Part shown: positions 1 through 62,037 of the stretch, piece by piece
Numbering within the stretch: the stretch's first letter is position 1
How the letters are laid out: each line of letters begins with the position of its first letter
Source: Mycobacterium montefiorense
GTDB lineage: Bacteria > Actinomycetota > Actinomycetes > Mycobacteriales > Mycobacteriaceae
Reading direction: 5' to 3'
Length of the DNA stretch: 62,037 nucleotides
Assembly: GCF_003112775.1 (NCBI RefSeq)
Contig: NZ_BFCH01000011.1
Coordinates: forward strand, 1-62,037
Position numbers and translations under genes: made by a program
The notes under the pieces: model-generated
What the model was told of the DNA's origin: nothing
What the model saw: only the letters and a program-made list of their open reading frames with translations
The model's database searches: none

Positions 1-571
1 CCCCACCGCCGCCGAGCAGCCCGGCCGCGCCGCCGGTACCCCCGGGCATGCCGATGGCGGTGCTGTTGCCGCCCCTACCGCCATTGCCCCACAAGATCCC
101 GCCGGGTCCCCCGGCCGTGCCTATCCCTTGCGCGTTGGTGACACCGTCGGCGCCGTCGCCGATCAACGGACGCCCCAATAACAACTCGGTGGGCGCATTG
201 ATCACTTGCAGCACTTGCTGGTCGAGATTCCCCACCACGCTCGCATCGGCGGCATCGGCGGCATCGGCGGCATCGGCGGCATCGGCGGCATCGGCGGCAT
301 CGGCGACGGCATACCTGCTCGCGGCCCCGGTAAGACCCTGCCCCACTTGATCATGAAACTCCGTGGCCCGCGCGCCGACTGTCTGATACGTCGAACCGTG
401 CTGGGAAAACAGCGTTGCAATGGCCGCCGAGACTCCATCTCCACCAGGGGGTAACAATCCCGTCGTGGGCGCTGCGGCCGCTGCGTTGGCCGCACGGACC
501 ACTGATCCCAGGCTCGCCAAAGATGTTGCCGCGTCCGTCATTATCTCCGGCGCCGCGACTACAAACGACAT
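1..571 (-). CDS. PE_PGRS family protein, 5' part only (runs off the left edge)
   Basis: The reading frame starts at ATG 571 (MSFVVAAPEIM) and is open to the window edge. Residues 1 to about 95 form a PE domain: the Pro-Glu pair at residues 8-9, the Ala-rich helices, and AATSLASLGSV and ATLFSQHGSTYQ segments typical of the family. A linker with repeated Ala-Asp-Ala units follows, then a second conserved segment (QVINAPTELLLGRPLIGDG) that precedes PGRS domains, and finally Gly-rich GGxGG repeats. PE domains usually direct export through ESX type VII secretion to the cell surface; the role of this protein is unknown. The C-terminal end lies outside the window. Confidence 0.9.
   Translation of the reverse strand, partial: MSFVVAAPEIMTDAATSLASLGSVVRAANAAAAAPTTGLLPPGGDGVSAAIATLFSQHGSTYQTVGARATEFHDQVGQGLTGAASRYAVADAADAADAADAADAADAADASVVGNLDQQVLQVINAPTELLLGRPLIGDGADGVTNAQGIGTAGGPGGILWGNGGRGGNSTAIGMPGGTGGAAGLLGGGG
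243..305. repeat. Seven tandem copies of a 9-bp unit in the PE_PGRS linker
   Basis: The unit GCATCGGCG is repeated seven times without a mismatch. On the coding (minus) strand it encodes Ala-Asp-Ala units joining the PE domain to the next conserved segment. The 9-bp period keeps the frame, so copy-number change would lengthen or shorten the linker without disrupting the protein. Confidence 0.9.
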
Positions 572-659
572 GAAGCCCAACCCTTCTCACCAAACACCCA
601 CCCCAACCACCGGACACAACCTCGACAGCAAACCGTCACCACCGCCAAGTAGCGACAAG

Positions 660-1055
660 CTAACAACCTCCAGCTAAATAATTCCTTAGAAACCTAGAAG
701 AATTTTCAGCTTCTAAGAAACAGTAGCAACATATGCACCAATCGACATACATTGGCAGCAAGGACTGGAGAACCATCACGGGAACTCCCTCCGGGAGATT
801 GCATCGGTCGAGATTGAGGTCCGACTCACGATCATCGAAAAACACCAGCGCCCGATACGGGTATCGACGAATCGTATTGTCTTCAATAACAAAGGGATTG
901 ACCACCGGGGAAGGCGCCATAGGCTTCGCCGATCGCCCAAATTGAGCGACTGGTGCAATCGCCCGAGAGGGTCGCTCGATCCGACACAGTTCATTATCCG
1001 CGTCGCCCGCGCCTGGCAACACGATATTCGGTGTGGGCAAACCCGATACCGCCAC
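660..1055 (-). CDS. Unrecognised small ORF in a 757-bp gap; doubtful gene
   Basis: The gap 572-1328 between the PE_PGRS gene and the phosphoribosyltransferase contains only this 131-residue frame, starting at GTG 1055 with no clear ribosome binding site. The frame is open a further 100 nt or so upstream without a usable start. The protein has a Phe-Phe-Asp-Asp-Arg-Glu segment and a Cys-rich tail, but I recognise no domain. Base use is less GC-biased than in neighbouring genes. It may be a decayed gene or a lineage-specific small protein. Nothing else is visible in the gap. Confidence 0.25.
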   Translation of the reverse strand: MAVSGLPTPNIVLPGAGDADNELCRIERPSRAIAPVAQFGRSAKPMAPSPVVNPFVIEDNTIRRYPYRALVFFDDRESDLNLDRCNLPEGVPVMVLQSLLPMYVDWCICCYCFLEAENSSRFLRNYLAGGC

Positions 1056-1328
1056 GCAGGCTGGATGCGGGTTTAGTTGCCGTGCAACATCTTTCGTAGC
1101 GACTCCGTAAAGAATTGAGGCCAGATATTCACCCGATCGACACCGCCGCGACCGTTCGCGTCGAGTTCATCCCCAATGGGACGTCCCTATCCACGATCAG
1201 TTTTGAGTGGAACAAGTCTCGCCAATTCGCAAGCTGTACAAGGTTATTGAATTTGCCGTGGGCAATTTGACTGGAGATCCTTGGTTGCGGCGTAGGGTGG
1301 TCGCAGGCACCTAGACTGGGGTGGACCC

Positions 1329-2006
1329 ATGAACCCACGGAACGGCTTCCTGCGCCGAACGGTGACGCGAACCTTCCACGACCGCCGCGATGCCGGTCGT
1401 GCGCTGGCCGAGCAGCTAACGGCCTACCGCGGCAAGGACAACGTGCTTACGCTCGGGCTAGCGCGTGGCGGCCTTCCGGTCGCCTGGGAGATCGCCTCGG
1501 CGCTGCACGCGGCGCTGGATGTATTCCTGGTCCGCAAGCTCGGGGTGCCCCGCGCCTCGGAACTCGCGATGGGCGCACTGGCCAGCGGCGGCGGCGTGGT
1601 GATGAACGACAACGTGGTTTCCAGCCTGCACATCACCGACGAGCAGGTCCGCGAGGTGATCGACAGCGAGACGGCCGAGCTGGCGCGACGCGAGCACGCG
1701 TATCGGGGTGGGCGCCCGGTCATCGACCCACGGGGCAAGATTGTGATCCTGGTCGACGACGGCATAGCGACCGGTGCGAGCATGCTGGCTGCAGTTCGGG
1801 CGGTCCGGGCCGGTGGACCGGAATCGATCGTCGTCGCAGTCCCGGTGGGCCCGGAATCAGTCTGCCGCGAACTCGCCCAGGTGGCCAACGAGGTCGTGTG
1901 CACGACGATGCCGCCCGCGTTCGAGGCTGTGGGGCAGGTCTATGCCGACTTTCGCCAGGTCAGCGACGACGAGGTGCGCCAGCTGCTGAATACGCCGACG
2001 CGCTGA
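1329..2006 (+). CDS. Phosphoribosyltransferase-family protein (Rv2143 type)
   Basis: A 225-residue type I phosphoribosyltransferase fold. The PRPP-binding loop is at about residues 141-153 ([12 protein letters not shown]), with two acidic residues followed by the T-G-A turn. An N-terminal hood segment, [15 protein letters not shown] (about 42-56), is typical of the predicted phosphoribosyltransferases found beside stress genes in actinobacteria. The substrate cannot be read from the sequence. The start ATG 1329 follows a GGGGTGG stretch. The gene converges on the minus-strand dcw block with 10 nt between stops. Confidence 0.85.
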
Positions 2007-2016
2007 GCGAGATCGG

Positions 2017-2328
2017 TTACTTGGTCGAGTCGTCGCCGGCTTCGGCCGAAACCGTCGACTCCTCGGTCGCGCCGTCAGCAGCGGCGGTGTCCTGCGCGCT
2101 CTCATCCGCGACTTCTTCGGGGTAGTCGACCGCGTCGTCAGCAGCCGGCTGTTCGTCGTCGCCTTCGAAACGCTGCTGGCGTTCACGCAGCGCGTCGACG
2201 ATCAGCAGCACCACACCCAGGACGCTCGCGCCGATACACACCCAGGCCACCAGCTCGTTGCTGGTCACGACGGCGAACACCAAGGCCACAAGCCCAATCA
2301 GGGCTAGTACCAGCGCAATGATCAGCAT
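2017..2328 (-). CDS. Small membrane protein with acidic tail (Rv2144c type)
   Basis: The 103-residue protein has two hydrophobic segments (about residues 2-22 and 27-46) followed by a charged, Asp/Glu/Ala-rich cytoplasmic or exposed tail of about 55 residues. It sits 83 nt downstream of wag31 and is probably co-transcribed with the end of the dcw cluster. It belongs to a conserved mycobacterial membrane-protein family of unknown role. Confidence 0.8.
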   Translation of the reverse strand: MLIIALVLALIGLVALVFAVVTSNELVAWVCIGASVLGVVLLIVDALRERQQRFEGDDEQPAADDAVDYPEEVADESAQDTAAADGATEESTVSAEAGDDSTK

Positions 2329-2411
2329 CGGTCATCCTCAAGCCGAAGGGCGGGACTGCCAGGTCCAGTGCACATAAGTGTGCCGAACGTGGCGTCCGGC
2401 ACTGCTCCCGG

Positions 2412-3221
2412 CTAGTTGTTGCCCCGATTGAATTGGTCGAACCCACCGGTATCAGCGCTCGAATCGACGGGAGCCGCCGATCCGCGCTGACCGAGTTCCT
2501 CAAGCTGGGACTCGAGGTAGGTCTTGAGCCGGGTGCGGTATTCGCGTTCGAAGGTGCGGAGCTGCTCAAGACGGCCTTCCAGCACGGTGCGCTGCTGGTT
2601 GATGGTCCCCATGATCTCGGTGTGCTTGCGCTCGGCGTCGGCCTGCAGGGCGTCGGCCTTCTCCTGGGCTTGACGCAACTGCGTCTCGGAGCGGGTTTGG
2701 GCGTCGGCCAGCATCGAGTCGGCGCGCTGACGGGCCTCGGTGACCGTGGTCTCGGCGGTCTGACGGGCCTCGGTCATGATCTGGTCGGCGTTGTTGCGGG
2801 CGTCGGACAGCATCTTGTCCGATTCGGCCTTTGCGGTGCTGGTCAGCCGATCGGCGGTGTCCTGGGCCAGGCTCAAGACGCGGGCCGCCTTCAGGGCCTG
2901 CTCCTCGTTGGTCCCCGTCGCGGCCGGCGCCGGAGCCGCCCTGACGGGTTCGGGCTCGGGCTCGAAGACAGGGGCAGGCGGGGTGGGCGCGGGTGCGACG
3001 GCAGCAGCGGGGGCAGCGGCGGCGGCACCGCCACCGATGGCCAGTTCGCGGTCGAGTTCCTCGATCCGCTGGCGCAGATCGGAGTTCTCTTCAATGAGCC
3101 GCGTCAGCTCGTTTTCCACCAGGTCGAGGAATGCGTCAACCTCGTCCTCGTTGTAACCGCGCTTGCCGATAGGCGGCTTACTGAACGCCACATTGTGGAC
3201 GTCGGCTGGTGTAAGCGGCAT
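2412..3221 (-). CDS. wag31: DivIVA-family polar growth protein Wag31 (antigen 84)
   Basis: The protein has 269 residues. The N-terminal DivIVA domain ([20 protein letters not shown], then [11 protein letters not shown]) carries the membrane-binding turn and is followed by a first coiled coil, a Pro/Ala-rich linker (about 75-115) and a long Ala/Gln/Glu coiled coil with [12 protein letters not shown] heptads. In mycobacteria this essential scaffold marks the cell pole and recruits cell-wall synthesis enzymes. Thr near residue 73 is a PknA site in M. tuberculosis; here the corresponding stretch is [11 protein letters not shown], so the Thr is not obvious. The gene follows yggT with its own 248-bp upstream gap. 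Confidence 0.95.
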
Positions 3222-3259
3222 TGTTTCGTCCCCTCAAGTTCCTGTCAAACGTTCCCGAA

Positions 3260-3290
3260 AGTGTAGAACGGAGTGGCAGCGGTTGTGCAA
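3260..3290 (-). promoter_or_regulatory. Candidate housekeeping promoter for wag31
   Basis: On the minus strand TTGCAC (3290-3285) and TACACT (3265-3260) are separated by 19 nt and lie about 40 nt upstream of the wag31 ATG. The -10 fits the mycobacterial TANNNT pattern; the spacing is one base longer than ideal. The unusually long gap before wag31 in an otherwise tightly packed cluster supports a separate promoter. Confidence 0.4.
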
Positions 3291-3469
3291 CTGCCGCCCA
3301 TCCTGTCACACCAGACCCGGCGGTTGCCGATTGCCCAATAAATTAAGACCCAATTTCAAACACTAAGAGCCATAAAATCCCAATCCTTAGAATTTGCAAA
3401 TCGCGCGCATCAAACCGAGGCCGAACCGTGGCCAAACCGTCGCTCAGAGCCGTCGGCATCCAATGCGGC

Positions 3470-3760
3470 TTACGCCGCGGCGCCGAAGGCGAGCTGCATG
3501 CCGATAAACGCGACCAGCAGTAGCACCATGATGGACAGATCGAAGCGGATCGCACCGATGGTGAGTTGAGGGATCAGCCGACGCAGCAGCTTCACCGGCG
3601 GATCAGTAATCGACATGATGATCTCGAGGACCACCACGGTGATGCCGGTGGGATGCCAGTCACGGCTGAACGAGCGAATGAACTCGACGACGACCCGAGC
3701 GATGAGCAGCAGCCAAAAGATGAACAGCGCAAACCCAAGGATCTGAAAGAACAGCACCAA
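3470..3760 (-). CDS. YggT-family membrane protein (Rv2146c type)
   Basis: A 96-residue protein with two membrane segments (about 5-28 and 68-92) and the conserved YggT loop containing DPPVKLLRRLIPQ. The family is encoded next to sepF and divIVA in many Gram-positives. The connection to envelope or division function is by context only. It lies between sepF and wag31 on the same strand. Confidence 0.85.
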   Translation of the reverse strand: MVLFFQILGFALFIFWLLLIARVVVEFIRSFSRDWHPTGITVVVLEIIMSITDPPVKLLRRLIPQLTIGAIRFDLSIMVLLLVAFIGMQLAFGAAA

Positions 3761-3915
3761 CGAGAGCCCGACCTTACCGATGAGATGTCAATCCCCGCGC
3801 GGTAGCGCGGCAATCGCAAGAGTACCGACTCACCTCTGGGCCGACATCTCATACACGCCGTATCGGCAGCTGGACCGCTGATGCCTAACGCCGCTGCCTA
3901 GCGGTGTAGATGTGG

Positions 3916-4557
3916 TTATTGGTAAGCGTAGAAGCCAGTTTCGGCGATCCGGCGGCGCTCCTCCGGCGAGACGTCGACGTCGGCGGGCGACAGCAGGAAC
4001 ACCTTGGTCGCGACCTTGTCGAACGAGCCCCGCAACGCAAAGGCCAGACCGGCCGCGAAGTCGACCAGCCGTTTCGCGTCGGCGTTGTCCATCGATACCA
4101 GGTCCATGATCACCGGGGTTCCGTCGCGGAATCGCTCGCCGATCGTGCGGGCCTCGCTGTAGTCCTTGGGCCGCAGTGTCGTGATCTTCGACAGCGGGTG
4201 GCCCTCTTCGAACATCATCGCCATCCGGCGCGGGTCCATGGCCAGCGCGCCGCGGGTGGACCCGTTGCGCAGCCACGACCCCAGGCGCGGGCGGCCCATG
4301 TCCGGGCGGTCGAAGTCGCGGCCGCGGAACGGCGGCGGCTCGTCCGCGTAACCGCCCCGGTAGCCGGCGGGCGCATAGTCGCCCGGCTCGCCACGTGGAT
4401 CGTCGTAGTCGGGACCGTCATAGCCGCGGCCGTAACCCTCGTCGAAACGAGCACGCGGGAAACCGCGGGAAGGTGCGCGGTCGTCGTAATACTCGTCTTC
4501 GTAGTCGTCCATTGGGGCCATACCGAAATAGGCCTTGACCTTGTGCAGTGTGCTCAT
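3916..4557 (-). CDS. sepF: Cell division protein SepF
   Basis: A 213-residue SepF. It has an N-terminal amphipathic segment ([13 protein letters not shown]), which in the family anchors FtsZ filaments to the membrane; a disordered Asp/Tyr/Arg/Gly-rich linker (about 17-115); and a C-terminal SepF fold (about 120-205, with [15 protein letters not shown] and the helix [13 protein letters not shown]). In mycobacteria SepF is an essential FtsZ partner because FtsA and ZipA are absent. The gene is 68 nt downstream of yggS. Confidence 0.93.
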
Positions 4558-4625
4558 TGCGTACGACCCCTTCTAGCCCCTGGGATTTCTGTTGTCTGTG
4601 ATGAAGGTGTGACTACAGTGACTAT

Positions 4626-5414
4626 TCACGGTGACGGTAGCCGCCGTGGACCCATTAGCGCGGTACCGACACGCACACACGTCGAACCGTGTTTTACCGC
4701 GATTTCTAAATCGTTGGACATGCCGGCGGACAAACCGACCGCATTCGGGTGCACTTCGAGCACCCGGCGGTGTGCGGATTGCAACCGCTCAAAGGCCGCG
4801 GCGGCGTCGGCGTCCAGCGGCGGAAGGCCCATCAACCCGACGAGTTCCAGACCTTGCGATTCCTCGACCTGCGCGCACACCTCGTCGAGGGTTCCCGGCG
4901 TGGCGATGTCGATGCCGCCGCGCGAGACATCGCCATCCAGGCTCACCTGAACGTAGACGCGCAGCGGGTGCTCCCGTCCACCCTCGGCCAGCGTCGCCAT
5001 CACCGCCCGGTCCAGCGCCGTCACCAGTTGGGTGCTGTCGACTGAATGCGCGGTGTGCGCCCAGCGGGCCAGCGACCGCGCCTTCTTACGCTGAATCTGT
5101 CCCACCATGTGCCAGTGCAGCTCGCGAGAATCCGGTCGCGCAGAAGCCGCCGCCAACCGAGTGAGTTCCGCCACTTTTGCCGTTGCTTCTTGTTCCCTCG
5201 ATTCACCGACCGATCGACAACCCAATCGGGACAAAATCGCAACATCGGTTGCCGGAAAGAATTTGGTAATAGGGAGAAGTTCAATTTCGCCGACATTGCG
5301 ACCCGCTGCTTCCGCGGCCATCGCTAGTCGCGAACGCACTGCCGCCAACGCATGAGTCAATTCAGTTTCGCGGTTGCCCTGACTCGATCCCGCGTCTGAT
5401 ATTCCAACCGCCAT
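4626..5414 (-). CDS. YggS/PROSC-type pyridoxal phosphate-binding protein
   Basis: A single-domain PLP-binding protein of the alanine racemase N-terminal fold, 262 residues from ATG 5414. The PLP lysine is Lys51 in PITKFFPA. HWHMVGQIQRKKA and GLSAGMSNDLEIAVKHGST are family signatures. Members control free PLP and amino/keto acid balance; no catalytic activity is established. I chose ATG 5414, 5 nt after the yfiH stop; a GTG 9 nt upstream is an alternative. The frame is open farther upstream but that part overlaps yfiH. Confidence 0.9.
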   Translation of the reverse strand: MAVGISDAGSSQGNRETELTHALAAVRSRLAMAAEAAGRNVGEIELLPITKFFPATDVAILSRLGCRSVGESREQEATAKVAELTRLAAASARPDSRELHWHMVGQIQRKKARSLARWAHTAHSVDSTQLVTALDRAVMATLAEGGREHPLRVYVQVSLDGDVSRGGIDIATPGTLDEVCAQVEESQGLELVGLMGLPPLDADAAAAFERLQSAHRRVLEVHPNAVGLSAGMSNDLEIAVKHGSTCVRVGTALMGPRRLPSP

Positions 5415-5419
5415 AGCGG

Positions 5420-6199
5420 TCACTCCATCCATATCAGCGACGCCAGTCGCCCAGTCGGCGCGTCCCGGCGATGGCTGAACAGAGCACGGTCGGCCACCGT
5501 GCAGCGCGGATCGATGTCGATCGAGTTGACGCCCAAACCCTTTAGCTGGCAAGCGATTCCGGCCCGAAGATCGAGACCCGGCGTTCCGTTCGCGGTGGTG
5601 GCGCGACTGCCCGGCAGTACCGCCTCGACCTCGTCGGCCATCGCCGCGGGCACTTCGTAGTTGCGTCCGCTGACCGCTGGGCCCAGCAGCACCGATATGT
5701 CGTCGGCTTGCGCGCCCAGCTTCAGCATCGCCTCCACCGTGCGAGTTACCACTCCCCGCTGCGCGCCGACGCGTCCGGCGTGCACCGCCGCGGCCACACC
5801 GGCCCGCGCATCGGCCAGCAATACCGGCACACAGTCGGCCGTCACCACGGCCAACGCCAGTCGGGGTGTACGTGTCACCAACGCGTCGGTGTCATCGAAC
5901 GCGCCATCCCGCGGCTGGTCGACGACCTCGACCCGATCGCCGTGGACCTGGTTCATCCACACCACCCGGTCGGCACCCAGGCCGATGGCGCGGGCCAGCC
6001 GGGCACGGTTGGCGACCACCGCGGCGGGGTCGTCACCCACATGGTCGCCGAGGTTGAAGCTGTCGAACGGTGGCTTCGAGACGCCGCCCGCGCGGGTGGT
6101 CGTCACTCGCCGGATGCGAACGGTCACGTGACCAGTATCCGAGATTCCGCGCCGGCCAACCGTCCCCGACGTGTGGCCGGGGCCGGGGGTCGGGTGCAT
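5420..6199 (-). CDS. YfiH/LACC1-family (polyphenol oxidase-like) purine-metabolism protein
   Basis: A 259-residue protein of the YfiH (laccase-domain) family. VVTADCVPVLL carries the conserved Cys, and HAGRVGAQRG takes the place of the usual HAGWRG motif; SHRRDAPTGR is the conserved C-terminal segment. Characterised members act on purine nucleosides or remove wrongly incorporated residues from peptidoglycan precursors (YfiH in E. coli). Its position right after ftsZ fits a cell-wall quality role, but this is context only. ATG 6199 lies just after the ftsZ stop; an internal GTG about 25 codons in is a possible alternative start. Confidence 0.85.
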   Translation of the reverse strand: MHPTPGPGHTSGTVGRRGISDTGHVTVRIRRVTTTRAGGVSKPPFDSFNLGDHVGDDPAAVVANRARLARAIGLGADRVVWMNQVHGDRVEVVDQPRDGAFDDTDALVTRTPRLALAVVTADCVPVLLADARAGVAAAVHAGRVGAQRGVVTRTVEAMLKLGAQADDISVLLGPAVSGRNYEVPAAMADEVEAVLPGSRATTANGTPGLDLRAGIACQLKGLGVNSIDIDPRCTVADRALFSHRRDAPTGRLASLIWME

Positions 6200-6207
6200 G
6201 TCCGTTC

Positions 6208-7365
6208 TCAGCGGCGCATGAAGGGCGGCACATCGACGTCGTCGTCATCGCCACCGATATTCAAGGTCGAGCCGTTGGTGTGCACCGGGACGCTGACGGC
6301 GTCGACCGGCTCGAATAGCGTCGAGGTGAGCTTGCCCGCCTTCGCCGACTCGATCCGGTGTGCACCGCCGGCCTTCTCTGCCTTGTCGGCACCGACCACG
6401 GGTTTACGCCCGGGCCCGGCCGCGTCGAAGCCGGCCGCGATGACGGTGACACGCACCTCGTCGCCCAGCGAGTCGTCGATGACGGTTCCGAAGATGATGT
6501 TGGCGTCTTGGTGCGCCGCGTCCTGGACCAACGAAGCTGCCTCGTTGATTTCGAACAGGCCCAGGTCGCTACCGCCGGCGATCGACATCAGCACGCCCTG
6601 GGCGCCCTCCATCGACGCCTCTAGCAGCGGCGAGTTGATGGCGATCTCGGCGGCCTTGAGCGAGCGGCCTTCACCGCGGGCCGAGCCGATGCCCATCAGC
6701 GCGGTGCCCGCGCCGGACATGATGCCCTTGACGTCGGCGAAGTCGACATTGATCAGGCCGGGCGTGGTGATCAGGTCGGTGATGCCCTGGACACCGTTGA
6801 GCAGCACCTCGTCGGCGCTGCGGAACGCATCCATCAGCGACACCGCGGCATCGCCCATCTGCAGCAGTCGGTCGTTCGGGATCACGATCAGGGTGTCGCA
6901 GCTCTCGCGCAGCGACCCGATGCCATTTTCGGCCTGGTTGCTGCGTCGTTTGCCTTCGAACGAGAACGGCCGGGTGACCACGCCGACGGTCAGCGCGCCC
7001 AACTTGCGGGCGATGCTAGCGACGACGGGTGCACCGCCGGTGCCGGTTCCGCCACCTTCGCCGGCGGTGACGAACACCATGTCCGCACCGCGCAGCAGCT
7101 CTTCAATCTCGTCCTTGGCGTCCTCGGCGGCCTTGCGCCCGACCTCGGGATCGGCGCCGGCGCCCAATCCACGGGTGGAGTCGCGGCCCACGTCGAGCTT
7201 GACGTCGGCATCGCTCATCAACAGTGCCTGCGCATCGGTGTTGATCGCGATGAACTCGACGCCCTTGAGGCCCTGTTCGATCATCCGGTTGACGGCGTTG
7301 ACGCCGCCGCCACCGATACCCACAACCTTGATGACGGCCAGGTAGTTATGCGGGGGGGTCATCAT
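6208..7365 (-). CDS. ftsZ: Cell division GTPase FtsZ
   Basis: A complete tubulin-like FtsZ, 385 residues (or 384 from the second Met). It has the nucleotide loop [11 protein letters not shown] (about 16-26), the tubulin signature GGGTGTG (104-110), the NxxDxxD-type T7 segment, and a short linker ending in the C-terminal binding peptide [10 protein letters not shown]. It forms the Z ring and here is preceded by a 217-bp gap that separates it from ftsQ. On the minus strand this gap carries a TTGACA element (7461-7456), so at least one promoter is likely there. Confidence 0.98.
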
Positions 7366-7582
7366 CTCGTCTTCCTCCCTGGTGGGATTCGGTTCTACCG
7401 GAACGGTGGCGGTCCCCCTCGCAAACTCTCAACCTCAACCATAGAGTTAGAGTTATGTCAAGTAGTTCCGCGCAACCAGAACGGTATGGGCACGATGCGC
7501 GCTAACCCTGCAGGCGCGCCGAGGCGCCGCACGCAAATTTCGGTCAATTTTTTGGTGTTTGGCGTGCCCGGAGTGCGGGCCG

Positions 7583-8566
7583 CTACTTGACGGTTGGCAA
7601 ATCAGGACTGGACACGTCGTAGGTCTTGCCCGGCTGCGTCAGCAGCGCGGCCAGCTTCTCGGCCTTTTCATCCGTCCGGTCCGTCGTACCCCAGATCACC
7701 ACTCGCCCATCACCGAGCGTGAGGGTGATCGAGGCCAGCGACGGCGCCGCGATCCGGCCCACCTGATCCGCAACCTCCGGCCGCAGCGCCAGCAGCACCT
7801 GTAACGCGGCCATGGTCGTCGGGTCGGTCGGTCCGGGGTTGGTGACGTCGATATACGGCAGCGCCGGCGGTGGCGGGCCGGTCGCGAAGTCGACACCGTC
7901 GCGGTCGAATAAGTGCGGCCCGTCGGGAAAGTCCTTCACTACCACGGGAACTCGCTCGACGATCGTGATCCGCAGCGCCGAAGGGTATTGACGCTGCACC
8001 CGGGCGCTGGCCACCCGGCGAATCGCCGCCACCCGGTCGGCGACCTGATTGGTATTGACCTGCAGCAACGGCGTGCTGATCCGCACCCCGGCCGCGTCGA
8101 GGACCTCCTCGCGGCTCACCGCACCGTTGCCGGTGACGACGATGTTGCGCGCCGACATCACCGGCGTGAAGTAGAGGATCAGCGCCAGGCCGACTCCGAC
8201 GATCACCACCAGCACCGTCGCGAGGAACAGCTTCAAGCCCCGGACGACGCCGCGCCCAACGGGTTTGGGTTGGTTGACGATGCGGCCGCTGGCCCGGCGC
8301 TTGGCTTCGCGGCGCGCTTCCTCGATCGCGGTGGCGCGGGCCTGCGCGGCGCGACGCTCGGCCCGTTCGCGCCGCTCCCGACGGCGTGGTCCCTCGAATT
8401 CGGCTTGCTCGGGCTCGGTGTGATCGTTTTCCGGTTGAACCTCTTCGACGGGGATCGGTTCGGTGACCGCGTTGTCCACCGAATCGTCGGCGGCGTCGGG
8501 CGGCTCGGTGGCCTCGCCGGAGTCGGCGACCAGGTCGGTGGGTGTGGGCTCGTTGGGCTCGGTCAT
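7583..8566 (-). CDS. ftsQ: Cell division protein FtsQ
   Basis: A bitopic membrane protein of 327 residues. The acidic then Arg-rich cytoplasmic N-terminus (1-110) leads into one membrane helix (about 111-133), a POTRA domain (about 136-205, starting [12 protein letters not shown]) and the FtsQ domain with [17 protein letters not shown]. It links FtsL/FtsB-type proteins to the divisome. It overlaps murC by 4 nt, so the two are probably translationally coupled. Confidence 0.95.
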
Positions 8567-10032
8567 CGCAACACCCCGGGCGCACCGGGCGCGCCGCGGC
8601 TAGCCCGCACCCGCAGCGCCGTCACGATCTCGGGCCCCAGCAGCGTCACGTCGCCGGCCCCCATCGTCACGATGACATCACCGGGACCGGCGGCGGCGGC
8701 CACCTGCTCGGCGACCGCGGAGAAATCCGGCAGGTAGCGCGCCGGCACGCTGATGTGCTCGGCGACGCTGGCCCCGCTGACACCGGCCAGCGGCTGTTCT
8801 CGGGCGCCGTAGACGTCGAGGACGAACACCTCGTCGGCGGCGTTGAGTGCGTGACCGAAGTCAGCAGCGAAAGCCTTTGTCCGCGAATATAAGTGGGGTT
8901 GGAAGACTACCAGCGCGCGACCCTCGCCGCCCTGCTCGACGACCGTGCGGACGGCCGCCAGCGTCGCGGCGATCTCGGTCGGGTGGTGGGCGTAATCGTC
9001 GAATACCCGCACCGATCCCACCGCTGCGACCAATTCGAAACGGCGTCGCACGCCCTCGAAACCGCCGAGTCCGTCGAGCACCTGATCGGCCGGGGCGCCT
9101 ACCTCGATCGCGGCCAGCAACGCGCCGAGTGCGTTGAGCGCCATATGCCGACCCGGCACCGACAGCCGCATGGTGCGCACGGCTTGGTCGCCCAATTGGA
9201 TGTGTGCGACAGCTCCGGTGCCCTGCTGCTCCCACGACAGCAGGGTGCCGGCTAACTTCTGGTCCGGCTCCCCTGGCGACCCGGACCCGTAGCGCAGCAC
9301 CCGGACTCCCAGTTCGCTGCTGCGCTGGGCCAGCGCCGCGGCCCCGGGGTCGTCGGTGCACACCACCAGCGCGCCGCCCGGGGCCAGCCGCTCGACAAAA
9401 GCGTCGAAGACGGCGACGTAGGCGTCTGGGCTGCCGTAGAAATCCAGGTGATCGATCTCGATGTTGGTGACCACCGCGACGTTGGGCGTGTATTCCAGCA
9501 GCGAGCCGTCGCTTTCGTCGGCCTCGGCGACGAAGCAGTCGCCGCTGCCGTGGTGCGCGTTGGTGCCGGCCTCACCGAGATCCCCTCCCACCGCGAACGA
9601 CGGGTCGCGCCCGCACTGCTGCAGGGCCACGATCAGCATCGACGTCGTCGTGGTCTTGCCGTGGGTGCCGGTGACCATCAGCGTGGTCAGCCCATCCATC
9701 AGCTTGGCCAGCACCGCCGGCCGCAACACCACCGGAATGCCGCGGCGCCGGGCCTCGACCAGCTCGGGGTTGGTCTTCGGGATGGCAGCGTGAGTGGTGA
9801 TGACCGCGGTCGCACCGCCGGGCAGCAGGTCCAGCGACGACGGGTCGTGCCCGATGCGGATCAGCGCGCCACGGGCTCGCAGCGCGTGCACACCGCGGGA
9901 CTCCTTTGCGTCCGACCCCGACACCAGCCCGCCCCGGTCCAGCAGGATGCGGGCGATGCCCGACATTCCGGCTCCCCCGATGCCCACCATGTGCACCCGC
10001 TGCAGCTCGGGCGGCAACGGATTGGCGGTCAC
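8563..10032 (-). CDS. murC: UDP-N-acetylmuramate--L-alanine ligase MurC
   Basis: A 489-residue Mur ligase with three domains: an N-terminal UDP-binding Rossmann part ([11 protein letters not shown], about 18-28), the central ATPase domain with P-loop [11 protein letters not shown] (120-130), and a C-terminal domain carrying [11 protein letters not shown]. It adds the first amino acid of the peptidoglycan stem in the cytoplasm. The start is a GTG overlapping the murG stop by 4 nt. Confidence 0.97.
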
Positions 10033-11246
10033 CGTCTCCCCCTGGCTGCAGGCCCCCCATCACGTGCTTGCCGCGCGATGTCCAGCGCCGCCTCGGCGAC
10101 CTGGCGCGCAGCATCCCGATGCCCCACCCGCGCGGCGGCCGCGGTCATCGCCGCCAGCCGCGGCGGGTCGGTGAGCAGCCCGGTCACCTCGCGGGCCACC
10201 AGCTCCGGCGTCAGGACAGCGTCGGGGATCACCATGCCGCCGCCGGCGTTGACCACCGGCAGCGCGTTGAGGCGCTGCTCGCCGTTGCCGATCGGCAGCG
10301 GGACGTAGATCGCCGGCAGGCCGACGGCGGACACCTCCGCGACCGTCATGGCGCCGGAGCGGCAGATGGCCAGGTCGGCAGCTGCATAGGCCAGATCCAT
10401 CCGGTCCAGATAGGGCACCGGCCGGTAAGGCGGATCGCCGTCTTGGGGTTCGCACAGCTCGAGGGTGTTCTTCGGGCCGTGCGCATGCAGCACGGACACG
10501 CACGCGGCGGCCAGGTCAGCGGCGGCCGCCGAGACCGCGCGGTTGAGTGAGACCGCGCCCTGCGAACCGCCGAACACCAGCAACACTCTCGCGTCAGCGG
10601 CAAAGCCGAAGTGCCGGCGCGCTTCGGCCCGCAGCGCCGTGCGGTCCAGCGTGGTGATGGTGGACCGGACCGGGACCCCGACCACCTCGGCGTGTCGTAG
10701 CCCGGAATCCGGCACCGCGGACAGCACCCGCTGCGCGGTCCGGGCGCCCACCCGGTTCGCCAGCCCGGCGCGGGCGTTGGCCTCGTGGATCACCACCGGG
10801 ATACGACGGCGGAACCTGGGAAAACCGCGGGCGGCCAGGTAGGCCGGCAGGGCCACGTAGCCGCCGAAACCCACCACCACGTCGGCGTCGACCACGTCGA
10901 GCACCGAACGGGTCTCCCGGACGGCACGCCATACCCGCGGTGGCAGCCGGGCCAGGTCACCACTGGGCTTACGTGGCAGCGGCACCGGAGTGATCAGTTC
11001 GAGGTGGTAGCCGCGTTCGGGGACCAGCCTGGTCTCGAGGCCACGCGCGGTGCCCAACGCGGTGATCCGGACGTGCGGATCCAGTGCGCTCAGAGCATCG
11101 GCGACGGCCATCGCGGGCTCCACATGACCGGCGGTGCCGCCGCCGGCCAGCACGACCGACAGGGAATTAAGTGACGACGAAGCGGCACCGGCGGGCGAGG
11201 GACTTACCCCCTGCCCGCCGGCCGGCTCCTTGACCGTGTGGTTCAC
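10029..11246 (-). CDS. murG: Lipid II-forming N-acetylglucosaminyltransferase MurG
   Basis: A GT28 glycosyltransferase of 405 residues with the Gly-rich acceptor loop [12 protein letters not shown] (about 34-45) and the C-terminal UDP-GlcNAc site ([10 protein letters not shown] followed by [13 protein letters not shown]). It transfers GlcNAc to lipid I at the inner face of the membrane. An N-terminal extension of about 28 residues precedes the first strand. The start overlaps ftsW by 4 nt. Confidence 0.96.
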
Positions 11247-12949
11247 CCGTAACGCTGACCTTCCAATGCGCGTGCGCGCCGTGCTTGACGCTGGCCGGCT
11301 CCCTGCCTCGGGTTGCGCTGGCCAGATCCATGATGCCCTGAACGGTCCGTCCGGGCAGCCGTCCGACCGAAAACCGGCCGCAATGGCGGCTCGGGCTTGC
11401 GGGCACTCTTGCGGGCGGGCGGCTCTGCTTTCCGGGCAGGGGCCTTGCGGGCCCGCCCCGGGGCGGGCGGTCGCGGCTTTTGCGGCTGCGCTCGCTTGCG
11501 ATCGCGAAACGACTCGATACGGCTGGGCACATACGGCTCCGGCGGCGGCAGCCGCAGCAACCGGTTCATCTTGTCGTCCCGCCCGGCACGCAGCGCGGCC
11601 ACCGCCTCGGGCTCATGCCGTGCCGCGTTACACATGATTCCAATCATGAAAAGCGTTGCAGCCGTGGATGTTCCACCAGCAGATATCAATGGGAGCTGCA
11701 GGCCGGTCACCGGCAGCACGCCGATCACGTAGCCGATGTTGATGAAGGCCTGCCCGAGGATCCACATCGTCGTGGTGGCGCTCAGCAGCCGCAGAAACGG
11801 GTCGGCCGACCGCCGCGCGATCCGCATCCCGGTGTAGGCGAACAACCCGAACAGCGCCAGCAGCCCGAACGCGCCGATGAAGCCGAGCTCCTCGCCGATG
11901 ATCGCGAAGATGAAGTCGTTGTGCGCGTTGGGCAGGTAGTTCCATTTGGCGGTGCCCTGGCCGAGACCGTCGCCGAAGATGCCGCCGTGGGCCAGCGCGA
12001 ACTTCGCCTGTCGTGCCTGGTAGCCGGTGTCCTGCGGGTCGTTCTCGGGGTTGATCCACGAGCGCACCCGGTCCGACCGGTATCCGGCCGACATTGCCAG
12101 AACCGCGCCGGCCATGATCACCGCCAGCAGCGACGTGCCGAAGACTCGCAGCGGCAACCCCGCGTACCACAGCAGGGCCAGCAGGATGATGCCCAGCGAC
12201 ACCGTCTGCCCGAGGTCGGGCTGGGCCACGATCAGCCCCAGCGCGATGACCGCGGCCGGTACCAGCGGGATCAGCATCTCGCGCAGCGAGGCTCGCTCCA
12301 GGCGGCGCGCGGCCAGCAGGTGGGCACCCCAGATCGCGAAGGCGATTTTGGCCAGCTCGGAGGGCTGCATCGACAAGCCGGCGACGACGAACCACTTCCG
12401 CGAACCGTTGGCGAGGTTCCCGATTCCGGGAACGAGCACCAGCACCAGCAAAATGATGGTGACCAGGTATCCCGGGAAGGCCACCCGCCGCAGAAACCGC
12501 ACCGGCATCCGCATCGCGACGTAGGCCCCGATGACCCCGATGACCGTCCACAACACCTGTTTGCCGAAGATCACCCACGCCGACCCGTCGTCGCCGTAGG
12601 ACCGCACACCCGACGCCGACAGCACCATGGTCAGGCCCAGTGTGGTCAGCAATGCGGTGATGGCGACGATCAGGTGAAACGAGGTCATGGGACGGCCCAG
12701 CCAGGCGCCGAACCGGGCGCGTGGACTGTGCTCCGGGTCTTTGACCTTAGTTTTCGCGGCCGCCGGGGTCCGTTCGTCGGGTGCCTCGTCCGACCCGGCA
12801 GCATCTGTTACGTCGGCGGTTTCCAGCGCGTCGGTTACGGCTTCGGCGTCCTCGGTCGTGTCGTCGGCGACGGCCTCCGCCGCCTCGGCCGGCGCGGTCT
12901 CGTTCTTCTTGTTGCCCCGACGTAAGCGCCGGGTCAGCGCGTTACCCAC
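11243..12949 (-). CDS. ftsW: Septal peptidoglycan polymerase FtsW (SEDS family)
   Basis: A SEDS-family polytopic protein of 568 residues from GTG 12949, with about ten membrane segments. It has LNPENDPQ-like ([13 protein letters not shown]) and [13 protein letters not shown] signatures, and a long Arg/Pro/Lys-rich cytoplasmic tail as in other mycobacterial FtsW, which binds FtsZ. The N-terminus has an acidic Ala/Glu/Asp insert of about 60 residues before [14 protein letters not shown] chose GTG 12949, 7 nt after the murD stop. The frame is open upstream to 13081, but that would overlap murD by 120 nt. Confidence 0.93.
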
Positions 12950-12956
12950 AACCCGC

Positions 12957-14429
12957 CTACCGCAGCGCCGCACGTACCGCGGCCGCGAATGCGTCACCAC
13001 GGTCTGCGTAGCCGCTGAACTGGTCAAACGATGCCCCCGCCGGCGCCAGCAGCACCGTGTCTCCCGACTGTGCCAAATCACGAGCCGCGGCCACCGCCGC
13101 CGTCATCACGCGAACGCCGAGACCATCCCCCACACTGTCAACTTTTGTCACATCAGTATCAGCAGTCGCATGCATACCAGCATCCTCGCCTGTCACAACC
13201 TGGACGACCGGGACATCGGGCGCGTGTCGCGATAACGCATCGGCAACCTCTTGGCGATCGCGGCCGATGAGCACCGCACCGACCAGCCGGGATGCGATTC
13301 TGGCGACCTCTGCGTCCAGCGATGCGCCCTTGAGCAAACCGCCGGCCACCCACACCACCCGCGGGTAAGCCATGATCGACGCCTCGGCGGCGTGCGGGTT
13401 GGTGGCCTTCGAGTCGTCGACGTAGCGGATCCCGTCGGCCACAGCAACGACTTCGCAACGATGCCGGCCCAACTGAAACGTCGACACGGCTTCGGCGATC
13501 GCGGCGGCAGGCACGTCGACGCTGCGGGCCAGCGCCGCCGCGGCCAGGGTGTCGAGCACGCCGACGGGGCCCGGCACCGGGATGGACGCGGCCGGCAGCA
13601 GGGCCAGGTCGTCGGCAAAGGCGCGATCGATCAGCTGTCCGTCCCGTACGCCGAGCTCGCCGGGGGCCGGCTCGCCAAGCCGGAACCCGGCTCGCACCGG
13701 GGCCGCCGCGGTGCTCAGTAATGCGGCGGCCCGGCTGTCGTCCAGCCCGACGACCGCGACCCGGCCGCCCAGAACGCGGGCCTTCGCCGCGGTGTACTCG
13801 CCCATCGACGCATGCCAATCCAGATGGTCTTCGGCGATGTTGAGCACCACGCCCGCCTCCGGCTGCAGCGAGGGGGCCCAGAACAGCTGAAAGCTCGACA
13901 ACTCGACGGCCAGCAGGTCGGCCGGCTGGTCCAGCACGTCGAGGACGGGGTCGCCGATGTTGCCACAGAGCAGGCTGCGCCGTCCCCCGGCGATCAACAT
14001 GGCATGCAGCATCGACGTCGTCGTGGTCTTGCCGTTGGTGCCGGTCACGACCAGCCAGCGGCGTGGTGTGCCGTAACAGCCCGCTGCGTCCAGCCGCCAG
14101 GCCAGCTCCACGTCACCCCAGATCGGCACGCCCGCGGCCGCCGCGGCGGCCAGCACCGGCGCCGTCGGCTGGAAGCCGGGACTGGTGACCACCAGCGCAT
14201 AGTCGGCGATGTGCGCAACCGCCGTCGCCGGATCGACTGTCGCAACACCGCTTTCGGTGTAAGGACGCAGCATCACCGGATCGTCGTCGCACAGCGTCGC
14301 CGCGGCGCCGAATCGGGTCAGCGCACCCAGAATTGCCCGGCCGGTCACCCGGGCACCGGCGATCAGGACGGGCGCACCCGCCAGCTGGGGGTACCGCCCG
14401 CTTGCGGGGGAGGGTTCGAGCCCAGGCAT
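12957..14429 (-). CDS. murD: UDP-N-acetylmuramoylalanine--D-glutamate ligase MurD
   Basis: A three-domain Mur ligase of 490 residues from ATG 14429. The P-loop is [14 protein letters not shown], followed by the [12 protein letters not shown]-terminal signature. It adds D-Glu to the stem peptide. I placed the start at ATG 14429, one base after the mraY stop; a GTG at 14459 gives ten more residues that align less well with the family. Confidence 0.95.
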
Positions 14430-14430
14430 G

Positions 14431-15510
14431 TCATGCGCCGATCGTGGCGAGCCACTCACCGTAGAACAGCGCGACGCCCAGGCCGCAGGCGATCGCGGTG
14501 AGCAGCCAGAAGCGGATGATCACCGTCGTTTCGGCCCACCCGCTCAACTCGAAATGGTGGTGGAAGGGCGCCATCCGGAACACCCGGCGCCCGGTGGTCC
14601 GGAAGGTCAGGATCTGCAGCACCACCGAGATGACCTCAGCGACGAACAGCGAACCCAGCACCACCGCAAGGATCTCGGTGCGGCTGGTGACGGACAAACC
14701 CGCGATGATGCCGCCCAGCGCCAGCGAACCGGTGTCGCCCATGAAGATCTTGGCGGGCGCGGCATTCCACCACAGGAACCCGATGCACGCGCCGGCGGTC
14801 GCGGCCGCGACGATCGCCAGATCCAGCGGGTCGCGCACGTTGTAGCAGGCCAGCCCGGGCGCGGTGGCACAGGCGTTGCGGTACTGCCAGAAGGTGATCA
14901 ACACGTAGGCACCGGTGACCATCGCCATGCAGCCGGCAGCCAGCCCGTCCAGGCCGTCGGTGAAGTTGACCGCGTTGGACCAGGCGCTGACAACGACCAC
15001 GCAGAACAGCACGAAAAGTCCGGGAGTCAGTGCGACGGTGGCAATCTCGCGCACATAGGACAGATCCGAGCTGGCCGGCGTCAGGCCGTTGGCGTTGTGG
15101 AATCCCAGCACCAGCACACCGAACAGCACCGCCGCCAGAATCTGCCCGACCGTCTTGGCGGTCTTGTTCAGCCCCAGGTTGCGTGACCTGCGGATTTTGA
15201 TCAAGTCGTCGAGGAAGCCGACCCCGCCCAGCATCGTGGCCAGGCCCAACACCAACAGTCCCGACGCGGAGACCCCCTCGCCGTCGAACGCCAGCCCGAC
15301 GAGGTGGGTGCCCAGGTAGCCGGCCCAGATGCCCGCCAAGATCGCCACGCCGCCCATCGACGGCGTGCCGCGCTTGGTGTGATGGCTCGGCGGGCCGTCC
15401 TCACGAATCTGGTGACCGAAACCCTGCTTGCTGAACAGCCGGATTAGCGCCGGGGTCAACAGAATTGACACGGTCAAGGCGATCGCGAGGGCGACGAGAA
15501 TCTGTCTCAC
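14431..15510 (-). CDS. mraY: Phospho-MurNAc-pentapeptide translocase MraY
   Basis: A ten-helix membrane enzyme of 359 residues that makes lipid I from UDP-MurNAc-pentapeptide and decaprenyl phosphate. Signatures are KRGTPSMGG (early loop), VGFLDDLIK (Asp-rich catalytic site), [15 protein letters not shown] and the C-terminal FHHHFE motif. The start overlaps murF by 4 nt. Confidence 0.97.
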
Positions 15511-17036
15511 GGGCGAGCCTCGCCGTCTGCGGCCAGCGCCTCTGCCAGCGCACGCAGGCCAGCGGCCTTCGACGCCTTCACCAGGACGACGTCACCGGAT
15601 TGCAGTTCGGCCCGCAACAACGCCAGGGCGGCGTCGCCGTCGGCCACGTTCACCGCCTCGGCGCCCCACGAGCCCTCCATGACCGCAGCGTGATGCATCG
15701 CGGTGACCGACCTCCCCGTTCCCACGACAACAAGTCGAGACACATCTAAGCGCACCGCCAGCCGTCCGATGGCATCGTGCTCGGTTATCGCGTCCTCGCC
15801 GAGCTCGGCCATCTCGCCCAACACCGCCCAGCTGCGCCTCTTTTTCCCCGCCGGAACTTCCCCGCCGGCGGCGATCCAGGCCAGTGCCTGCATTCCGGCC
15901 CGCATCGAGTCGGGGTTGGCGTTGTAGGCGTCGTCGATGACGGTCACCCCGTCGGAACGGTTCGTCACGTGCATGCGGTGCCGCGACACCGGGCCGGCCG
16001 CGGCCAGCGACGCCGCGATCTGCTCGACGCTGGCGCCACACTGCAGCGCGACCGCAGCGGCGCATAACGCATTGGTGACCTGGTGTTCGCCGTAGACACC
16101 GAGCGCAACCTCGGCTTCCACGGCGCCTCGCGCGTCCATCGCGTGCAGGGTAAATCGCGGCCTGGCCAATTCGTCCAGCGACACGCCTTCGGCCCAGACG
16201 TCGCTGGGTCCCGAATCGGTGTGGCTGGCTCCGCTGACCCGCACCACCCAGCCAGAGCTGACGTGCGCCATGGCCGCCACCGACGGGTCGTCGACATTGA
16301 GAACGACCACTCCGGAAGCTGGAACAGATTGTGGCAGTTCAGATTTCGTTCGAGCGATGGCCTCGCGCGAACCAAACTCGCCTAGGTGCGCGGTGCCGAC
16401 GTTGAGCACGACGCCGATCGCGGGCGGGGCGATCTGCGCCAGGGCGGCGATATTGCCGGGATGACGCGCTGACATCTCCAAAACCAGGTAGTCGGTGCTG
16501 CGCGTCGCGCGCAGCACCGTCCAGGGATGCCCCAGCTCGTTGTTGAACGATCCCGGCGGCGCCACCACCTCACCCAGCGGTTCGAGCACCGCGGCCACCA
16601 GGTCTTTGGTCGACGTCTTTCCCGACGAGCCGGTGATCCCGATGATCGTCAGGCCACCGGCCACCAGCTCCTCGGCCACCACTTTCGCCAGCTTGGCCAG
16701 CGCGCCCAGCACCGCGGCACCCGAACCGTCGGGATCGTGCTCGAGCACCCCGGCCCGCGACCCGGAAGCCCCCTGGGGGGCAACCACGATGGCGGGAACC
16801 CCGACCGGCCGCGCGGCCAGCACCGCCACCGCGCCGGCGGCTACCGCCGAGGCCGCGTAGTCATGGCCGTCCGAGCGCGCGCCCGGCAGCGCCAGAAATA
16901 GCCCGCCCGGACCGGCGGCGCGCGAGTCGAACTCAACGGTCCCGGTGACGTGGAGTTCCGCGGCGTCGCGCGGCGAGATGTCGGCCAGGGTGCCGCCGAC
17001 GATATCGGCGATCTGCGCGACGGTCAGGTCGATCAT
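15507..17036 (-). CDS. murF: UDP-MurNAc-tripeptide--D-alanyl-D-alanine ligase MurF
   Basis: A 509-residue Mur ligase that adds D-Ala-D-Ala to complete the pentapeptide. The P-loop is [15 protein letters not shown], with the conserved NAxPDSM-type segment ([13 protein letters not shown]) and a C-terminal domain. It overlaps murE by 4 nt (ATGA). Confidence 0.97.
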
Positions 17037-18577
17037 CGGCGTGCCTTGCGGAGGTCTTCCAGCGCTGCCGCCAGCTCCACCCGGTCGTCGAACGGGCGGA
17101 CCACGTCGCCGGTGCGCTGCCCGGTTTCGTGGCCTTTCCCGGCGATCAGCACCACGTCGCCGGGGCCGGCCCAGCCGACCGCGTACCGGATCGCGTCACA
17201 CCGGTCGGCGATCTCGACCACCTGCGCTAGTGAGCCGACTTCCGTTGCGCCGGTGACGATCTCGCGCCGAATCGCCGCGGGGTCCTCACTGCGCGGGTTG
17301 TCGTCGGTGACGACAACGAGGTCGGCCAGCTCGGCGGCGACGCCGCCCATCGGCCCGCGCTTGCCCGGGTCGCGATCGCCGCCGGCGCCGAACACCACCG
17401 CGAGCCGCCGACCCGGCTGCAGCAGGGTGGTCAATACCGCCCGTAGCGCGCCGGGCTTGTGGGCGTAATCGACGAGGGCCAGGAAATCCTGGTCGCGATC
17501 GATGTCTTCCAATCGTCCCGGAACACGGGTGTCCAGCAGCCCCGCCGCCGCCTGCTCCGGCGAGACCCCGACCGCGTCCAGAATTGCCAGTGCTACAAGA
17601 CAATTGGCGATGTTGTAGCCGCCCGTGAGCCGAATACCAATACGGTGTTTACCACCGGCGGGGTCGACGACGGTGAACTCTTGTCCCCCGGCGCTCGTCG
17701 ACGCCAGGTCCGTTGCGCGCCAATGCGCCGGTTGGCCGGTGACACTGACCGTGATCGCGTCGGTGGCACGCGCGGCCATCGCCCGACCGGCATCGTCGTC
17801 GACGCAGACCACGGCCCGGCGAGCGTGCAGCGGCGAGTTCGGATCGAACAGCATCGCCTTGGCTTCGAAGTAGTCGGCCATGGTGGGATGAAAGTCGAGG
17901 TGGTCGCGGGATAGGTTGGTGAATCCGCCTACCGCGAAACGGGTTCCGTCGACCCGGCCCAACGTCAACGCGTGGCTGGAGACCTCCATGACGACGGTGT
18001 CCACCCCGCGCTCGGCCATCGCCGCCAGCATCGCCTGCAGCGCGGGCGCCTCCGGAGTGGTCAGCGCGCTGGGGATGTCGGCGCCGTCGATGCGGATGCC
18101 GATGGTGCCGATCAACCCCGCGGTATGGCCGCCGGCGCGCAGACCAGACTCGACCAGATAGGTCGTGGTGGTTTTACCGGAGGTGCCGGTGATCCCGACC
18201 ACCGTCACCCGGTCCGACGGATTGTCGTACACGGTGGCGGCCAGCGCGCCGAGGATGCTGCGGGGCGCCGGCTGCACCAAGGTAGGCACGGCGCCGGCCA
18301 GCGTGCCCATCTCGGCGGCCCCGGCCGCGTCGGTGAGCACCGCGACGGCACCGCGTTCGATCGCGTCGCCGGCGTAGCGGGCACCGTGGGTGGCCGAGCC
18401 GGCCAGTGCGGCGAACAGGTCGCCGGGCAACACGTCCTGGGCACGCAGTGTCACCCCGGTGATCGACACGTCCGGGACGGCGCCCCCGCCGGCCAGCACC
18501 GCGCCCACTTGCTCCGCCAGCGCAGGCAGCCGCACGCCCGCGCCCTTGCTGGGGCGCAGCTCATCCGATACCTGCAC
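17033..18577 (-). CDS. murE: UDP-MurNAc-L-Ala-D-Glu:meso-DAP ligase MurE
   Basis: A 514-residue Mur ligase with P-loop [16 protein letters not shown], the carbamylated-lysine region ([11 protein letters not shown]) and the DNPR motif ([12 protein letters not shown]) that marks enzymes specific for meso-diaminopimelate. Start is GTG 18577, with a GGAGG-like site upstream; no better start exists in frame. The gap to pbpB is only 148 bp; in M. tuberculosis four genes (Rv2159c-Rv2162c) lie there. Confidence 0.96.
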
Positions 18578-18725
18578 TTCCGGTCACACCTCCCGCCGAC
18601 GCCGCGTGATCGCCATGACCAGCCATGACACCCTACCTAGGCGCGGCCCAGCCGGAGGCACGTCCGCGCTCCCGTCCAGTGTGCGTTCAGGGCAATGCCG
18701 GGGACCCGGCACCCGCGTGGGGCTC

Positions 18726-20780
18726 CTAGGTGGCCTGCAGGGTCAGCGGCGGCCCCGGGTCGGGTGAGAGCGGGACGTTCTCCCGCTGCATCAGCCAGCC
18801 GGCGATGTTGTGGAACAGCGGGGCTGCCGAGTGGCCGGGCGTACCGTCCGCGTTGCGCTCGGGGTTGTCCATCATGATGCCGATCACGTAGCGGGGATTG
18901 TCGACGGTGGCCATCCCGGCGAAGGTGATCCAGTAGACGTTGTCGAAGTAGCAGCCGCAGCCCGGGTTGATCTGCTGGGCGGTGCCCGTCTTGCCGGCCA
19001 TCTGGTAACCGGGCACCGCCGCCGCGGTACCGGTGCCCTGTTGGTAGCCCATCGGGTCGCGTTGCACGACGGCTCGCAGCATTTGGCGCACCGTCTGCGC
19101 GGTCTGTGACGACACCACCCGAACGCCCTCGGGGCGCGCTTCTTCGGTCCGGCTGCCGTCGGGGGCGACGGTGGCTTTGATGATTCGCGGCGGCATCCGC
19201 ACCCCGTCGTTGGCGATCGTCTGGTACATGTCCGTCATCTGCAGCAGAGTCATCGAAAGACCTTGGCCGATAGGCAGGTTGGAGAAGGTGCTGCCCGACC
19301 ACTGGTCGATGGGCGGCACCAGCCCGGCGCTCTCACCGGGCAGCCCCACGTTGGTGCGCTGCCCGAGCCCGAACTTGCGGACCATATCGTAAAAGCGTTC
19401 CGGGCCAACGCGTTGGGCCAGCATCAGCGTTCCGACGTTGGACGACTTCCCGAACACACCGGTGGTGGTGTAGGGCATCACGCCGTGGTCCCACGCGTCA
19501 TGGATGGTGACACCACCCATGTTGATGGAGCCCGGGACCTGGAGCACCTCGTCGGGGTTGGTCAGGCCGTACTCGATGACCGAGGAGGCGGTGATGATCT
19601 TGTTCACCGAGCCCGGCTCGAACGGCGAGGACACCGACAGGTTGCCCAGTTGCCGGTCGGCCTGCCGGCCGATGTCCTGGGACGGGTCAAAGGTGTTGTC
19701 GTTGGCCATGGCCAACACTTCACCGGTCTTGGAATCCAGGACGACAGCCGAAACATTGTGCGCCCCAGATAGGTTCCTGGCTTGCTGAACCTGCTGCTGC
19801 ACGTAGAACTGGATGTCGTCGTCGATGGTGAGCTGGACGGTCGAACCGTTGACCGCCTTGTGCCGGTTGCGGTAACTGCCGGGGATGACCACGCCGTCGG
19901 ACCCGCGGTCGTAGGTGAGCGAACCGTCGGTTCCCGACAGCACCGAGTCCATACTGTCCTCGAGTCCGAGCAAGCCGTGACCGTCCCAGTCGATGCCGCC
20001 GACGATGTTGGCCGCCAGCGATCCGCCCGGATACTGACGCAGATCCTGTCGCTCGGAACCGACCTCGGGATACTTGTCCGAGATCGCGCTGGCGACGGCC
20101 GGGTCGACGGCACGCGCCAAATAGGCGAAGTTGTCCTCTGTTTGCAGCTTCTTCAGCACGGTCGCATAGTCCGGCCTGTTGTTCAGCCGACTGGAAACCT
20201 CTTTGGCGATGTCACGCAGCCGCTGCTGCGGATCGGGCGCCGCCGGGTTCTTCTTTTTGGCATCCTCCAATTGCTGGCGGATCTTCTTCGGCTGGAACGT
20301 CAACGCACGCGACTCGATGGTGAAGGCCAGCTGTTGGTTGTTGCGGTCAACGATGCTGCCGCGGATGGCTTTTGAGACGTCGGTGACCTTGAGCTGGCTG
20401 GCGGCCTGGGCTCGCAGTTTCGGCGCGCTGGTTACCTGTAGGACGAACAACTGCGCCCCGGCCACCAGCATCAGCACCAGGATGACTGCGTAGCCGGCTC
20501 GATGCCGAAAGACGAAAGATGCGCCGCGCGTTCCGGCCTCGACGGCTGGCCGGGTGCGTCGCTCACGTGCCGAGTGGCCCAGCGCCGCCTCCGCCCGGCC
20601 CGGGGCGGCGGATTTCTTGGCCTTACCAAATCCCTTGGACTCCTGCGCATCCCGGCCTCTTTGCGCCTTTTCCGGTTTGCGACTGCGGTTCGGCTGCCGC
20701 ATCTCCCTGGCTTCTCGCGGTTTACCCGGACCGCGCGACGACCGCGACCGTCGGGTCCGGCCGTCCTCGCCGCGGCTCAC
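18726..20780 (-). CDS. pbpB: Septal transpeptidase PbpB (PBP3/FtsI)
   Basis: A class B penicillin-binding protein of 684 residues. It has an Arg/Ser-rich cytoplasmic tail (about 1-100), a single membrane anchor (about 105-125), a non-catalytic dimerisation domain and the transpeptidase domain with all three active-site motifs: SVNK (SxxK), SSN (SxN) and KTGT (KTG). It cross-links septal peptidoglycan with FtsW. The start GTG 20780 overlaps the upstream ftsL-like gene by 4 nt. Confidence 0.96.
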   Translation of the reverse strand: MSRGEDGRTRRSRSSRGPGKPREAREMRQPNRSRKPEKAQRGRDAQESKGFGKAKKSAAPGRAEAALGHSARERRTRPAVEAGTRGASFVFRHRAGYAVILVLMLVAGAQLFVLQVTSAPKLRAQAASQLKVTDVSKAIRGSIVDRNNQQLAFTIESRALTFQPKKIRQQLEDAKKKNPAAPDPQQRLRDIAKEVSSRLNNRPDYATVLKKLQTEDNFAYLARAVDPAVASAISDKYPEVGSERQDLRQYPGGSLAANIVGGIDWDGHGLLGLEDSMDSVLSGTDGSLTYDRGSDGVVIPGSYRNRHKAVNGSTVQLTIDDDIQFYVQQQVQQARNLSGAHNVSAVVLDSKTGEVLAMANDNTFDPSQDIGRQADRQLGNLSVSSPFEPGSVNKIITASSVIEYGLTNPDEVLQVPGSINMGGVTIHDAWDHGVMPYTTTGVFGKSSNVGTLMLAQRVGPERFYDMVRKFGLGQRTNVGLPGESAGLVPPIDQWSGSTFSNLPIGQGLSMTLLQMTDMYQTIANDGVRMPPRIIKATVAPDGSRTEEARPEGVRVVSSQTAQTVRQMLRAVVQRDPMGYQQGTGTAAAVPGYQMAGKTGTAQQINPGCGCYFDNVYWITFAGMATVDNPRYVIGIMMDNPERNADGTPGHSAAPLFHNIAGWLMQRENVPLSPDPGPPLTLQAT

Positions 20781-22060
20781 CGGGCCGCGCCTGGCATGGC
20801 GGCCGCCGGTGGCGCGAACTGTAGGCCGTTATTCGGCGCGAGCACCGGTGCGGCCTGCGGCCCGGTGAGACTGGGCAGGACCGGGACACCGGCCTGGGAG
20901 CTCTGCGGCGCCATACCCGGTTGCACGGGAACTGGTATTTCCGCGGGTACGGGTGCCGCCGGTACCGCCAGCGGCAGCCCCCCGACCGGGATCGGCACTT
21001 CGGCGGGCACCGGAGCGATCGCCTGGCCTGCCTGTGCCGGCATCGGCAGGCCAGGAGTCGGCAACCCCTGCGCCGGCAACCCCTGCGCCGGCAGCCCTTG
21101 AGTGGGCAGCCCTTGAGTGGGCAGCCCTGGCGCGGGCACCCCCGGGAATTGCCCGGCGAACGGCCCACCGGGTGCACCGGGCACCGGGGGCGCGGCCGGC
21201 GGCAGGTGCTGGCCTCCTACCGTCGTCGAGCCATCCGGAGCGCGTAGTAGCGCCTCGGGCCCACCGGGCCGGCCCGGCACCAGAACAGCACCCAGATCCG
21301 GTTGCACTCGAACCGGGACTTCCGGCGGCAACGCCGCCGGCTTCGGGGGCGCCGCAGGGCCTTCATCGGGCAGCTTGGTGTTCAGCGGCGGCGGCGGAAC
21401 GCCATCGGCCGGCTTGGGCGTACCGACGACCACCCAGTTACCGGACGGATCCTGGATCAGGTGCGCGGTGTCCCGCGTCGGGATCATGCCCTGCTTGCGG
21501 GCCGCCTCGGCCAGCGCCGGCGCGGCCTCCGCCTCGCGCACATCGCGTTCCAGCGCCTCCTTCTGCTGCTGCAGCATTCGGGTCTTCTCGCGAGCGTGGC
21601 TCAACTGGTAGGAGCGCTCGGCGGAGTCGGTGGACAACCACAGCGTCAGTGCCAGCCCAAGTCCGAGCGCACCGATGATCAGCACGACGAACGGAACCTT
21701 GGCCAGCAGTGTCTGCGGGCGCAGGTCGATCGAGGACAACCGGATGGCTATCCGCTCAGTCAGCCGAGGCCGAATAACTTTGGGCGCCTTGGCCTTCCGC
21801 GCTTTGGCACGCGCCTTGGCCTGGCCGCTGTTCTTGGGGCGTGCCGATCGCTCGACCGGGCGCGCATTAGGACTGGTCTGCGGTCCCGATTTCGCTGCCC
21901 GCGCCTCGCGGCCGGTCGTCGAGCCCTTCGTCGGCCGGGTGCGACGCGCCGTCGAGTCCGCCGCGCTGCGCCTGGCCTTACGGGCAGCAACGTCACGCCC
22001 GCCGCGACGGTCACTGCCGCCCCGGCGCTTTGGCGTCTCGCGCTTGGCTTTCGCTCTCAT
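20777..22060 (-). CDS. FtsL-like proline-rich division protein (Rv2164c type)
   Basis: The 427-residue product has a very basic N-terminal tail (1-110), one membrane helix (about 122-143), a leucine/glutamine coiled coil (about 145-182) and a long Pro/Ala/Gly-rich external tail. The single helix plus short coiled coil, and the position between rsmH and pbpB, match FtsL. Mycobacterial members are larger than usual because of the tail, which here includes back-to-back [10 protein letters not shown] pentapeptides. It overlaps rsmH by 4 nt (ATGA) and pbpB by 4 nt. Confidence 0.85.
21060..21125. repeat. 15-bp tandem repeats in the Pro-rich tail of the FtsL-like gene
   Basis: The coding strand contains consecutive five-codon units for Gly-Leu-Pro-Thr/Ala-Gln (about four close copies plus degenerate flanking ones), visible on the plus strand as alternating GGCAACCCCTGCGCC and GGCAGCCCTTGAGTG. 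The repeat extends an exported, probably disordered tail. Confidence 0.75.
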
Positions 22061-23283
22061 GAGTCGCCCCTCTTGGTCACGCGCCGCTGTGCTTGTCCCT
22101 CGTGTTCCAGCCGTTGCAAGGCCCGTAGTCGCACGGCGGCACTGCGAGGGTTACGTTCGATTTCGTCTTCATCGGCACGCTCGGCACCGCGGGTCAGCGA
22201 CCGGAATCGGGGGCCGCGGCCGGGCAGCTCGAAAGGGAGATCCACCGGCGTGCCGGAGGCGACCGCGTCGGCGAACACACGTTTGACGATCCGGTCTTCC
22301 AGCGATTGGTAGGCCATCACCGCGATGCGCCCGGCGACGGTCAGGGCGTCCATCGCGGCCGGAATGGCGCTGCGCAGCGAGCCCAGCTCGTCGTTGACCG
22401 CGATCCGCAGCGCCTGGAAGGTGCGCTTGGCCGGATGCCCGCCGGTACGCCGGGCCGGAGCCGGAATCGCCTGGTAGAGCAGAGCCACCAACTCGGCCGT
22501 CGAACGCAGCGGCGTGCGGGCTCGCTGGCGGACGATGTGAGTGGCGATGCGGCGGGCGAACCGCTCCTCGCCGTAACGGTGCAGGATGTTCGCCAGCTCG
22601 GCCTCGTCGTAGGTGTTGACGATGTCGGCCGCGGTGAGCGGCGACGACGGATCCATCCGCATGTCCAGCGGCGCGTCCTGGGCATAGGCGAAGCCCCGCT
22701 CGGCGCGGTCTAGTTGCATCGAAGAAACACCCAGATCGAACAGCGCCCCATCGATTGATTCGTTTGCGGCATAACCGGACTCAGCTAGGGCATCCTGGAT
22801 GCCGTCATACCGTGTATGCACCAGCGTGATTCGGTCGGCGAATGGCGCCAGCCGGGCGCCGGCGATGTCCAGGGCGCTGGGATCGCGGTCGAGCCCGATC
22901 AGCCGCAGGCCCGGCAATTCGGTCAAGAAGCGTTCCGCGTGCCCGCCCGCGCCGAGGGTGGCATCGACGAGTACGGCGCCGGATCCGTCGGCGTACTGGC
23001 GGGTCAGTGCCGGGGTGAGCAGTTCGACGCAGCGCTCCAGCAGCACAGGCACATGCCCGAAGCCATTCGGCCCGAGATCATTTGGCTTGTCAGCCACCGC
23101 AACACCTCCCCGGGTCTCGAGGGACACGTCGGAACGAGGGACGGCCCTGAGGAAGGCCGCCCCTGCACCGAGGTCCCTGTCCGAAGCTACGAACCTGGCG
23201 TTGGGGAAGTACGCCAGGGTCGGTTCGGGCAGAGGCCACGATGCACGGGCATGCGCCTCAGATGATGTCGCCGAGTGCTTCAT
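22057..23283 (-). CDS. rsmH: 16S rRNA m4C1402 methyltransferase RsmH (MraW)
   Basis: A SAM-dependent methyltransferase modifying C1402 in the ribosomal decoding centre. Signatures are [14 protein letters not shown] (SAM site), [19 protein letters not shown] and [11 protein letters not shown]. The catalytic fold starts at [12 protein letters not shown], preceded by a mycobacterial extension ([16 protein letters not shown]). I chose ATG 23283 (408 residues), overlapping mraZ by 26 nt; ATG 23343 is in frame but overlaps mraZ by 86 nt, and a GTG nearer the catalytic domain is possible. Confidence 0.92.
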
Positions 23284-23689
23284 CGCTGGCCGCGGAGAAG
23301 TTCTCTTCGTGCGTCTGCTGGTAGTCCTGCCAGGCTTGGGCATCCCAAATTTCGAGGTAGTCGACCGCTCCGATCACCACGCAGTCCTTGGATAGGTCCG
23401 CGTAGCGACGGTGATCGGCCGACAAGGTGATGCGGCCCTGGGCATCGGGATGCTGCTCATCGGTTCCGGCGGCCAGATTACGCAGGAACGCCCTGGCTTC
23501 CGGGTTGCTTCGAGACGTCTTGCTGGCCCGGCGGGCCAGCTGCTCGAATTCCGCCCGCGGGTAGACGGCGAGGCTGTGATCTTGGCTCTTGGTGACCATC
23601 AACCCCCCTGCCAGCGCGTCGCGGAACTTGGCGGGCAACGTCAGTCGCCCTTTGTCATCGAGTTTGGGCGTGTAGGTGCCGAGAAACAC
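23258..23689 (-). CDS. mraZ: Transcriptional regulator MraZ
   Basis: A 143-residue protein with two SpoVT/AbrB-like swapped-hairpin domains: [19 protein letters not shown] near the N-terminus and DAQGRITL in the second half. MraZ binds repeated G-rich boxes upstream of its own gene and regulates the dcw operon. Start is GTG 23689 behind a strong AGGAGGTGA ribosome binding site. The predicted binding array lies 58-83 nt upstream of the start. Confidence 0.96.
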
Positions 23690-23746
23690 CTGCTCACCTC
23701 CTGCGGAGACCGGCTCGCGCCTCGCCCAAACACTTCAGCCACCATA

Positions 23747-23772
23747 CCCCACAGTCCCCCACTTTGCCCCAT
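23747..23772 (-). promoter_or_regulatory. MraZ-type operator: three TGGGG boxes at exact 10-bp spacing
   Basis: On the minus strand TGGGG occurs at 23771-23767, 23761-23757 and 23751-23747, so the boxes lie on one face of the helix. This is the arrangement described for MraZ binding boxes (G-rich pentamers repeated every 10 bp) in front of mraZ. The position upstream of the mraZ start suits autoregulation of the dcw operon. Confidence 0.75.
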
Positions 23773-23900
23773 AAAAGAGGTGTCGTCGGGGTGTTTCGCA
23801 GATCGTTTGCCACCCGACGTCGCCCAGCGCCCGCACACCGCCATCTCGGGACCCGCACCTAGCACTAAGAAACCGCATTTCAGGACCCTAAAGTCGGTAC

Positions 23901-23939
23901 GTGGGGGGAAGTGGGGCATCCCGGTGGGGCGCAGTGGGG
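23901..23939 (+). promoter_or_regulatory. Second GTGGGG array, opposite orientation
   Basis: GTGGGG occurs on the plus strand at 23901, 23911, 23924 and 23934 (intervals 10, 13 and 10). It consists of two 10-bp-spaced pairs facing away from mraZ, about 130 bp from the first array and close to the 3' end of the DUF3040 gene. It could be a distal MraZ site allowing looping, or a relic operator. No gene reads rightward from it. Confidence 0.45.
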
Positions 23940-23987
23940 CTCAGATTGGCCACGATCGGGCCTCGAATCGGGCTCCAGCACAAAAAT

Positions 23988-24014
23988 AAGGGGCAGCCGT
24001 TCCGGCTACCCCTT
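23988..24014 (-). terminator. Rho-independent terminator after the DUF3040 gene
   Basis: A 12-bp stem with one mismatch (AAGGGGCAGCCG against CGGCTACCCCTT) and a 3-nt loop, followed on the minus strand by TATTTTTG. It lies 27 nt after the DUF3040 stop and would insulate mraZ and the dcw operon from upstream transcription. Confidence 0.8.
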
Positions 24015-24040
24015 ATGGTCTGTGTCTTTAGTAGTTCTGA

Positions 24041-24439
24041 CTATTCGTCGAAGCGGCGGCGGAAGCGGTCTTCCATGCGGCTGGTGAACGAGCCGCCACC
24101 CTTGTTGCGACGTTGGCGCGTTCCCGGCGCCGGGCCGGAATGGTCTGTCCTGCCGGCCATTCGGGGACCAGTGATGGCGAACACCACTCCACCGAACATC
24201 GCGATGAACCCAACGACGCTGAGAACCGGGAAGCTGCCGATCATCGTGGCCTTGAACGCCACACCGGAAACCAGCATCGCCAGTCCGATGACAAACAGCG
24301 CTGCACCCTGCAGACGACGACGAGCGGTCGGCGCGCGGAACCCCCCACCACGGACACTCGACGCGAACTTCGGGTCCTCGGCGTAGAGGGCGCTCTCAAT
24401 CTGGTCGAGCATCCGCTGCTCATGGTCGGAGAGTGGCAT
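24041..24439 (-). CDS. DUF3040 membrane protein (Rv2169c type)
   Basis: A 132-residue protein. It opens with PLSDHEQRMLDQIE, the DUF3040 signature, followed by two membrane segments (about 50-70 and 75-95) and a basic tail ending RFRRRFDE. Function is unknown; the family is widespread in actinobacteria and often lies next to mraZ. Start ATG 24439 follows AGGAGGGA. An in-frame start at 24496 gives a longer form without a better binding site. Confidence 0.85.
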   Translation of the reverse strand: MPLSDHEQRMLDQIESALYAEDPKFASSVRGGGFRAPTARRRLQGAALFVIGLAMLVSGVAFKATMIGSFPVLSVVGFIAMFGGVVFAITGPRMAGRTDHSGPAPGTRQRRNKGGGSFTSRMEDRFRRRFDE

Positions 24440-24778
24440 ACGTCCCTCCTTGCCGACAGTCTGACACGTAACTATCGATAGCACGCGGATGCCCATTGTA
24501 TGGGCAACTAAGTCAAATGATACGAGGTCAATCTGACCCGTACCACTGGTTCGACCGCGATTCTATCTCCGTTGCTTCCCGACGATCATCGGGCCGTAAC
24601 GACGATGCGTTACAACACCCTTGCCGAAACGTGCGCGGTCGCCGGCCGGTTGCCGCCACCGCCCGTCACCCGATCCGCCTCGGACCCGATAATGGCGATA
24701 CGGGCGCCGCGCCGGCGCACCGCTGAAGCCGATAGGCGCACGAGGCCCGGATCACTGGGACGAGGAGGACACCGCGAG

Positions 24779-25381
24779 TTGGCGATATTCCTCATCGATA
24801 TGCCTCCGAAAGATATGGAGCGCCGCCTCTCCGACGCCCTGGGCGTGTACGTCGACGCGATGCGGTACCCACGAGGCACCGAGCACCAGCGCGCCGCCAT
24901 GTGGCTCGAGCACATCCGCCGACGTGGCTGGCAGGCGGCTGCCGCGGTAGAGGCGGACGCGCTCGAAGGCGACGGCGTGCCGTCGGCTTCGGAGCTGAGC
25001 GATGCACCGCTGCTCGGCGTGGCCTACGGCTACCCCGGCGCGCCCGGCCAGTGGTGGCAGCAACAGGTTGTCTTGGGTTTGCAACGCGGCGGCCTGCCAC
25101 CGACGGAGATCGCGCAGCTGATGAAGAGCTATTTCGAGCTGACCGAACTGCACATTCATCCGCGCGCCCAAGGCCGCGGCGTCGGCGAGGCGCTGGCCCG
25201 CCGGCTGCTCGCCGGTCGTTGCGAGAGCAACGTCCTGCTGTCCACGCCCGAAACCACGGGCGAGGCCAATCGCGCGTGGCGGTTGTACCGGCGACTGGGC
25301 TTCACCGACGTCATCCGCCGTTACCACTTCGCCGGTGACCCACGGGCATTCGCGATCCTGGGCCGCCCCCTGCCGCTCTAG
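24779..25381 (+). CDS. GNAT-family N-acetyltransferase (Rv2170 type)
   Basis: The 200-residue GNAT fold has the acetyl-CoA-binding motif A at RAQGRGVGEALARRLL and the C-terminal segment NRAWRLYRRLGFTDV. The M. tuberculosis relative is a candidate lysine or small-molecule acetyltransferase; the substrate cannot be read here. I chose TTG 24779 (LAIFLIDMPP) because it sits behind GAGGAG and matches the family's N-terminus; the frame is open for 69 more codons upstream but that part looks non-coding. Confidence 0.85.
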   Translation: MAIFLIDMPPKDMERRLSDALGVYVDAMRYPRGTEHQRAAMWLEHIRRRGWQAAAAVEADALEGDGVPSASELSDAPLLGVAYGYPGAPGQWWQQQVVLGLQRGGLPPTEIAQLMKSYFELTELHIHPRAQGRGVGEALARRLLAGRCESNVLLSTPETTGEANRAWRLYRRLGFTDVIRRYHFAGDPRAFAILGRPLPL

Positions 25382-25475
25382 CCGACTGACGACACCGGTG
25401 GTCGCCGACGTACCCGCCGGACTCGCGAGCGGACGACGTGCCGTGGCGACACCCCGGATCTGGCACGATTACCTG

Positions 25476-26195
25476 GTGCGCGCCAGCTCTCCCCCACGCC
25501 GAGCCCGAGGGTTCACCGCCCGCAGGAGCCGCGTGCTAGCGATCGTCATGCTGCTCCTGCTGGTTCCCCTGGCGACCGGGTGCCTGCGGGCCAGAGCCTC
25601 GCTCACCGTTTCGCCCGACGACCTGGTATCCGGGGAGATTATCGCGGCGGCCAAGCCGAAGACGTCTAAGGACACCGGCCCGCAGCTCGAGACCAACAAC
25701 CTGGCGTTCAACCAGAAAGTCGCGGTGTCCAATTACGACAGCGACGGCTACGTCGGATCGCAGGCGGTGTTCTCCGATCTGACGTTCGCCGAGTTGCCGC
25801 AGCTGGCCAACATGAACCCCGACGCGACCGGCGTAAATCTGTCGCTGCGCCGCAACGGCAACGTGGTGATCCTGGAAGGGCGGGCGGATCTGACGTCGCT
25901 GACCGACCCGGATGCCGACGTCGAGCTGACCGTCGCCTTCCCCGGCGTCGTGACCTCGACCAACGGTGACCGCGTCGACCCCGACGCGGTGTCGTGGAAG
26001 CTCAAGCCAGGCGTGGTGAGCACGATGACCGCCCAGGCCCGCTACACAGATCCCAACACCCGTTCCTTCACCGGCGCGGGCGTCTGGCTCGGCATCGCGT
26101 CGTTTGCGGCGGCCGGCGTGGTCGCGCTGCTGGCGTGGATGAGCCGGGACCGCTCCGAGCGATTCACCACACCCCGCAATCAGCCGCCCAGCTAG
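25476..26195 (+). CDS. lppM: Lipoprotein LppM
   Basis: A 239-residue lipoprotein with a signal peptide whose hydrophobic core (LAIVMLLLLVPLA) ends in the lipobox LATGC (lipidated Cys about residue 36). The LppM beta-barrel-like domain begins with SLTVSPDDLVSGEI and a membrane anchor lies near the C-terminus (WLGIASFAAAGVVALLAW). In M. tuberculosis LppM affects phagosome blockade and handling of PIM-type lipids. Start GTG 25476 was chosen; a GTG 19 codons later is possible. It lies 94 nt after the acetyltransferase gene. Confidence 0.88.
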   Translation: MRASSPPRRARGFTARRSRVLAIVMLLLLVPLATGCLRARASLTVSPDDLVSGEIIAAAKPKTSKDTGPQLETNNLAFNQKVAVSNYDSDGYVGSQAVFSDLTFAELPQLANMNPDATGVNLSLRRNGNVVILEGRADLTSLTDPDADVELTVAFPGVVTSTNGDRVDPDAVSWKLKPGVVSTMTAQARYTDPNTRSFTGAGVWLGIASFAAAGVVALLAWMSRDRSERFTTPRNQPPS

Positions 26196-27088
26196 ACGCG
26201 CTGGGCCGGCGACCAGTAGTCGATCATCTCGGCGAAGGTGGCAAAGGCCGGTCCGGAAAGACCGTAAGTCGCCTCCAGGTGGATGCTCAGCGGAAAGCCG
26301 AGCTCGGCGACGCCGTCCACCACCCGCTTGTACAGGTCGAGCATCAACTGCCGCTTCTCGGGCGGTTCGCTGCCGGCCAGCTTTTTGACGAACTCCTGCT
26401 CGGCGGCCACCGCGGCGTTGCCCGGATCCTGGATGAGCCAGTTGATCAGGCCGGTGTTGGTTTCCATCTTCGGTACGAACCCGAACGACAACAGGATCTC
26501 GGGACGATGATCGGTGGTCTTGGCGAAGTCGGTCAAAAAGCCGACGATCGCGTCGGAGTACAGCAACTGGGTCATGCCGTAGGTGGCGCCCTGGTCGCAT
26601 TTGAAGTTGAAGCGGTCGTGTTCGCCCTCGCGGGTGGGGATCAGGATCACGCCGCGGTTGGGTACCAGGTCGCGATAGATCGACAGGGCGTCGGTCGGTG
26701 CAACGCCGGAGCCCTCGCCGTCGCTCATCGTGCGCGGAACGCCGACGAACACCACACCTTCCATGCCGTCGTCGATCAGGCGAGTGAGCCGCTGGCGCAG
26801 CGACGGCTCATCCATGAAGGCGGTCACCTGCGTGCACAGGCCGCTGATGCCCGGCAATTCAGGCTTGATGACGGACCAGAAGTCCAGCACGTCGAACTTG
26901 GGCTTCATCGGCACCGGACGGTCGTCGTCCTCGGCGATGATGCCCGGAATCATCACGTGACGGATGCGGCCACCCAGACCGGATTCCGCCGAGAACCGCA
27001 CTACCTTGTGCGCCTCGTCAAGTGCCCGCTCCCGACCCTCGTCCACATTCGGTGGCACTAGCTCCAGCGCCACGGTGTTGAGAGTCAC
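26192..27088 (-). CDS. MetF-like (non-canonical methylenetetrahydrofolate reductase) protein, Rv2172c type
   Basis: A 298-residue TIM-barrel protein with the folate/flavin-type segments VALELVPP (MetF proteins start with a similar FE-P motif), FVGVPRTM and NFKCDQGATYGMTQLLYSD, the last matching the FD/QQ-type folate site of MetF. It is distantly related to MetF and probably acts in folate or methionine metabolism. Start GTG 27088 has GAGAGGAG upstream; the longer frame to 27241 has no support. It converges with lppM, overlapping it by 4 nt. Confidence 0.8.
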   Translation of the reverse strand: MTLNTVALELVPPNVDEGRERALDEAHKVVRFSAESGLGGRIRHVMIPGIIAEDDDRPVPMKPKFDVLDFWSVIKPELPGISGLCTQVTAFMDEPSLRQRLTRLIDDGMEGVVFVGVPRTMSDGEGSGVAPTDALSIYRDLVPNRGVILIPTREGEHDRFNFKCDQGATYGMTQLLYSDAIVGFLTDFAKTTDHRPEILLSFGFVPKMETNTGLINWLIQDPGNAAVAAEQEFVKKLAGSEPPEKRQLMLDLYKRVVDGVAELGFPLSIHLEATYGLSGPAFATFAEMIDYWSPAQRV

Positions 27089-27254
27089 GCGGCTCCTCTC
27101 CCTCGGACGATTTGCACCTCGCCAGCATAGGGGCGCGGGGTTACCGCCCGCCCTGGCGGGCTGCCGAGCAAATCGAGGAACCCGAGTCACGCCGGCACCC
27201 GGGTCATGTGCAAACAGCCACCGCCGTAGCAGCGAATACACTGTTCGGGCCTAG

Positions 27255-28382
<1,128 letters not shown>

Positions 28383-28385
28383 GCC

Positions 28386-29924
28386 ATGGCCATACCGATA
28401 TCCGCGGACAGCTCGTCGACAGCGAGACGGTCTGTTGCCCAACGTCTTTCGGAGGTGAAGGCGTTCGCCTCCACGCCGGACGCTCGCCCGGCCAAGCTGG
28501 GCTTCCTGGGTTCGGTGCTGATCACCGTCGGCGGTCTCGGTGCCGGAAGCACCAAGCCGCACGACCCCGTGCTGGAGTCAATCCACATGTCCTGGCTGCG
28601 TTTTGGCCACGGGCTGGTGCTGTCGTCGATTCTGTTGTGGGCGGGTGTGGCGCTAATGCTCGTCGCATGGCTGGCGCTGGGTCGCCGCGTCGTCACCGGC
28701 GAAACCACCGAATTCATGATGCGAGCCACCACCGGCTTCTGGTTGGCGCCGTTGCTGCTGTCCGTGCCGGTGTTCAGCCGCGACACCTATTCCTACCTGG
28801 CCCAGGGCGCGCTGCTGCGCGACGGCTTCGACCCCTATGCCGTGGGCCCGGTGGCTAACCCGAATGTGTTGCTGGACAACGTAAGCCCCATTTGGACGAT
28901 CACCACCGCGCCGTATGGCCCGGTATTCATTCTGATTGCGAAGCTCGTCACGATGGTGGTCGGCAACCATGTGATCGCCGGGACCATGCTGCTGCGGTTG
29001 TGCATGCTGCCCGGATTGGCGCTGTTGATCTGGGCCGCTCCCCGACTGGCTCATCACATCGGCACCAGTGGCGCCACGGCATTGTGGATCTGCGTGCTGA
29101 ACCCGCTGGTGCTGATCCATCTGATGGGTGGAGTGCACAACGAGATGCTGATGGTGGGTCTGATGACCGCCGGCATCGCGTTGACCTTCGCACGCCGCCA
29201 CGCCCTGGGCGTCACCCTGGTCACGGTCGCGGTCGCGGTCAAGGCGACCGCCGGGTTGTCGTTGCCGTTTCTGGTCTGGGTGTGGATGCGACATCTGCGT
29301 GACCAACGCGGATACCGCCCGGCCCGCGCGTTCGCGACGGCCACTGTGATGGGCCTGCTGATCTTCGTCGTGGTGTTTGCCATCTTGTCCGTGGCCGCCG
29401 GCGTCGGCCTGGGCTGGCTGACCGCGCTGGCGGGATCGGTCAAGATCATCAACTGGCTGACCGTGCCGACCGCGGCGGCGAACGTGATTCACTTCCTGTT
29501 CAACGGCCTTGTCCCGGTCGACTTCTACGCCACGCTGCGGATCACCCGCTACATCGGAATCGCGGTCATCGCGGTGTCACTGCCGCTGTTGTGGTGGCGA
29601 TTCCGGCGCGACGATCGGGGCGCGCTGACCGGGATGGCGTGGTCGATGCTGATCGTGGTGCTGTTCGTGCCGGCCGCCCTGCCGTGGTACTACTCCTGGC
29701 CACTGGCGGTGGCTTCTCCGCTAGCCCAGTCACGACGGGCGATCGCCGTCATCGGCGCGCTATCGACCTGGGCCATGGTGATTTTCAAGCCAGACGGATC
29801 GCACGGCATGTATTCGTGGCTGCACTTTTCGATGGCCACGACGGCCGCGCTGGTCGCCTGGTACTCGCTGTACCGGGCCCCGGAACCGGAGGTTCGGCGG
29901 GCCGAAGAGCCGCTGGCGGCCTAG
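28386..29924 (+). CDS. mptA: Alpha-1,6-mannosyltransferase MptA (GT-C)
   Basis: A polytopic GT-C glycosyltransferase of 512 residues with about 13 membrane segments. The first large periplasmic loop contains the conserved Arg-Asp-x-Tyr motif (SRDTYSYLAQGAL). It uses decaprenyl-phosphomannose to elongate the lipomannan backbone at the outer face of the membrane. Its link with idsA2 suggests joint supply of polyprenyl carrier and mannan assembly. Confidence 0.9.
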   Translation: MAIPISADSSSTARRSVAQRLSEVKAFASTPDARPAKLGFLGSVLITVGGLGAGSTKPHDPVLESIHMSWLRFGHGLVLSSILLWAGVALMLVAWLALGRRVVTGETTEFMMRATTGFWLAPLLLSVPVFSRDTYSYLAQGALLRDGFDPYAVGPVANPNVLLDNVSPIWTITTAPYGPVFILIAKLVTMVVGNHVIAGTMLLRLCMLPGLALLIWAAPRLAHHIGTSGATALWICVLNPLVLIHLMGGVHNEMLMVGLMTAGIALTFARRHALGVTLVTVAVAVKATAGLSLPFLVWVWMRHLRDQRGYRPARAFATATVMGLLIFVVVFAILSVAAGVGLGWLTALAGSVKIINWLTVPTAAANVIHFLFNGLVPVDFYATLRITRYIGIAVIAVSLPLLWWRFRRDDRGALTGMAWSMLIVVLFVPAALPWYYSWPLAVASPLAQSRRAIAVIGALSTWAMVIFKPDGSHGMYSWLHFSMATTAALVAWYSLYRAPEPEVRRAEEPLAA

Positions 29925-30364
29925 TACGCCATGGCCTGAGCCCGGCGTACCACCTCACGCGCCTGGTGGGCATGCAACGCGTCGACCGGACGGGCGTTAT
30001 TGAGCGCATCCCTGCTGCCGTCGCGGGTCACCGTCAGCGACGCGTCCGGGGTGAACAGCCAGCGCACGATCTCGGTTTCGTGGTAGCCGCCGTCGTGCAG
30101 GATGGTCAACAAACCCGGCAGGCTTTTGACGATCTCACCGGAATTGGTGAAAAACACCTGCGGTATCACCACACCCCCGGCTCGGCGCACCGCAAGCAGA
30201 TGACCTTCTCGCAACTGCTGCTGCACCTTGCTCACCGGCACGCCGAGCAATTCGGCGACCCGGGCCAGGTCATAGATTGGCTCGTCGGGATCCAACAGAT
30301 CATCGCCGGCCGGAATACTGCCCACCGCGCAAGTGTAGGCCGTGGCGCCCGGGTGCGTAGGCAC
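29921..30364 (-). CDS. Winged-helix DNA-binding protein, Rv2175c type (PknL substrate)
   Basis: A 147-residue protein. A helix-turn-helix segment (LARVAELLGVPVSKVQQQLREGHLLAVRR) is followed by a conserved C-terminal region ending VDALHAHQAREVV. In M. tuberculosis the orthologue binds DNA weakly and is phosphorylated by PknL, which blocks binding. I chose GTG 30364, giving nearly the same length as the orthologue; ATG 30382 is an alternative. It is divergent from pknL, 51 bp apart, and converges on mptA with a 4-nt overlap. Confidence 0.88.
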   Translation of the reverse strand: MPTHPGATAYTCAVGSIPAGDDLLDPDEPIYDLARVAELLGVPVSKVQQQLREGHLLAVRRAGGVVIPQVFFTNSGEIVKSLPGLLTILHDGGYHETEIVRWLFTPDASLTVTRDGSRDALNNARPVDALHAHQAREVVRRAQAMAY

Positions 30365-30415
30365 GTTGAGCTTATGTTGCATCGCCAATCGCAAGCCCGC
30401 ACCTACGATGGCCCG

Positions 30416-31651
30416 GTGACCAGACCCGGGACGACAGACCCGTTGGACGGCACGTTGCTGGACGGCCGCTATCTGGTCCAGGGCAAGATCGCCAGCGGCG
30501 GCACCTCGACGGTGTACCGCGGCCTCGACGTCCGGCTTGACCGGCCGGTGGCGCTGAAGGTGATGGACTCCCGTTATGCCGGCGACAGTCAGTTCCTGAC
30601 CCGCTTCCAGCTCGAGGCCCGTACGGTCGCCCGACTGAAGAACCCGGGGCTGGTCGCGGTCTACGACCAGGGCCGGGACGGTCGCCATCCGTTTTTGGTG
30701 ATGGAGCTCATCGAGGGCGGCACCCTGCGCGAGCTGCTGGCAGAACGTGGCCCGATGCCCCCGCATGCCGTGGTGGCTGTGCTGCGCCCGGTGCTGGGCG
30801 GGCTGTCCGCCGCGCATCGCGCCGGGCTGGTGCATCGCGACGTCAAACCGGAAAACGTGCTGATTTCCGACGACGGCGAGGTCAAAATCGCCGATTTCGG
30901 GTTGGTGCGTGCGGTCGCGGCGGCCGGAATCACGTCAACCAGTGTCATTTTGGGCACCGTGGCCTATCTGTCACCCGAGCAGGTGCGGGACGGAAACGCC
31001 GGTCCGCGCAGCGATGTCTACTCCGCGGGGATCCTCACCTACGAACTGCTGACCGGCGGTACACCGTTCAGCGGCGACTCCCCGCTATCGATCGCCTACC
31101 AGCGATTGGATCACGACGTGCCGTGTCCAAGCAGCCTAATCGAAGGTGTGCCAACGCAATTCGACGATTTCGTGTCGTGCGCAACTGGCCGTGACCCCGC
31201 GCAGCGGTACGCCGACGCGATCGAGATGCTCGCCGACGTCGACGCGATCGCCGAGGAACTGGGACTGCCCGACTTCCGGGTCCCGGCGCCGCGCAACTCC
31301 GCCCAGCATCGCTCGGCGGCACTGCAGCGCAGCCGGATGACTGAGCAGCGGTCCGCCGCGCCGCCCCCACCGGCCCCGGTCCATCAGCCCACCCGCCAGC
31401 TGGCGCGCGGCCCCGAGGACTGGGCTCAGGCGGCTCCCGACACCGAGACCGACGAACCCGACGAACCCGACGACTACGAATACGGTCCGGCCTCAGGCGA
31501 ATTCGCCGGCATCGCGATCACTGAATTCGCCCTCGCGCGTCAGCAAAACCGCCGCATGGTGCTGATCTGGGTGGCACTCATACTGGCACTCACCGGTCTG
31601 GTCGCGACGGCAGCGTGGACAGTCGGCAGCAATCTGACCGGCCTGCTGTGA
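30416..31651 (+). CDS. pknL: Serine/threonine protein kinase PknL
   Basis: The 411-residue product has an N-terminal Hanks kinase domain: Gly-rich loop KIASGGTSTVY (24-34), Lys48 (VALK), catalytic HRDVKPEN (140-147) and DFG (160-162). A Pro/Ala/Asp-rich juxtamembrane segment and one C-terminal membrane helix (about 380-402) follow, with only a few residues outside, so there is no sensor domain. Start GTG 30416 was chosen over the much longer open frame because it matches the family N-terminus. Divergent from the DNA-binding substrate gene. Confidence 0.95.
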   Translation: MTRPGTTDPLDGTLLDGRYLVQGKIASGGTSTVYRGLDVRLDRPVALKVMDSRYAGDSQFLTRFQLEARTVARLKNPGLVAVYDQGRDGRHPFLVMELIEGGTLRELLAERGPMPPHAVVAVLRPVLGGLSAAHRAGLVHRDVKPENVLISDDGEVKIADFGLVRAVAAAGITSTSVILGTVAYLSPEQVRDGNAGPRSDVYSAGILTYELLTGGTPFSGDSPLSIAYQRLDHDVPCPSSLIEGVPTQFDDFVSCATGRDPAQRYADAIEMLADVDAIAEELGLPDFRVPAPRNSAQHRSAALQRSRMTEQRSAAPPPPAPVHQPTRQLARGPEDWAQAAPDTETDEPDEPDDYEYGPASGEFAGIAITEFALARQQNRRMVLIWVALILALTGLVATAAWTVGSNLTGLL

Positions 31652-31664
31652 AGTAGGCCTTACT

Positions 31665-31913
31665 ATGCGCGGCTATGACAAGACGACACTGCAGGCGATC
31701 GCGGATGATGCGCGAGTGGATCCGGCGATGCTCCTGTATCTCTTCGGCTCGAAGGCTGCTTGTTTCGCGAGTCGATGAAATTGGTGCTGCCGTCTGACCT
31801 GCTGACGACTGAGCTCGCCGAGAAAGACGACGACTTGGGCTGCCGCGTGGTGCGGGAACGTCACGTTCGCGACACGAATCTTAATAAATTCTCACAGTTC
31901 TCTTATTTTTCTT
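31665..31913 (+). pseudogene. Remnant of a TetR-type regulator gene, frameshifted
   Basis: From ATG 31665 the frame reads MRGYDKTTLQAIADDARVD then a YLFGSKAACF segment, the classic TetR helix-turn-helix end, and stops at 31776. From 31763, in the frame shifted by -1, the text continues naturally as FRESMKLVLPSDLLTTELAEK. The first part of the domain and the ligand domain are missing. The usual start of a TetR gene is lost, so this is a relic lying just upstream of the FAD oxidoreductase, which the intact regulator may once have controlled. Confidence 0.7.
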
Positions 31914-31937
31914 AATTTTGGGGTAGCGTGCTGATGC

Positions 31938-33401
31938 ATGGGTTCGACAACGCATCGCGCCGACTCGCCGAGCCGGCTCGGCGAGCACGCAGTAGTCCTG
32001 GGTGCCGGAATCGCGGGTTTGCTTGCCGCCCGCGTGCTTTCGGAGTTCTACGATTCGGTCAGCGTGGTCGAACGCGACAGGTTGCCTGACTATCCGTGTC
32101 ATCGGCGGGGCCTCCCCCAAGGGCGCCATGCGCACAACTTCTACAGCCGCGGCCTGCAGGTACTGGGTGAATTGTTTCCCGGACTGCTGGACGACCTGGC
32201 CAGAGCCGGGGCGGTCGTTGTCGACGACGGTGACCTGTCGCACTTCTACGTACGCCTCGGGCGTTACGAGCTGAAAAGTGCGGGCACATTCGCCGATCCG
32301 GCCGCGCTGACGCTGCACATGGCGAGCAGGCCGTTCATGGAGTATCAGCTACGCCGCCGCGTCAAGGCTCTACCCAACGTGAACATCCTCGACGGGCATG
32401 ACGTCTCCGAACTCCTCACCACCGGCGATATCGTCAACGGCGTTCGAATCATTCGGCGCTACAACGGTTTTCTGACGACAATAGACGCCGACCTGGTGGT
32501 CGATGCGATGGGCCGGGCCGCACGCACCCCGGCGCTGTTGTCGAGGCTGGGCTTCCAACGGCCCACCGAGAACCGCATGACCGCGAGGTATAGCTACGCG
32601 AGCCAACAGCTGAGCATGCCCATGGGATCGATCTCCCAGCGGCTCGTGATGTTCAACCCAGGCGACGGCAGGCCGGGAGGCCTGCTACTGGCCAACGAAC
32701 ACGACACCTGGATGCTGGCGATCGGACAGCTGACCGAAACCGGCGAACCGCCAACCGATTACGACGCGATGCTCGCGCTGGCCGCGCCCTTCCTGCCCGC
32801 AGACTTGATGGACGGACTACGCCAGGCACACCCCATCGGGGAAGCCGTGACATATCAGCACACCGCCGCCGTGTGGCGCCGCTACGACCAGTTGTCTCGA
32901 TTCCCATCGGGTTTGGTGGTTCTCGGTGACGCATTGTGCGCCCCCGACCCGACCTACGGCCAGGGCATGACAATCGCCGCGCTGGAAGCGCTGACTCTGC
33001 GCGATTGTCTGCTGTCTGGCGATGCCGCACTGGCACAACGCTATTTCGGTGCAACGGCGCGCTACATCGGCGCGATGTGGGCGGCAAATAGAGCCAGGTC
33101 GCGGGCCACTTCCCCGGTTCGCGACCGGAGTTCGGGGCGGGCGCGGCTGCAAGGCTGGGTGACTAGAGCGGCACTGAACGCCGCCGCGCACGACGCTGTG
33201 TTGACCGAACGCTTCTTTCGGGTCTCAAACTTCATCGACCCGCCGTCGCGGCTCCAGGATCCCGCCCTACTACCACGCATCGTCTGGGGAAACCTGCGGG
33301 CCCGATTTTCGCGGGCACGGCCGCTGGCTCAGCCAGACCCTTCGTCGCCGACAGACACCACCATCGACCCTCGGCGGATAAAAATGGCGGCGCCGCGATG
33401 A
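31938..33401 (+). CDS. FAD-dependent oxidoreductase/monooxygenase
   Basis: A 487-residue flavoprotein of the PHBH/geranylgeranyl-reductase superfamily. The dinucleotide motif GAGIAG is at 22-27, ending with an acidic residue in VSVVERD; the GD motif, GLVVLGDALCAPDP, near residue 330 binds the FAD ribityl chain. Substrate unknown; relatives oxidise polyketides or lipids. It overlaps the downstream SnoaL-like gene by 4 nt. It sits in a non-core insertion between pknL and aroG. Confidence 0.85.
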   Translation: MGSTTHRADSPSRLGEHAVVLGAGIAGLLAARVLSEFYDSVSVVERDRLPDYPCHRRGLPQGRHAHNFYSRGLQVLGELFPGLLDDLARAGAVVVDDGDLSHFYVRLGRYELKSAGTFADPAALTLHMASRPFMEYQLRRRVKALPNVNILDGHDVSELLTTGDIVNGVRIIRRYNGFLTTIDADLVVDAMGRAARTPALLSRLGFQRPTENRMTARYSYASQQLSMPMGSISQRLVMFNPGDGRPGGLLLANEHDTWMLAIGQLTETGEPPTDYDAMLALAAPFLPADLMDGLRQAHPIGEAVTYQHTAAVWRRYDQLSRFPSGLVVLGDALCAPDPTYGQGMTIAALEALTLRDCLLSGDAALAQRYFGATARYIGAMWAANRARSRATSPVRDRSSGRARLQGWVTRAALNAAAHDAVLTERFFRVSNFIDPPSRLQDPALLPRIVWGNLRARFSRARPLAQPDPSSPTDTTIDPRRIKMAAPR

Positions 33402-33751
33402 ACAGTGACCGCAGTACGGACGAGGATGCGATCCGCAATCTGGTTGACCGTCAGGCAAGTGCCTGGGCCGCAGCAGATCCGGAGGCGTATTCCGGCGTAT
33501 TCAGTTCCGATGCCGACTACGTGACCTTTTTGGGCAGCTACTACAAAGGGCGCAAAACGATCGCCGCGTCCTACGTTCCTCTGTTCAAGAAGCTTCTCCG
33601 GGGATCCAAACTTGAGATCGAGATCCTTCAGATGCGGTTTCTGACCCCCGACGTCGCGCTGGTCATGTCGAACGCCGCCGTCAAACGAAGACGGGCTCGT
33701 CGCAACACGCGGGTGAACACCAGCGTCGCCGTGCGAGTCGAGGGCCAGTGA
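33398..33751 (+). CDS. SnoaL/SgcJ-like protein, apparently truncated by a nonsense TGA
   Basis: The 117-residue product has the NTF2-like fold typical of SgcJ/EcaC proteins: an N-terminal helix (EDAIRNLVDRQASAWAAADPEAY), an FSSDADYVTFLGSYYKGR segment and VNTSVAVRVEGQ at the end. The frame resumes after the TGA (33749-33751) as LFAASQNTTHRR up to TAG 33821, exactly the expected family C-terminus. A Trp normally stands where the TGA is, so a TGG-to-TGA change is likely. It is translationally coupled to the FAD enzyme and may serve the same pathway. Confidence 0.8.
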   Translation: MNSDRSTDEDAIRNLVDRQASAWAAADPEAYSGVFSSDADYVTFLGSYYKGRKTIAASYVPLFKKLLRGSKLEIEILQMRFLTPDVALVMSNAAVKRRRARRNTRVNTSVAVRVEGQ

Positions 33752-33819
33752 CTGTTCGCCGCATCTCAAAACACCACGCATCGGCGATTCGCCGAAACCG
33801 TGATGCGCCGGTGGGCGAG

Positions 33820-35259
<1,440 letters not shown>

Positions 35260-35291
35260 CTAACCGGGGCCCCGGCTCGGCCGGGGGCTGC

Positions 35292-35798
35292 TTAACGGGT
35301 CGCTCGCGCGCCCGCATCGTCGCCGGACACTATCAGCCGGTACCGGCGCAACTGATCGCGGGCATCGACCAGTGCATCGTGCACGTCGCGGTGCCGCGGC
35401 GGCAACCGGGGCGACCCCCGGTCCTCCCACAGCTGGCGCAGCTCCCGGGTGTAGCGGGGTATCGCTTTCGGCAGGCCCGGCATCGGACCCCACAGCTGGC
35501 ACAACGCCACGTGATCGTAGGCCCCCACCCAGGCCCACAGCTCGATCGGCTCGGCGCCCGACACACCGAAAAACTCTTCCAGGTCGTGACGAATCTGCTT
35601 GCGTGAGCGCCACAACTGCGAGGCCGGTGGCGGCAGCTTGGGCAGCACGTTGGCGCGCACCCAGGCGCCGGCGCGCCCGGGATCGAATTCCGTGGACACG
35701 GCGTAATACTCGCGGCCGTCTTCGGCGGCCACCCCGATCGAGATCAGCTCGATGGTGCGGCCGTCCTCGATGAATTCGGTGTCGTAGAAATACCGCAC
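35292..35798 (-). CDS. 3'-5' exoribonuclease of the RNase AS type (Rv2179c)
   Basis: A compact DEDD exonuclease of 168 residues. The first acidic pair is in YDTEFIEDG (Asp6, Glu8); the later motif DVHDALVDARDQL carries further metal ligands. The M. tuberculosis orthologue degrades adenylate-containing RNA 3' overhangs. It lies between aroG and the membrane protein gene on the same strand. Confidence 0.88.
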   Translation of the reverse strand: MRYFYDTEFIEDGRTIELISIGVAAEDGREYYAVSTEFDPGRAGAWVRANVLPKLPPPASQLWRSRKQIRHDLEEFFGVSGAEPIELWAWVGAYDHVALCQLWGPMPGLPKAIPRYTRELRQLWEDRGSPRLPPRHRDVHDALVDARDQLRRYRLIVSGDDAGARATR

Positions 35799-35807
35799 GC
35801 AGAAAGC

Positions 35808-36740
35808 CTAGGGGGCGAGGTATCTGCCGACCAGGATGGGCTCGGTTCCCTCCGGTGGCGGCGCGGGATGTACGTCCTGGTCAAGCTGAGCATCGACCAT
35901 CCGATCGTCGGGCAGGCGCGGCGTGCCGGCGATCGCGCACTGCAACCACAGCTTGGCCCGCACGACGGGCCGGCGCCATTTGCGTTCCCGCTGTAACGCG
36001 CGCCGCATCTTGTCCGGCTGGGCGGTGTATCGCCAGCGCGCCCACGGGGCGTGCGGGCGCGACAGCCGAATCGCGCCGATAACCAGCAACACGACGAGGA
36101 ACATCCCGAGCAGACCGGTCCACACCTTGCCCTTGAGCAGCACCACCACCGCTAGCGGCAGCGTCATCACCATCGCGCCGATCACCGCGACGCGCCATGC
36201 GAACGTATCCGTGCCATGGGTGAACGGGAAGAAAAACATCAACGGGTGCAGCCCCATGATCAGCAATCCGGCCACCGCCACAGCGGCGAACACCGCGTCC
36301 ACCGAACTGCGACCGTCCTCTTCCCAGTAGACGTCGGACAGGTGCAGGATCAACGCGTATTCGTCGAGCACCAACGCCGCACCGATGCCGAAAAATATTG
36401 CGGATACTGTGTTTTCGGGTTCTTGCCCGTTGTCCGACAGCGTCACCAACGTCAGCCCGGAGATCATCACCAGAACCACCCCAAACGTCACGTGGTGGAT
36501 GTGCAGTCCGCCGATGTGGACATTGCGCGGTTGCCACCATCGGGCGGGAAGGCCGGAGTCGACACGGTGGCGGATGAAGCGGACGAAAGTTCGTGTGACG
36601 AAAAAGGTCAGGATGAAGGCGACCAGGCAGCACAGCAGGGGAAGCCGGCCCCCGTGAACGATGTCATGCGAGAACCAGTGGGCCACTCTGTGCACGAACC
36701 ACTGGAACACGTTTTGCAACCTACGCCCGCGCATCCCCAC
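35808..36740 (-). CDS. Polytopic membrane protein (Rv2180c type)
   Basis: A 310-residue protein with about seven membrane segments. The conserved loop VHIGGLHIHHVTFG includes three His that could bind metal, and GIGAALVLDEYALILHLSDVYW is a second family signature. Function is unknown. It is divergent, by 61 bp, from the mannosyltransferase gene. Confidence 0.75.
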   Translation of the reverse strand: MGMRGRRLQNVFQWFVHRVAHWFSHDIVHGGRLPLLCCLVAFILTFFVTRTFVRFIRHRVDSGLPARWWQPRNVHIGGLHIHHVTFGVVLVMISGLTLVTLSDNGQEPENTVSAIFFGIGAALVLDEYALILHLSDVYWEEDGRSSVDAVFAAVAVAGLLIMGLHPLMFFFPFTHGTDTFAWRVAVIGAMVMTLPLAVVVLLKGKVWTGLLGMFLVVLLVIGAIRLSRPHAPWARWRYTAQPDKMRRALQRERKWRRPVVRAKLWLQCAIAGTPRLPDDRMVDAQLDQDVHPAPPPEGTEPILVGRYLAP

Positions 36741-36801
36741 GGCGCGGGAGCCGCGCTGCGGAACATGACAGCCATGGACACCGATTACGCTGTTCTGCGA
36801 G

Positions 36802-38109
36802 ATGAGTAATTCGCAGGCGCCCGGTATGGGCAGCCGTCGGGGGCGGGCTTTGTTGTGGTGTCTGTTGTGGCTGTTGGCCGCGGCAGCGCTGGGCTACACG
36901 GCCTGGGGCCTGTTCGCGCACACGCCATACCGCATCGACATCGATATCTATCAAATGGGCGGCCAGACCTGGCTGGACGGACGTCCGCTGTACCGAGGTG
37001 ATGTGCTGTTCCACACACCGATCGGGCTGAATCTTCCGTTCACCTATCCCCCGCTGGCAGCGATCGTGTTCTGCCCGTTCGCCTGGCTGCACATGCCGGC
37101 GGCCAGCGTCGCGATCACGGTGTTGACGCTGGTGCTACTGATCGTCTCGACAGTGATCGTGCTGACCCGCCTCGACGTCTGGAACACCTCAGCGGTGCTG
37201 GGCGGGCCGGCCTGGCTGCGCCAGTGGTGGTTGGCCGTGATCGTGGTGGCGCCGGCCTCGATCTGGCTGGAGCCCATCGCCTCGAACTTCGCCTTCGGTC
37301 AGATCAACGTCGTGCTGATGACGCTGGTGATCGCCGATTGTGTGCCACGCCGCACGCCCTGGCCCCGTGGGCTGCTGCTCGGGTTGGGCATCGCGCTCAA
37401 GCTCACCCCGGCGGTGTTTTTGCTGTATTTCCTGGTGCGTCGCGACTTCCGGACGGCATTGACGGCGCTGACGTCTTTTGCGGTTGCGACTCTGGTCGGG
37501 TTCATGCTGGCCTGGAGCGACTCGTGGGAGTACTGGACCCATACCGTGCACCACACCGACCGGATCGGCTCGGCGGCGCTGAACACCGACCAGAACATCG
37601 CCGGCGCGCTGGCGCGGATCGGGCTTTCCGAGCAGCTGAGCTTCGTGCTCTGGGCGAGCCTGTGCCTGGCCGTACTGGCGTTGACCGTGTGGGCGATGCG
37701 ACGGGTGCTACGCGCCGGCGAGACGACGCTGGCGATCATCTGCGTCGCCCTGTTCGGATTGATGGTTTCGCCGGTGTCATGGTCACACCATTGGGTGTGG
37801 GTGCTGCCGGCGCTGCTGGTGACGGCGGTCTTGGGCTGGCGGCGCCGCAACGTCGCGCTGGGCGTGCTGACGGTCGTCGGAGTGGCGCTGATGGACTGGA
37901 CCCCGCTGGAGCTGATGCCCAAGCACCATGAGGAGACGGCCAACTGGTGGCGTCAACTTCTCGGCATGTCCTACGTGTGGTGGGCCCTGGCGGTGATCGT
38001 CGCGGCCGGACTCACCGTCACCACCCGGGTGGCAAGTCGGTATTCGCCGGGACGCGCCGACCCCGATGCCGGCCGTCAACTCATCCGCGACGTGAACGTC
38101 GTCGGCTAG
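36802..38109 (+). CDS. Alpha-1,2-mannosyltransferase for lipomannan/LAM (Rv2181 type, GT87)
   Basis: A GT-C membrane glycosyltransferase of 435 residues with about ten membrane segments. The first external loop has [18 protein letters not shown] with the Asp motif typical of GT87, and [17 protein letters not shown] is a family hallmark. The orthologue adds alpha-1,2-mannose branches and mannose caps to lipoarabinomannan using decaprenyl-phosphomannose. It overlaps the acyltransferase gene by 4 nt at the 3' ends (convergent). Confidence 0.88.
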
Positions 38110-38843
38110 CCGACAGCTGTTTCGGGGATCCGCGCGGGATCGTCCGTCGGCCCCTGGTCGGTCGAGTCGTTATCGCGGTTCTTCACGGTCGCGGCGTAGA
38201 CGTCGACGTACTCCTGACCGGAGAGCCCCATCAGCTCGTAGATGACTTCGTCGGCGACGGCCCGCTCGATGAAGCGATTGCCGGCCAGGCCCTCGAATCG
38301 GGAGAAGTCCATCGGCTTGCCGAACCGGACCGTCACCTTGCCGAAGCGCAGCATCGAGGTGCCCGGCGGGTTGACGACGTTGGTGCCGATCATCGCGACC
38401 GGGATCACCGGCACGCCGGTCTCCAGCGCGAGGCGGGCCAGGCCGGTCTTGCCCTTGTACAGCCGCCCGTCGGGCGAGCGGGTGCCCTCGGGGTACATGC
38501 CGAGCAGCTTGCCTTGGCCCAGCACCCGCTGTGCGGTGTCCAGCGCGGCCTGGGCGGCGTCGGCACTGCTGCGGTCGATGGGAACCTGGCCAACGGCGGT
38601 GAAGAACCAGCGACTGAACCAGCCTTTGATTCCGGTACCGGTGAAATATTCGGACTTCGCCAGGAAGGTGATCCGGCGCCGCACCACCAGCGGCAAGAAG
38701 AAGCTGTCCATCACCGCCAGGTGATTACTGGCCAGGATCACCGGGCCTGAACTCGGAACGTGTTGCAGCCCTTCGACTTTCGGCCGTCCGAGCAATTGCA
38801 GTAACGGGCCCAGAAAGATGTACTTCAAAAGCCAGTACGCCAT
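38106..38843 (-). CDS. PlsC-type 1-acylglycerol-3-phosphate acyltransferase (Rv2182c type)
   Basis: A 245-residue acyltransferase with the HX4D motif in [13 protein letters not shown] and the phosphate-binding EGTRSPDG motif. It probably makes phosphatidic acid for membrane phospholipids and PIMs. Start ATG 38843 ([10 protein letters not shown]) follows GAGAGGGGAGGG; the frame to 38906 is open but unsupported. Encoded upstream of a small gene and an ArsA-type ATPase on the same strand. Confidence 0.9.
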
Positions 38844-38930
38844 GGCCCTCCCCTCTCGCCCGAAACCGCCGGTGTTCTGCGCCAACTGTACCCACCCGCG
38901 ACCCAAGGGACCACATTCAAACCCCGCGGA

Positions 38931-39329
38931 TCACTCTTCGATAGTGACGGGGATGGGCTGGTAACGCGTCCGTCCGTTGGCATCGTCGGCGGGGGCGTCC
39001 TCGGCGTGCGCGCCGCCGCCGCCGGGACCGTCCGGAGGCGGTTGCGGTGCGGGTTTAGCAGACCTGTCGATGTCGTCGACGATCGCGCGGATCACCTCCA
39101 ACAGGGCAATGCTGTGATCCGCGATCACCGTGAGCAGTGGGTGCTGGTCGCCGGTCGCCAATGCGGCCAGCGCGCACACCGGGCACCAGATCTGCTGGCA
39201 CTTGCCGGTCCCGGGGCCGTTGCCCGCCGTCATTGCGGCGGCCATCCGCACGGCGGGGTCGATACCGTCCAGAATCGCCTCGGCGAGCCTGCGCAGTTCA
39301 GGACCGAGATCGGAGTGAGCCTTACTCAC
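38931..39329 (-). CDS. Conserved hypothetical protein with a Cys pair (Rv2183c type)
   Basis: The 132-residue protein has an N-terminal helical part and a CQQIWCPVCALAAL segment (three Cys) that might bind a metal, then a helix and a Pro/Gly/Ala-rich tail. No domain recognised. It overlaps the downstream-read ArsA-type gene by 4 nt, so the two are probably one operon with the SRPBCC genes. Confidence 0.75.
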   Translation of the reverse strand: MSKAHSDLGPELRRLAEAILDGIDPAVRMAAAMTAGNGPGTGKCQQIWCPVCALAALATGDQHPLLTVIADHSIALLEVIRAIVDDIDRSAKPAPQPPPDGPGGGGAHAEDAPADDANGRTRYQPIPVTIEE

Positions 39330-40600
39330 TTAGGCCACACCTCCGGATCTGGTCGAAAACGAACTGTCAGCTCACCGCCTCGTAGATGCGCGTCGAGCAC
39401 CGTGCACCGCCGTAGTACGGACACCAACCGAACCCGGCGCCGCAACCCGCCGGCGCTGATGATCAGGTCGTCGTCCACCCGGCCCAGCGACAGCGATCCG
39501 GGGTCGAGCTGGGGCAACGTTAGCCGCATACGGTATATCGACCCAAGTCCCGACCCGGATTCGAGGTCCACAATAGGACGCAACGGTCCTGGTGGTGCCG
39601 TTCCACGCCGAAGGCGTGCACCGTCGAGCAATCCGCCCAGGGCCTTGGGGCCTATCGGCTCGCCCGCCAGGTGCGGGGTCATCACGAGCGCCACGTCACC
39701 GATGGTGGCATCGAGTTCCTCGAGCACCGCGCGCTGCTCCGAGATGCGCTCGCCGTACCAGTAGAACGCCGGATGCTCGGGCAGGTTGCGGTACTCGTAG
39801 GACTCGTCTTCCACCAGAACCTGATTGATGATCAGCTCCTCGACGCGCACACCCATCAGTGCCAGCGAACCCAGCGTTCGGGCCGCCTCGGCGGCCACCA
39901 CCCGCTCAGGCGTCAGCACCAGGTGCGCACTGACCAGGTCGCCGTCGGTGAGCAGTTCGCTGAGCTGCTCGACGCTGGTACTGATGCGTTCGATCAGCTC
40001 CACCACCGCGGCCGAGCGAGCGTCGTCGGCGGTGATGGACAGCCGGCGATGACGCGGCCAGGCGCGCTCGACGTACAGCCCGAAGGTGGCGGGCAGGGTC
40101 AGCATGCGCAACGCGTCGGCGGTCGAGGCGCAGTCGACGACGACGCGATCCCATCGACCGGAAGCCGCGAGTTCGCCGACGGCGTGCAGCCCGAGCACTT
40201 CCTGAATGCCCGGCAAAGCCGAAAGTTCTTCGGGGGCAATGCTACTCAGCTCCGAGTCAGGAAACCGGCGATCCAATGTGGTGACCACCTCATGCCACCG
40301 GGCCTCGAGCAGGGCCAGGGTGTCCAACGCCATCGCGTCCAGCGAGCCGCTGCTCGTCTCGGCATCGTCGGCAAGCACCCGGACCGGTTCGCCGCTGCCG
40401 CTAGGCGGGACGGGGATGCCGAGCACGTCGCCCAGCGAGTGCGCCTGGTCGGTTGAGACCACCAGCACGCGCTGCCCCTCGATCGCGTCACAGACCGCGG
40501 TGGCAGCAGCGAGGGTGGATTTTCCTACCCCGCCCTTGCCAACGAAAAGACTGATCCGGGCCTTGGAAGAGGGAGGGGTGGGTGAACCGGACTCACTCAG
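39326..40600 (-). CDS. ArsA/GET3-like ATPase (Rv2184c type) with probable CTG start
   Basis: A 424-residue P-loop ATPase related to ArsA/GET3. The Walker A deviant loop GKGGVGKS lies at 21-28 and VLVVSTDQAHSLGDVLG follows. No ATG, GTG or TTG exists in frame before the P-loop: the frame opens after a stop near 40616 and the only near-cognate codon at the right place is CTG 40600 (reading LSESGSPTPPSSKAR), overlapping the SRPBCC gene stop. Starting at the first standard codon (GTG, 40468) would cut off the ATP site. The role is unknown in mycobacteria. Confidence 0.85.
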   Translation of the reverse strand: MSESGSPTPPSSKARISLFVGKGGVGKSTLAAATAVCDAIEGQRVLVVSTDQAHSLGDVLGIPVPPSGSGEPVRVLADDAETSSGSLDAMALDTLALLEARWHEVVTTLDRRFPDSELSSIAPEELSALPGIQEVLGLHAVGELAASGRWDRVVVDCASTADALRMLTLPATFGLYVERAWPRHRRLSITADDARSAAVVELIERISTSVEQLSELLTDGDLVSAHLVLTPERVVAAEAARTLGSLALMGVRVEELIINQVLVEDESYEYRNLPEHPAFYWYGERISEQRAVLEELDATIGDVALVMTPHLAGEPIGPKALGGLLDGARLRRGTAPPGPLRPIVDLESGSGLGSIYRMRLTLPQLDPGSLSLGRVDDDLIISAGGLRRRVRLVSVLRRCTVLDAHLRGGELTVRFRPDPEVWPK

Positions 40601-41030
40601 CCTCGACTCGTTTCTTCAGATCCTTCAAAGCGGTGTCAGTCAGCCTGCGCTCGGCCTTGCGCTTGAGCAACCCGATCATCGGGATGGCCAGGTCGACCGA
40701 GAGTTCGTAGGTGACATCGGTTCCAGAATCCTTGGCCGCCAACCGATATGACCCTTCAAGGGAGCGCAGCAGCGAGCTGGACACCAGGGTCCAGCTCAGC
40801 GACTCGTGGTCGGCCGGCCAGGTGTAGGACATGACCATTGTGTCCTTGATGACGCCGGCGTCCATCACGAATCGCACGGTCTTCGGGTAGCCGTCGGCGC
40901 CACGCTCCTGCACCTCGGCTTCCTTGTACTCCGAGATCCAGTCCGGATACGAGTCGATGTCGGCGATCACCTGCAGCACCGTGCCCGGATCTGCCTCGAT
41001 GTGAATGGTCTGGGTCGTCTTCTCCGCCAC
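40593..41030 (-). CDS. SRPBCC/START-like lipid-binding protein (TB16.3, Rv2185c type)
   Basis: A 145-residue SRPBCC (polyketide cyclase/dehydrase) fold. It has QTIHIEADPGTVLQVIADIDSYPDWISEYKE (helix-grip start) and ends in a long C-terminal helix KDLKKRVEAE. It probably binds a hydrophobic ligand. It is upstream of, and overlaps, the ArsA-type gene. Confidence 0.88.
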   Translation of the reverse strand: MAEKTTQTIHIEADPGTVLQVIADIDSYPDWISEYKEAEVQERGADGYPKTVRFVMDAGVIKDTMVMSYTWPADHESLSWTLVSSSLLRSLEGSYRLAAKDSGTDVTYELSVDLAIPMIGLLKRKAERRLTDTALKDLKKRVEAE

Positions 41031-41133
41031 CTGGCCGCTACCCTCTCTCCCGCACGCGGGTCCACCCGATCATCTCCGGCAGTACCCCGCCTTCGGACCG
41101 GAACGGAACTCTCCGTGCGAACCTTGACCGGAG

Positions 41134-41523
41134 TTAAACTACCGGAGAAACACCGACAGGACGTGACTGCTCCAGAGTCGTCTTGACCTCAAAAGCCATT
41201 TTCTTGCCCGCCACCCGACGGCGGTGTGTCATTTTCGCGAGGTTCAGTTTCGCCAGCTGCCAGGCCGCCACGCCAGTGGGTTCGGCGTGTAAGAAATAGT
41301 GCAACACCACGCCGTCCAGCGATGGCTCCAGCCAGATCTCCATGGTGCCGGTCAGCGCCCCGGTCACGGCCCAGCGAATTCCTTTCTCCGCACGGGCCTC
41401 GACGACCTGCAGCCGCAGATCTGGCCACCAGCGTTGCCAGCTCGATTCGTCGGCGACCGCGACCCCGACCCGCGCGCCGTCGGCGGCGACGTACGTCTGG
41501 TCCGCGATCTGGATGCTGTGCAT
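41134..41523 (-). CDS. SRPBCC-like protein (Rv2186c type)
   Basis: A 129-residue protein with the segments ADESSWQRWWPDLRLQV and GALTGTMEIWLEP typical of START-like proteins, ending PVGVSPVV. Start ATG 41523 (MHSIQIADQTYV) matches the family; the open frame continues antisense through fadD15 and should not be taken as coding. Function unknown. Confidence 0.82.
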   Translation of the reverse strand: MHSIQIADQTYVAADGARVGVAVADESSWQRWWPDLRLQVVEARAEKGIRWAVTGALTGTMEIWLEPSLDGVVLHYFLHAEPTGVAAWQLAKLNLAKMTHRRRVAGKKMAFEVKTTLEQSRPVGVSPVV

Positions 41524-41700
41524 GGTGTCAGCTTCACATATCAATATCCGCCGCATGCCGCCGAGGGCACGCCCCGTCCGAACGCGGCTCGCGGCGATCG
41601 CGATGCTGCTCGACCGACAGCCTGCGGCCGCGTGAATCCCGCGATTAGTCTGGGCTACAGCAAGCCGGCCACCGGTCACTAGGTCAATCGAGGTCAAAGA

Positions 41701-43503
41701 GTGCGTGAATACAGTGTCCCTGCCCGCTTTTCCCTCGGCGAGCACGACAACATCGCAGCCATGGTCTTCGAGCACGAGCGCGACGACCCCAGCTTTGTCA
41801 TCTATCAACGTCAGGTCGACGGGGTGTGGACCGACGTCACCTGCGCCGAGGCAGCCGGGCAGATTCGCGCCGCGGCATTGGGCCTGATCTCGCTGGGCGT
41901 GCAAGCCGGCGACCGGGTGGCCATTTTTTCGGCCACCCGCTACGAGTGGGCAATCTTCGACCTGGCCATCCTGTCGGTCGGCGCCGTCACCGTCCCGATC
42001 TACGAGACCTCGTCGGCCGAGCAGGTGCGCTGGGTGTTGCAGAACTCGGAAACCGTCGTGGCGTTCGCCGAGACCGATGCGCACGCCGCGATGGTCACCG
42101 AGCTCACCGGCGAACTTCCGGCCCTGCGCCGGGTGCTGCACATCGACGGTTCGGGCCCCAAGGCGCTCGATCAGCTCGTCGAGGCCGGCGCGTCGGTCGA
42201 CGCGCAAGAGCTGACCGCCCGGCTGTCGGCGTTGCGCCCGGAAGACCCCGCGACGCTGATCTACACGTCGGGAACCACCGGACGTCCCAAAGGCTGCCAG
42301 CTCACTCATGCCAACCTGCTCTACGAGACGCGGGGAGCCAAGGAGTGCCTGCCGACGCTGCTGCACGAGGGCCAGCGGCTGCTGGTATTCCTGCCGCTGG
42401 CGCATGTGCTGGCCCGCTCGCTCACGCTGTCCGCGTTCGCCAACAAGGTGACCGTCGGCTTCACCAGCGACATCAAGAACCTGCTGCCCATGTTGGCGGT
42501 GTTCAAGCCGACGGTCGTGGTGTCGGTACCGCGGGTGTTCGAAAAGGTTTACAACACCGCCGAGCAGAACGCCGCCAACGACGGCAAGGGACCGATCTTC
42601 GCCAGGGCTGTGCAGACCGCGGTCGACTGGAGCGAAGCCCACGACAACGGCGGCCCCGGGCTGCTGCTGCGCGCCAAGCACGCGTTGTTCGACCGGCTGG
42701 TCTACCACAAGCTGCGCGCGGCGCTGGGCGGCGACTGCCACGCGTCGTTGTCCGGCGGCGCACCGCTGGGCGCCCGGCTGGGCCACTTCTACCGCGGCGT
42801 CGGCCTGACCATCCACGAGGGCTACGGCCTGACCGAGACCAGCTCGGCGATCACGGTCAACCAGGTCGGCAAGGTCAAGATCGGGACGGTCGGAACGTTG
42901 TTGCCGGGCAACAGCATGCGCATCGCCGACGACGGTGAGCTGTTGGTGCGCGGCGGCGTGGTGTTCAGCGGGTACTGGCGCAACGAACAGGCCACCGAGG
43001 AGGCGTTCGCCGACGGCTGGTTCAAGACCGGCGATCTCGGCGCGCTCGACGAGGACGGCTTCCTGAAGATCACCGGCCGCAAGAAGGAGATCATCGTGAC
43101 CGCCGGCGGCAAGAACGTCGCCCCCGCCGTGCTGGAGGACCAACTGCGGGCACACCCGCTGATCAGCCAGGCGTTGGTGGTCGGGGACGCGAAGCCGTTT
43201 GTCGGCGCACTGATCACGATCGACCCGGAAGCCTTCGACGGCTGGAAGCAGCGCAACAGCAAGTCGTCCGGCTCGTCGGTGGGCGATCTGGCCACCGACC
43301 CGGATCTGGTCGCCGAGGTCGACGCCGCGGTCAAGCAGGCCAACTTGTCGGTTTCGCATGCCGAGTCGATCCGCAAGTTCCGCATTCTGCCGGTCGACTT
43401 CACCGAGGACACCGGCGAGCTGACCCCGACGATGAAGGTCAAGCGCAACGTGGTGGCCGAGAAGTTCGCCTCCGACATCGAGGCGCTCTACGACAGGGAG
43501 TAG
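41701..43503 (+). CDS. fadD15: Long-chain fatty acid CoA ligase FadD15
   Basis: An AMP-forming acyl-CoA synthetase of 600 residues, full length. It has the AMP-binding motif [34 protein letters not shown] and the C-terminal Lys region [17 protein letters not shown]. It activates long-chain fatty acids to acyl-CoA, via acyl-adenylate. The start is GTG 41701. Divergent from the SRPBCC gene. Confidence 0.95.
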
Positions 43504-43512
43504 CCGCCCGGG

Positions 43513-44673
43513 TCAGGCCAGCGTGGCCGACGAGGGCTTGCCCCGCAGCAGATTGGCCAGGCGGGCGGCCAGAATATCCCAGCGCCACTGCGACGTCACC
43601 CAGTCGCGTCCGGCCGCACCCATCGCGGTGGCCCGGTCACGATCGCCCAGCAATTCGGCGACGGCATCGCCCACTTCTTGTACCGAGTTTCCGTCGACGA
43701 CGAGCCCAGTCTTGTTGTGCTGCACAGCTTCTGGCGCGCCACCCGAGTCGCCGGCGATCACCGGCACGCCGGCCGCCGAGGCTTCCAGGAACACGATCCC
43801 AAGGCCTTCGACGTCCATGCCCGCGCCGCGAGTGCGGCACGGCATCGCGAACACGTCGGCCAGCGCATAGTGGGCGGGCAACTCGTCGGATGGCACGCCG
43901 CCGGTGAATGTCACGTGGTCGGCCACGCCGCAGTCCTGCGCGAGCTTGCGCAGCGTGTCGAGGTAGGGGCCGCTGCCGACGATCACCAGGGCGGCGCCGT
44001 CGACGCGCTGCCGGATCGACGGCAACGCCTTGATCAGCATGTCCTGCCCCTTGCGGGGCACCAGCCGGGAAAGGCACACGGCGGTCGGCCGCTCCCCCAG
44101 CCCGTAGCGCTTGCGTAGCTCGTCGCGGCCGGCCGGGTCGGGCTGAAACCGATCGGTGTCGACGCCGGACGGCAGGTACTCCAACGACGCGGCCGGCCCG
44201 AACGCCGTCGCGAACCGGCCCCGTGTGTAGCGGCTGACGAAGGTGACGACGTCGGTGTCGTCACCGATGCGCCGCAGCACCGAACGCGCCACCGGAAGCA
44301 TCGACCAGCCCACCTCGTGGCCGTGCGTGCTGGCCAGCACCCGACTCGCCCCGGCGCGCCTGGCACGCGCCGCCAGCAGCGCCAGCGGTGCGGCCGCGCC
44401 GAACCACACGGTGTCGATGCCGTGGTCGCCGATCAGCCGGCGCATCCGCGCGTCGACCGTCGGCACCGGCAACATCAGCGTGCCCGGATGGCGCACCACC
44501 CGATAGCCGGCCGCGTCGGCGTCAAAAGCGTCGGCGCCCTTCCATTGCGGCGCGTACACCAGCACCGAATGTGACCCGGCGTCCACCAGCCGCCCGACGA
44601 ACTCGCCCAGGTAGGACTGGATACCGCCGCGTCGCGGCGGAAAGTCGTTGGTTACCAGCAGGACCCGGCTCAC
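43513..44673 (-). CDS. pimB: GDP-mannose-dependent alpha-mannosyltransferase PimB'
   Basis: A GT-B, GT4-family enzyme of 386 residues: donor loop FPPRRGGIQSYLGE near the N-terminus and the EX7E motif in EGLGIVFLEASAAGVPVI. PimB' adds the second mannose to PIM1 to form PIM2 on the cytoplasmic side of the membrane. Stop-to-stop convergent with fadD15, 9 nt apart. Confidence 0.93.
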   Translation of the reverse strand: MSRVLLVTNDFPPRRGGIQSYLGEFVGRLVDAGSHSVLVYAPQWKGADAFDADAAGYRVVRHPGTLMLPVPTVDARMRRLIGDHGIDTVWFGAAAPLALLAARARRAGASRVLASTHGHEVGWSMLPVARSVLRRIGDDTDVVTFVSRYTRGRFATAFGPAASLEYLPSGVDTDRFQPDPAGRDELRKRYGLGERPTAVCLSRLVPRKGQDMLIKALPSIRQRVDGAALVIVGSGPYLDTLRKLAQDCGVADHVTFTGGVPSDELPAHYALADVFAMPCRTRGAGMDVEGLGIVFLEASAAGVPVIAGDSGGAPEAVQHNKTGLVVDGNSVQEVGDAVAELLGDRDRATAMGAAGRDWVTSQWRWDILAARLANLLRGKPSSATLA

Positions 44674-44683
44674 CTGCGTCAGG

Positions 44684-45523
44684 CTAGCCGACCATCCATT
44701 GCCGCCAGCGCGCGAGCAGGCCTGCCGAGTCGATGCCCAGCACGTCGCGGGCGGCGGTGAACGGGTCGACGTGCGCTACGCCGCAGACGGCCAGGTAGTA
44801 GTCGCGCAGCTTGGGCGTTCCGAACGTGTCGGCGACGAAGCGGGCGAACCACCAGGCGCGGTCGTAGGCTAGCGAACGCTGCGGCCCCGGGGTGTCCAGC
44901 TCGAGATCCGACGGCAACGACGGGTTCGGCGAGCGAGCCTGCGGCGGCACCGGGGTATTGGGCCGGGCCACGAAATCGGCGACGCCTTCGGCTAGCCATC
45001 GCGGCGCGTCGAGCGCGGTGTCGGCGCGCGATGCGTAATGAAAAAGTTCATGAGTCAACACAATTCGAAATGCCGACGCACTCATTCCTGCCGCGCCCGG
45101 GGCGAATACGATCCGCTGACCGACCACCACCCGATGGGCGGGATCAATCTGATCGGCGACGGTCACCGCGGCGATGTCCGCCCATTGCTCGGGTGCGCCG
45201 CCGCCGGCGGCGGCGCGAAACTGGTCGTCGGAGCCGGTGGCCACCACCGAGATATCCCGCGACCAGCCGACCCCCCAGAACGCCTCCACCTTGTCGACCG
45301 CGGTGCCCATGTCCGACCCGACCCGGGTCAGCAGCTGGTCGGCGGCCGGGCCGCCGAGGCTGAGCAATCGGATCTCGCGGTCGCCGACGATCAGGGGTGC
45401 TCGCGCGCCGATCGGGTGGCTATGGGCGGGCGCAACCAGCTGCGCGCCTCTTAGCCGGCCATTGCGTGCGTCCAACGGCACGGCCGCTGCCGCGACGAAC
45501 TCGACAACAAAGACCCACGCCAA
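44684..45523 (-). CDS. Putative secreted or anchored zinc peptidase-like protein (Rv2189c type)
   Basis: A 279-residue protein with a hydrophobic N-terminal segment (LAWVFVVEFVAAAA) and an HExxH site in IVLTHELFHYA (His158, Glu159, His162), with a possible third ligand in the following AEGVADFVA segment. This fits a gluzincin-like metallopeptidase. The start is uncertain: TTG 45523 is the first usable codon but the open frame upstream encodes a basic HFRRHRRWLPIL stretch that would complete a signal anchor. Confidence 0.75.
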   Translation of the reverse strand: MAWVFVVEFVAAAAVPLDARNGRLRGAQLVAPAHSHPIGARAPLIVGDREIRLLSLGGPAADQLLTRVGSDMGTAVDKVEAFWGVGWSRDISVVATGSDDQFRAAAGGGAPEQWADIAAVTVADQIDPAHRVVVGQRIVFAPGAAGMSASAFRIVLTHELFHYASRADTALDAPRWLAEGVADFVARPNTPVPPQARSPNPSLPSDLELDTPGPQRSLAYDRAWWFARFVADTFGTPKLRDYYLAVCGVAHVDPFTAARDVLGIDSAGLLARWRQWMVG

Positions 45524-45575
45524 AAGAATCGGGAGCCACCGGCGATGCCGACGGAAATGGCCGGGCGCCGAACGA

Positions 45576-46736
45576 TCAGTAACGGCGGGCGTCGTAAATC
45601 GGGCCGGAGGAGTTCATCGGCACCACCCGCACCGGCACGCCGTAGGTGGACGAGTGGATCATCATGCCGTCACCGACGTATATGCCGGCGTGCGACGCGT
45701 CCGAATAGAAGGTCAGCACGTCGCCGGGCTGCAGATCCGACAGGGAAATCGGCTGACCGCCATGAGCGAGCGCCTGGCTTGAGTGCGGCAACGAGATGCC
45801 GGCCTGCTGGAAGGCCCACATCACCAATCCGGAGCAGTCAAACCCGCCCGGTGCCGAGCCGCCCCACACGTAAGGCGATCCGACCTGGGTCAACGCCGCT
45901 TGCACGACGTTGGCACGGTCACCACCGGGACCGCCAGGAATCATCCCCGGCATACCGGGCATTCCACCCGGCGGCGGAGCCTCACCCGGCGGTGGCGCAC
46001 CGGGCGCCGGCGGGGCGCCGGGCGGCAATGCGTCCGGCGCGGGTGCGCCTGGCGCCGGAGCCGCCGCGGGCAGCTGCCCGGGGTCGGCCAGCGCGGTGCG
46101 CTGCTGTGGCGACAGGGACACGTACTGCGACTTCACGACGGCAATCTGAACCTGCAGCTGGCTCTGCTTGGACTGCAGGCTGGCCCGCACCGCGGCGGCC
46201 TGCTCGGCCGCGGTCTTGGCATCAGCGGCGGAGCGGGCCGAAGCCTGTTCGGCCTTGGCGGCCTGCTCACCGGCAACCCGGAAACTTGCCATTTGCGTGG
46301 ACATTTGGGCCGCCATCACGCGCTGGACGGCGATCTTGTCGATTAGCCCCTGCGGCGACTGCGCGGTCAGCATGGCTTCCATGCCGTCGATGCGTCCACC
46401 CATGTAGGTCGCGGCCGCGAGCTTGTTGACGGCGATCTGGAAGGTGGCCAGGCGAACCTTCGCCCCATCCACCGCGGCGTGGTCGTCGGTGTGCTTCTTG
46501 TCGGCGGCCCGCTGGGCGGCGAGTTTGTCGTTGAGGTCGAGCTGCGCGCTGTGCATGGCCTCGGTGGTCTGCTCGGCCTGCCGAGATAGCTCGGTGAGCT
46601 TTGCCAGTGCGTCGTCGGCGGGATCGGCCATCACGTTGGCCGCACAGACACCGGACAAAACGGTGAGGCATGCCAGCGTTCCGACGACTGACCGCGTGAT
46701 GACACGCGAGATCGAATGCGCGGAGCCGGAACTCAA
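45576..46736 (-). CDS. ripC: Peptidoglycan endopeptidase RipC (NlpC/P60)
   Basis: A secreted D,L-endopeptidase of 386 residues. It has a signal peptide (about 1-38, ending near AANVMA), a long coiled-coil domain with Ala/Gln heptads (about 40-210), a Pro/Gly-rich linker and a C-terminal NlpC/P60 domain with catalytic Cys in GGFDCSGLV and His in ASHAGIYVGDG. The coiled coil in this family mediates FtsEX-dependent control. The start is TTG 46736 with AAGGAAG upstream. Confidence 0.93.
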   Translation of the reverse strand: MSSGSAHSISRVITRSVVGTLACLTVLSGVCAANVMADPADDALAKLTELSRQAEQTTEAMHSAQLDLNDKLAAQRAADKKHTDDHAAVDGAKVRLATFQIAVNKLAAATYMGGRIDGMEAMLTAQSPQGLIDKIAVQRVMAAQMSTQMASFRVAGEQAAKAEQASARSAADAKTAAEQAAAVRASLQSKQSQLQVQIAVVKSQYVSLSPQQRTALADPGQLPAAAPAPGAPAPDALPPGAPPAPGAPPPGEAPPPGGMPGMPGMIPGGPGGDRANVVQAALTQVGSPYVWGGSAPGGFDCSGLVMWAFQQAGISLPHSSQALAHGGQPISLSDLQPGDVLTFYSDASHAGIYVGDGMMIHSSTYGVPVRVVPMNSSGPIYDARRY

Positions 46737-46922
46737 AGTATTGCTTCCTTAAACTGCCGTCGACGTTCGAGATCGATCTGGGTTTAGGTCTCAAATAGGT
46801 TACGAAACGATATCGGCGTTTGTCCAAACCAGATCGTTAAGAAAATAGATAGATTTCTGTCATAAGTATGTGAACGACACGGGGTAACTGAGGCGGTCCA
46901 GGGGTTTTGACACTCAACCCCT

Positions 46923-47177
46923 CTAGGCGACGCCGGACCCATGATTGCGATGAATGGGCACCAAACGCAAGCGCGGCGCCAATCCCACCTCCGCGAGCAC
47001 TTCGAGTGCGGCACGTTCGTCGTGCAACAAGGTATCCGGTACCCCGAGTAGCACGCTGATCACGCAATCCCGGCACCCCGGGCCGCGAGCCGCACAATCG
47101 TCGCAGTCGATCACCACCGGGGCGCCCGGTACTGACGCCGCGACGCCTTTGCTGTCGGGTCCGCTGCTGTAGGCCAT
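46923..47177 (-). CDS. Small conserved Cys-cluster protein
   Basis: An 84-residue protein of a conserved actinobacterial type, with [14 protein letters not shown] followed by VISVLLG. Four Cys in two CxxC-like pairs suggest a zinc or iron site. ATG 47177 is chosen ([10 protein letters not shown]); an in-frame start at 47201 is possible. It is divergent from the exonuclease gene. No function is known. The 186 nt separating it from ripC hold no recognisable element beyond a probable ripC promoter region. Confidence 0.7.
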
Positions 47178-47291
47178 CGGAATCGGTCCTCTCATCCGCA
47201 CTTGGTCGTGCTGACCCGAACGCTAACCGTGGGCACCGACAGTTTTTGGCGAGCGCGAACCGGCGTGGGAACGCCGCCGGTGTCGGTCGCG

Positions 47292-49190
47292 ATGCTTAAC
47301 GTCACGCCCATGGGTGTGACTGGTGGGACTCAACTGAATTTCGCCGACCTGGGATCCAGCGCGGAATCGAGCTGGACGCCACTCGAAGAAACCCCGCTGC
47401 GCGAGACCACCTTCGTCGTGGTGGACCTGGAGACGACCGGCGGGCGCGCCCGCGGCGGCGACGGGACACGTGCCGACGCGATCACCGAGATCGGCGCGGT
47501 CAAGGTTCGCGGCGGCGTCGTGCTCGGAGAATTCGGCACCCTGGTGGACCCGCAGCGCAGCATCCCGCCTCAGATCATCCAGCTCACCGGCATCACCACG
47601 GCCATGGTGTGTGACGCCCCGACGATCGACGCGGTGCTGCCGATGTTTCTGGAGTTCGCCGGCTTGGACTGCGGGGCGGTGCTCGTCGCCCACAACGCGG
47701 GGTTCGACGTCGGGTTTCTGCGGGCCGCCGCCGAGCACTGCGAAATTCGTTGGCCCCAGGCACGAGTGCTGTGCACCGTACGACTGGCGCGCCGCGTGCT
47801 GAGCCGTGAGGAATCCCCCAGTGTGCGGCTGGCGGCCCTGGCCCGGCTGTTCGCCGTCGCCACCCAGCCCACCCACCGGGCCCTCGACGACGCCCGCGCC
47901 ACCGTCGAGGTGCTGCACACACTGGTCGAGCGCGTCGGCAATCAGGGCGTGCACACCTATGCCGACCTGCGCTCGTATCTGCCCAACGTGACGCCGACCC
48001 AGCGCCGCAAGCGTGTGCTCGCCGATCAGCTGCCGCACCGTCCCGGGGTCTACCTGTTTCGCGGCCCCTCGGGCGAGGTGCTCTACGTCGGCACCGCTGT
48101 TGACCTGCGCCGGAGGGTGAGCCAGTACTTCACCGGCGCCGACCCTCGCGGCCGGATGAAGGAGATGGTCACACTGGCCGGCGCGGTCGACCACGTCGAG
48201 TGCGCGCACGCGCTCGAGGCCGGGGTGCGCGAGCTGCGGATGCTGGCCGCGCACGCGCCGCCGTACAACCGCCGGTCGAGGTTCCCGCAGCGCTGGTGGT
48301 GGGTGGCGCTGAGCGACGAGGCCTTCCCCCGGCTGTCGGTGGTGCGCGCCCCGCGACACGACCGCGCCATCGGGCCGTTTCGGTCCAGCGCCGATGCGGC
48401 CGACACCGCGAGGCTGCTGGCACGTTTCACCGGAATCCGAACGTGCACAACACGACTCGGACGTTCGGCGCTGCACGGACCGGCCTGCCCGGAAGTCGAA
48501 GTGTCGCCCTGTCCCGCCGCCCGCGACGTGACCGCGGTGCAATACGCCGCGGCGACACAGCGGGCCGCGGCGCTGATCGACGGCGCGGACAACAGCGCGT
48601 TAATCGCGGCCGTCGATCAGATCACCGTGCTGGCCGAGCATCGGCACTACGAGAGCGCAGCACGGCTGCGCGACCGCACCGCCACCGCCGTCGAGATGCT
48701 GTGGCGGGGCCAGCGGCTGCGGGCGCTGGCCGCACTGCCCGAGCTGATCGCCGCGGCCCCCGACGGCAGTGGGGGCTACCACCTCGCCGTGATCCGCTAC
48801 GGCCAGCTCGCCGCGGCCGGCAACGCCAGGCGCGGGGTGCCGCCGATGCCGGTGGTCGACGCCATCCATGCTGGCGCACAAACGATTTTGACGGCCAGTG
48901 CCCCGCTGGGCGGTGCGCTGGTCGAAGAGACCGCCCTGGTCGCGCGCTGGCTGCTGACCCCGGGAGTGCGCATCGTGCGGGTCGCCGACGGCGTCGGGTG
49001 GGCCTCACCGGTGCGATCCGCCGGCGCCTGGGCGGGGTGGGCGGCCGCGGCGCGCTCGGCGCGGCTGGCCCGCACACAGGATCCAGCGCCGGTCCCGGAC
49101 TCGGACCTGCCGGCAGTGCACTACACGATTACGCAACGGAGCACCGGGCGCCCTAACGCTGAGATCCAATGCTCCCCGAAGGGAGCCTGA
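47292..49190 (+). CDS. DEDDh exonuclease fused to a GIY-YIG nuclease domain (Rv2191 type)
   Basis: A 632-residue fusion. The N-terminal DnaQ-like exonuclease has [10 protein letters not shown] (metal Asp and Glu), [10 protein letters not shown] and [10 protein letters not shown] (ExoIII/DEDDh motifs). The middle GIY-YIG domain ([23 protein letters not shown]) resembles UvrC and Cho. A C-terminal UvrC-like region follows. It is probably involved in DNA repair. I chose ATG 47292; ATG 47310 or the more distant 47202 are possible. Its stop marks the left boundary of the accessory island. Confidence 0.9.
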
Positions 49191-49320
49191 CCGATACCCA
49201 TCCGCTTCGGCCGCGTACTACCAGCCGAAGCCGAACAGATCGCGGATCAACCTATACCGCAACAACTTTCATTAATCGACGCACCCAGATCAGAGTTCGT
49301 CAATCGCCGGGCCGGGACAA

Positions 49321-49369
49321 ACGAGATGTTTCCTCAATGGACACAGGTGTAAACGATATGTTTCCTCAC
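49321..49369. repeat. Pair of 17-bp direct repeats, mobile-element-like end
   Basis: ACGAGATGTTTCCTCAA (49321-49337) and ACGATATGTTTCCTCAC (49353-49369) differ at two positions and lie 32 bp apart. Multiple short copies of an end sequence are typical of IS21-type element termini, and the site is where core synteny breaks. No transposase is present, so this would be only a remnant; the assignment to a family is not certain. Confidence 0.5.
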
Positions 49370-49377
49370 TAGATAAA

Positions 49378-49437
49378 TGAAACTCTAAATATAGACAAGT
49401 GAAACTCAAAAAATATAGACAAATGAGACTCAAAATT
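49378..49437. repeat. Three AT-rich direct repeats, period 22-24 bp
   Basis: TGAAACTC...ATAGACAA occurs at 49378-49398 and 49400-49422, and a third, partial copy (TGAGACTCAAAATT) at 49424-49437. The run directly follows the 17-bp repeats and precedes the precursor promoter. It may be the inner part of the same element end or a protein-binding array. The stretch 49191-49573 otherwise holds only the promoter below and no gene. Confidence 0.6.
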
Positions 49438-49445
49438 ACGAGCGG

Positions 49446-49475
49446 TTGACGGCATACATGCCGCCTGACTACCCT
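49446..49475 (+). promoter_or_regulatory. Predicted promoter of the RiPP precursor with embedded palindrome
   Basis: TTGACG (49446-49451) and TACCCT (49470-49475) are 18 bp apart, a good fit to the mycobacterial housekeeping pattern. The palindrome GGCATACATGCC (49451-49462; 5-bp arms, 2-bp centre) overlaps the -35 edge and spacer, a place where a repressor would block transcription. The predicted leader to the precursor ATG is about 90 nt. Confidence 0.55.
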
Positions 49476-49573
49476 ACGTTAGGTATCCATTCACATGGTT
49501 ACGTCAGAGCGAATTATGGTGCTCTTTGGAAATTTCCGATTCATCTCGCAAGATCAATCAGGAGGATTTACCC

Positions 49574-49684
49574 ATGGGATATTTAGCTGTTTTCAACGCC
49601 GCGGATGTCGACGATTCGGCTATCTCTGCAGAGATAGCCGCTACAATCGACCGAATTGACACCGCCGCTGAGGATTCCGTCTAA
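49574..49684 (+). CDS. Candidate RiPP precursor peptide, leaderless, 36 residues
   Basis: A 36-codon ORF with AGGAGG at 49560-49565, 8 nt before ATG. The peptide starts MGYLAVFNAADV and continues as an acidic Ala/Ile/Asp/Ser/Thr-rich helix-like tail ending DTAAEDSV; it has no Cys. A tiny ORF with a strong binding site just ahead of a YcaO gene is the usual layout of RiPP loci. The N-terminus resembles the bottromycin precursor as I remember it (MGPVVVFDC), whose core follows Met1 and whose remainder is a follower. If so, the core here is near GYLAVFN and the acidic tail is the follower recognised by the enzymes. Confidence 0.75.
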   Translation: MGYLAVFNAADVDDSAISAEIAATIDRIDTAAEDSV

Positions 49685-49696
49685 TCCTAAACTACT

Positions 49697-49738
49697 GGTC
49701 GCCGGGCCGTAATCAACCACAATTGTGGCCCGGCGACC
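49697..49738 (+). terminator. Attenuator-like hairpin between precursor and YcaO genes
   Basis: GGTCGCCGGGCC (49697-49708) and GGCCCGGCGACC (49727-49738) form a perfect 12-bp GC-rich stem with an 18-nt loop, 13 nt after the precursor stop. No T-run follows, so it is more likely a partial terminator or an mRNA-stabilising 3' end. Such hairpins typically give much more precursor than enzyme transcript. Confidence 0.7.
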
Positions 49739-49794
49739 GGGTCAATTCGCATCGGACCAACACTGCAGATTTGAATACCGGGGGCTGCGTTGAT

Positions 49795-49867
49795 CCCTCA
49801 CACCTCAAGAACGCTCCATTTAGTAGATGCCTGATAGCGTTCTACAGATACGATCGAGTTTGTCAGA
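49795..49867 (+). repeat. 73-bp direct repeat, copy 1 (spans the YcaO start)
   Basis: The first 29 bp (CCCTCACACCTCAAGAACGC and the next nine bases) are identical to 51349-51377; the rest matches copy 2 with scattered changes and indels up to TTTGTCAGA. Weaker similarity extends about 30 bp farther upstream (CAGATTTG against CAGATGTG). The YcaO ATG at 49827 lies inside it. Confidence 0.85.
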
Positions 49868-51242
49868 TTTCACATATTTTCAGCGCGATACTGGTCCTCG
49901 CGGAAATCCATCGAAGAAGGCACTGCAAAGAAAGAAGGCACCTCTGTTCGGACCTCTTTGCCAGCCATACGAGCGGGAATTATCCCTGTCCGAAGCGCAA
50001 CATCGAATAGATTTGGAGCTTGCGGAGCTGGGATGGAGAGTTGAGGTAGGCGGTGCGCTAAACGATGCGCTTTCTGCTGCAACTGCAGTGCTCACCGATA
50101 GATCTGGCCGAAAGGTACAAGATGGGCGCGGCGCAGGTAAAGGAATGCCTTTGAATTCGAGAATCGGTGCGATATTCGAAGCGCTGGAACATGTATATTC
50201 TGGGCCGATTCTTACGGGACATCTAGACACTCATACCATTGACGTCTCCAAATTGGCTGCTGGGCCACTCGCTCATGACCCGGCTATCATTGAACTGGCA
50301 GCGGGGATCGCTGCCGATACTCCGATCGCGTGCTTGAAATACTGCTTCGCCCACATACACGGTGGCAGTGCGATCAGTGTTACAATATTTCTTTGGGCAC
50401 CGTGGTTCACATCGGTAGCGGCCGATCTGTGGCGTCAAAGTATTGGAGACGGGGTCGATTACTCGCGAATCAAATCATATTCAGTGAATACTGGTTGCGC
50501 GATCGGCGCCAGCGAAGATGAGGCAGTACTGCATGCACTAAACGAGTGGGTCGAGCGGGACGCACTTTCGGTGTTTCTACTTACCAGTATTTACGATTCC
50601 ACTACCCCGCCACGGCGCATTAGCCGTCAGATTCTGAGCCCGTCAAGTGTCAAGTTGTTGACTCGTGCCGAGAAAACGATCGGAAAGGCTATCGATTTAT
50701 TTGATATCACAACAGATATAGAGGTACCTGCAGTTCTTGCGACGGTATCTGGAGAATCTGATCTCAACAGTCCTCACTACGGACTTGGGGTGTCGATTTC
50801 AGCCGATCATGCATTGGAACGTGCGGTCACCGAGGTCGTACAGGCGGTTCTTCTAGCGCCTTTAGCAGCTCAAGAAACACCACCGATTGATCTTAGCCAA
50901 ATCTTTCGTGGTCACCCCCAGTTACTGGCGTGCGCACGTATGCAAATCCCTGAGAGTGTCGTCGACCTGCCGAGCACTGCGCGCCGATTCTCGGCGCGAG
51001 AAGATCCCCGAGCCATAAAAGCACAGCGTCATCAAGTAACCAAGCGCATCGCCGCCGCCGGTCACGACATCCTTATTCGGCGACTGGCAACACTGCATCA
51101 TGGCACCACCATTGTCCAAGTGCAGTGCCCAGGCTTGGAAAGGTTCCACCTGGTAACCAACGGTCACGTCACAATTCCTGGTCAACGAGCCAATCGGTTA
51201 AGAAAGTCCTTTAATTGTCCAGGGCGTCGGTTACGTTCGTGA
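49827..51242 (+). CDS. Stand-alone YcaO-family ATP-dependent peptide backbone-modifying enzyme
   Basis: A 471-residue YcaO protein. It shows the three ATP/Mg-binding blocks: GRGAGKG...AIFEALEH (about 100-122), NTGCAIGASEDEAVLHALNEWVERDAL (about 221-247) and GVSISADHALERAVTEVVQA (321-340), and a C-terminal VQCPGLERF...TIPGQR segment. It lacks the fused E1-like partner and the Pro-rich tail of azoline synthetases. YcaO enzymes activate peptide amide oxygens to form azolines, thioamides or amidines; no Cys in the precursor and no TfuA partner argue for amidine. There is no clear ribosome binding site before ATG 49827. AT-richer than the core genes. Confidence 0.92.
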   Translation: MPDSVLQIRSSLSDFTYFQRDTGPRGNPSKKALQRKKAPLFGPLCQPYERELSLSEAQHRIDLELAELGWRVEVGGALNDALSAATAVLTDRSGRKVQDGRGAGKGMPLNSRIGAIFEALEHVYSGPILTGHLDTHTIDVSKLAAGPLAHDPAIIELAAGIAADTPIACLKYCFAHIHGGSAISVTIFLWAPWFTSVAADLWRQSIGDGVDYSRIKSYSVNTGCAIGASEDEAVLHALNEWVERDALSVFLLTSIYDSTTPPRRISRQILSPSSVKLLTRAEKTIGKAIDLFDITTDIEVPAVLATVSGESDLNSPHYGLGVSISADHALERAVTEVVQAVLLAPLAAQETPPIDLSQIFRGHPQLLACARMQIPESVVDLPSTARRFSAREDPRAIKAQRHQVTKRIAAAGHDILIRRLATLHHGTTIVQVQCPGLERFHLVTNGHVTIPGQRANRLRKSFNCPGRRLRS

Positions 51243-51348
51243 TTTTCGGCTTTAGCCTGGAGTCGGTTTGGTGGACCGCCAGCACCCGGCGAGAATATTC
51301 GGATTCAAGCGAAATTACAGATGTGGAGTGCCCAAGGGGCGCGGAAGC

Positions 51349-51421
51349 CCCTCACACCTCAAGAACGCTCCATTTAGCAGATACTGACAGCGTTCTACAC
51401 ATGACGATCAAATTTGTCAGA
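51349..51421 (+). repeat. 73-bp direct repeat, copy 2 (degenerate YcaO-start region)
   Basis: Matches 49795-49867 but the start codon is changed (ATG to ATA with a one-base deletion). The stretch 51243-51561 (319 bp) has no convincing gene: the repeat is followed by text that still encodes a VLHMTIKFVRPYYRYEH-like run, loosely parallel to the YcaO N-terminus, before stopping at 51490. Confidence 0.85.
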
Positions 51422-51561
51422 CCGTACTACCGCTATGAACATCCCTGCGATATTGGTAAATGTGTATCCGTAGCTAATGGTAATGTTTAGGTGTGGCGTG
51501 AACGCCGTCGTAACAGCACCAAGATCGAAGGGTTCGTACCCGCGATTTGATGGGCTAAAAA

Positions 51562-52500
51562 ATGAGTAATCTAGATGTGTTGTGCGCCGTCAGTCGTAGT
51601 TCCGGTTGGCTAGATGTCGGTAATCAGCATAGGATTAGATGGTGGGATAGCGGAATCGGCGACGGACCAACTATGGTAATCGTGCATGGAGGTCCGGGAG
51701 GGCGTAGTGGGCCTCGACATCGCAATCTGGTCGACTTAACGCGATGGCGTGTAATTCAATACGACCAGCGTGGATGTGGCAACTCGACTCCTCGCGGTCA
51801 GTACAGCCACAATACTTTCGACGATCTGGTTGATGACCTTGAACGGCTTCGCCTACATCTGCGGGTACGAAGTTGGGTTGTCTTAGGCTTTTCGTGGGGG
51901 ACAACGATTGCCTTGGCATGGGCATCTCGATACGGTAGTTCTGGTCACGCGCTAATACTGAGTGGAGTCTATCTCGGTCGTAGATGCGACCTAGCAATAG
52001 GGCGTCCGCATCCCCAGGTGCCCTTCGCCGCATGGAAAGATGTAGTGGCCAACATCGCCGAGAATGAGCGGAATCGGGTGGCAGCTGCTTATTTATCCAG
52101 ATTCCGGGACCGTACTCACCCAGACCACCGTGGTGCCATCCGACGCTGGATCGCACTTGATGGCGCGGTCAGCGGATTGCCCTACGCACCCGATACCATC
52201 GTTGTAGAACCAGGAATGGGCGAATCGCTGTCGATCGAAGCACATTACGTGGCCCACGACTTTTTTTTACCAGTTGACGGAGTTATTCCGCTCATTAAAT
52301 CGATACCTACTGCTATGCAGATCCATGTAGCACAGGGGTTGAATGATAGCGCGTGCCGCGAGAGTGCTATCGCACTGAACATGGCGCGGACCATCAAATT
52401 GACCTGGGTTTTGGCGGGACATTCGGTCTTAAACCCGAAACTGACTTCCGCTGTATTTGACAGCACTGAATATGTCCGTTTAACAATGGACTGTTTATGA
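51562..52500 (+). CDS. Alpha/beta-hydrolase of the proline iminopeptidase (S33) family, RiPP cluster
   Basis: A 312-residue hydrolase with the full proline iminopeptidase signature: oxyanion-hole HGGPGG (42-47), YDQRGCGNSTPRG (67-79), nucleophile Ser111 in GFSWGTT, likely Asp262 (LNDSAC) and His287 (AGHSV). It is therefore probably catalytically active. In the cluster it could trim N-terminal residues, cleave the follower or modify the macrocycle; the bottromycin cluster also has an alpha/beta-hydrolase (BotH, an epimerase). It shares ATGA with the methyltransferase. Confidence 0.88.
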   Translation: MSNLDVLCAVSRSSGWLDVGNQHRIRWWDSGIGDGPTMVIVHGGPGGRSGPRHRNLVDLTRWRVIQYDQRGCGNSTPRGQYSHNTFDDLVDDLERLRLHLRVRSWVVLGFSWGTTIALAWASRYGSSGHALILSGVYLGRRCDLAIGRPHPQVPFAAWKDVVANIAENERNRVAAAYLSRFRDRTHPDHRGAIRRWIALDGAVSGLPYAPDTIVVEPGMGESLSIEAHYVAHDFFLPVDGVIPLIKSIPTAMQIHVAQGLNDSACRESAIALNMARTIKLTWVLAGHSVLNPKLTSAVFDSTEYVRLTMDCL

Positions 52501-53438
52501 TCGCTCATTCGAATTCGCGTCAAATCGAGGTCGACACGTATAACCAAGTGCATACTACCGGGTTCGGTGCGGCCGGTAAGGTATGTTCGTGGCTTGAGTC
52601 CACCCCTGCGTGTCTAAATCAATATTTCCTGCTTCGTCATCGAGATGAAACGTGGTTGGGAAGGAAGATACTCACTCACGATTCGAGAGGCTATAGGATT
52701 TCTAGCATTCTAGCTCCCCATATGATCGCTGGAATATACCTTGGAAGTCAGGTTGACAACTGTGGTGTCACTTTCCACTATCGCGCAGCCCATAAAGCGG
52801 AACGCTTGAATATATTTAGGGGCGCAGATCCTCTCGCGACCGAGATTATTTTTCCTTATCCGCTCCTCGACAATGCCGGAAACGAATACGTTAGCCCTTC
52901 GGGCGAATGGGACGAAAATCTTACTCTTATAAACGGTTTAGACGCCGATGAACTGCATTTGCGCGAGCATGGTTTTAATCTAGCCGAGAAGTTCCTCGTT
53001 CCGGGTTCGGTTATTTATGATCCGGCCTGCTCGACAGGTACCTACCTGGGCTCGCTTAGTCGATACTTCCCTAACTGTAATTTCATTGGGTCAGATCGAT
53101 CGTTTGCGATGACGCAGCGTGCTGCGGAGAAAATTCCACGTGTATTCGTTGCCGATGCTGGCAATGCCCCTATCGCGAACGGTAGTATCGATTTGCTTAT
53201 TCTGAGATTTCTTAACGCGGAAGTAATGCCTAGGACGATTGCCGGTGACCTATTTATCCAGCTATCGAACCTCGTGTCTCCGAGGGGCCGTATATTTATG
53301 TTCGGCCACACTCCGCTGCTGCTGGACGTTTCCTCGGCGGCTCACGCAGCTAATTTGCAGATTGAAAGCCAAATTGGTGTAGAACCCCGCTCAGCAGGAA
53401 TTTTTCAATTTTACCAACTGGGTCGCGGTGCTACGTGA
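52497..53438 (+). CDS. SAM-dependent class I methyltransferase, RiPP cluster
   Basis: A 313-residue protein. The C-terminal Rossmann methyltransferase starts at about 170, with motif I YDPACSTGTY (174-183), an acidic residue at the end of strand 2 (Asp200 in GSDRS) and a VADAGNAPIANGSIDLLILRF segment. The N-terminal 160 residues form an unrecognised domain with GVTFHYRAAHKAERL. It probably methylates a carboxylate, hydroxyl or amine on the peptide. It overlaps both neighbours by 4 nt (ATGA, GTGA). Base composition is low in G+C. Confidence 0.85.
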   Translation: MIAHSNSRQIEVDTYNQVHTTGFGAAGKVCSWLESTPACLNQYFLLRHRDETWLGRKILTHDSRGYRISSILAPHMIAGIYLGSQVDNCGVTFHYRAAHKAERLNIFRGADPLATEIIFPYPLLDNAGNEYVSPSGEWDENLTLINGLDADELHLREHGFNLAEKFLVPGSVIYDPACSTGTYLGSLSRYFPNCNFIGSDRSFAMTQRAAEKIPRVFVADAGNAPIANGSIDLLILRFLNAEVMPRTIAGDLFIQLSNLVSPRGRIFMFGHTPLLLDVSSAAHAANLQIESQIGVEPRSAGIFQFYQLGRGAT

Positions 53439-54700
53439 CAACCGTCGACAATCAAGGGATACGTCTGCCTAGGGTACTGCGCCCATTGCGGCACCGTGAC
53501 TATCTGCTGCTGACTGTGGGGCTCGCGGTTACACTGCTGGGCGCCGGGATGTCGACGGTGGCGCTGTTCTGGCAGATCATCGCCATGGGAGGTGGGCCGG
53601 CGCAGGTCTCCCTCGTGATGACCGTGTGCGGTCTTGGGCTTTTGGCCACACTGCTGCCGGCCGGTGTCGCTGCCGATCGGCTGCCCCGGCTGTGGGTGAT
53701 GCGGGTTTCGCTTGTGGCGCAAGCGATTCTACTACTGGTGCTCGGCTGGCTAACGGTGACCGATCGGGTCCAGATCTGGCACTTTGGGTTGGCCGGTCTG
53801 ATCCTTGGGATCGCCGAAGGCATGTACTTCCCTTCGTACACAGCCCTGCTGCCATCGCTGCTCCCAGCCGAGGACCTGTTATCGGCCAATGGGACTGGGG
53901 GCGTATTACGACCGGGGCTACAGCTCGCCGCCGGGCCAGCGCTTGGTGCTTTCGTAGTGAAGCTCTGGTCGACCGGCAGCGCCTTCCTGACACAAGGCGT
54001 GTTGATGGTCGTCGCGGTGCTGATGCTGTCGTTGATGCGCACCGGTTCCTCGAAGCCGATTCTCGATGGTGAAAATCGCGGAACGGCGGTGGCGGACCTG
54101 CTGGAAGGCGCGCGCTACATGGTGCGCACCAGCTGGTTCTTCGCCACCCTGCTTTTCGCCAATGGTTACGTGTTGGTCGTGATCGGACCCATTGAGGTGC
54201 TGGTGCCCTTCATACTTCGCGACCTGGGCGGTGGTCCTGGCACCCAGGCTATGGTGCTGGCGATCTTCGGCATCGCCGGGGCGGTCGGGGCGATCACGGT
54301 GTCCTCGCTGTTTCTCGCGCGGCGCTACCTGACGGTGATGCTGGCCATGTGGGGGTTGGGTTCGTTACCGCTCATCGTGGTGGGGCAGACCCACTCGATC
54401 TGGATCATTGTGGCGTCCAGTGTGGTGGTCGGCGCTACCGGTCAGGCCGCTCAGGTGATCTGGGGCACGCTGTTGCAGCGGCGAATGCCGCCGGAAATGC
54501 TGGGTCGGGCATCCAGTCTCAACTTCTTCGTCGGACTGGTGATGATGCCGGCCTCATACGCGTTAGCCGTTCCGGCGGCGCAGCTGATGGGTGTTGCCGG
54601 GGTGTTCGTCATCGCGGCGGTGACACCCGCCGTCCTTTCGGTCATCGTGCATGTTGCGGCTCGGTTGGGCCGAGACGAAATTGCGCACTCTCTGCAGTAA
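53435..54700 (+). CDS. MFS exporter, probable product efflux/self-resistance
   Basis: A 421-residue 12-helix major facilitator of the EntS/MFS_3 type. Helices start at about residue 22 (HRDYLLLTVGLAVTLLGAG), with AADRLPRLWVMR as the A-motif loop between helices 2 and 3 and a cytoplasmic loop near 195-215. The start GTG 53435 overlaps the methyltransferase stop. Its G+C content is like the core genome, unlike the three preceding genes, so it may have been recruited separately. Expected role: export of the mature peptide and immunity. Confidence 0.88.
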   Translation: MTTVDNQGIRLPRVLRPLRHRDYLLLTVGLAVTLLGAGMSTVALFWQIIAMGGGPAQVSLVMTVCGLGLLATLLPAGVAADRLPRLWVMRVSLVAQAILLLVLGWLTVTDRVQIWHFGLAGLILGIAEGMYFPSYTALLPSLLPAEDLLSANGTGGVLRPGLQLAAGPALGAFVVKLWSTGSAFLTQGVLMVVAVLMLSLMRTGSSKPILDGENRGTAVADLLEGARYMVRTSWFFATLLFANGYVLVVIGPIEVLVPFILRDLGGGPGTQAMVLAIFGIAGAVGAITVSSLFLARRYLTVMLAMWGLGSLPLIVVGQTHSIWIIVASSVVVGATGQAAQVIWGTLLQRRMPPEMLGRASSLNFFVGLVMMPASYALAVPAAQLMGVAGVFVIAAVTPAVLSVIVHVAARLGRDEIAHSLQ

Positions 54701-54877
54701 GCAGTGCGTTCGCGGCCAGCGCAAGCGCCCATCGAGTTCGAGGTAGAGCCGCAGCACACCTCGGACGATCAGACGCTCAGCGACCGCCTGATTAGGTTCA
54801 TTCTGCTGGTGATCCCCGATGGACGCTCTCGCCGAGACGGCTTCCGAAACACCAAGTTGCGCTTGACTCCCAGATGC
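54701..54877. other. Right boundary of the accessory island, no gene recognised
   Basis: 177 bp between the MFS stop and the trpD stop. On the minus strand one frame is open throughout and reads like the end of a protein ([20 protein letters not shown]), but it has no start and no recognised relative. It looks like debris from an earlier gene. No inverted copy of the left-edge repeats is visible here. Confidence 0.4.
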
Positions 54878-56735
<1,858 letters not shown>

Positions 56736-56764
56736 GCCGGCGCTAGACGAACAGGAGTGCTCGG

Positions 56765-57628
56765 TTGAAGAAGTTGGGATTCACCCGATCCCGCGGCCGC
56801 AAGCCGCAGAGTCAGCCCCGCAAGCAAGAGCAGTCGCGGCGGCGTCTTCGCCGCCGGCTGTCCGGTGGCCTGCTGTTGATGATCGCGCTGACCATCTCCG
56901 GCGGACTGGCCGCTGTGCTGACCCCCACCCCCCAGGTGGCCGTCGCCGACGAGTCGTCGTCGGCGCTGCTGCGCACCGGCAAGCAGCTGTTCGACACCTC
57001 ATGCGTGTCCTGCCACGGCGCCAACCTGCAGGGTGTGCCCGACCACGGGCCCAGCCTGGTCGGCGTCGGCGAGGCGGCCGTCTACTTCCAGGTGTCCAGC
57101 GGCCGGATGCCGGCCATGCGCGGCGAGGCGCAAGCACCGCGTAAGGAACCGATCTTCGACGAGGGTCAGATCGATGCGCTGGGCGCATTCGTCCAGGCCA
57201 ACGGTGGTGGCCCCACTGTGGTGCGCAACCCGGATGGCAGTCTCGCGATGCACTCGCTGCGCGGCACCGACCTGGGCCGCGGCGGCGACCTGTTCCGGCT
57301 GAACTGCGCCTCGTGCCACAACTTCACCGGTAAGGGCGGTGCCCTGTCGTCAGGCAAGTTCGCGCCCGATCTGGGCGAGGCCAATGAGCAGCAGATCCTC
57401 ACCGCGATGATGACCGGCCCGCAGAACATGCCGAAGTTCTCCGACCGGCAGCTGTCCTTCGAGGCCAAGAAGGACATCATCGGCTACGTCAAGGGCGTCT
57501 CCGAGGAGCGTTCGCAAGGCGGCTATGGCCTCGGCGGCTTCGGACCCGCGCCCGAGGGCATGGCGATGTGGATCATCGGGATGGTCGCCGCCATCGGGCT
57601 GGCACTGTGGATTGGGGCGCGAGCATGA
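56765..57628 (+). CDS. qcrC: Dihaem cytochrome c subunit QcrC of the bcc complex
   Basis: A 287-residue membrane-anchored cytochrome with two c-type haem motifs (CVSCH and CASCH), an N-terminal basic stretch and anchor, and a C-terminal membrane helix ([18 protein letters not shown]). It carries electrons to subunit II of the oxidase in the fused supercomplex. The start is TTG 56765. It overlaps qcrA by 4 nt. Confidence 0.96.
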
Positions 57629-58809
57629 GCTCGGAAAGCACCGGGGTCGGTAAAGGCCCAGAGCCGGACCAGGCCGCACTGGCCGCGATGTCCAACCAAG
57701 AACTGCTCGAGCTCGGCGGCAAGATCGACGGCGTCGAGACCGTCTTCAAGGAGCCTCGCTGGCCGGTCGAGGGCACCAAGGCCGAGAAGCGCGCCGAGCG
57801 CGGCGTGGCCCTGTGGCTTTTGCTGGGCGGCGGTTTCGGGCTGGCGCTGCTACTGATTTTCCTGTTCTGGCCGTGGCAGTACAAGGCGAATGAAGAAGCC
57901 GGCAACTTCCTGTACTCGCTGGCCACTCCGCTATACGGCCTGACCTTTGGGGCGTCGGTTCTGTCGATCGCTATCGGTGCGATCCTGTATCAGAAACGGT
58001 TTATCCCGGAAGAGATTTCGATTCAGGACCGCCATGACGGGGCGTCCCGCGACATCGACCGCAAGACCGTCGTGGCCAACCTGACCGACGCCTACCAGAC
58101 GTCGACGATCGGGCGCCGGAAGCTGATCGGGGCATCGTTCGGCCTAGGCATGGGCGCGTTCGGTCTCGGCACCCTGGTGGCGTTTGCCGGCGGCCTGATC
58201 AAGAACCCGTGGAAGCCGGTTGTGCCCACCGCCGACGGCCTCAAAGCGGTGCTGTGGACATCGGGCTGGACCCCGCGCTTCCACGGCGAGACGATCTATC
58301 TGGCGCGCGCGACGGGGGCCACCTCCGGGGCGCCGTTCGTCAAAATGCGCCCCGAGGACATGGACGCCGGGGGGATGGAGACCGTGTTCCCGTGGCGGGA
58401 GTCCGACGGTGACGGCACCACGACCGAGTCGCACGAAAAACTGATCACCATCAAGATGGGCGTGCGCAACCCGGTGATGCTGATCCGGATCCGGCCCACC
58501 GACATGCCGAGGATGGTCAAACGTCAGGGCCAGGAGAGCTTCAACTTCGGCGAGTTCTTCGCCTACACCAAGGTCTGCTCGCACCTGGGCTGCCCGTCGT
58601 CGCTGTACGAACAGCAGTCGTACCGAATCCTGTGCCCTTGCCACCAATCGCAGTTCGACGCATTGCATTTCGCCAAGCCGATCTTCGGCCCGGCCGCCCG
58701 TGCGTTGGCGCAGCTGCCGATCACCATCGACTCAAACGGGTATCTGGTTGCCAACGGTGACTTCATCGAGCCCGTCGGTCCTGCATTCTGGGAGAGGACG
58801 ACAACATGA
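57625..58809 (+). CDS. qcrA: Rieske iron-sulfur protein QcrA
   Basis: The 394-residue actinobacterial Rieske protein has three N-terminal membrane helices and a C-terminal Rieske domain with CSHLGC and CPCHQSQF ligating the 2Fe-2S cluster. It accepts electrons from menaquinol. I chose ATG 57625 overlapping the qcrC stop; the open frame to 57568 is inside qcrC. It overlaps qcrB by 4 nt. Confidence 0.96.
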
Positions 58810-60455
58810 GTCCGAAACTGAGTCCCCCGAACATCGGTGACGTCCTGGCCGGCCAGGGCGAGGCAGTCGACTCCCGCTATCACCCGTCGGCGGCGGTGCG
58901 CAGACAGCTCAACAAGGTCTTCCCGACGCACTGGTCGTTCCTGCTCGGCGAGATCGCGATGTACAGCTTCTTCGTGCTGCTGATCACCGGCGTGTACCTG
59001 ACGCTGTTCTTCGACCCGTCGATGGTCGACGTCACCTACAACGGCGTCTACCAACCACTGCGCGGCGTCGAGATGTCGCGGGCCTACCAGTCGGCACTCG
59101 ACATCTCTTTCGAGATCCGTGGCGGTTTGTTCGTCCGTCAGATCCACCACTGGGCGGCGTTGATGTTCTCCGCGTCGATCATGGTGCACCTGGCGCGCAT
59201 CTTCTTCACCGGCGCGTTCCGCCGGCCCCGCGAGGCGAACTGGGTGATCGGCTCGCTGCTGCTGATCCTGTCGATGTTCGAGGGCTACTTCGGCTACTCG
59301 CTGCCCGACGACCTGCTGTCGGGTATCGGTCTGCGGGCCGCGCTCTCGTCGATCACGCTGGGAATGCCGGTGATGGGAACCTGGCTGCACTGGGCACTGT
59401 TCGGCGGTGACTTCCCCGGCACCATCCTGATACCCCGGATGTACGCCCTGCACATCCTGTTGATTCCGGGCATCATCCTGGCCTTGATCGGGATGCACCT
59501 GGCCATGGTGTGGTTCCAGAAGCACACTCAGTTCCCCGGCCCGGGTCGCACCGAGCACAACGTTGTCAGCGTCCGCGTGATGCCGGTGTTCGCGGTCAAG
59601 TCCGGCGCGTTCTTCGCCGCGATCGTTGGCGTGCTCGGCCTGATGGGCGGCCTGCTACAGATCAACCCGATCTGGAACCTGGGCCCCTACAAGCCATCTC
59701 AGGTGTCGGCCGGATCGCAGCCTGACTTCTACATGATGTGGACGGAAGGCCTGGCGCGTATCTGGCCGCCGTGGGAGTTCTACTTCTGGCACCACACGAT
59801 TCCCGCCGTGGTTTGGGTGGCGCTGATCATGGGTGGGGTCTTCATCCTGCTGATCATCTACCCGTTCCTGGAGAAGCGGTTCAGCGGCGACTATGCGCAC
59901 CACAACCTGCTGCAGCGGCCGCGGGATGTCCCGGTGCGCACCTCGATCGGTGCGATGGCGATCGCCTTCTACATGCTGCTGACGCTGTGCGCGATGAACG
60001 ACATCATCGCGTTCACCTTCCATATCTCGTTGAACGCGACGACGTGGATCGGGCGCATCGGAATGGTGATCCTGCCGCCGTTCGTCTTCTTCATCACCTA
60101 CCGGTGGTGCATTGGTCTGCAGCGCAGCGACCGCGCGCTGCTCGAGCACGGTGTCGAGACCGGCATCATCAAGCGGCTGCCGCACGGTGCCTACATCGAG
60201 CTGCACCAGCCACTCGGCCCGGTCGATGACCACGGCCACCCGCTACCCCTGGAGTACCAGGGGGCGCCGGTGCCCAACAAGATGAACAAGCTGGGCTCGG
60301 CCGGTTCGCCGGGTAGCGGCAGCTTCTTGTTCGCCGACCCGGTGTCCGAGGACACCGCGCTACGCGAGGCAGCCCACTCCGCTGAGCAACGCGCCCTGAC
60401 CGCGCTGCGCGAGCGTCAAGGCAGCACCAACGGATCCACGAACGGCGAGCACTAG
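58806..60455 (+). CDS. qcrB: Cytochrome b subunit QcrB
   Basis: A 549-residue cytochrome b with eight or more membrane helices and the haem-ligand His residues (for example [15 protein letters not shown]). It holds the quinol oxidation site targeted by telacebec-type inhibitors in M. tuberculosis. A C-terminal hydrophilic extension ends in a Ser/Thr/Asn/Gly-rich stretch. It converges with the DUF5994 gene; their stops share a CTAG. Confidence 0.97.
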
Positions 60456-60967
60456 CTACAGCTGGCGGCGCGCTGCTGTTGAGCGGCCCGCAGGATGGAG
60501 CCCGCGGTCGCAAAGGCGGGCTTATCCCGGTCGGCGGCGCCAACCGGGAGATTGGCGGCGCAACGCAACACCATCAGGGCGAGCGTGCTGTAGGTCGCAT
60601 ACGGAATGATCAGCAGGTTGATCTGTTTGTCGCCGCCGCTGATAGTCATCACGTGCTGGCGCTTTTGTTCCCATCCCGGCCAGTTGAAGTCGGGCGGTCG
60701 TTGCAGCGGTTGCCAATTGACGTTGATGGCCGTGATGTCCCCCAGCATGGGAGTCAGGATTGCAATCAGGTCAGGCAATTCATTGGTCATGCGATCTGCG
60801 TGTGGCCACCAGGCGCCGTCGATGACGCGGCCAAGCTCACTGGCTACCGACAGCCGGACGGCACCGGCTCTGCCTCGACCGCCGGACGGACGGGTCATCG
60901 CAGACGTCGCCGGCCCACGATGGGCGGGGCTGCACAATTCACGGGCATTCCCTTCGCTGTCGACCAC
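60452..60967 (-). CDS. DUF5994 family protein
   Basis: The 171-residue protein contains the DUF5994 core: [20 protein letters not shown], then [20 protein letters not shown] and [20 protein letters not shown]. Function is unknown; members are common in mycobacteria. The start may be GTG 60967 or ATG 60898; the first 22 residues are not conserved in type. It is probably an independently expressed single gene. Confidence 0.75.
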
Positions 60968-61059
60968 TTGACGCTACGCGACAGGTGGACGGCTAACGAC
61001 CTGCCCCATCGGTGACAGCCACGGGTCGCCGAATTGCGCGCCTGCCGTGCGGAAGCCAA

Positions 61060-61692
61060 CTAGCCGGCGGCGACCTCGCGCCGCAGCTGCCGAACGAAAA
61101 ACCACTCGACCGCAGGCATCGCCGCGGTGACCACACCGGCCAGCCCGTAGAAGACCCACGATGGGCCGTCGTGCCCGACGGCCATCGAATAGGTCGCCGC
61201 GGCAACGGCAATCAGCGCGATGCCCATCGCGCCCGTCAAAACAACGGTGCCGCGCAACCAGATTCGGTCCACGGCCTCGCCGGACCAGTCCCCTGCCGAG
61301 CCGACCGCCTGGCCCCGCTGCTGGCGGACTCGCTCGACGACGGTGCGCGTTGCGGGTTGTTTGGTCTGCGGGCGCCCCTGCAGAGCAGTCGACCGAACCA
61401 CCGGCGGCTCGCCCCTGGTCATTCGGCGTGCTCGCAGCAGCACCGGAACGGCCCCGGCGATGATCAACGCGGACACGATGATGACGGCATACAACACCCA
61501 CGGCGTGCTGTGGGTGTTCCTGGCCGCGCTGTGCAAGCCCCCGCCCAGATCGGCCAGTGCGACGGCAGCAGCCACACTGACGCCCAGCAACAGCAACCAG
61601 ATCGCGGCGCAGGTGCCCAGCAGGAGCCGATCGATGACGTCCGGCGGAACGGTATCGGACCCGCGCCGGTACGCGGAATATCTGCTGACCAT
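61060..61692 (-). CDS. Membrane protein of Rv2197c type
   Basis: A 210-residue protein with four predicted membrane segments in two pairs (about 22-43, 60-82, 142-164 and 170-190) separated by an Arg/Gln-rich loop. It starts [16 protein letters not shown] 61692 shares its ATGA with the mmpS3 stop, so the pair is translationally coupled. Function unknown; the position next to qcrB and ctaC genes is conserved. Confidence 0.82.
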   Translation of the reverse strand: MVSRYSAYRRGSDTVPPDVIDRLLLGTCAAIWLLLLGVSVAAAVALADLGGGLHSAARNTHSTPWVLYAVIIVSALIIAGAVPVLLRARRMTRGEPPVVRSTALQGRPQTKQPATRTVVERVRQQRGQAVGSAGDWSGEAVDRIWLRGTVVLTGAMGIALIAVAAATYSMAVGHDGPSWVFYGLAGVVTAAMPAVEWFFVRQLRREVAAG

Positions 61693-62037
61693 CAGCAGCT
61701 CGTCTGCGGTTGGTCGGTGTTGTTCGACGACAGCACCGTCCCGTCGCTGGTGGTGATCGAGCAATTGAGCCTGCTGACCCGGAAAAGGCTGGACGCCTGG
61801 ACGGAGCCGACGTCGGATTGCGAGATCGGCGTCACCGTCATCGACCACGGGATGTACACGTTGTGCTGCGTGCGCGACCGGCCGGAGGCGTCGACGTAGG
61901 TCACCGAGATGATGTCGCCCGGTGCTTTGGTCCCGGTCACCGAATAGGTGACCTGCCGTGGACCGGCCGGCGTTGTCGTCGGCGGCGGCGCGGGCGGGGC
62001 CGCGGTTGCCGAGGTTGTGCCCGGCGGTGGTGCGGGG
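61692..62037 (-). CDS. mmpS3: MmpS3 membrane protein, 3' part only
   Basis: The C-terminal 114 residues of an MmpS-family protein: a Pro/Thr-rich linker, then the conserved domain with [24 protein letters not shown], an NVYIPWSMT segment and [11 protein letters not shown]. The N-terminal part, including the membrane helix, is outside the window. MmpS3 has no MmpL partner and the gene lies in the conserved block before ctaF. Confidence 0.85.

What the first reader, a model, noticed from the sequence alone, without database searches (positions are those of the whole stretch)
49440..54700. Undescribed bottromycin-like RiPP cluster in a mycobacterium
Seen: one promoter-like element, a 36-residue precursor gene with a strong binding site, a stand-alone YcaO, then an alpha/beta-hydrolase, methyltransferase and MFS exporter fused by 4-nt overlaps, all inserted between core genes. 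Known: YcaO enzymes make azolines, thioamides or amidines on ribosomal peptides; bottromycin uses a leaderless precursor with a follower and YcaO-made macroamidine. Inferred: this is a minimal cluster making a macroamidine-type or other amide-modified peptide. It lacks the bottromycin radical-SAM enzymes, P450, aminopeptidase and amidohydrolase, so the product would be new.
Basis: partly seen in the sequence, partly recalled or inferred. Interest (0 to 1): 0.95.

Follow-up and report, generated by a model that had tools for sequence, protein, structure and literature searches.

The report
YcaO peptide cluster with aminocarboxypropyl transferase
A five-gene island sits between two genes that are direct neighbours in all twelve same-genus genomes compared; it would make a small ribosomal peptide, with one enzyme predicted to rewire the peptide's first backbone bonds and another predicted to hang an amino-acid side arm on its tyrosine, and the same gene trio, with the same first four peptide residues, occurs on Pantoea plasmids.

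Summary
Between an exonuclease gene and trpD (adjacent in 12 of 12 same-genus relatives compared) lies a 5.7-kb insert: a 36-aa precursor gene, a stand-alone YcaO, an S33 prolyl-aminopeptidase-like hydrolase, a "methyltransferase" and an MFS pump.
Main correction: the "methyltransferase" belongs to the isonocardicin synthase (NAT) family, which transfers 3-amino-3-carboxypropyl (ACP) from SAM. The precursor MGYLAVFNA... has Tyr next to its N-terminus, and an independent YcaO + NAT-like pair on Pantoea/Acinetobacter plasmids has precursor MGYLNSG.... A Saccharothrix locus also pairs YcaO with the NAT-like gene.
Short ORFs with an acidic C-terminal tail sit directly upstream of the YcaO gene in 16 of 17 related loci (MACAGYEW... 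type), so the small ORF is very likely real.
Bottromycin is the best mechanistic analogue (BtmF scores best of the characterised YcaOs scored), but this is not a bottromycin cluster: its precursor model does not match, a second YcaO and the other tailoring genes are missing, and a common clade with BtmF is rejected (AU p = 0.0005).
Best reading: a new leaderless YcaO peptide, likely an N-terminal amidine carrying an ACP-tyrosine. All product chemistry is inferred.

The parts
49574..49684 (+). precursor peptide gene, 36 aa, MGYLAVFNAADVDDSAISAEIAATIDRIDTAAEDSV; presumed N-terminal core and acidic C-terminal follower (net charge -7 after residue 9)
   Evidence: same design beside related YcaO genes
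49560..49565 (+). ribosome-binding site AGGAGG of the precursor
49696..49739 (+). hairpin between precursor and ycaO, possibly an attenuator or transcript-end stabiliser (no T run)
   Evidence: 18-pair stem; -36.5 kcal/mol for the folded stretch 49690-49760
49827..51242 (+). stand-alone YcaO, 471 aa; ATP/Mg motifs present (GAGKG 102, FEALEH 117, NEWVERDA 239, RAVTEVVQ 332); the part shared with relatives starts near residue 38-49
   Evidence: the role of the motifs is recalled
51562..52500 (+). S33 alpha/beta-hydrolase, prolyl-aminopeptidase-like, 312 aa; GGPGG 43, GFSWGT 109, IEAHYV 225, AGHS 285
52497..53438 (+). isonocardicin-synthase-like SAM enzyme, predicted 3-amino-3-carboxypropyl transferase, 313 aa
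53435..54700 (+). MFS exporter, Tet(V)-like (358 bits, under that model's cut-off of 640), 421 aa; GC3 0.76 against about 0.5 for the genes before it
49191..54877 (.). insert between exonuclease gene (47202-49190 +) and trpD (54878-56032 -)

Best explanation
This is a RiPP gene cluster, inserted between two core genes, whose precursor MGYLAVFN... is predicted to be turned by a stand-alone YcaO and an isonocardicin-synthase-like enzyme into an N-terminally cyclised peptide with a 3-amino-3-carboxypropyl group on its tyrosine. Inferred steps, in order: (1) the precursor is made in excess (strong ribosome-binding site; hairpin before ycaO); (2) Met1 is removed by the host or by the S33 hydrolase, freeing the Gly1 amine; (3) the YcaO, probably held by the acidic C-terminal follower, uses ATP to activate a backbone amide near the N-terminus and Gly1 attacks it, giving an amidine (-18.011 Da; bottromycin-type macroamidine if the residue-4 carbonyl is used, six-membered as in streptamidine if the residue-2 carbonyl is used); (4) the NAT-like enzyme moves the ACP group from SAM to the Tyr2 phenol (+101.048 Da, releasing methylthioadenosine); (5) the hydrolase trims the peptide and the MFS pump exports it. 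Shown: the intact genes and motifs, the insertion, the gene families, the conserved precursor position, and the recurrence of YcaO + NAT-like + MGYL. Inferred: every chemical step.
For: Precursor: same-design ORF with an SD-like site upstream of ycaO in 16 of 17 related loci, MGLHDAIY... in 8 of 10 loci of another search, MGYLNSG... on Pantoea plasmids. YcaO: motifs intact; in a 43-row clade with support 100/99, and at 100/100 with three rows of which one is named Saccharothrix. Its family profile scores BtmF-type proteins 124-129 bits, BtmE-type 36-41 and the best PDB chain 56. The first 14 residues hold no Cys, Ser or Thr, so no azoline can form there (sequence). NAT-like: PDB best hit isonocardicin synthase 8zhu, E 3.7e-24 for the single protein and 5.7e-68 for the family profile, next best 4e-9; signature DPACSTG...RFLNxEV...GHTPLL in the family with counterparts in 8zhu. 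Independent pairing: Saccharothrix L022 (SAM protein 44% identical) and one plasmid lineage in Pantoea/Acinetobacter with YcaO and NAT-like genes overlapping by 4 bases as annotated in L168 and L169. Two random small ORFs of my background share residues 2-4 with probability 0.0019.
Against: The Pantoea YcaO is only 26% identical to this one and branches elsewhere, so the shared MGYL is suggestive, not proof of a common pathway; the three plasmid records hold the same YcaO at 100% and count once. L022 has no recognisable precursor and only a decayed hydrolase-like piece, so the closest relative may be a dead cluster. The hydrolase is not annotated in the Pantoea locus and gives no tblastn hit in L023-L038, so its role is a guess. 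Uncharacterised YcaOs score above BtmF with the profile (for example 140 and 171 bits), the deep YcaO tree is weak and long-branched, and a clade of this family with BtmF is rejected. ACP transfer is inferred from homology. The background set of 546 small ORFs comes from the loci held, not from whole genomes. No structure could be predicted.
Confidence: 0.45

Rival explanations
1. A reduced bottromycin-type pathway: the YcaO makes the same four-residue macroamidine (Gly1 onto residue 4) and the SAM enzyme is an ordinary O-methyltransferase, with hydrolase and MFS doing the jobs of the bottromycin peptidase and exporter.
For: Core GYLAVFNA lines up with GPVVVFDC; 2 of 544 background ORFs score as high. 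BtmF-type proteins score best of the characterised YcaOs scored. Loss of Cys8 goes with absence of BtmE, P450 and amidohydrolase.
Against: No hit to the bottromycin precursor model; clade with BtmF rejected, p 0.0005; the SAM enzyme is NAT-family; hydrolase, SAM protein and MFS have no tblastn hit in L096 or L097; BtmI, which cooperates with BtmF in S. scabies, is absent, although a review passage calls both YcaOs partner-free.
Confidence: 0.2
2. The YcaO does not make an amidine but another backbone change (thioamide, or azoline on Ser15/Ser18), and the NAT-like enzyme works as predicted.
For: YcaO chemistry cannot be read from sequence alone; relatives' precursors do contain Cys (MACAGYEW...) and one related plasmid cluster has a SagB-family dehydrogenase.
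Against: No TfuA, no E1/ocin-ThiF partner and no dehydrogenase among the five genes; no Cys in the precursor and no Ser/Thr before residue 15.
Confidence: 0.25
3. A decaying or silent acquired cluster: once made a peptide, no longer expressed.
For: No promoter above chance; degenerate copy of about 170 bases around the ycaO start before the hydrolase; decayed-looking relative in Saccharothrix; apart from the own genome, no sampled same-genus genome of 297 has a YcaO more than about 34% identical over most of its length.
Against: All five ORFs are intact with catalytic motifs kept, overlapping stops and starts, strong ribosome-binding site.
Confidence: 0.1

Closest known systems
Bottromycin cluster (btm/bot; PMC5103208 parts 1-2 of 3 read; loci L096, L097)
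   Same: precursor starting MG with N-terminal core and acidic follower; stand-alone YcaO; an exporter gene
   Different: one YcaO instead of two, no radical SAM enzymes, P450, amidohydrolase or M17 peptidase in the insert; no Cys8; has a NAT-like enzyme; YcaO not a BtmF orthologue; hydrolase and MFS not detectably related to anything in L096/L097
Streptamidine (ami) cluster (PMC8442711, parts 1-3 of 5 read)
   Same: YcaO, hydrolase, precursor without a Ser/Thr/Cys-rich core; its product is an amidine
   Different: no AmiB-like partner, no flavin dehydrogenase AmiE, no iron-transporter genes in the insert; core here starts at the N-terminus; no Pro-rich YcaO C-terminus; AmiD itself was not compared
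Isonocardicin synthase NAT (PDB 8zhu; role from passages of PMC10491745)
   Same: family, by single-sequence and profile search
   Different: NAT works on nocardicin, made by a nonribosomal route (recalled); here the gene sits beside a ribosomal precursor
Pantoea / Acinetobacter plasmid YcaO + NAT-like locus (L168, L169, L172)
   Same: precursor MGYL..., YcaO, NAT-like in the same order
   Different: no hydrolase between them and no MFS annotated beside them; a FeeM-like acyltransferase follows; YcaO 26% identical
Nocardiopsis-type YcaO loci (L023-L038)
   Same: closest large YcaO family, 38-43% identical; short precursor with acidic tail directly upstream
   Different: precursors start MAC; no NAT-like gene found; a methyltransferase gene runs the other way upstream in the seven loci printed

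Membership tests
bottromycin | precursor matches NCBIfam NF033414 | tested here: not met
   0 families for the precursor at E up to 1 and up to 10; the same model is over its cut-off in 2 of 392 Streptomyces-type genomes
bottromycin | leaderless MG core with acidic follower | tested here: met
   charge after residue 9 is -7 here, -10 in bottromycin; but 34 of 544 background ORFs are as acidic, so weak alone
bottromycin | two stand-alone YcaOs (BtmE, BtmF) | tested here: not met
   one match in the own genome at E 0.001
bottromycin | YcaO orthologous to BtmF | tested here: not met
   AU p 0.00047 against a common clade; long branches are a caveat, and which YcaO is BtmF was taken from gene order
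bottromycin | radical SAM methyltransferases, P450, amidohydrolase, M17 peptidase in the cluster | tested here: not met
   none among the five genes between exonuclease and trpD; the rest of the genome was not searched for them
bottromycin / amidine RiPPs | amidine in the product | not testable with these tools
   needs mass spectrometry or NMR
streptamidine | AmiB-like partner, AmiE dehydrogenase, Fec-like transporters | tested here: not met
   absent from the five-gene insert
streptamidine | YcaO in the AmiD clade | not tested
   no AmiD sequence was obtained
azoline-forming TOMM | E1/ocin-ThiF partner and Cys/Ser/Thr core | tested here: not met
   no such gene in the insert; first Ser at residue 15
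thioamide (YcaO-TfuA) RiPP | adjacent TfuA | tested here: not met
isonocardicin synthase (NAT) | sequence homology over most of the protein | tested here: met
   8zhu residues 88-326 with query 71-311, E 3.7e-24; family profile E 5.7e-68, profile positions 45-324 of 326
isonocardicin synthase (NAT) | transfers 3-amino-3-carboxypropyl from SAM | not testable with these tools
   needs an assay
S33 prolyl aminopeptidase | catalytic Ser motif and conserved Glu in the substrate site | tested here: met
   GxSWG and IExHY align with 1qtr (role of the Glu recalled); Asp and His by motif only; below the NCBIfam equivalog cut-off (155 of 260 bits)

The most novel reading that the evidence does not exclude
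The founding example of an unrecognised class of ribosomal peptides, spread between actinobacteria and gammaproteobacterial plasmids, in which a leaderless MGYL core gets an N-terminal YcaO-made amidine and a homoseryl-like (3-amino-3-carboxypropyl) ether on its tyrosine, a modification that none of my paper searches showed on a RiPP.
Probability: 0.35. Interest if true: 0.9.

Novelty: new variant of a known kind. Interest (0 to 1): 0.72.

Why it matters
It gives a small, testable system for a large open question: what the many stand-alone YcaO proteins do. The related loci show a recurring layout (short precursor with the presumed core at its very N-terminus and an acidic tail, YcaO next door) that reaches beyond bottromycin. 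If the NAT-like enzyme works as predicted, SAM aminocarboxypropyl transfer to a peptide tyrosine would be a new RiPP modification and a handle for peptide engineering. Such precursor genes are easy to miss: the gene tables of two of the three plasmid records do not list it (those tables are incomplete by their own description).

Tried and rejected
Bottromycin membership: rejected as in the membership table. Streptamidine: I looked for a precursor with the HLSA motif in Streptomyces-type YcaO loci; none was recognised among the loci then held, so AmiD is not in the trees. Defence system: PADLOC gave one weak domain hit, E 6e-5, 20 bits, for the SAM protein. RNA element: no Rfam match at the gathering threshold. 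Phage or plasmid origin of the insert: no DNA match to plasmids (near mode) or phages (distant mode); NAT-like protein not in phages; a viral-contig scan confirmed no relative of the YcaO family. Precursor homologues by protein search: none. A mycobacterial sister system: the other same-genus YcaO hits (15 of 297 genomes including the own one) reach 33-34% identity over most of the length (short pieces up to 41%); in the three loci that I read the upstream peptides differ, so they are not this cluster. Family of G387 (354 genomes): 10 match at 1e-40, none above 277 bits, against 606 for the window. The Vibrio plasmid YcaO has an ABC transporter beside it, no NAT-like gene. Saccharothrix hydrolase-like piece: 30 bits on a 500-base stretch, against a best of 24.3 in 200 mononucleotide shuffles of the 295-base gap; suggestive only.

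Dropped rows: the first tree used 88 rows; of the 65 proteins one under 351 residues was left out. The second used a hand-picked 53 rows. The NAT-like alignment used 18 of the 32 proteins plus the window protein and L022. Alignment A1 used 15 of the 65. Of the 10 loci, eight have the MGLHDAIY precursor, L162 another MG peptide, and L163 none with an SD-like site.
Full report
What is there. Between the end of a DEDD-exonuclease gene (47202-49190, NCBIfam PRK07883.1-1 over its cut-off) and the end of trpD (54878-56032, minus strand; the gene name is mine from the Pfam domains) lie five intact genes on the plus strand: a 36-aa precursor, a stand-alone YcaO, an alpha/beta-hydrolase, a SAM-fold enzyme and an MFS transporter. 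The precursor's AGGAGG is eight bases before its ATG. Hydrolase, SAM enzyme and MFS overlap by four bases each. GC is 0.50-0.53 for the first four genes, 0.63 for the MFS gene, 0.71 for both flanking genes; GC3 is about 0.5, 0.76 and 0.85.

It is an insert. In 12 of 12 same-genus relatives, trpD follows the exonuclease gene convergently, with alignment ends at most about 113 bases apart. Of eight order-level relatives outside the genus, seven have the exonuclease gene, and trpD was seen within the fetched flank in 5 of those 7, with gaps up to about 460 bases. No MFS hit lies in these fetched stretches, but the genus has relatives of that pump elsewhere (32 of 60 genomes at 1e-40 including the own one; the best other match is 62% identical and stands in a different gene neighbourhood). 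So the first four genes look foreign by composition and the pump may have been recruited. In the same genus the YcaO family was not found outside the own genome: 15 of 297 genomes match at E 0.001, the own one included, and the best others are 33-34% identical over most of the length. The NAT-like gene likewise: 4 of 297 match, the own one plus three short weak ones.

The YcaO and its precursors. A protein search found 65 proteins including the window's own: 48-50% identical in three near relatives (one named Saccharothrix), mostly 37-46% in Nocardiopsis, Streptomonospora, Actinomadura, Streptomyces and others, lower beyond. A genome scan gave 17 loci. In 16 of them an ORF of 31-39 aa with an SD-like site lies directly upstream of ycaO, always starting MAC, with an acidic tail (for example MACAGYEWTVPLENADDIAPAVDELDEETAE). 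The exception is Saccharothrix L022. The layout looks general for this YcaO superfamily: presumed core at the N-terminus, acidic C-terminal tail as follower. That is the bottromycin layout (MGPVVVFDC..., read from L096).

How close to bottromycin. Profile A1 scores the second YcaO of the two bottromycin loci 129 and 124 bits and the first 36 and 41 bits; PDB chains reach at most 56 bits; the long-frame YcaOs L054-L073 of the class search score 56-75. Against a special link, several uncharacterised YcaOs score higher than BtmF, up to 171 bits outside the families already named (L102), and streptamidine AmiD was not scored. By gene order I take the two bottromycin YcaOs as BtmE (next to the precursor) and BtmF; in PMC5103208 BtmF and BtmI are needed for the amidine and Gly1 is proposed to attack the Val4-Val5 amide. 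The window core aligns position by position with three identities; 2 of 544 background ORFs, taken from the loci held, score as high. The tree puts the window with three near relatives (100/100) inside a 43-row clade (100/99), and a common clade with BtmF is rejected (p 0.0005). The window's hydrolase, SAM protein and MFS have no tblastn hit at E 1 in L096 or L097. So it may work like bottromycin's amidine step, but it is not a bottromycin cluster.

The SAM enzyme. Pfam sees only a methyltransferase fold. The PDB search gives isonocardicin synthase 8zhu with E 3.7e-24, next hit 5e-4; with a 20-sequence family profile 5.7e-68, next 4e-9. One relative is named isonocardicin synthase by its source (P0068). 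The review PMC10491745 (passages) lists NAT as the aminocarboxypropyl transferase of isonocardicin and as not homologous to NAS, CntL and MccD; that its acceptor is a phenol is recalled. The window's precursor carries Tyr as second residue after Met removal.

Independent recurrence. Among plasmids, tblastn with the NAT-like protein hits 3 records and with the YcaO 16; the 3 are among the 16. In these (Pantoea sp. PSNIH1, P. eucrina, Acinetobacter venetianus; YcaO identical, so one instance) YcaO and NAT-like are adjacent, and a 43-aa ORF upstream reads MGYLNSGISNSNSENANKAVLTIEEEEVLASASQADEESQSED. The chance that two small ORFs share residues 2-4 is 0.0019 in my background set. The Pantoea YcaO branches with a Vibrio plasmid YcaO and Pseudomonas-type rows, not with the window. 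In Saccharothrix L022 the NAT-like gene (44% identical) follows ycaO with a piece resembling the hydrolase in between. Among all loci held, profile A2 hits strongly only the window's own loci, L022 and these plasmids.

The hydrolase is closest to prolyl aminopeptidases (1qtr E 1.8e-40), with the Ser motif and the substrate-site Glu kept. It could remove Met1, act on the follower, or neither.

Literature. I saw only listings (titles and starts of abstracts) for the searches on bottromycin + Mycobacterium + YcaO, bottromycin-like terms, isonocardicin, aminocarboxypropyl + RiPP/YcaO, leaderless/follower YcaO, YcaO in mycobacteria and ACP-tyrosine terms; none showed this combination. Subscription papers are mostly not held. 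PMC8442711 was read in parts 1-3 of 5, PMC5103208 in parts 1-2 of 3; PMC7136475, PMC4603692, PMC7113386 and PMC10491745 only as passages.

Verdict. The chemistry is inferred throughout.

Noticed in passing
49729-49895 and 51285-51457: About 170 bases around the ycaO start codon recur, degenerate, before the hydrolase; both copies hold the inverted repeat AGAACGCT...AGCGTTCT, which encloses the ycaO ATG in the first copy. Operator, RNA hairpin, or remnant of a second ycaO.
   Followed up: partly
49320-49440: AT-rich tract at the left edge of the insert with repeated ATGTTTCCTCA and AGACAA(G/A)TGA(A/G)ACTCAAAA units, as at the end of a mobile element.
   Followed up: no
L002, L004 (same stretches as in L103, L105) and L003 (L104): Other same-genus YcaO loci, with two ycaO genes in tandem in L103; upstream of the gene are short ORFs with LTEAE(R/Q)A(V/L)LAQAG (L002, L004) or LTPAELAVLKLL (L003), a different peptide family.
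   Followed up: partly
L023-L038: Sixteen Nocardiopsis-type loci with a MAC... precursor; in the seven printed a methyltransferase gene runs the other way upstream (Pfam for two of them).
   Followed up: partly
L168:10247-11035: The Pantoea plasmid locus continues with a FeeM-like N-acyl amino acid synthase (Pfam E 3e-26), which could acylate the product.
   Followed up: no
L022:11288-11395: Piece resembling the hydrolase between ycaO and the NAT-like gene, as if the same gene order had decayed.
   Followed up: partly
L170:4734-4895: Streptomyces sp. NBC_01707 plasmid: MGTGDLKLLCTAATG... peptide, YcaO and a SagB family dehydrogenase, another member of the superfamily.
   Followed up: no
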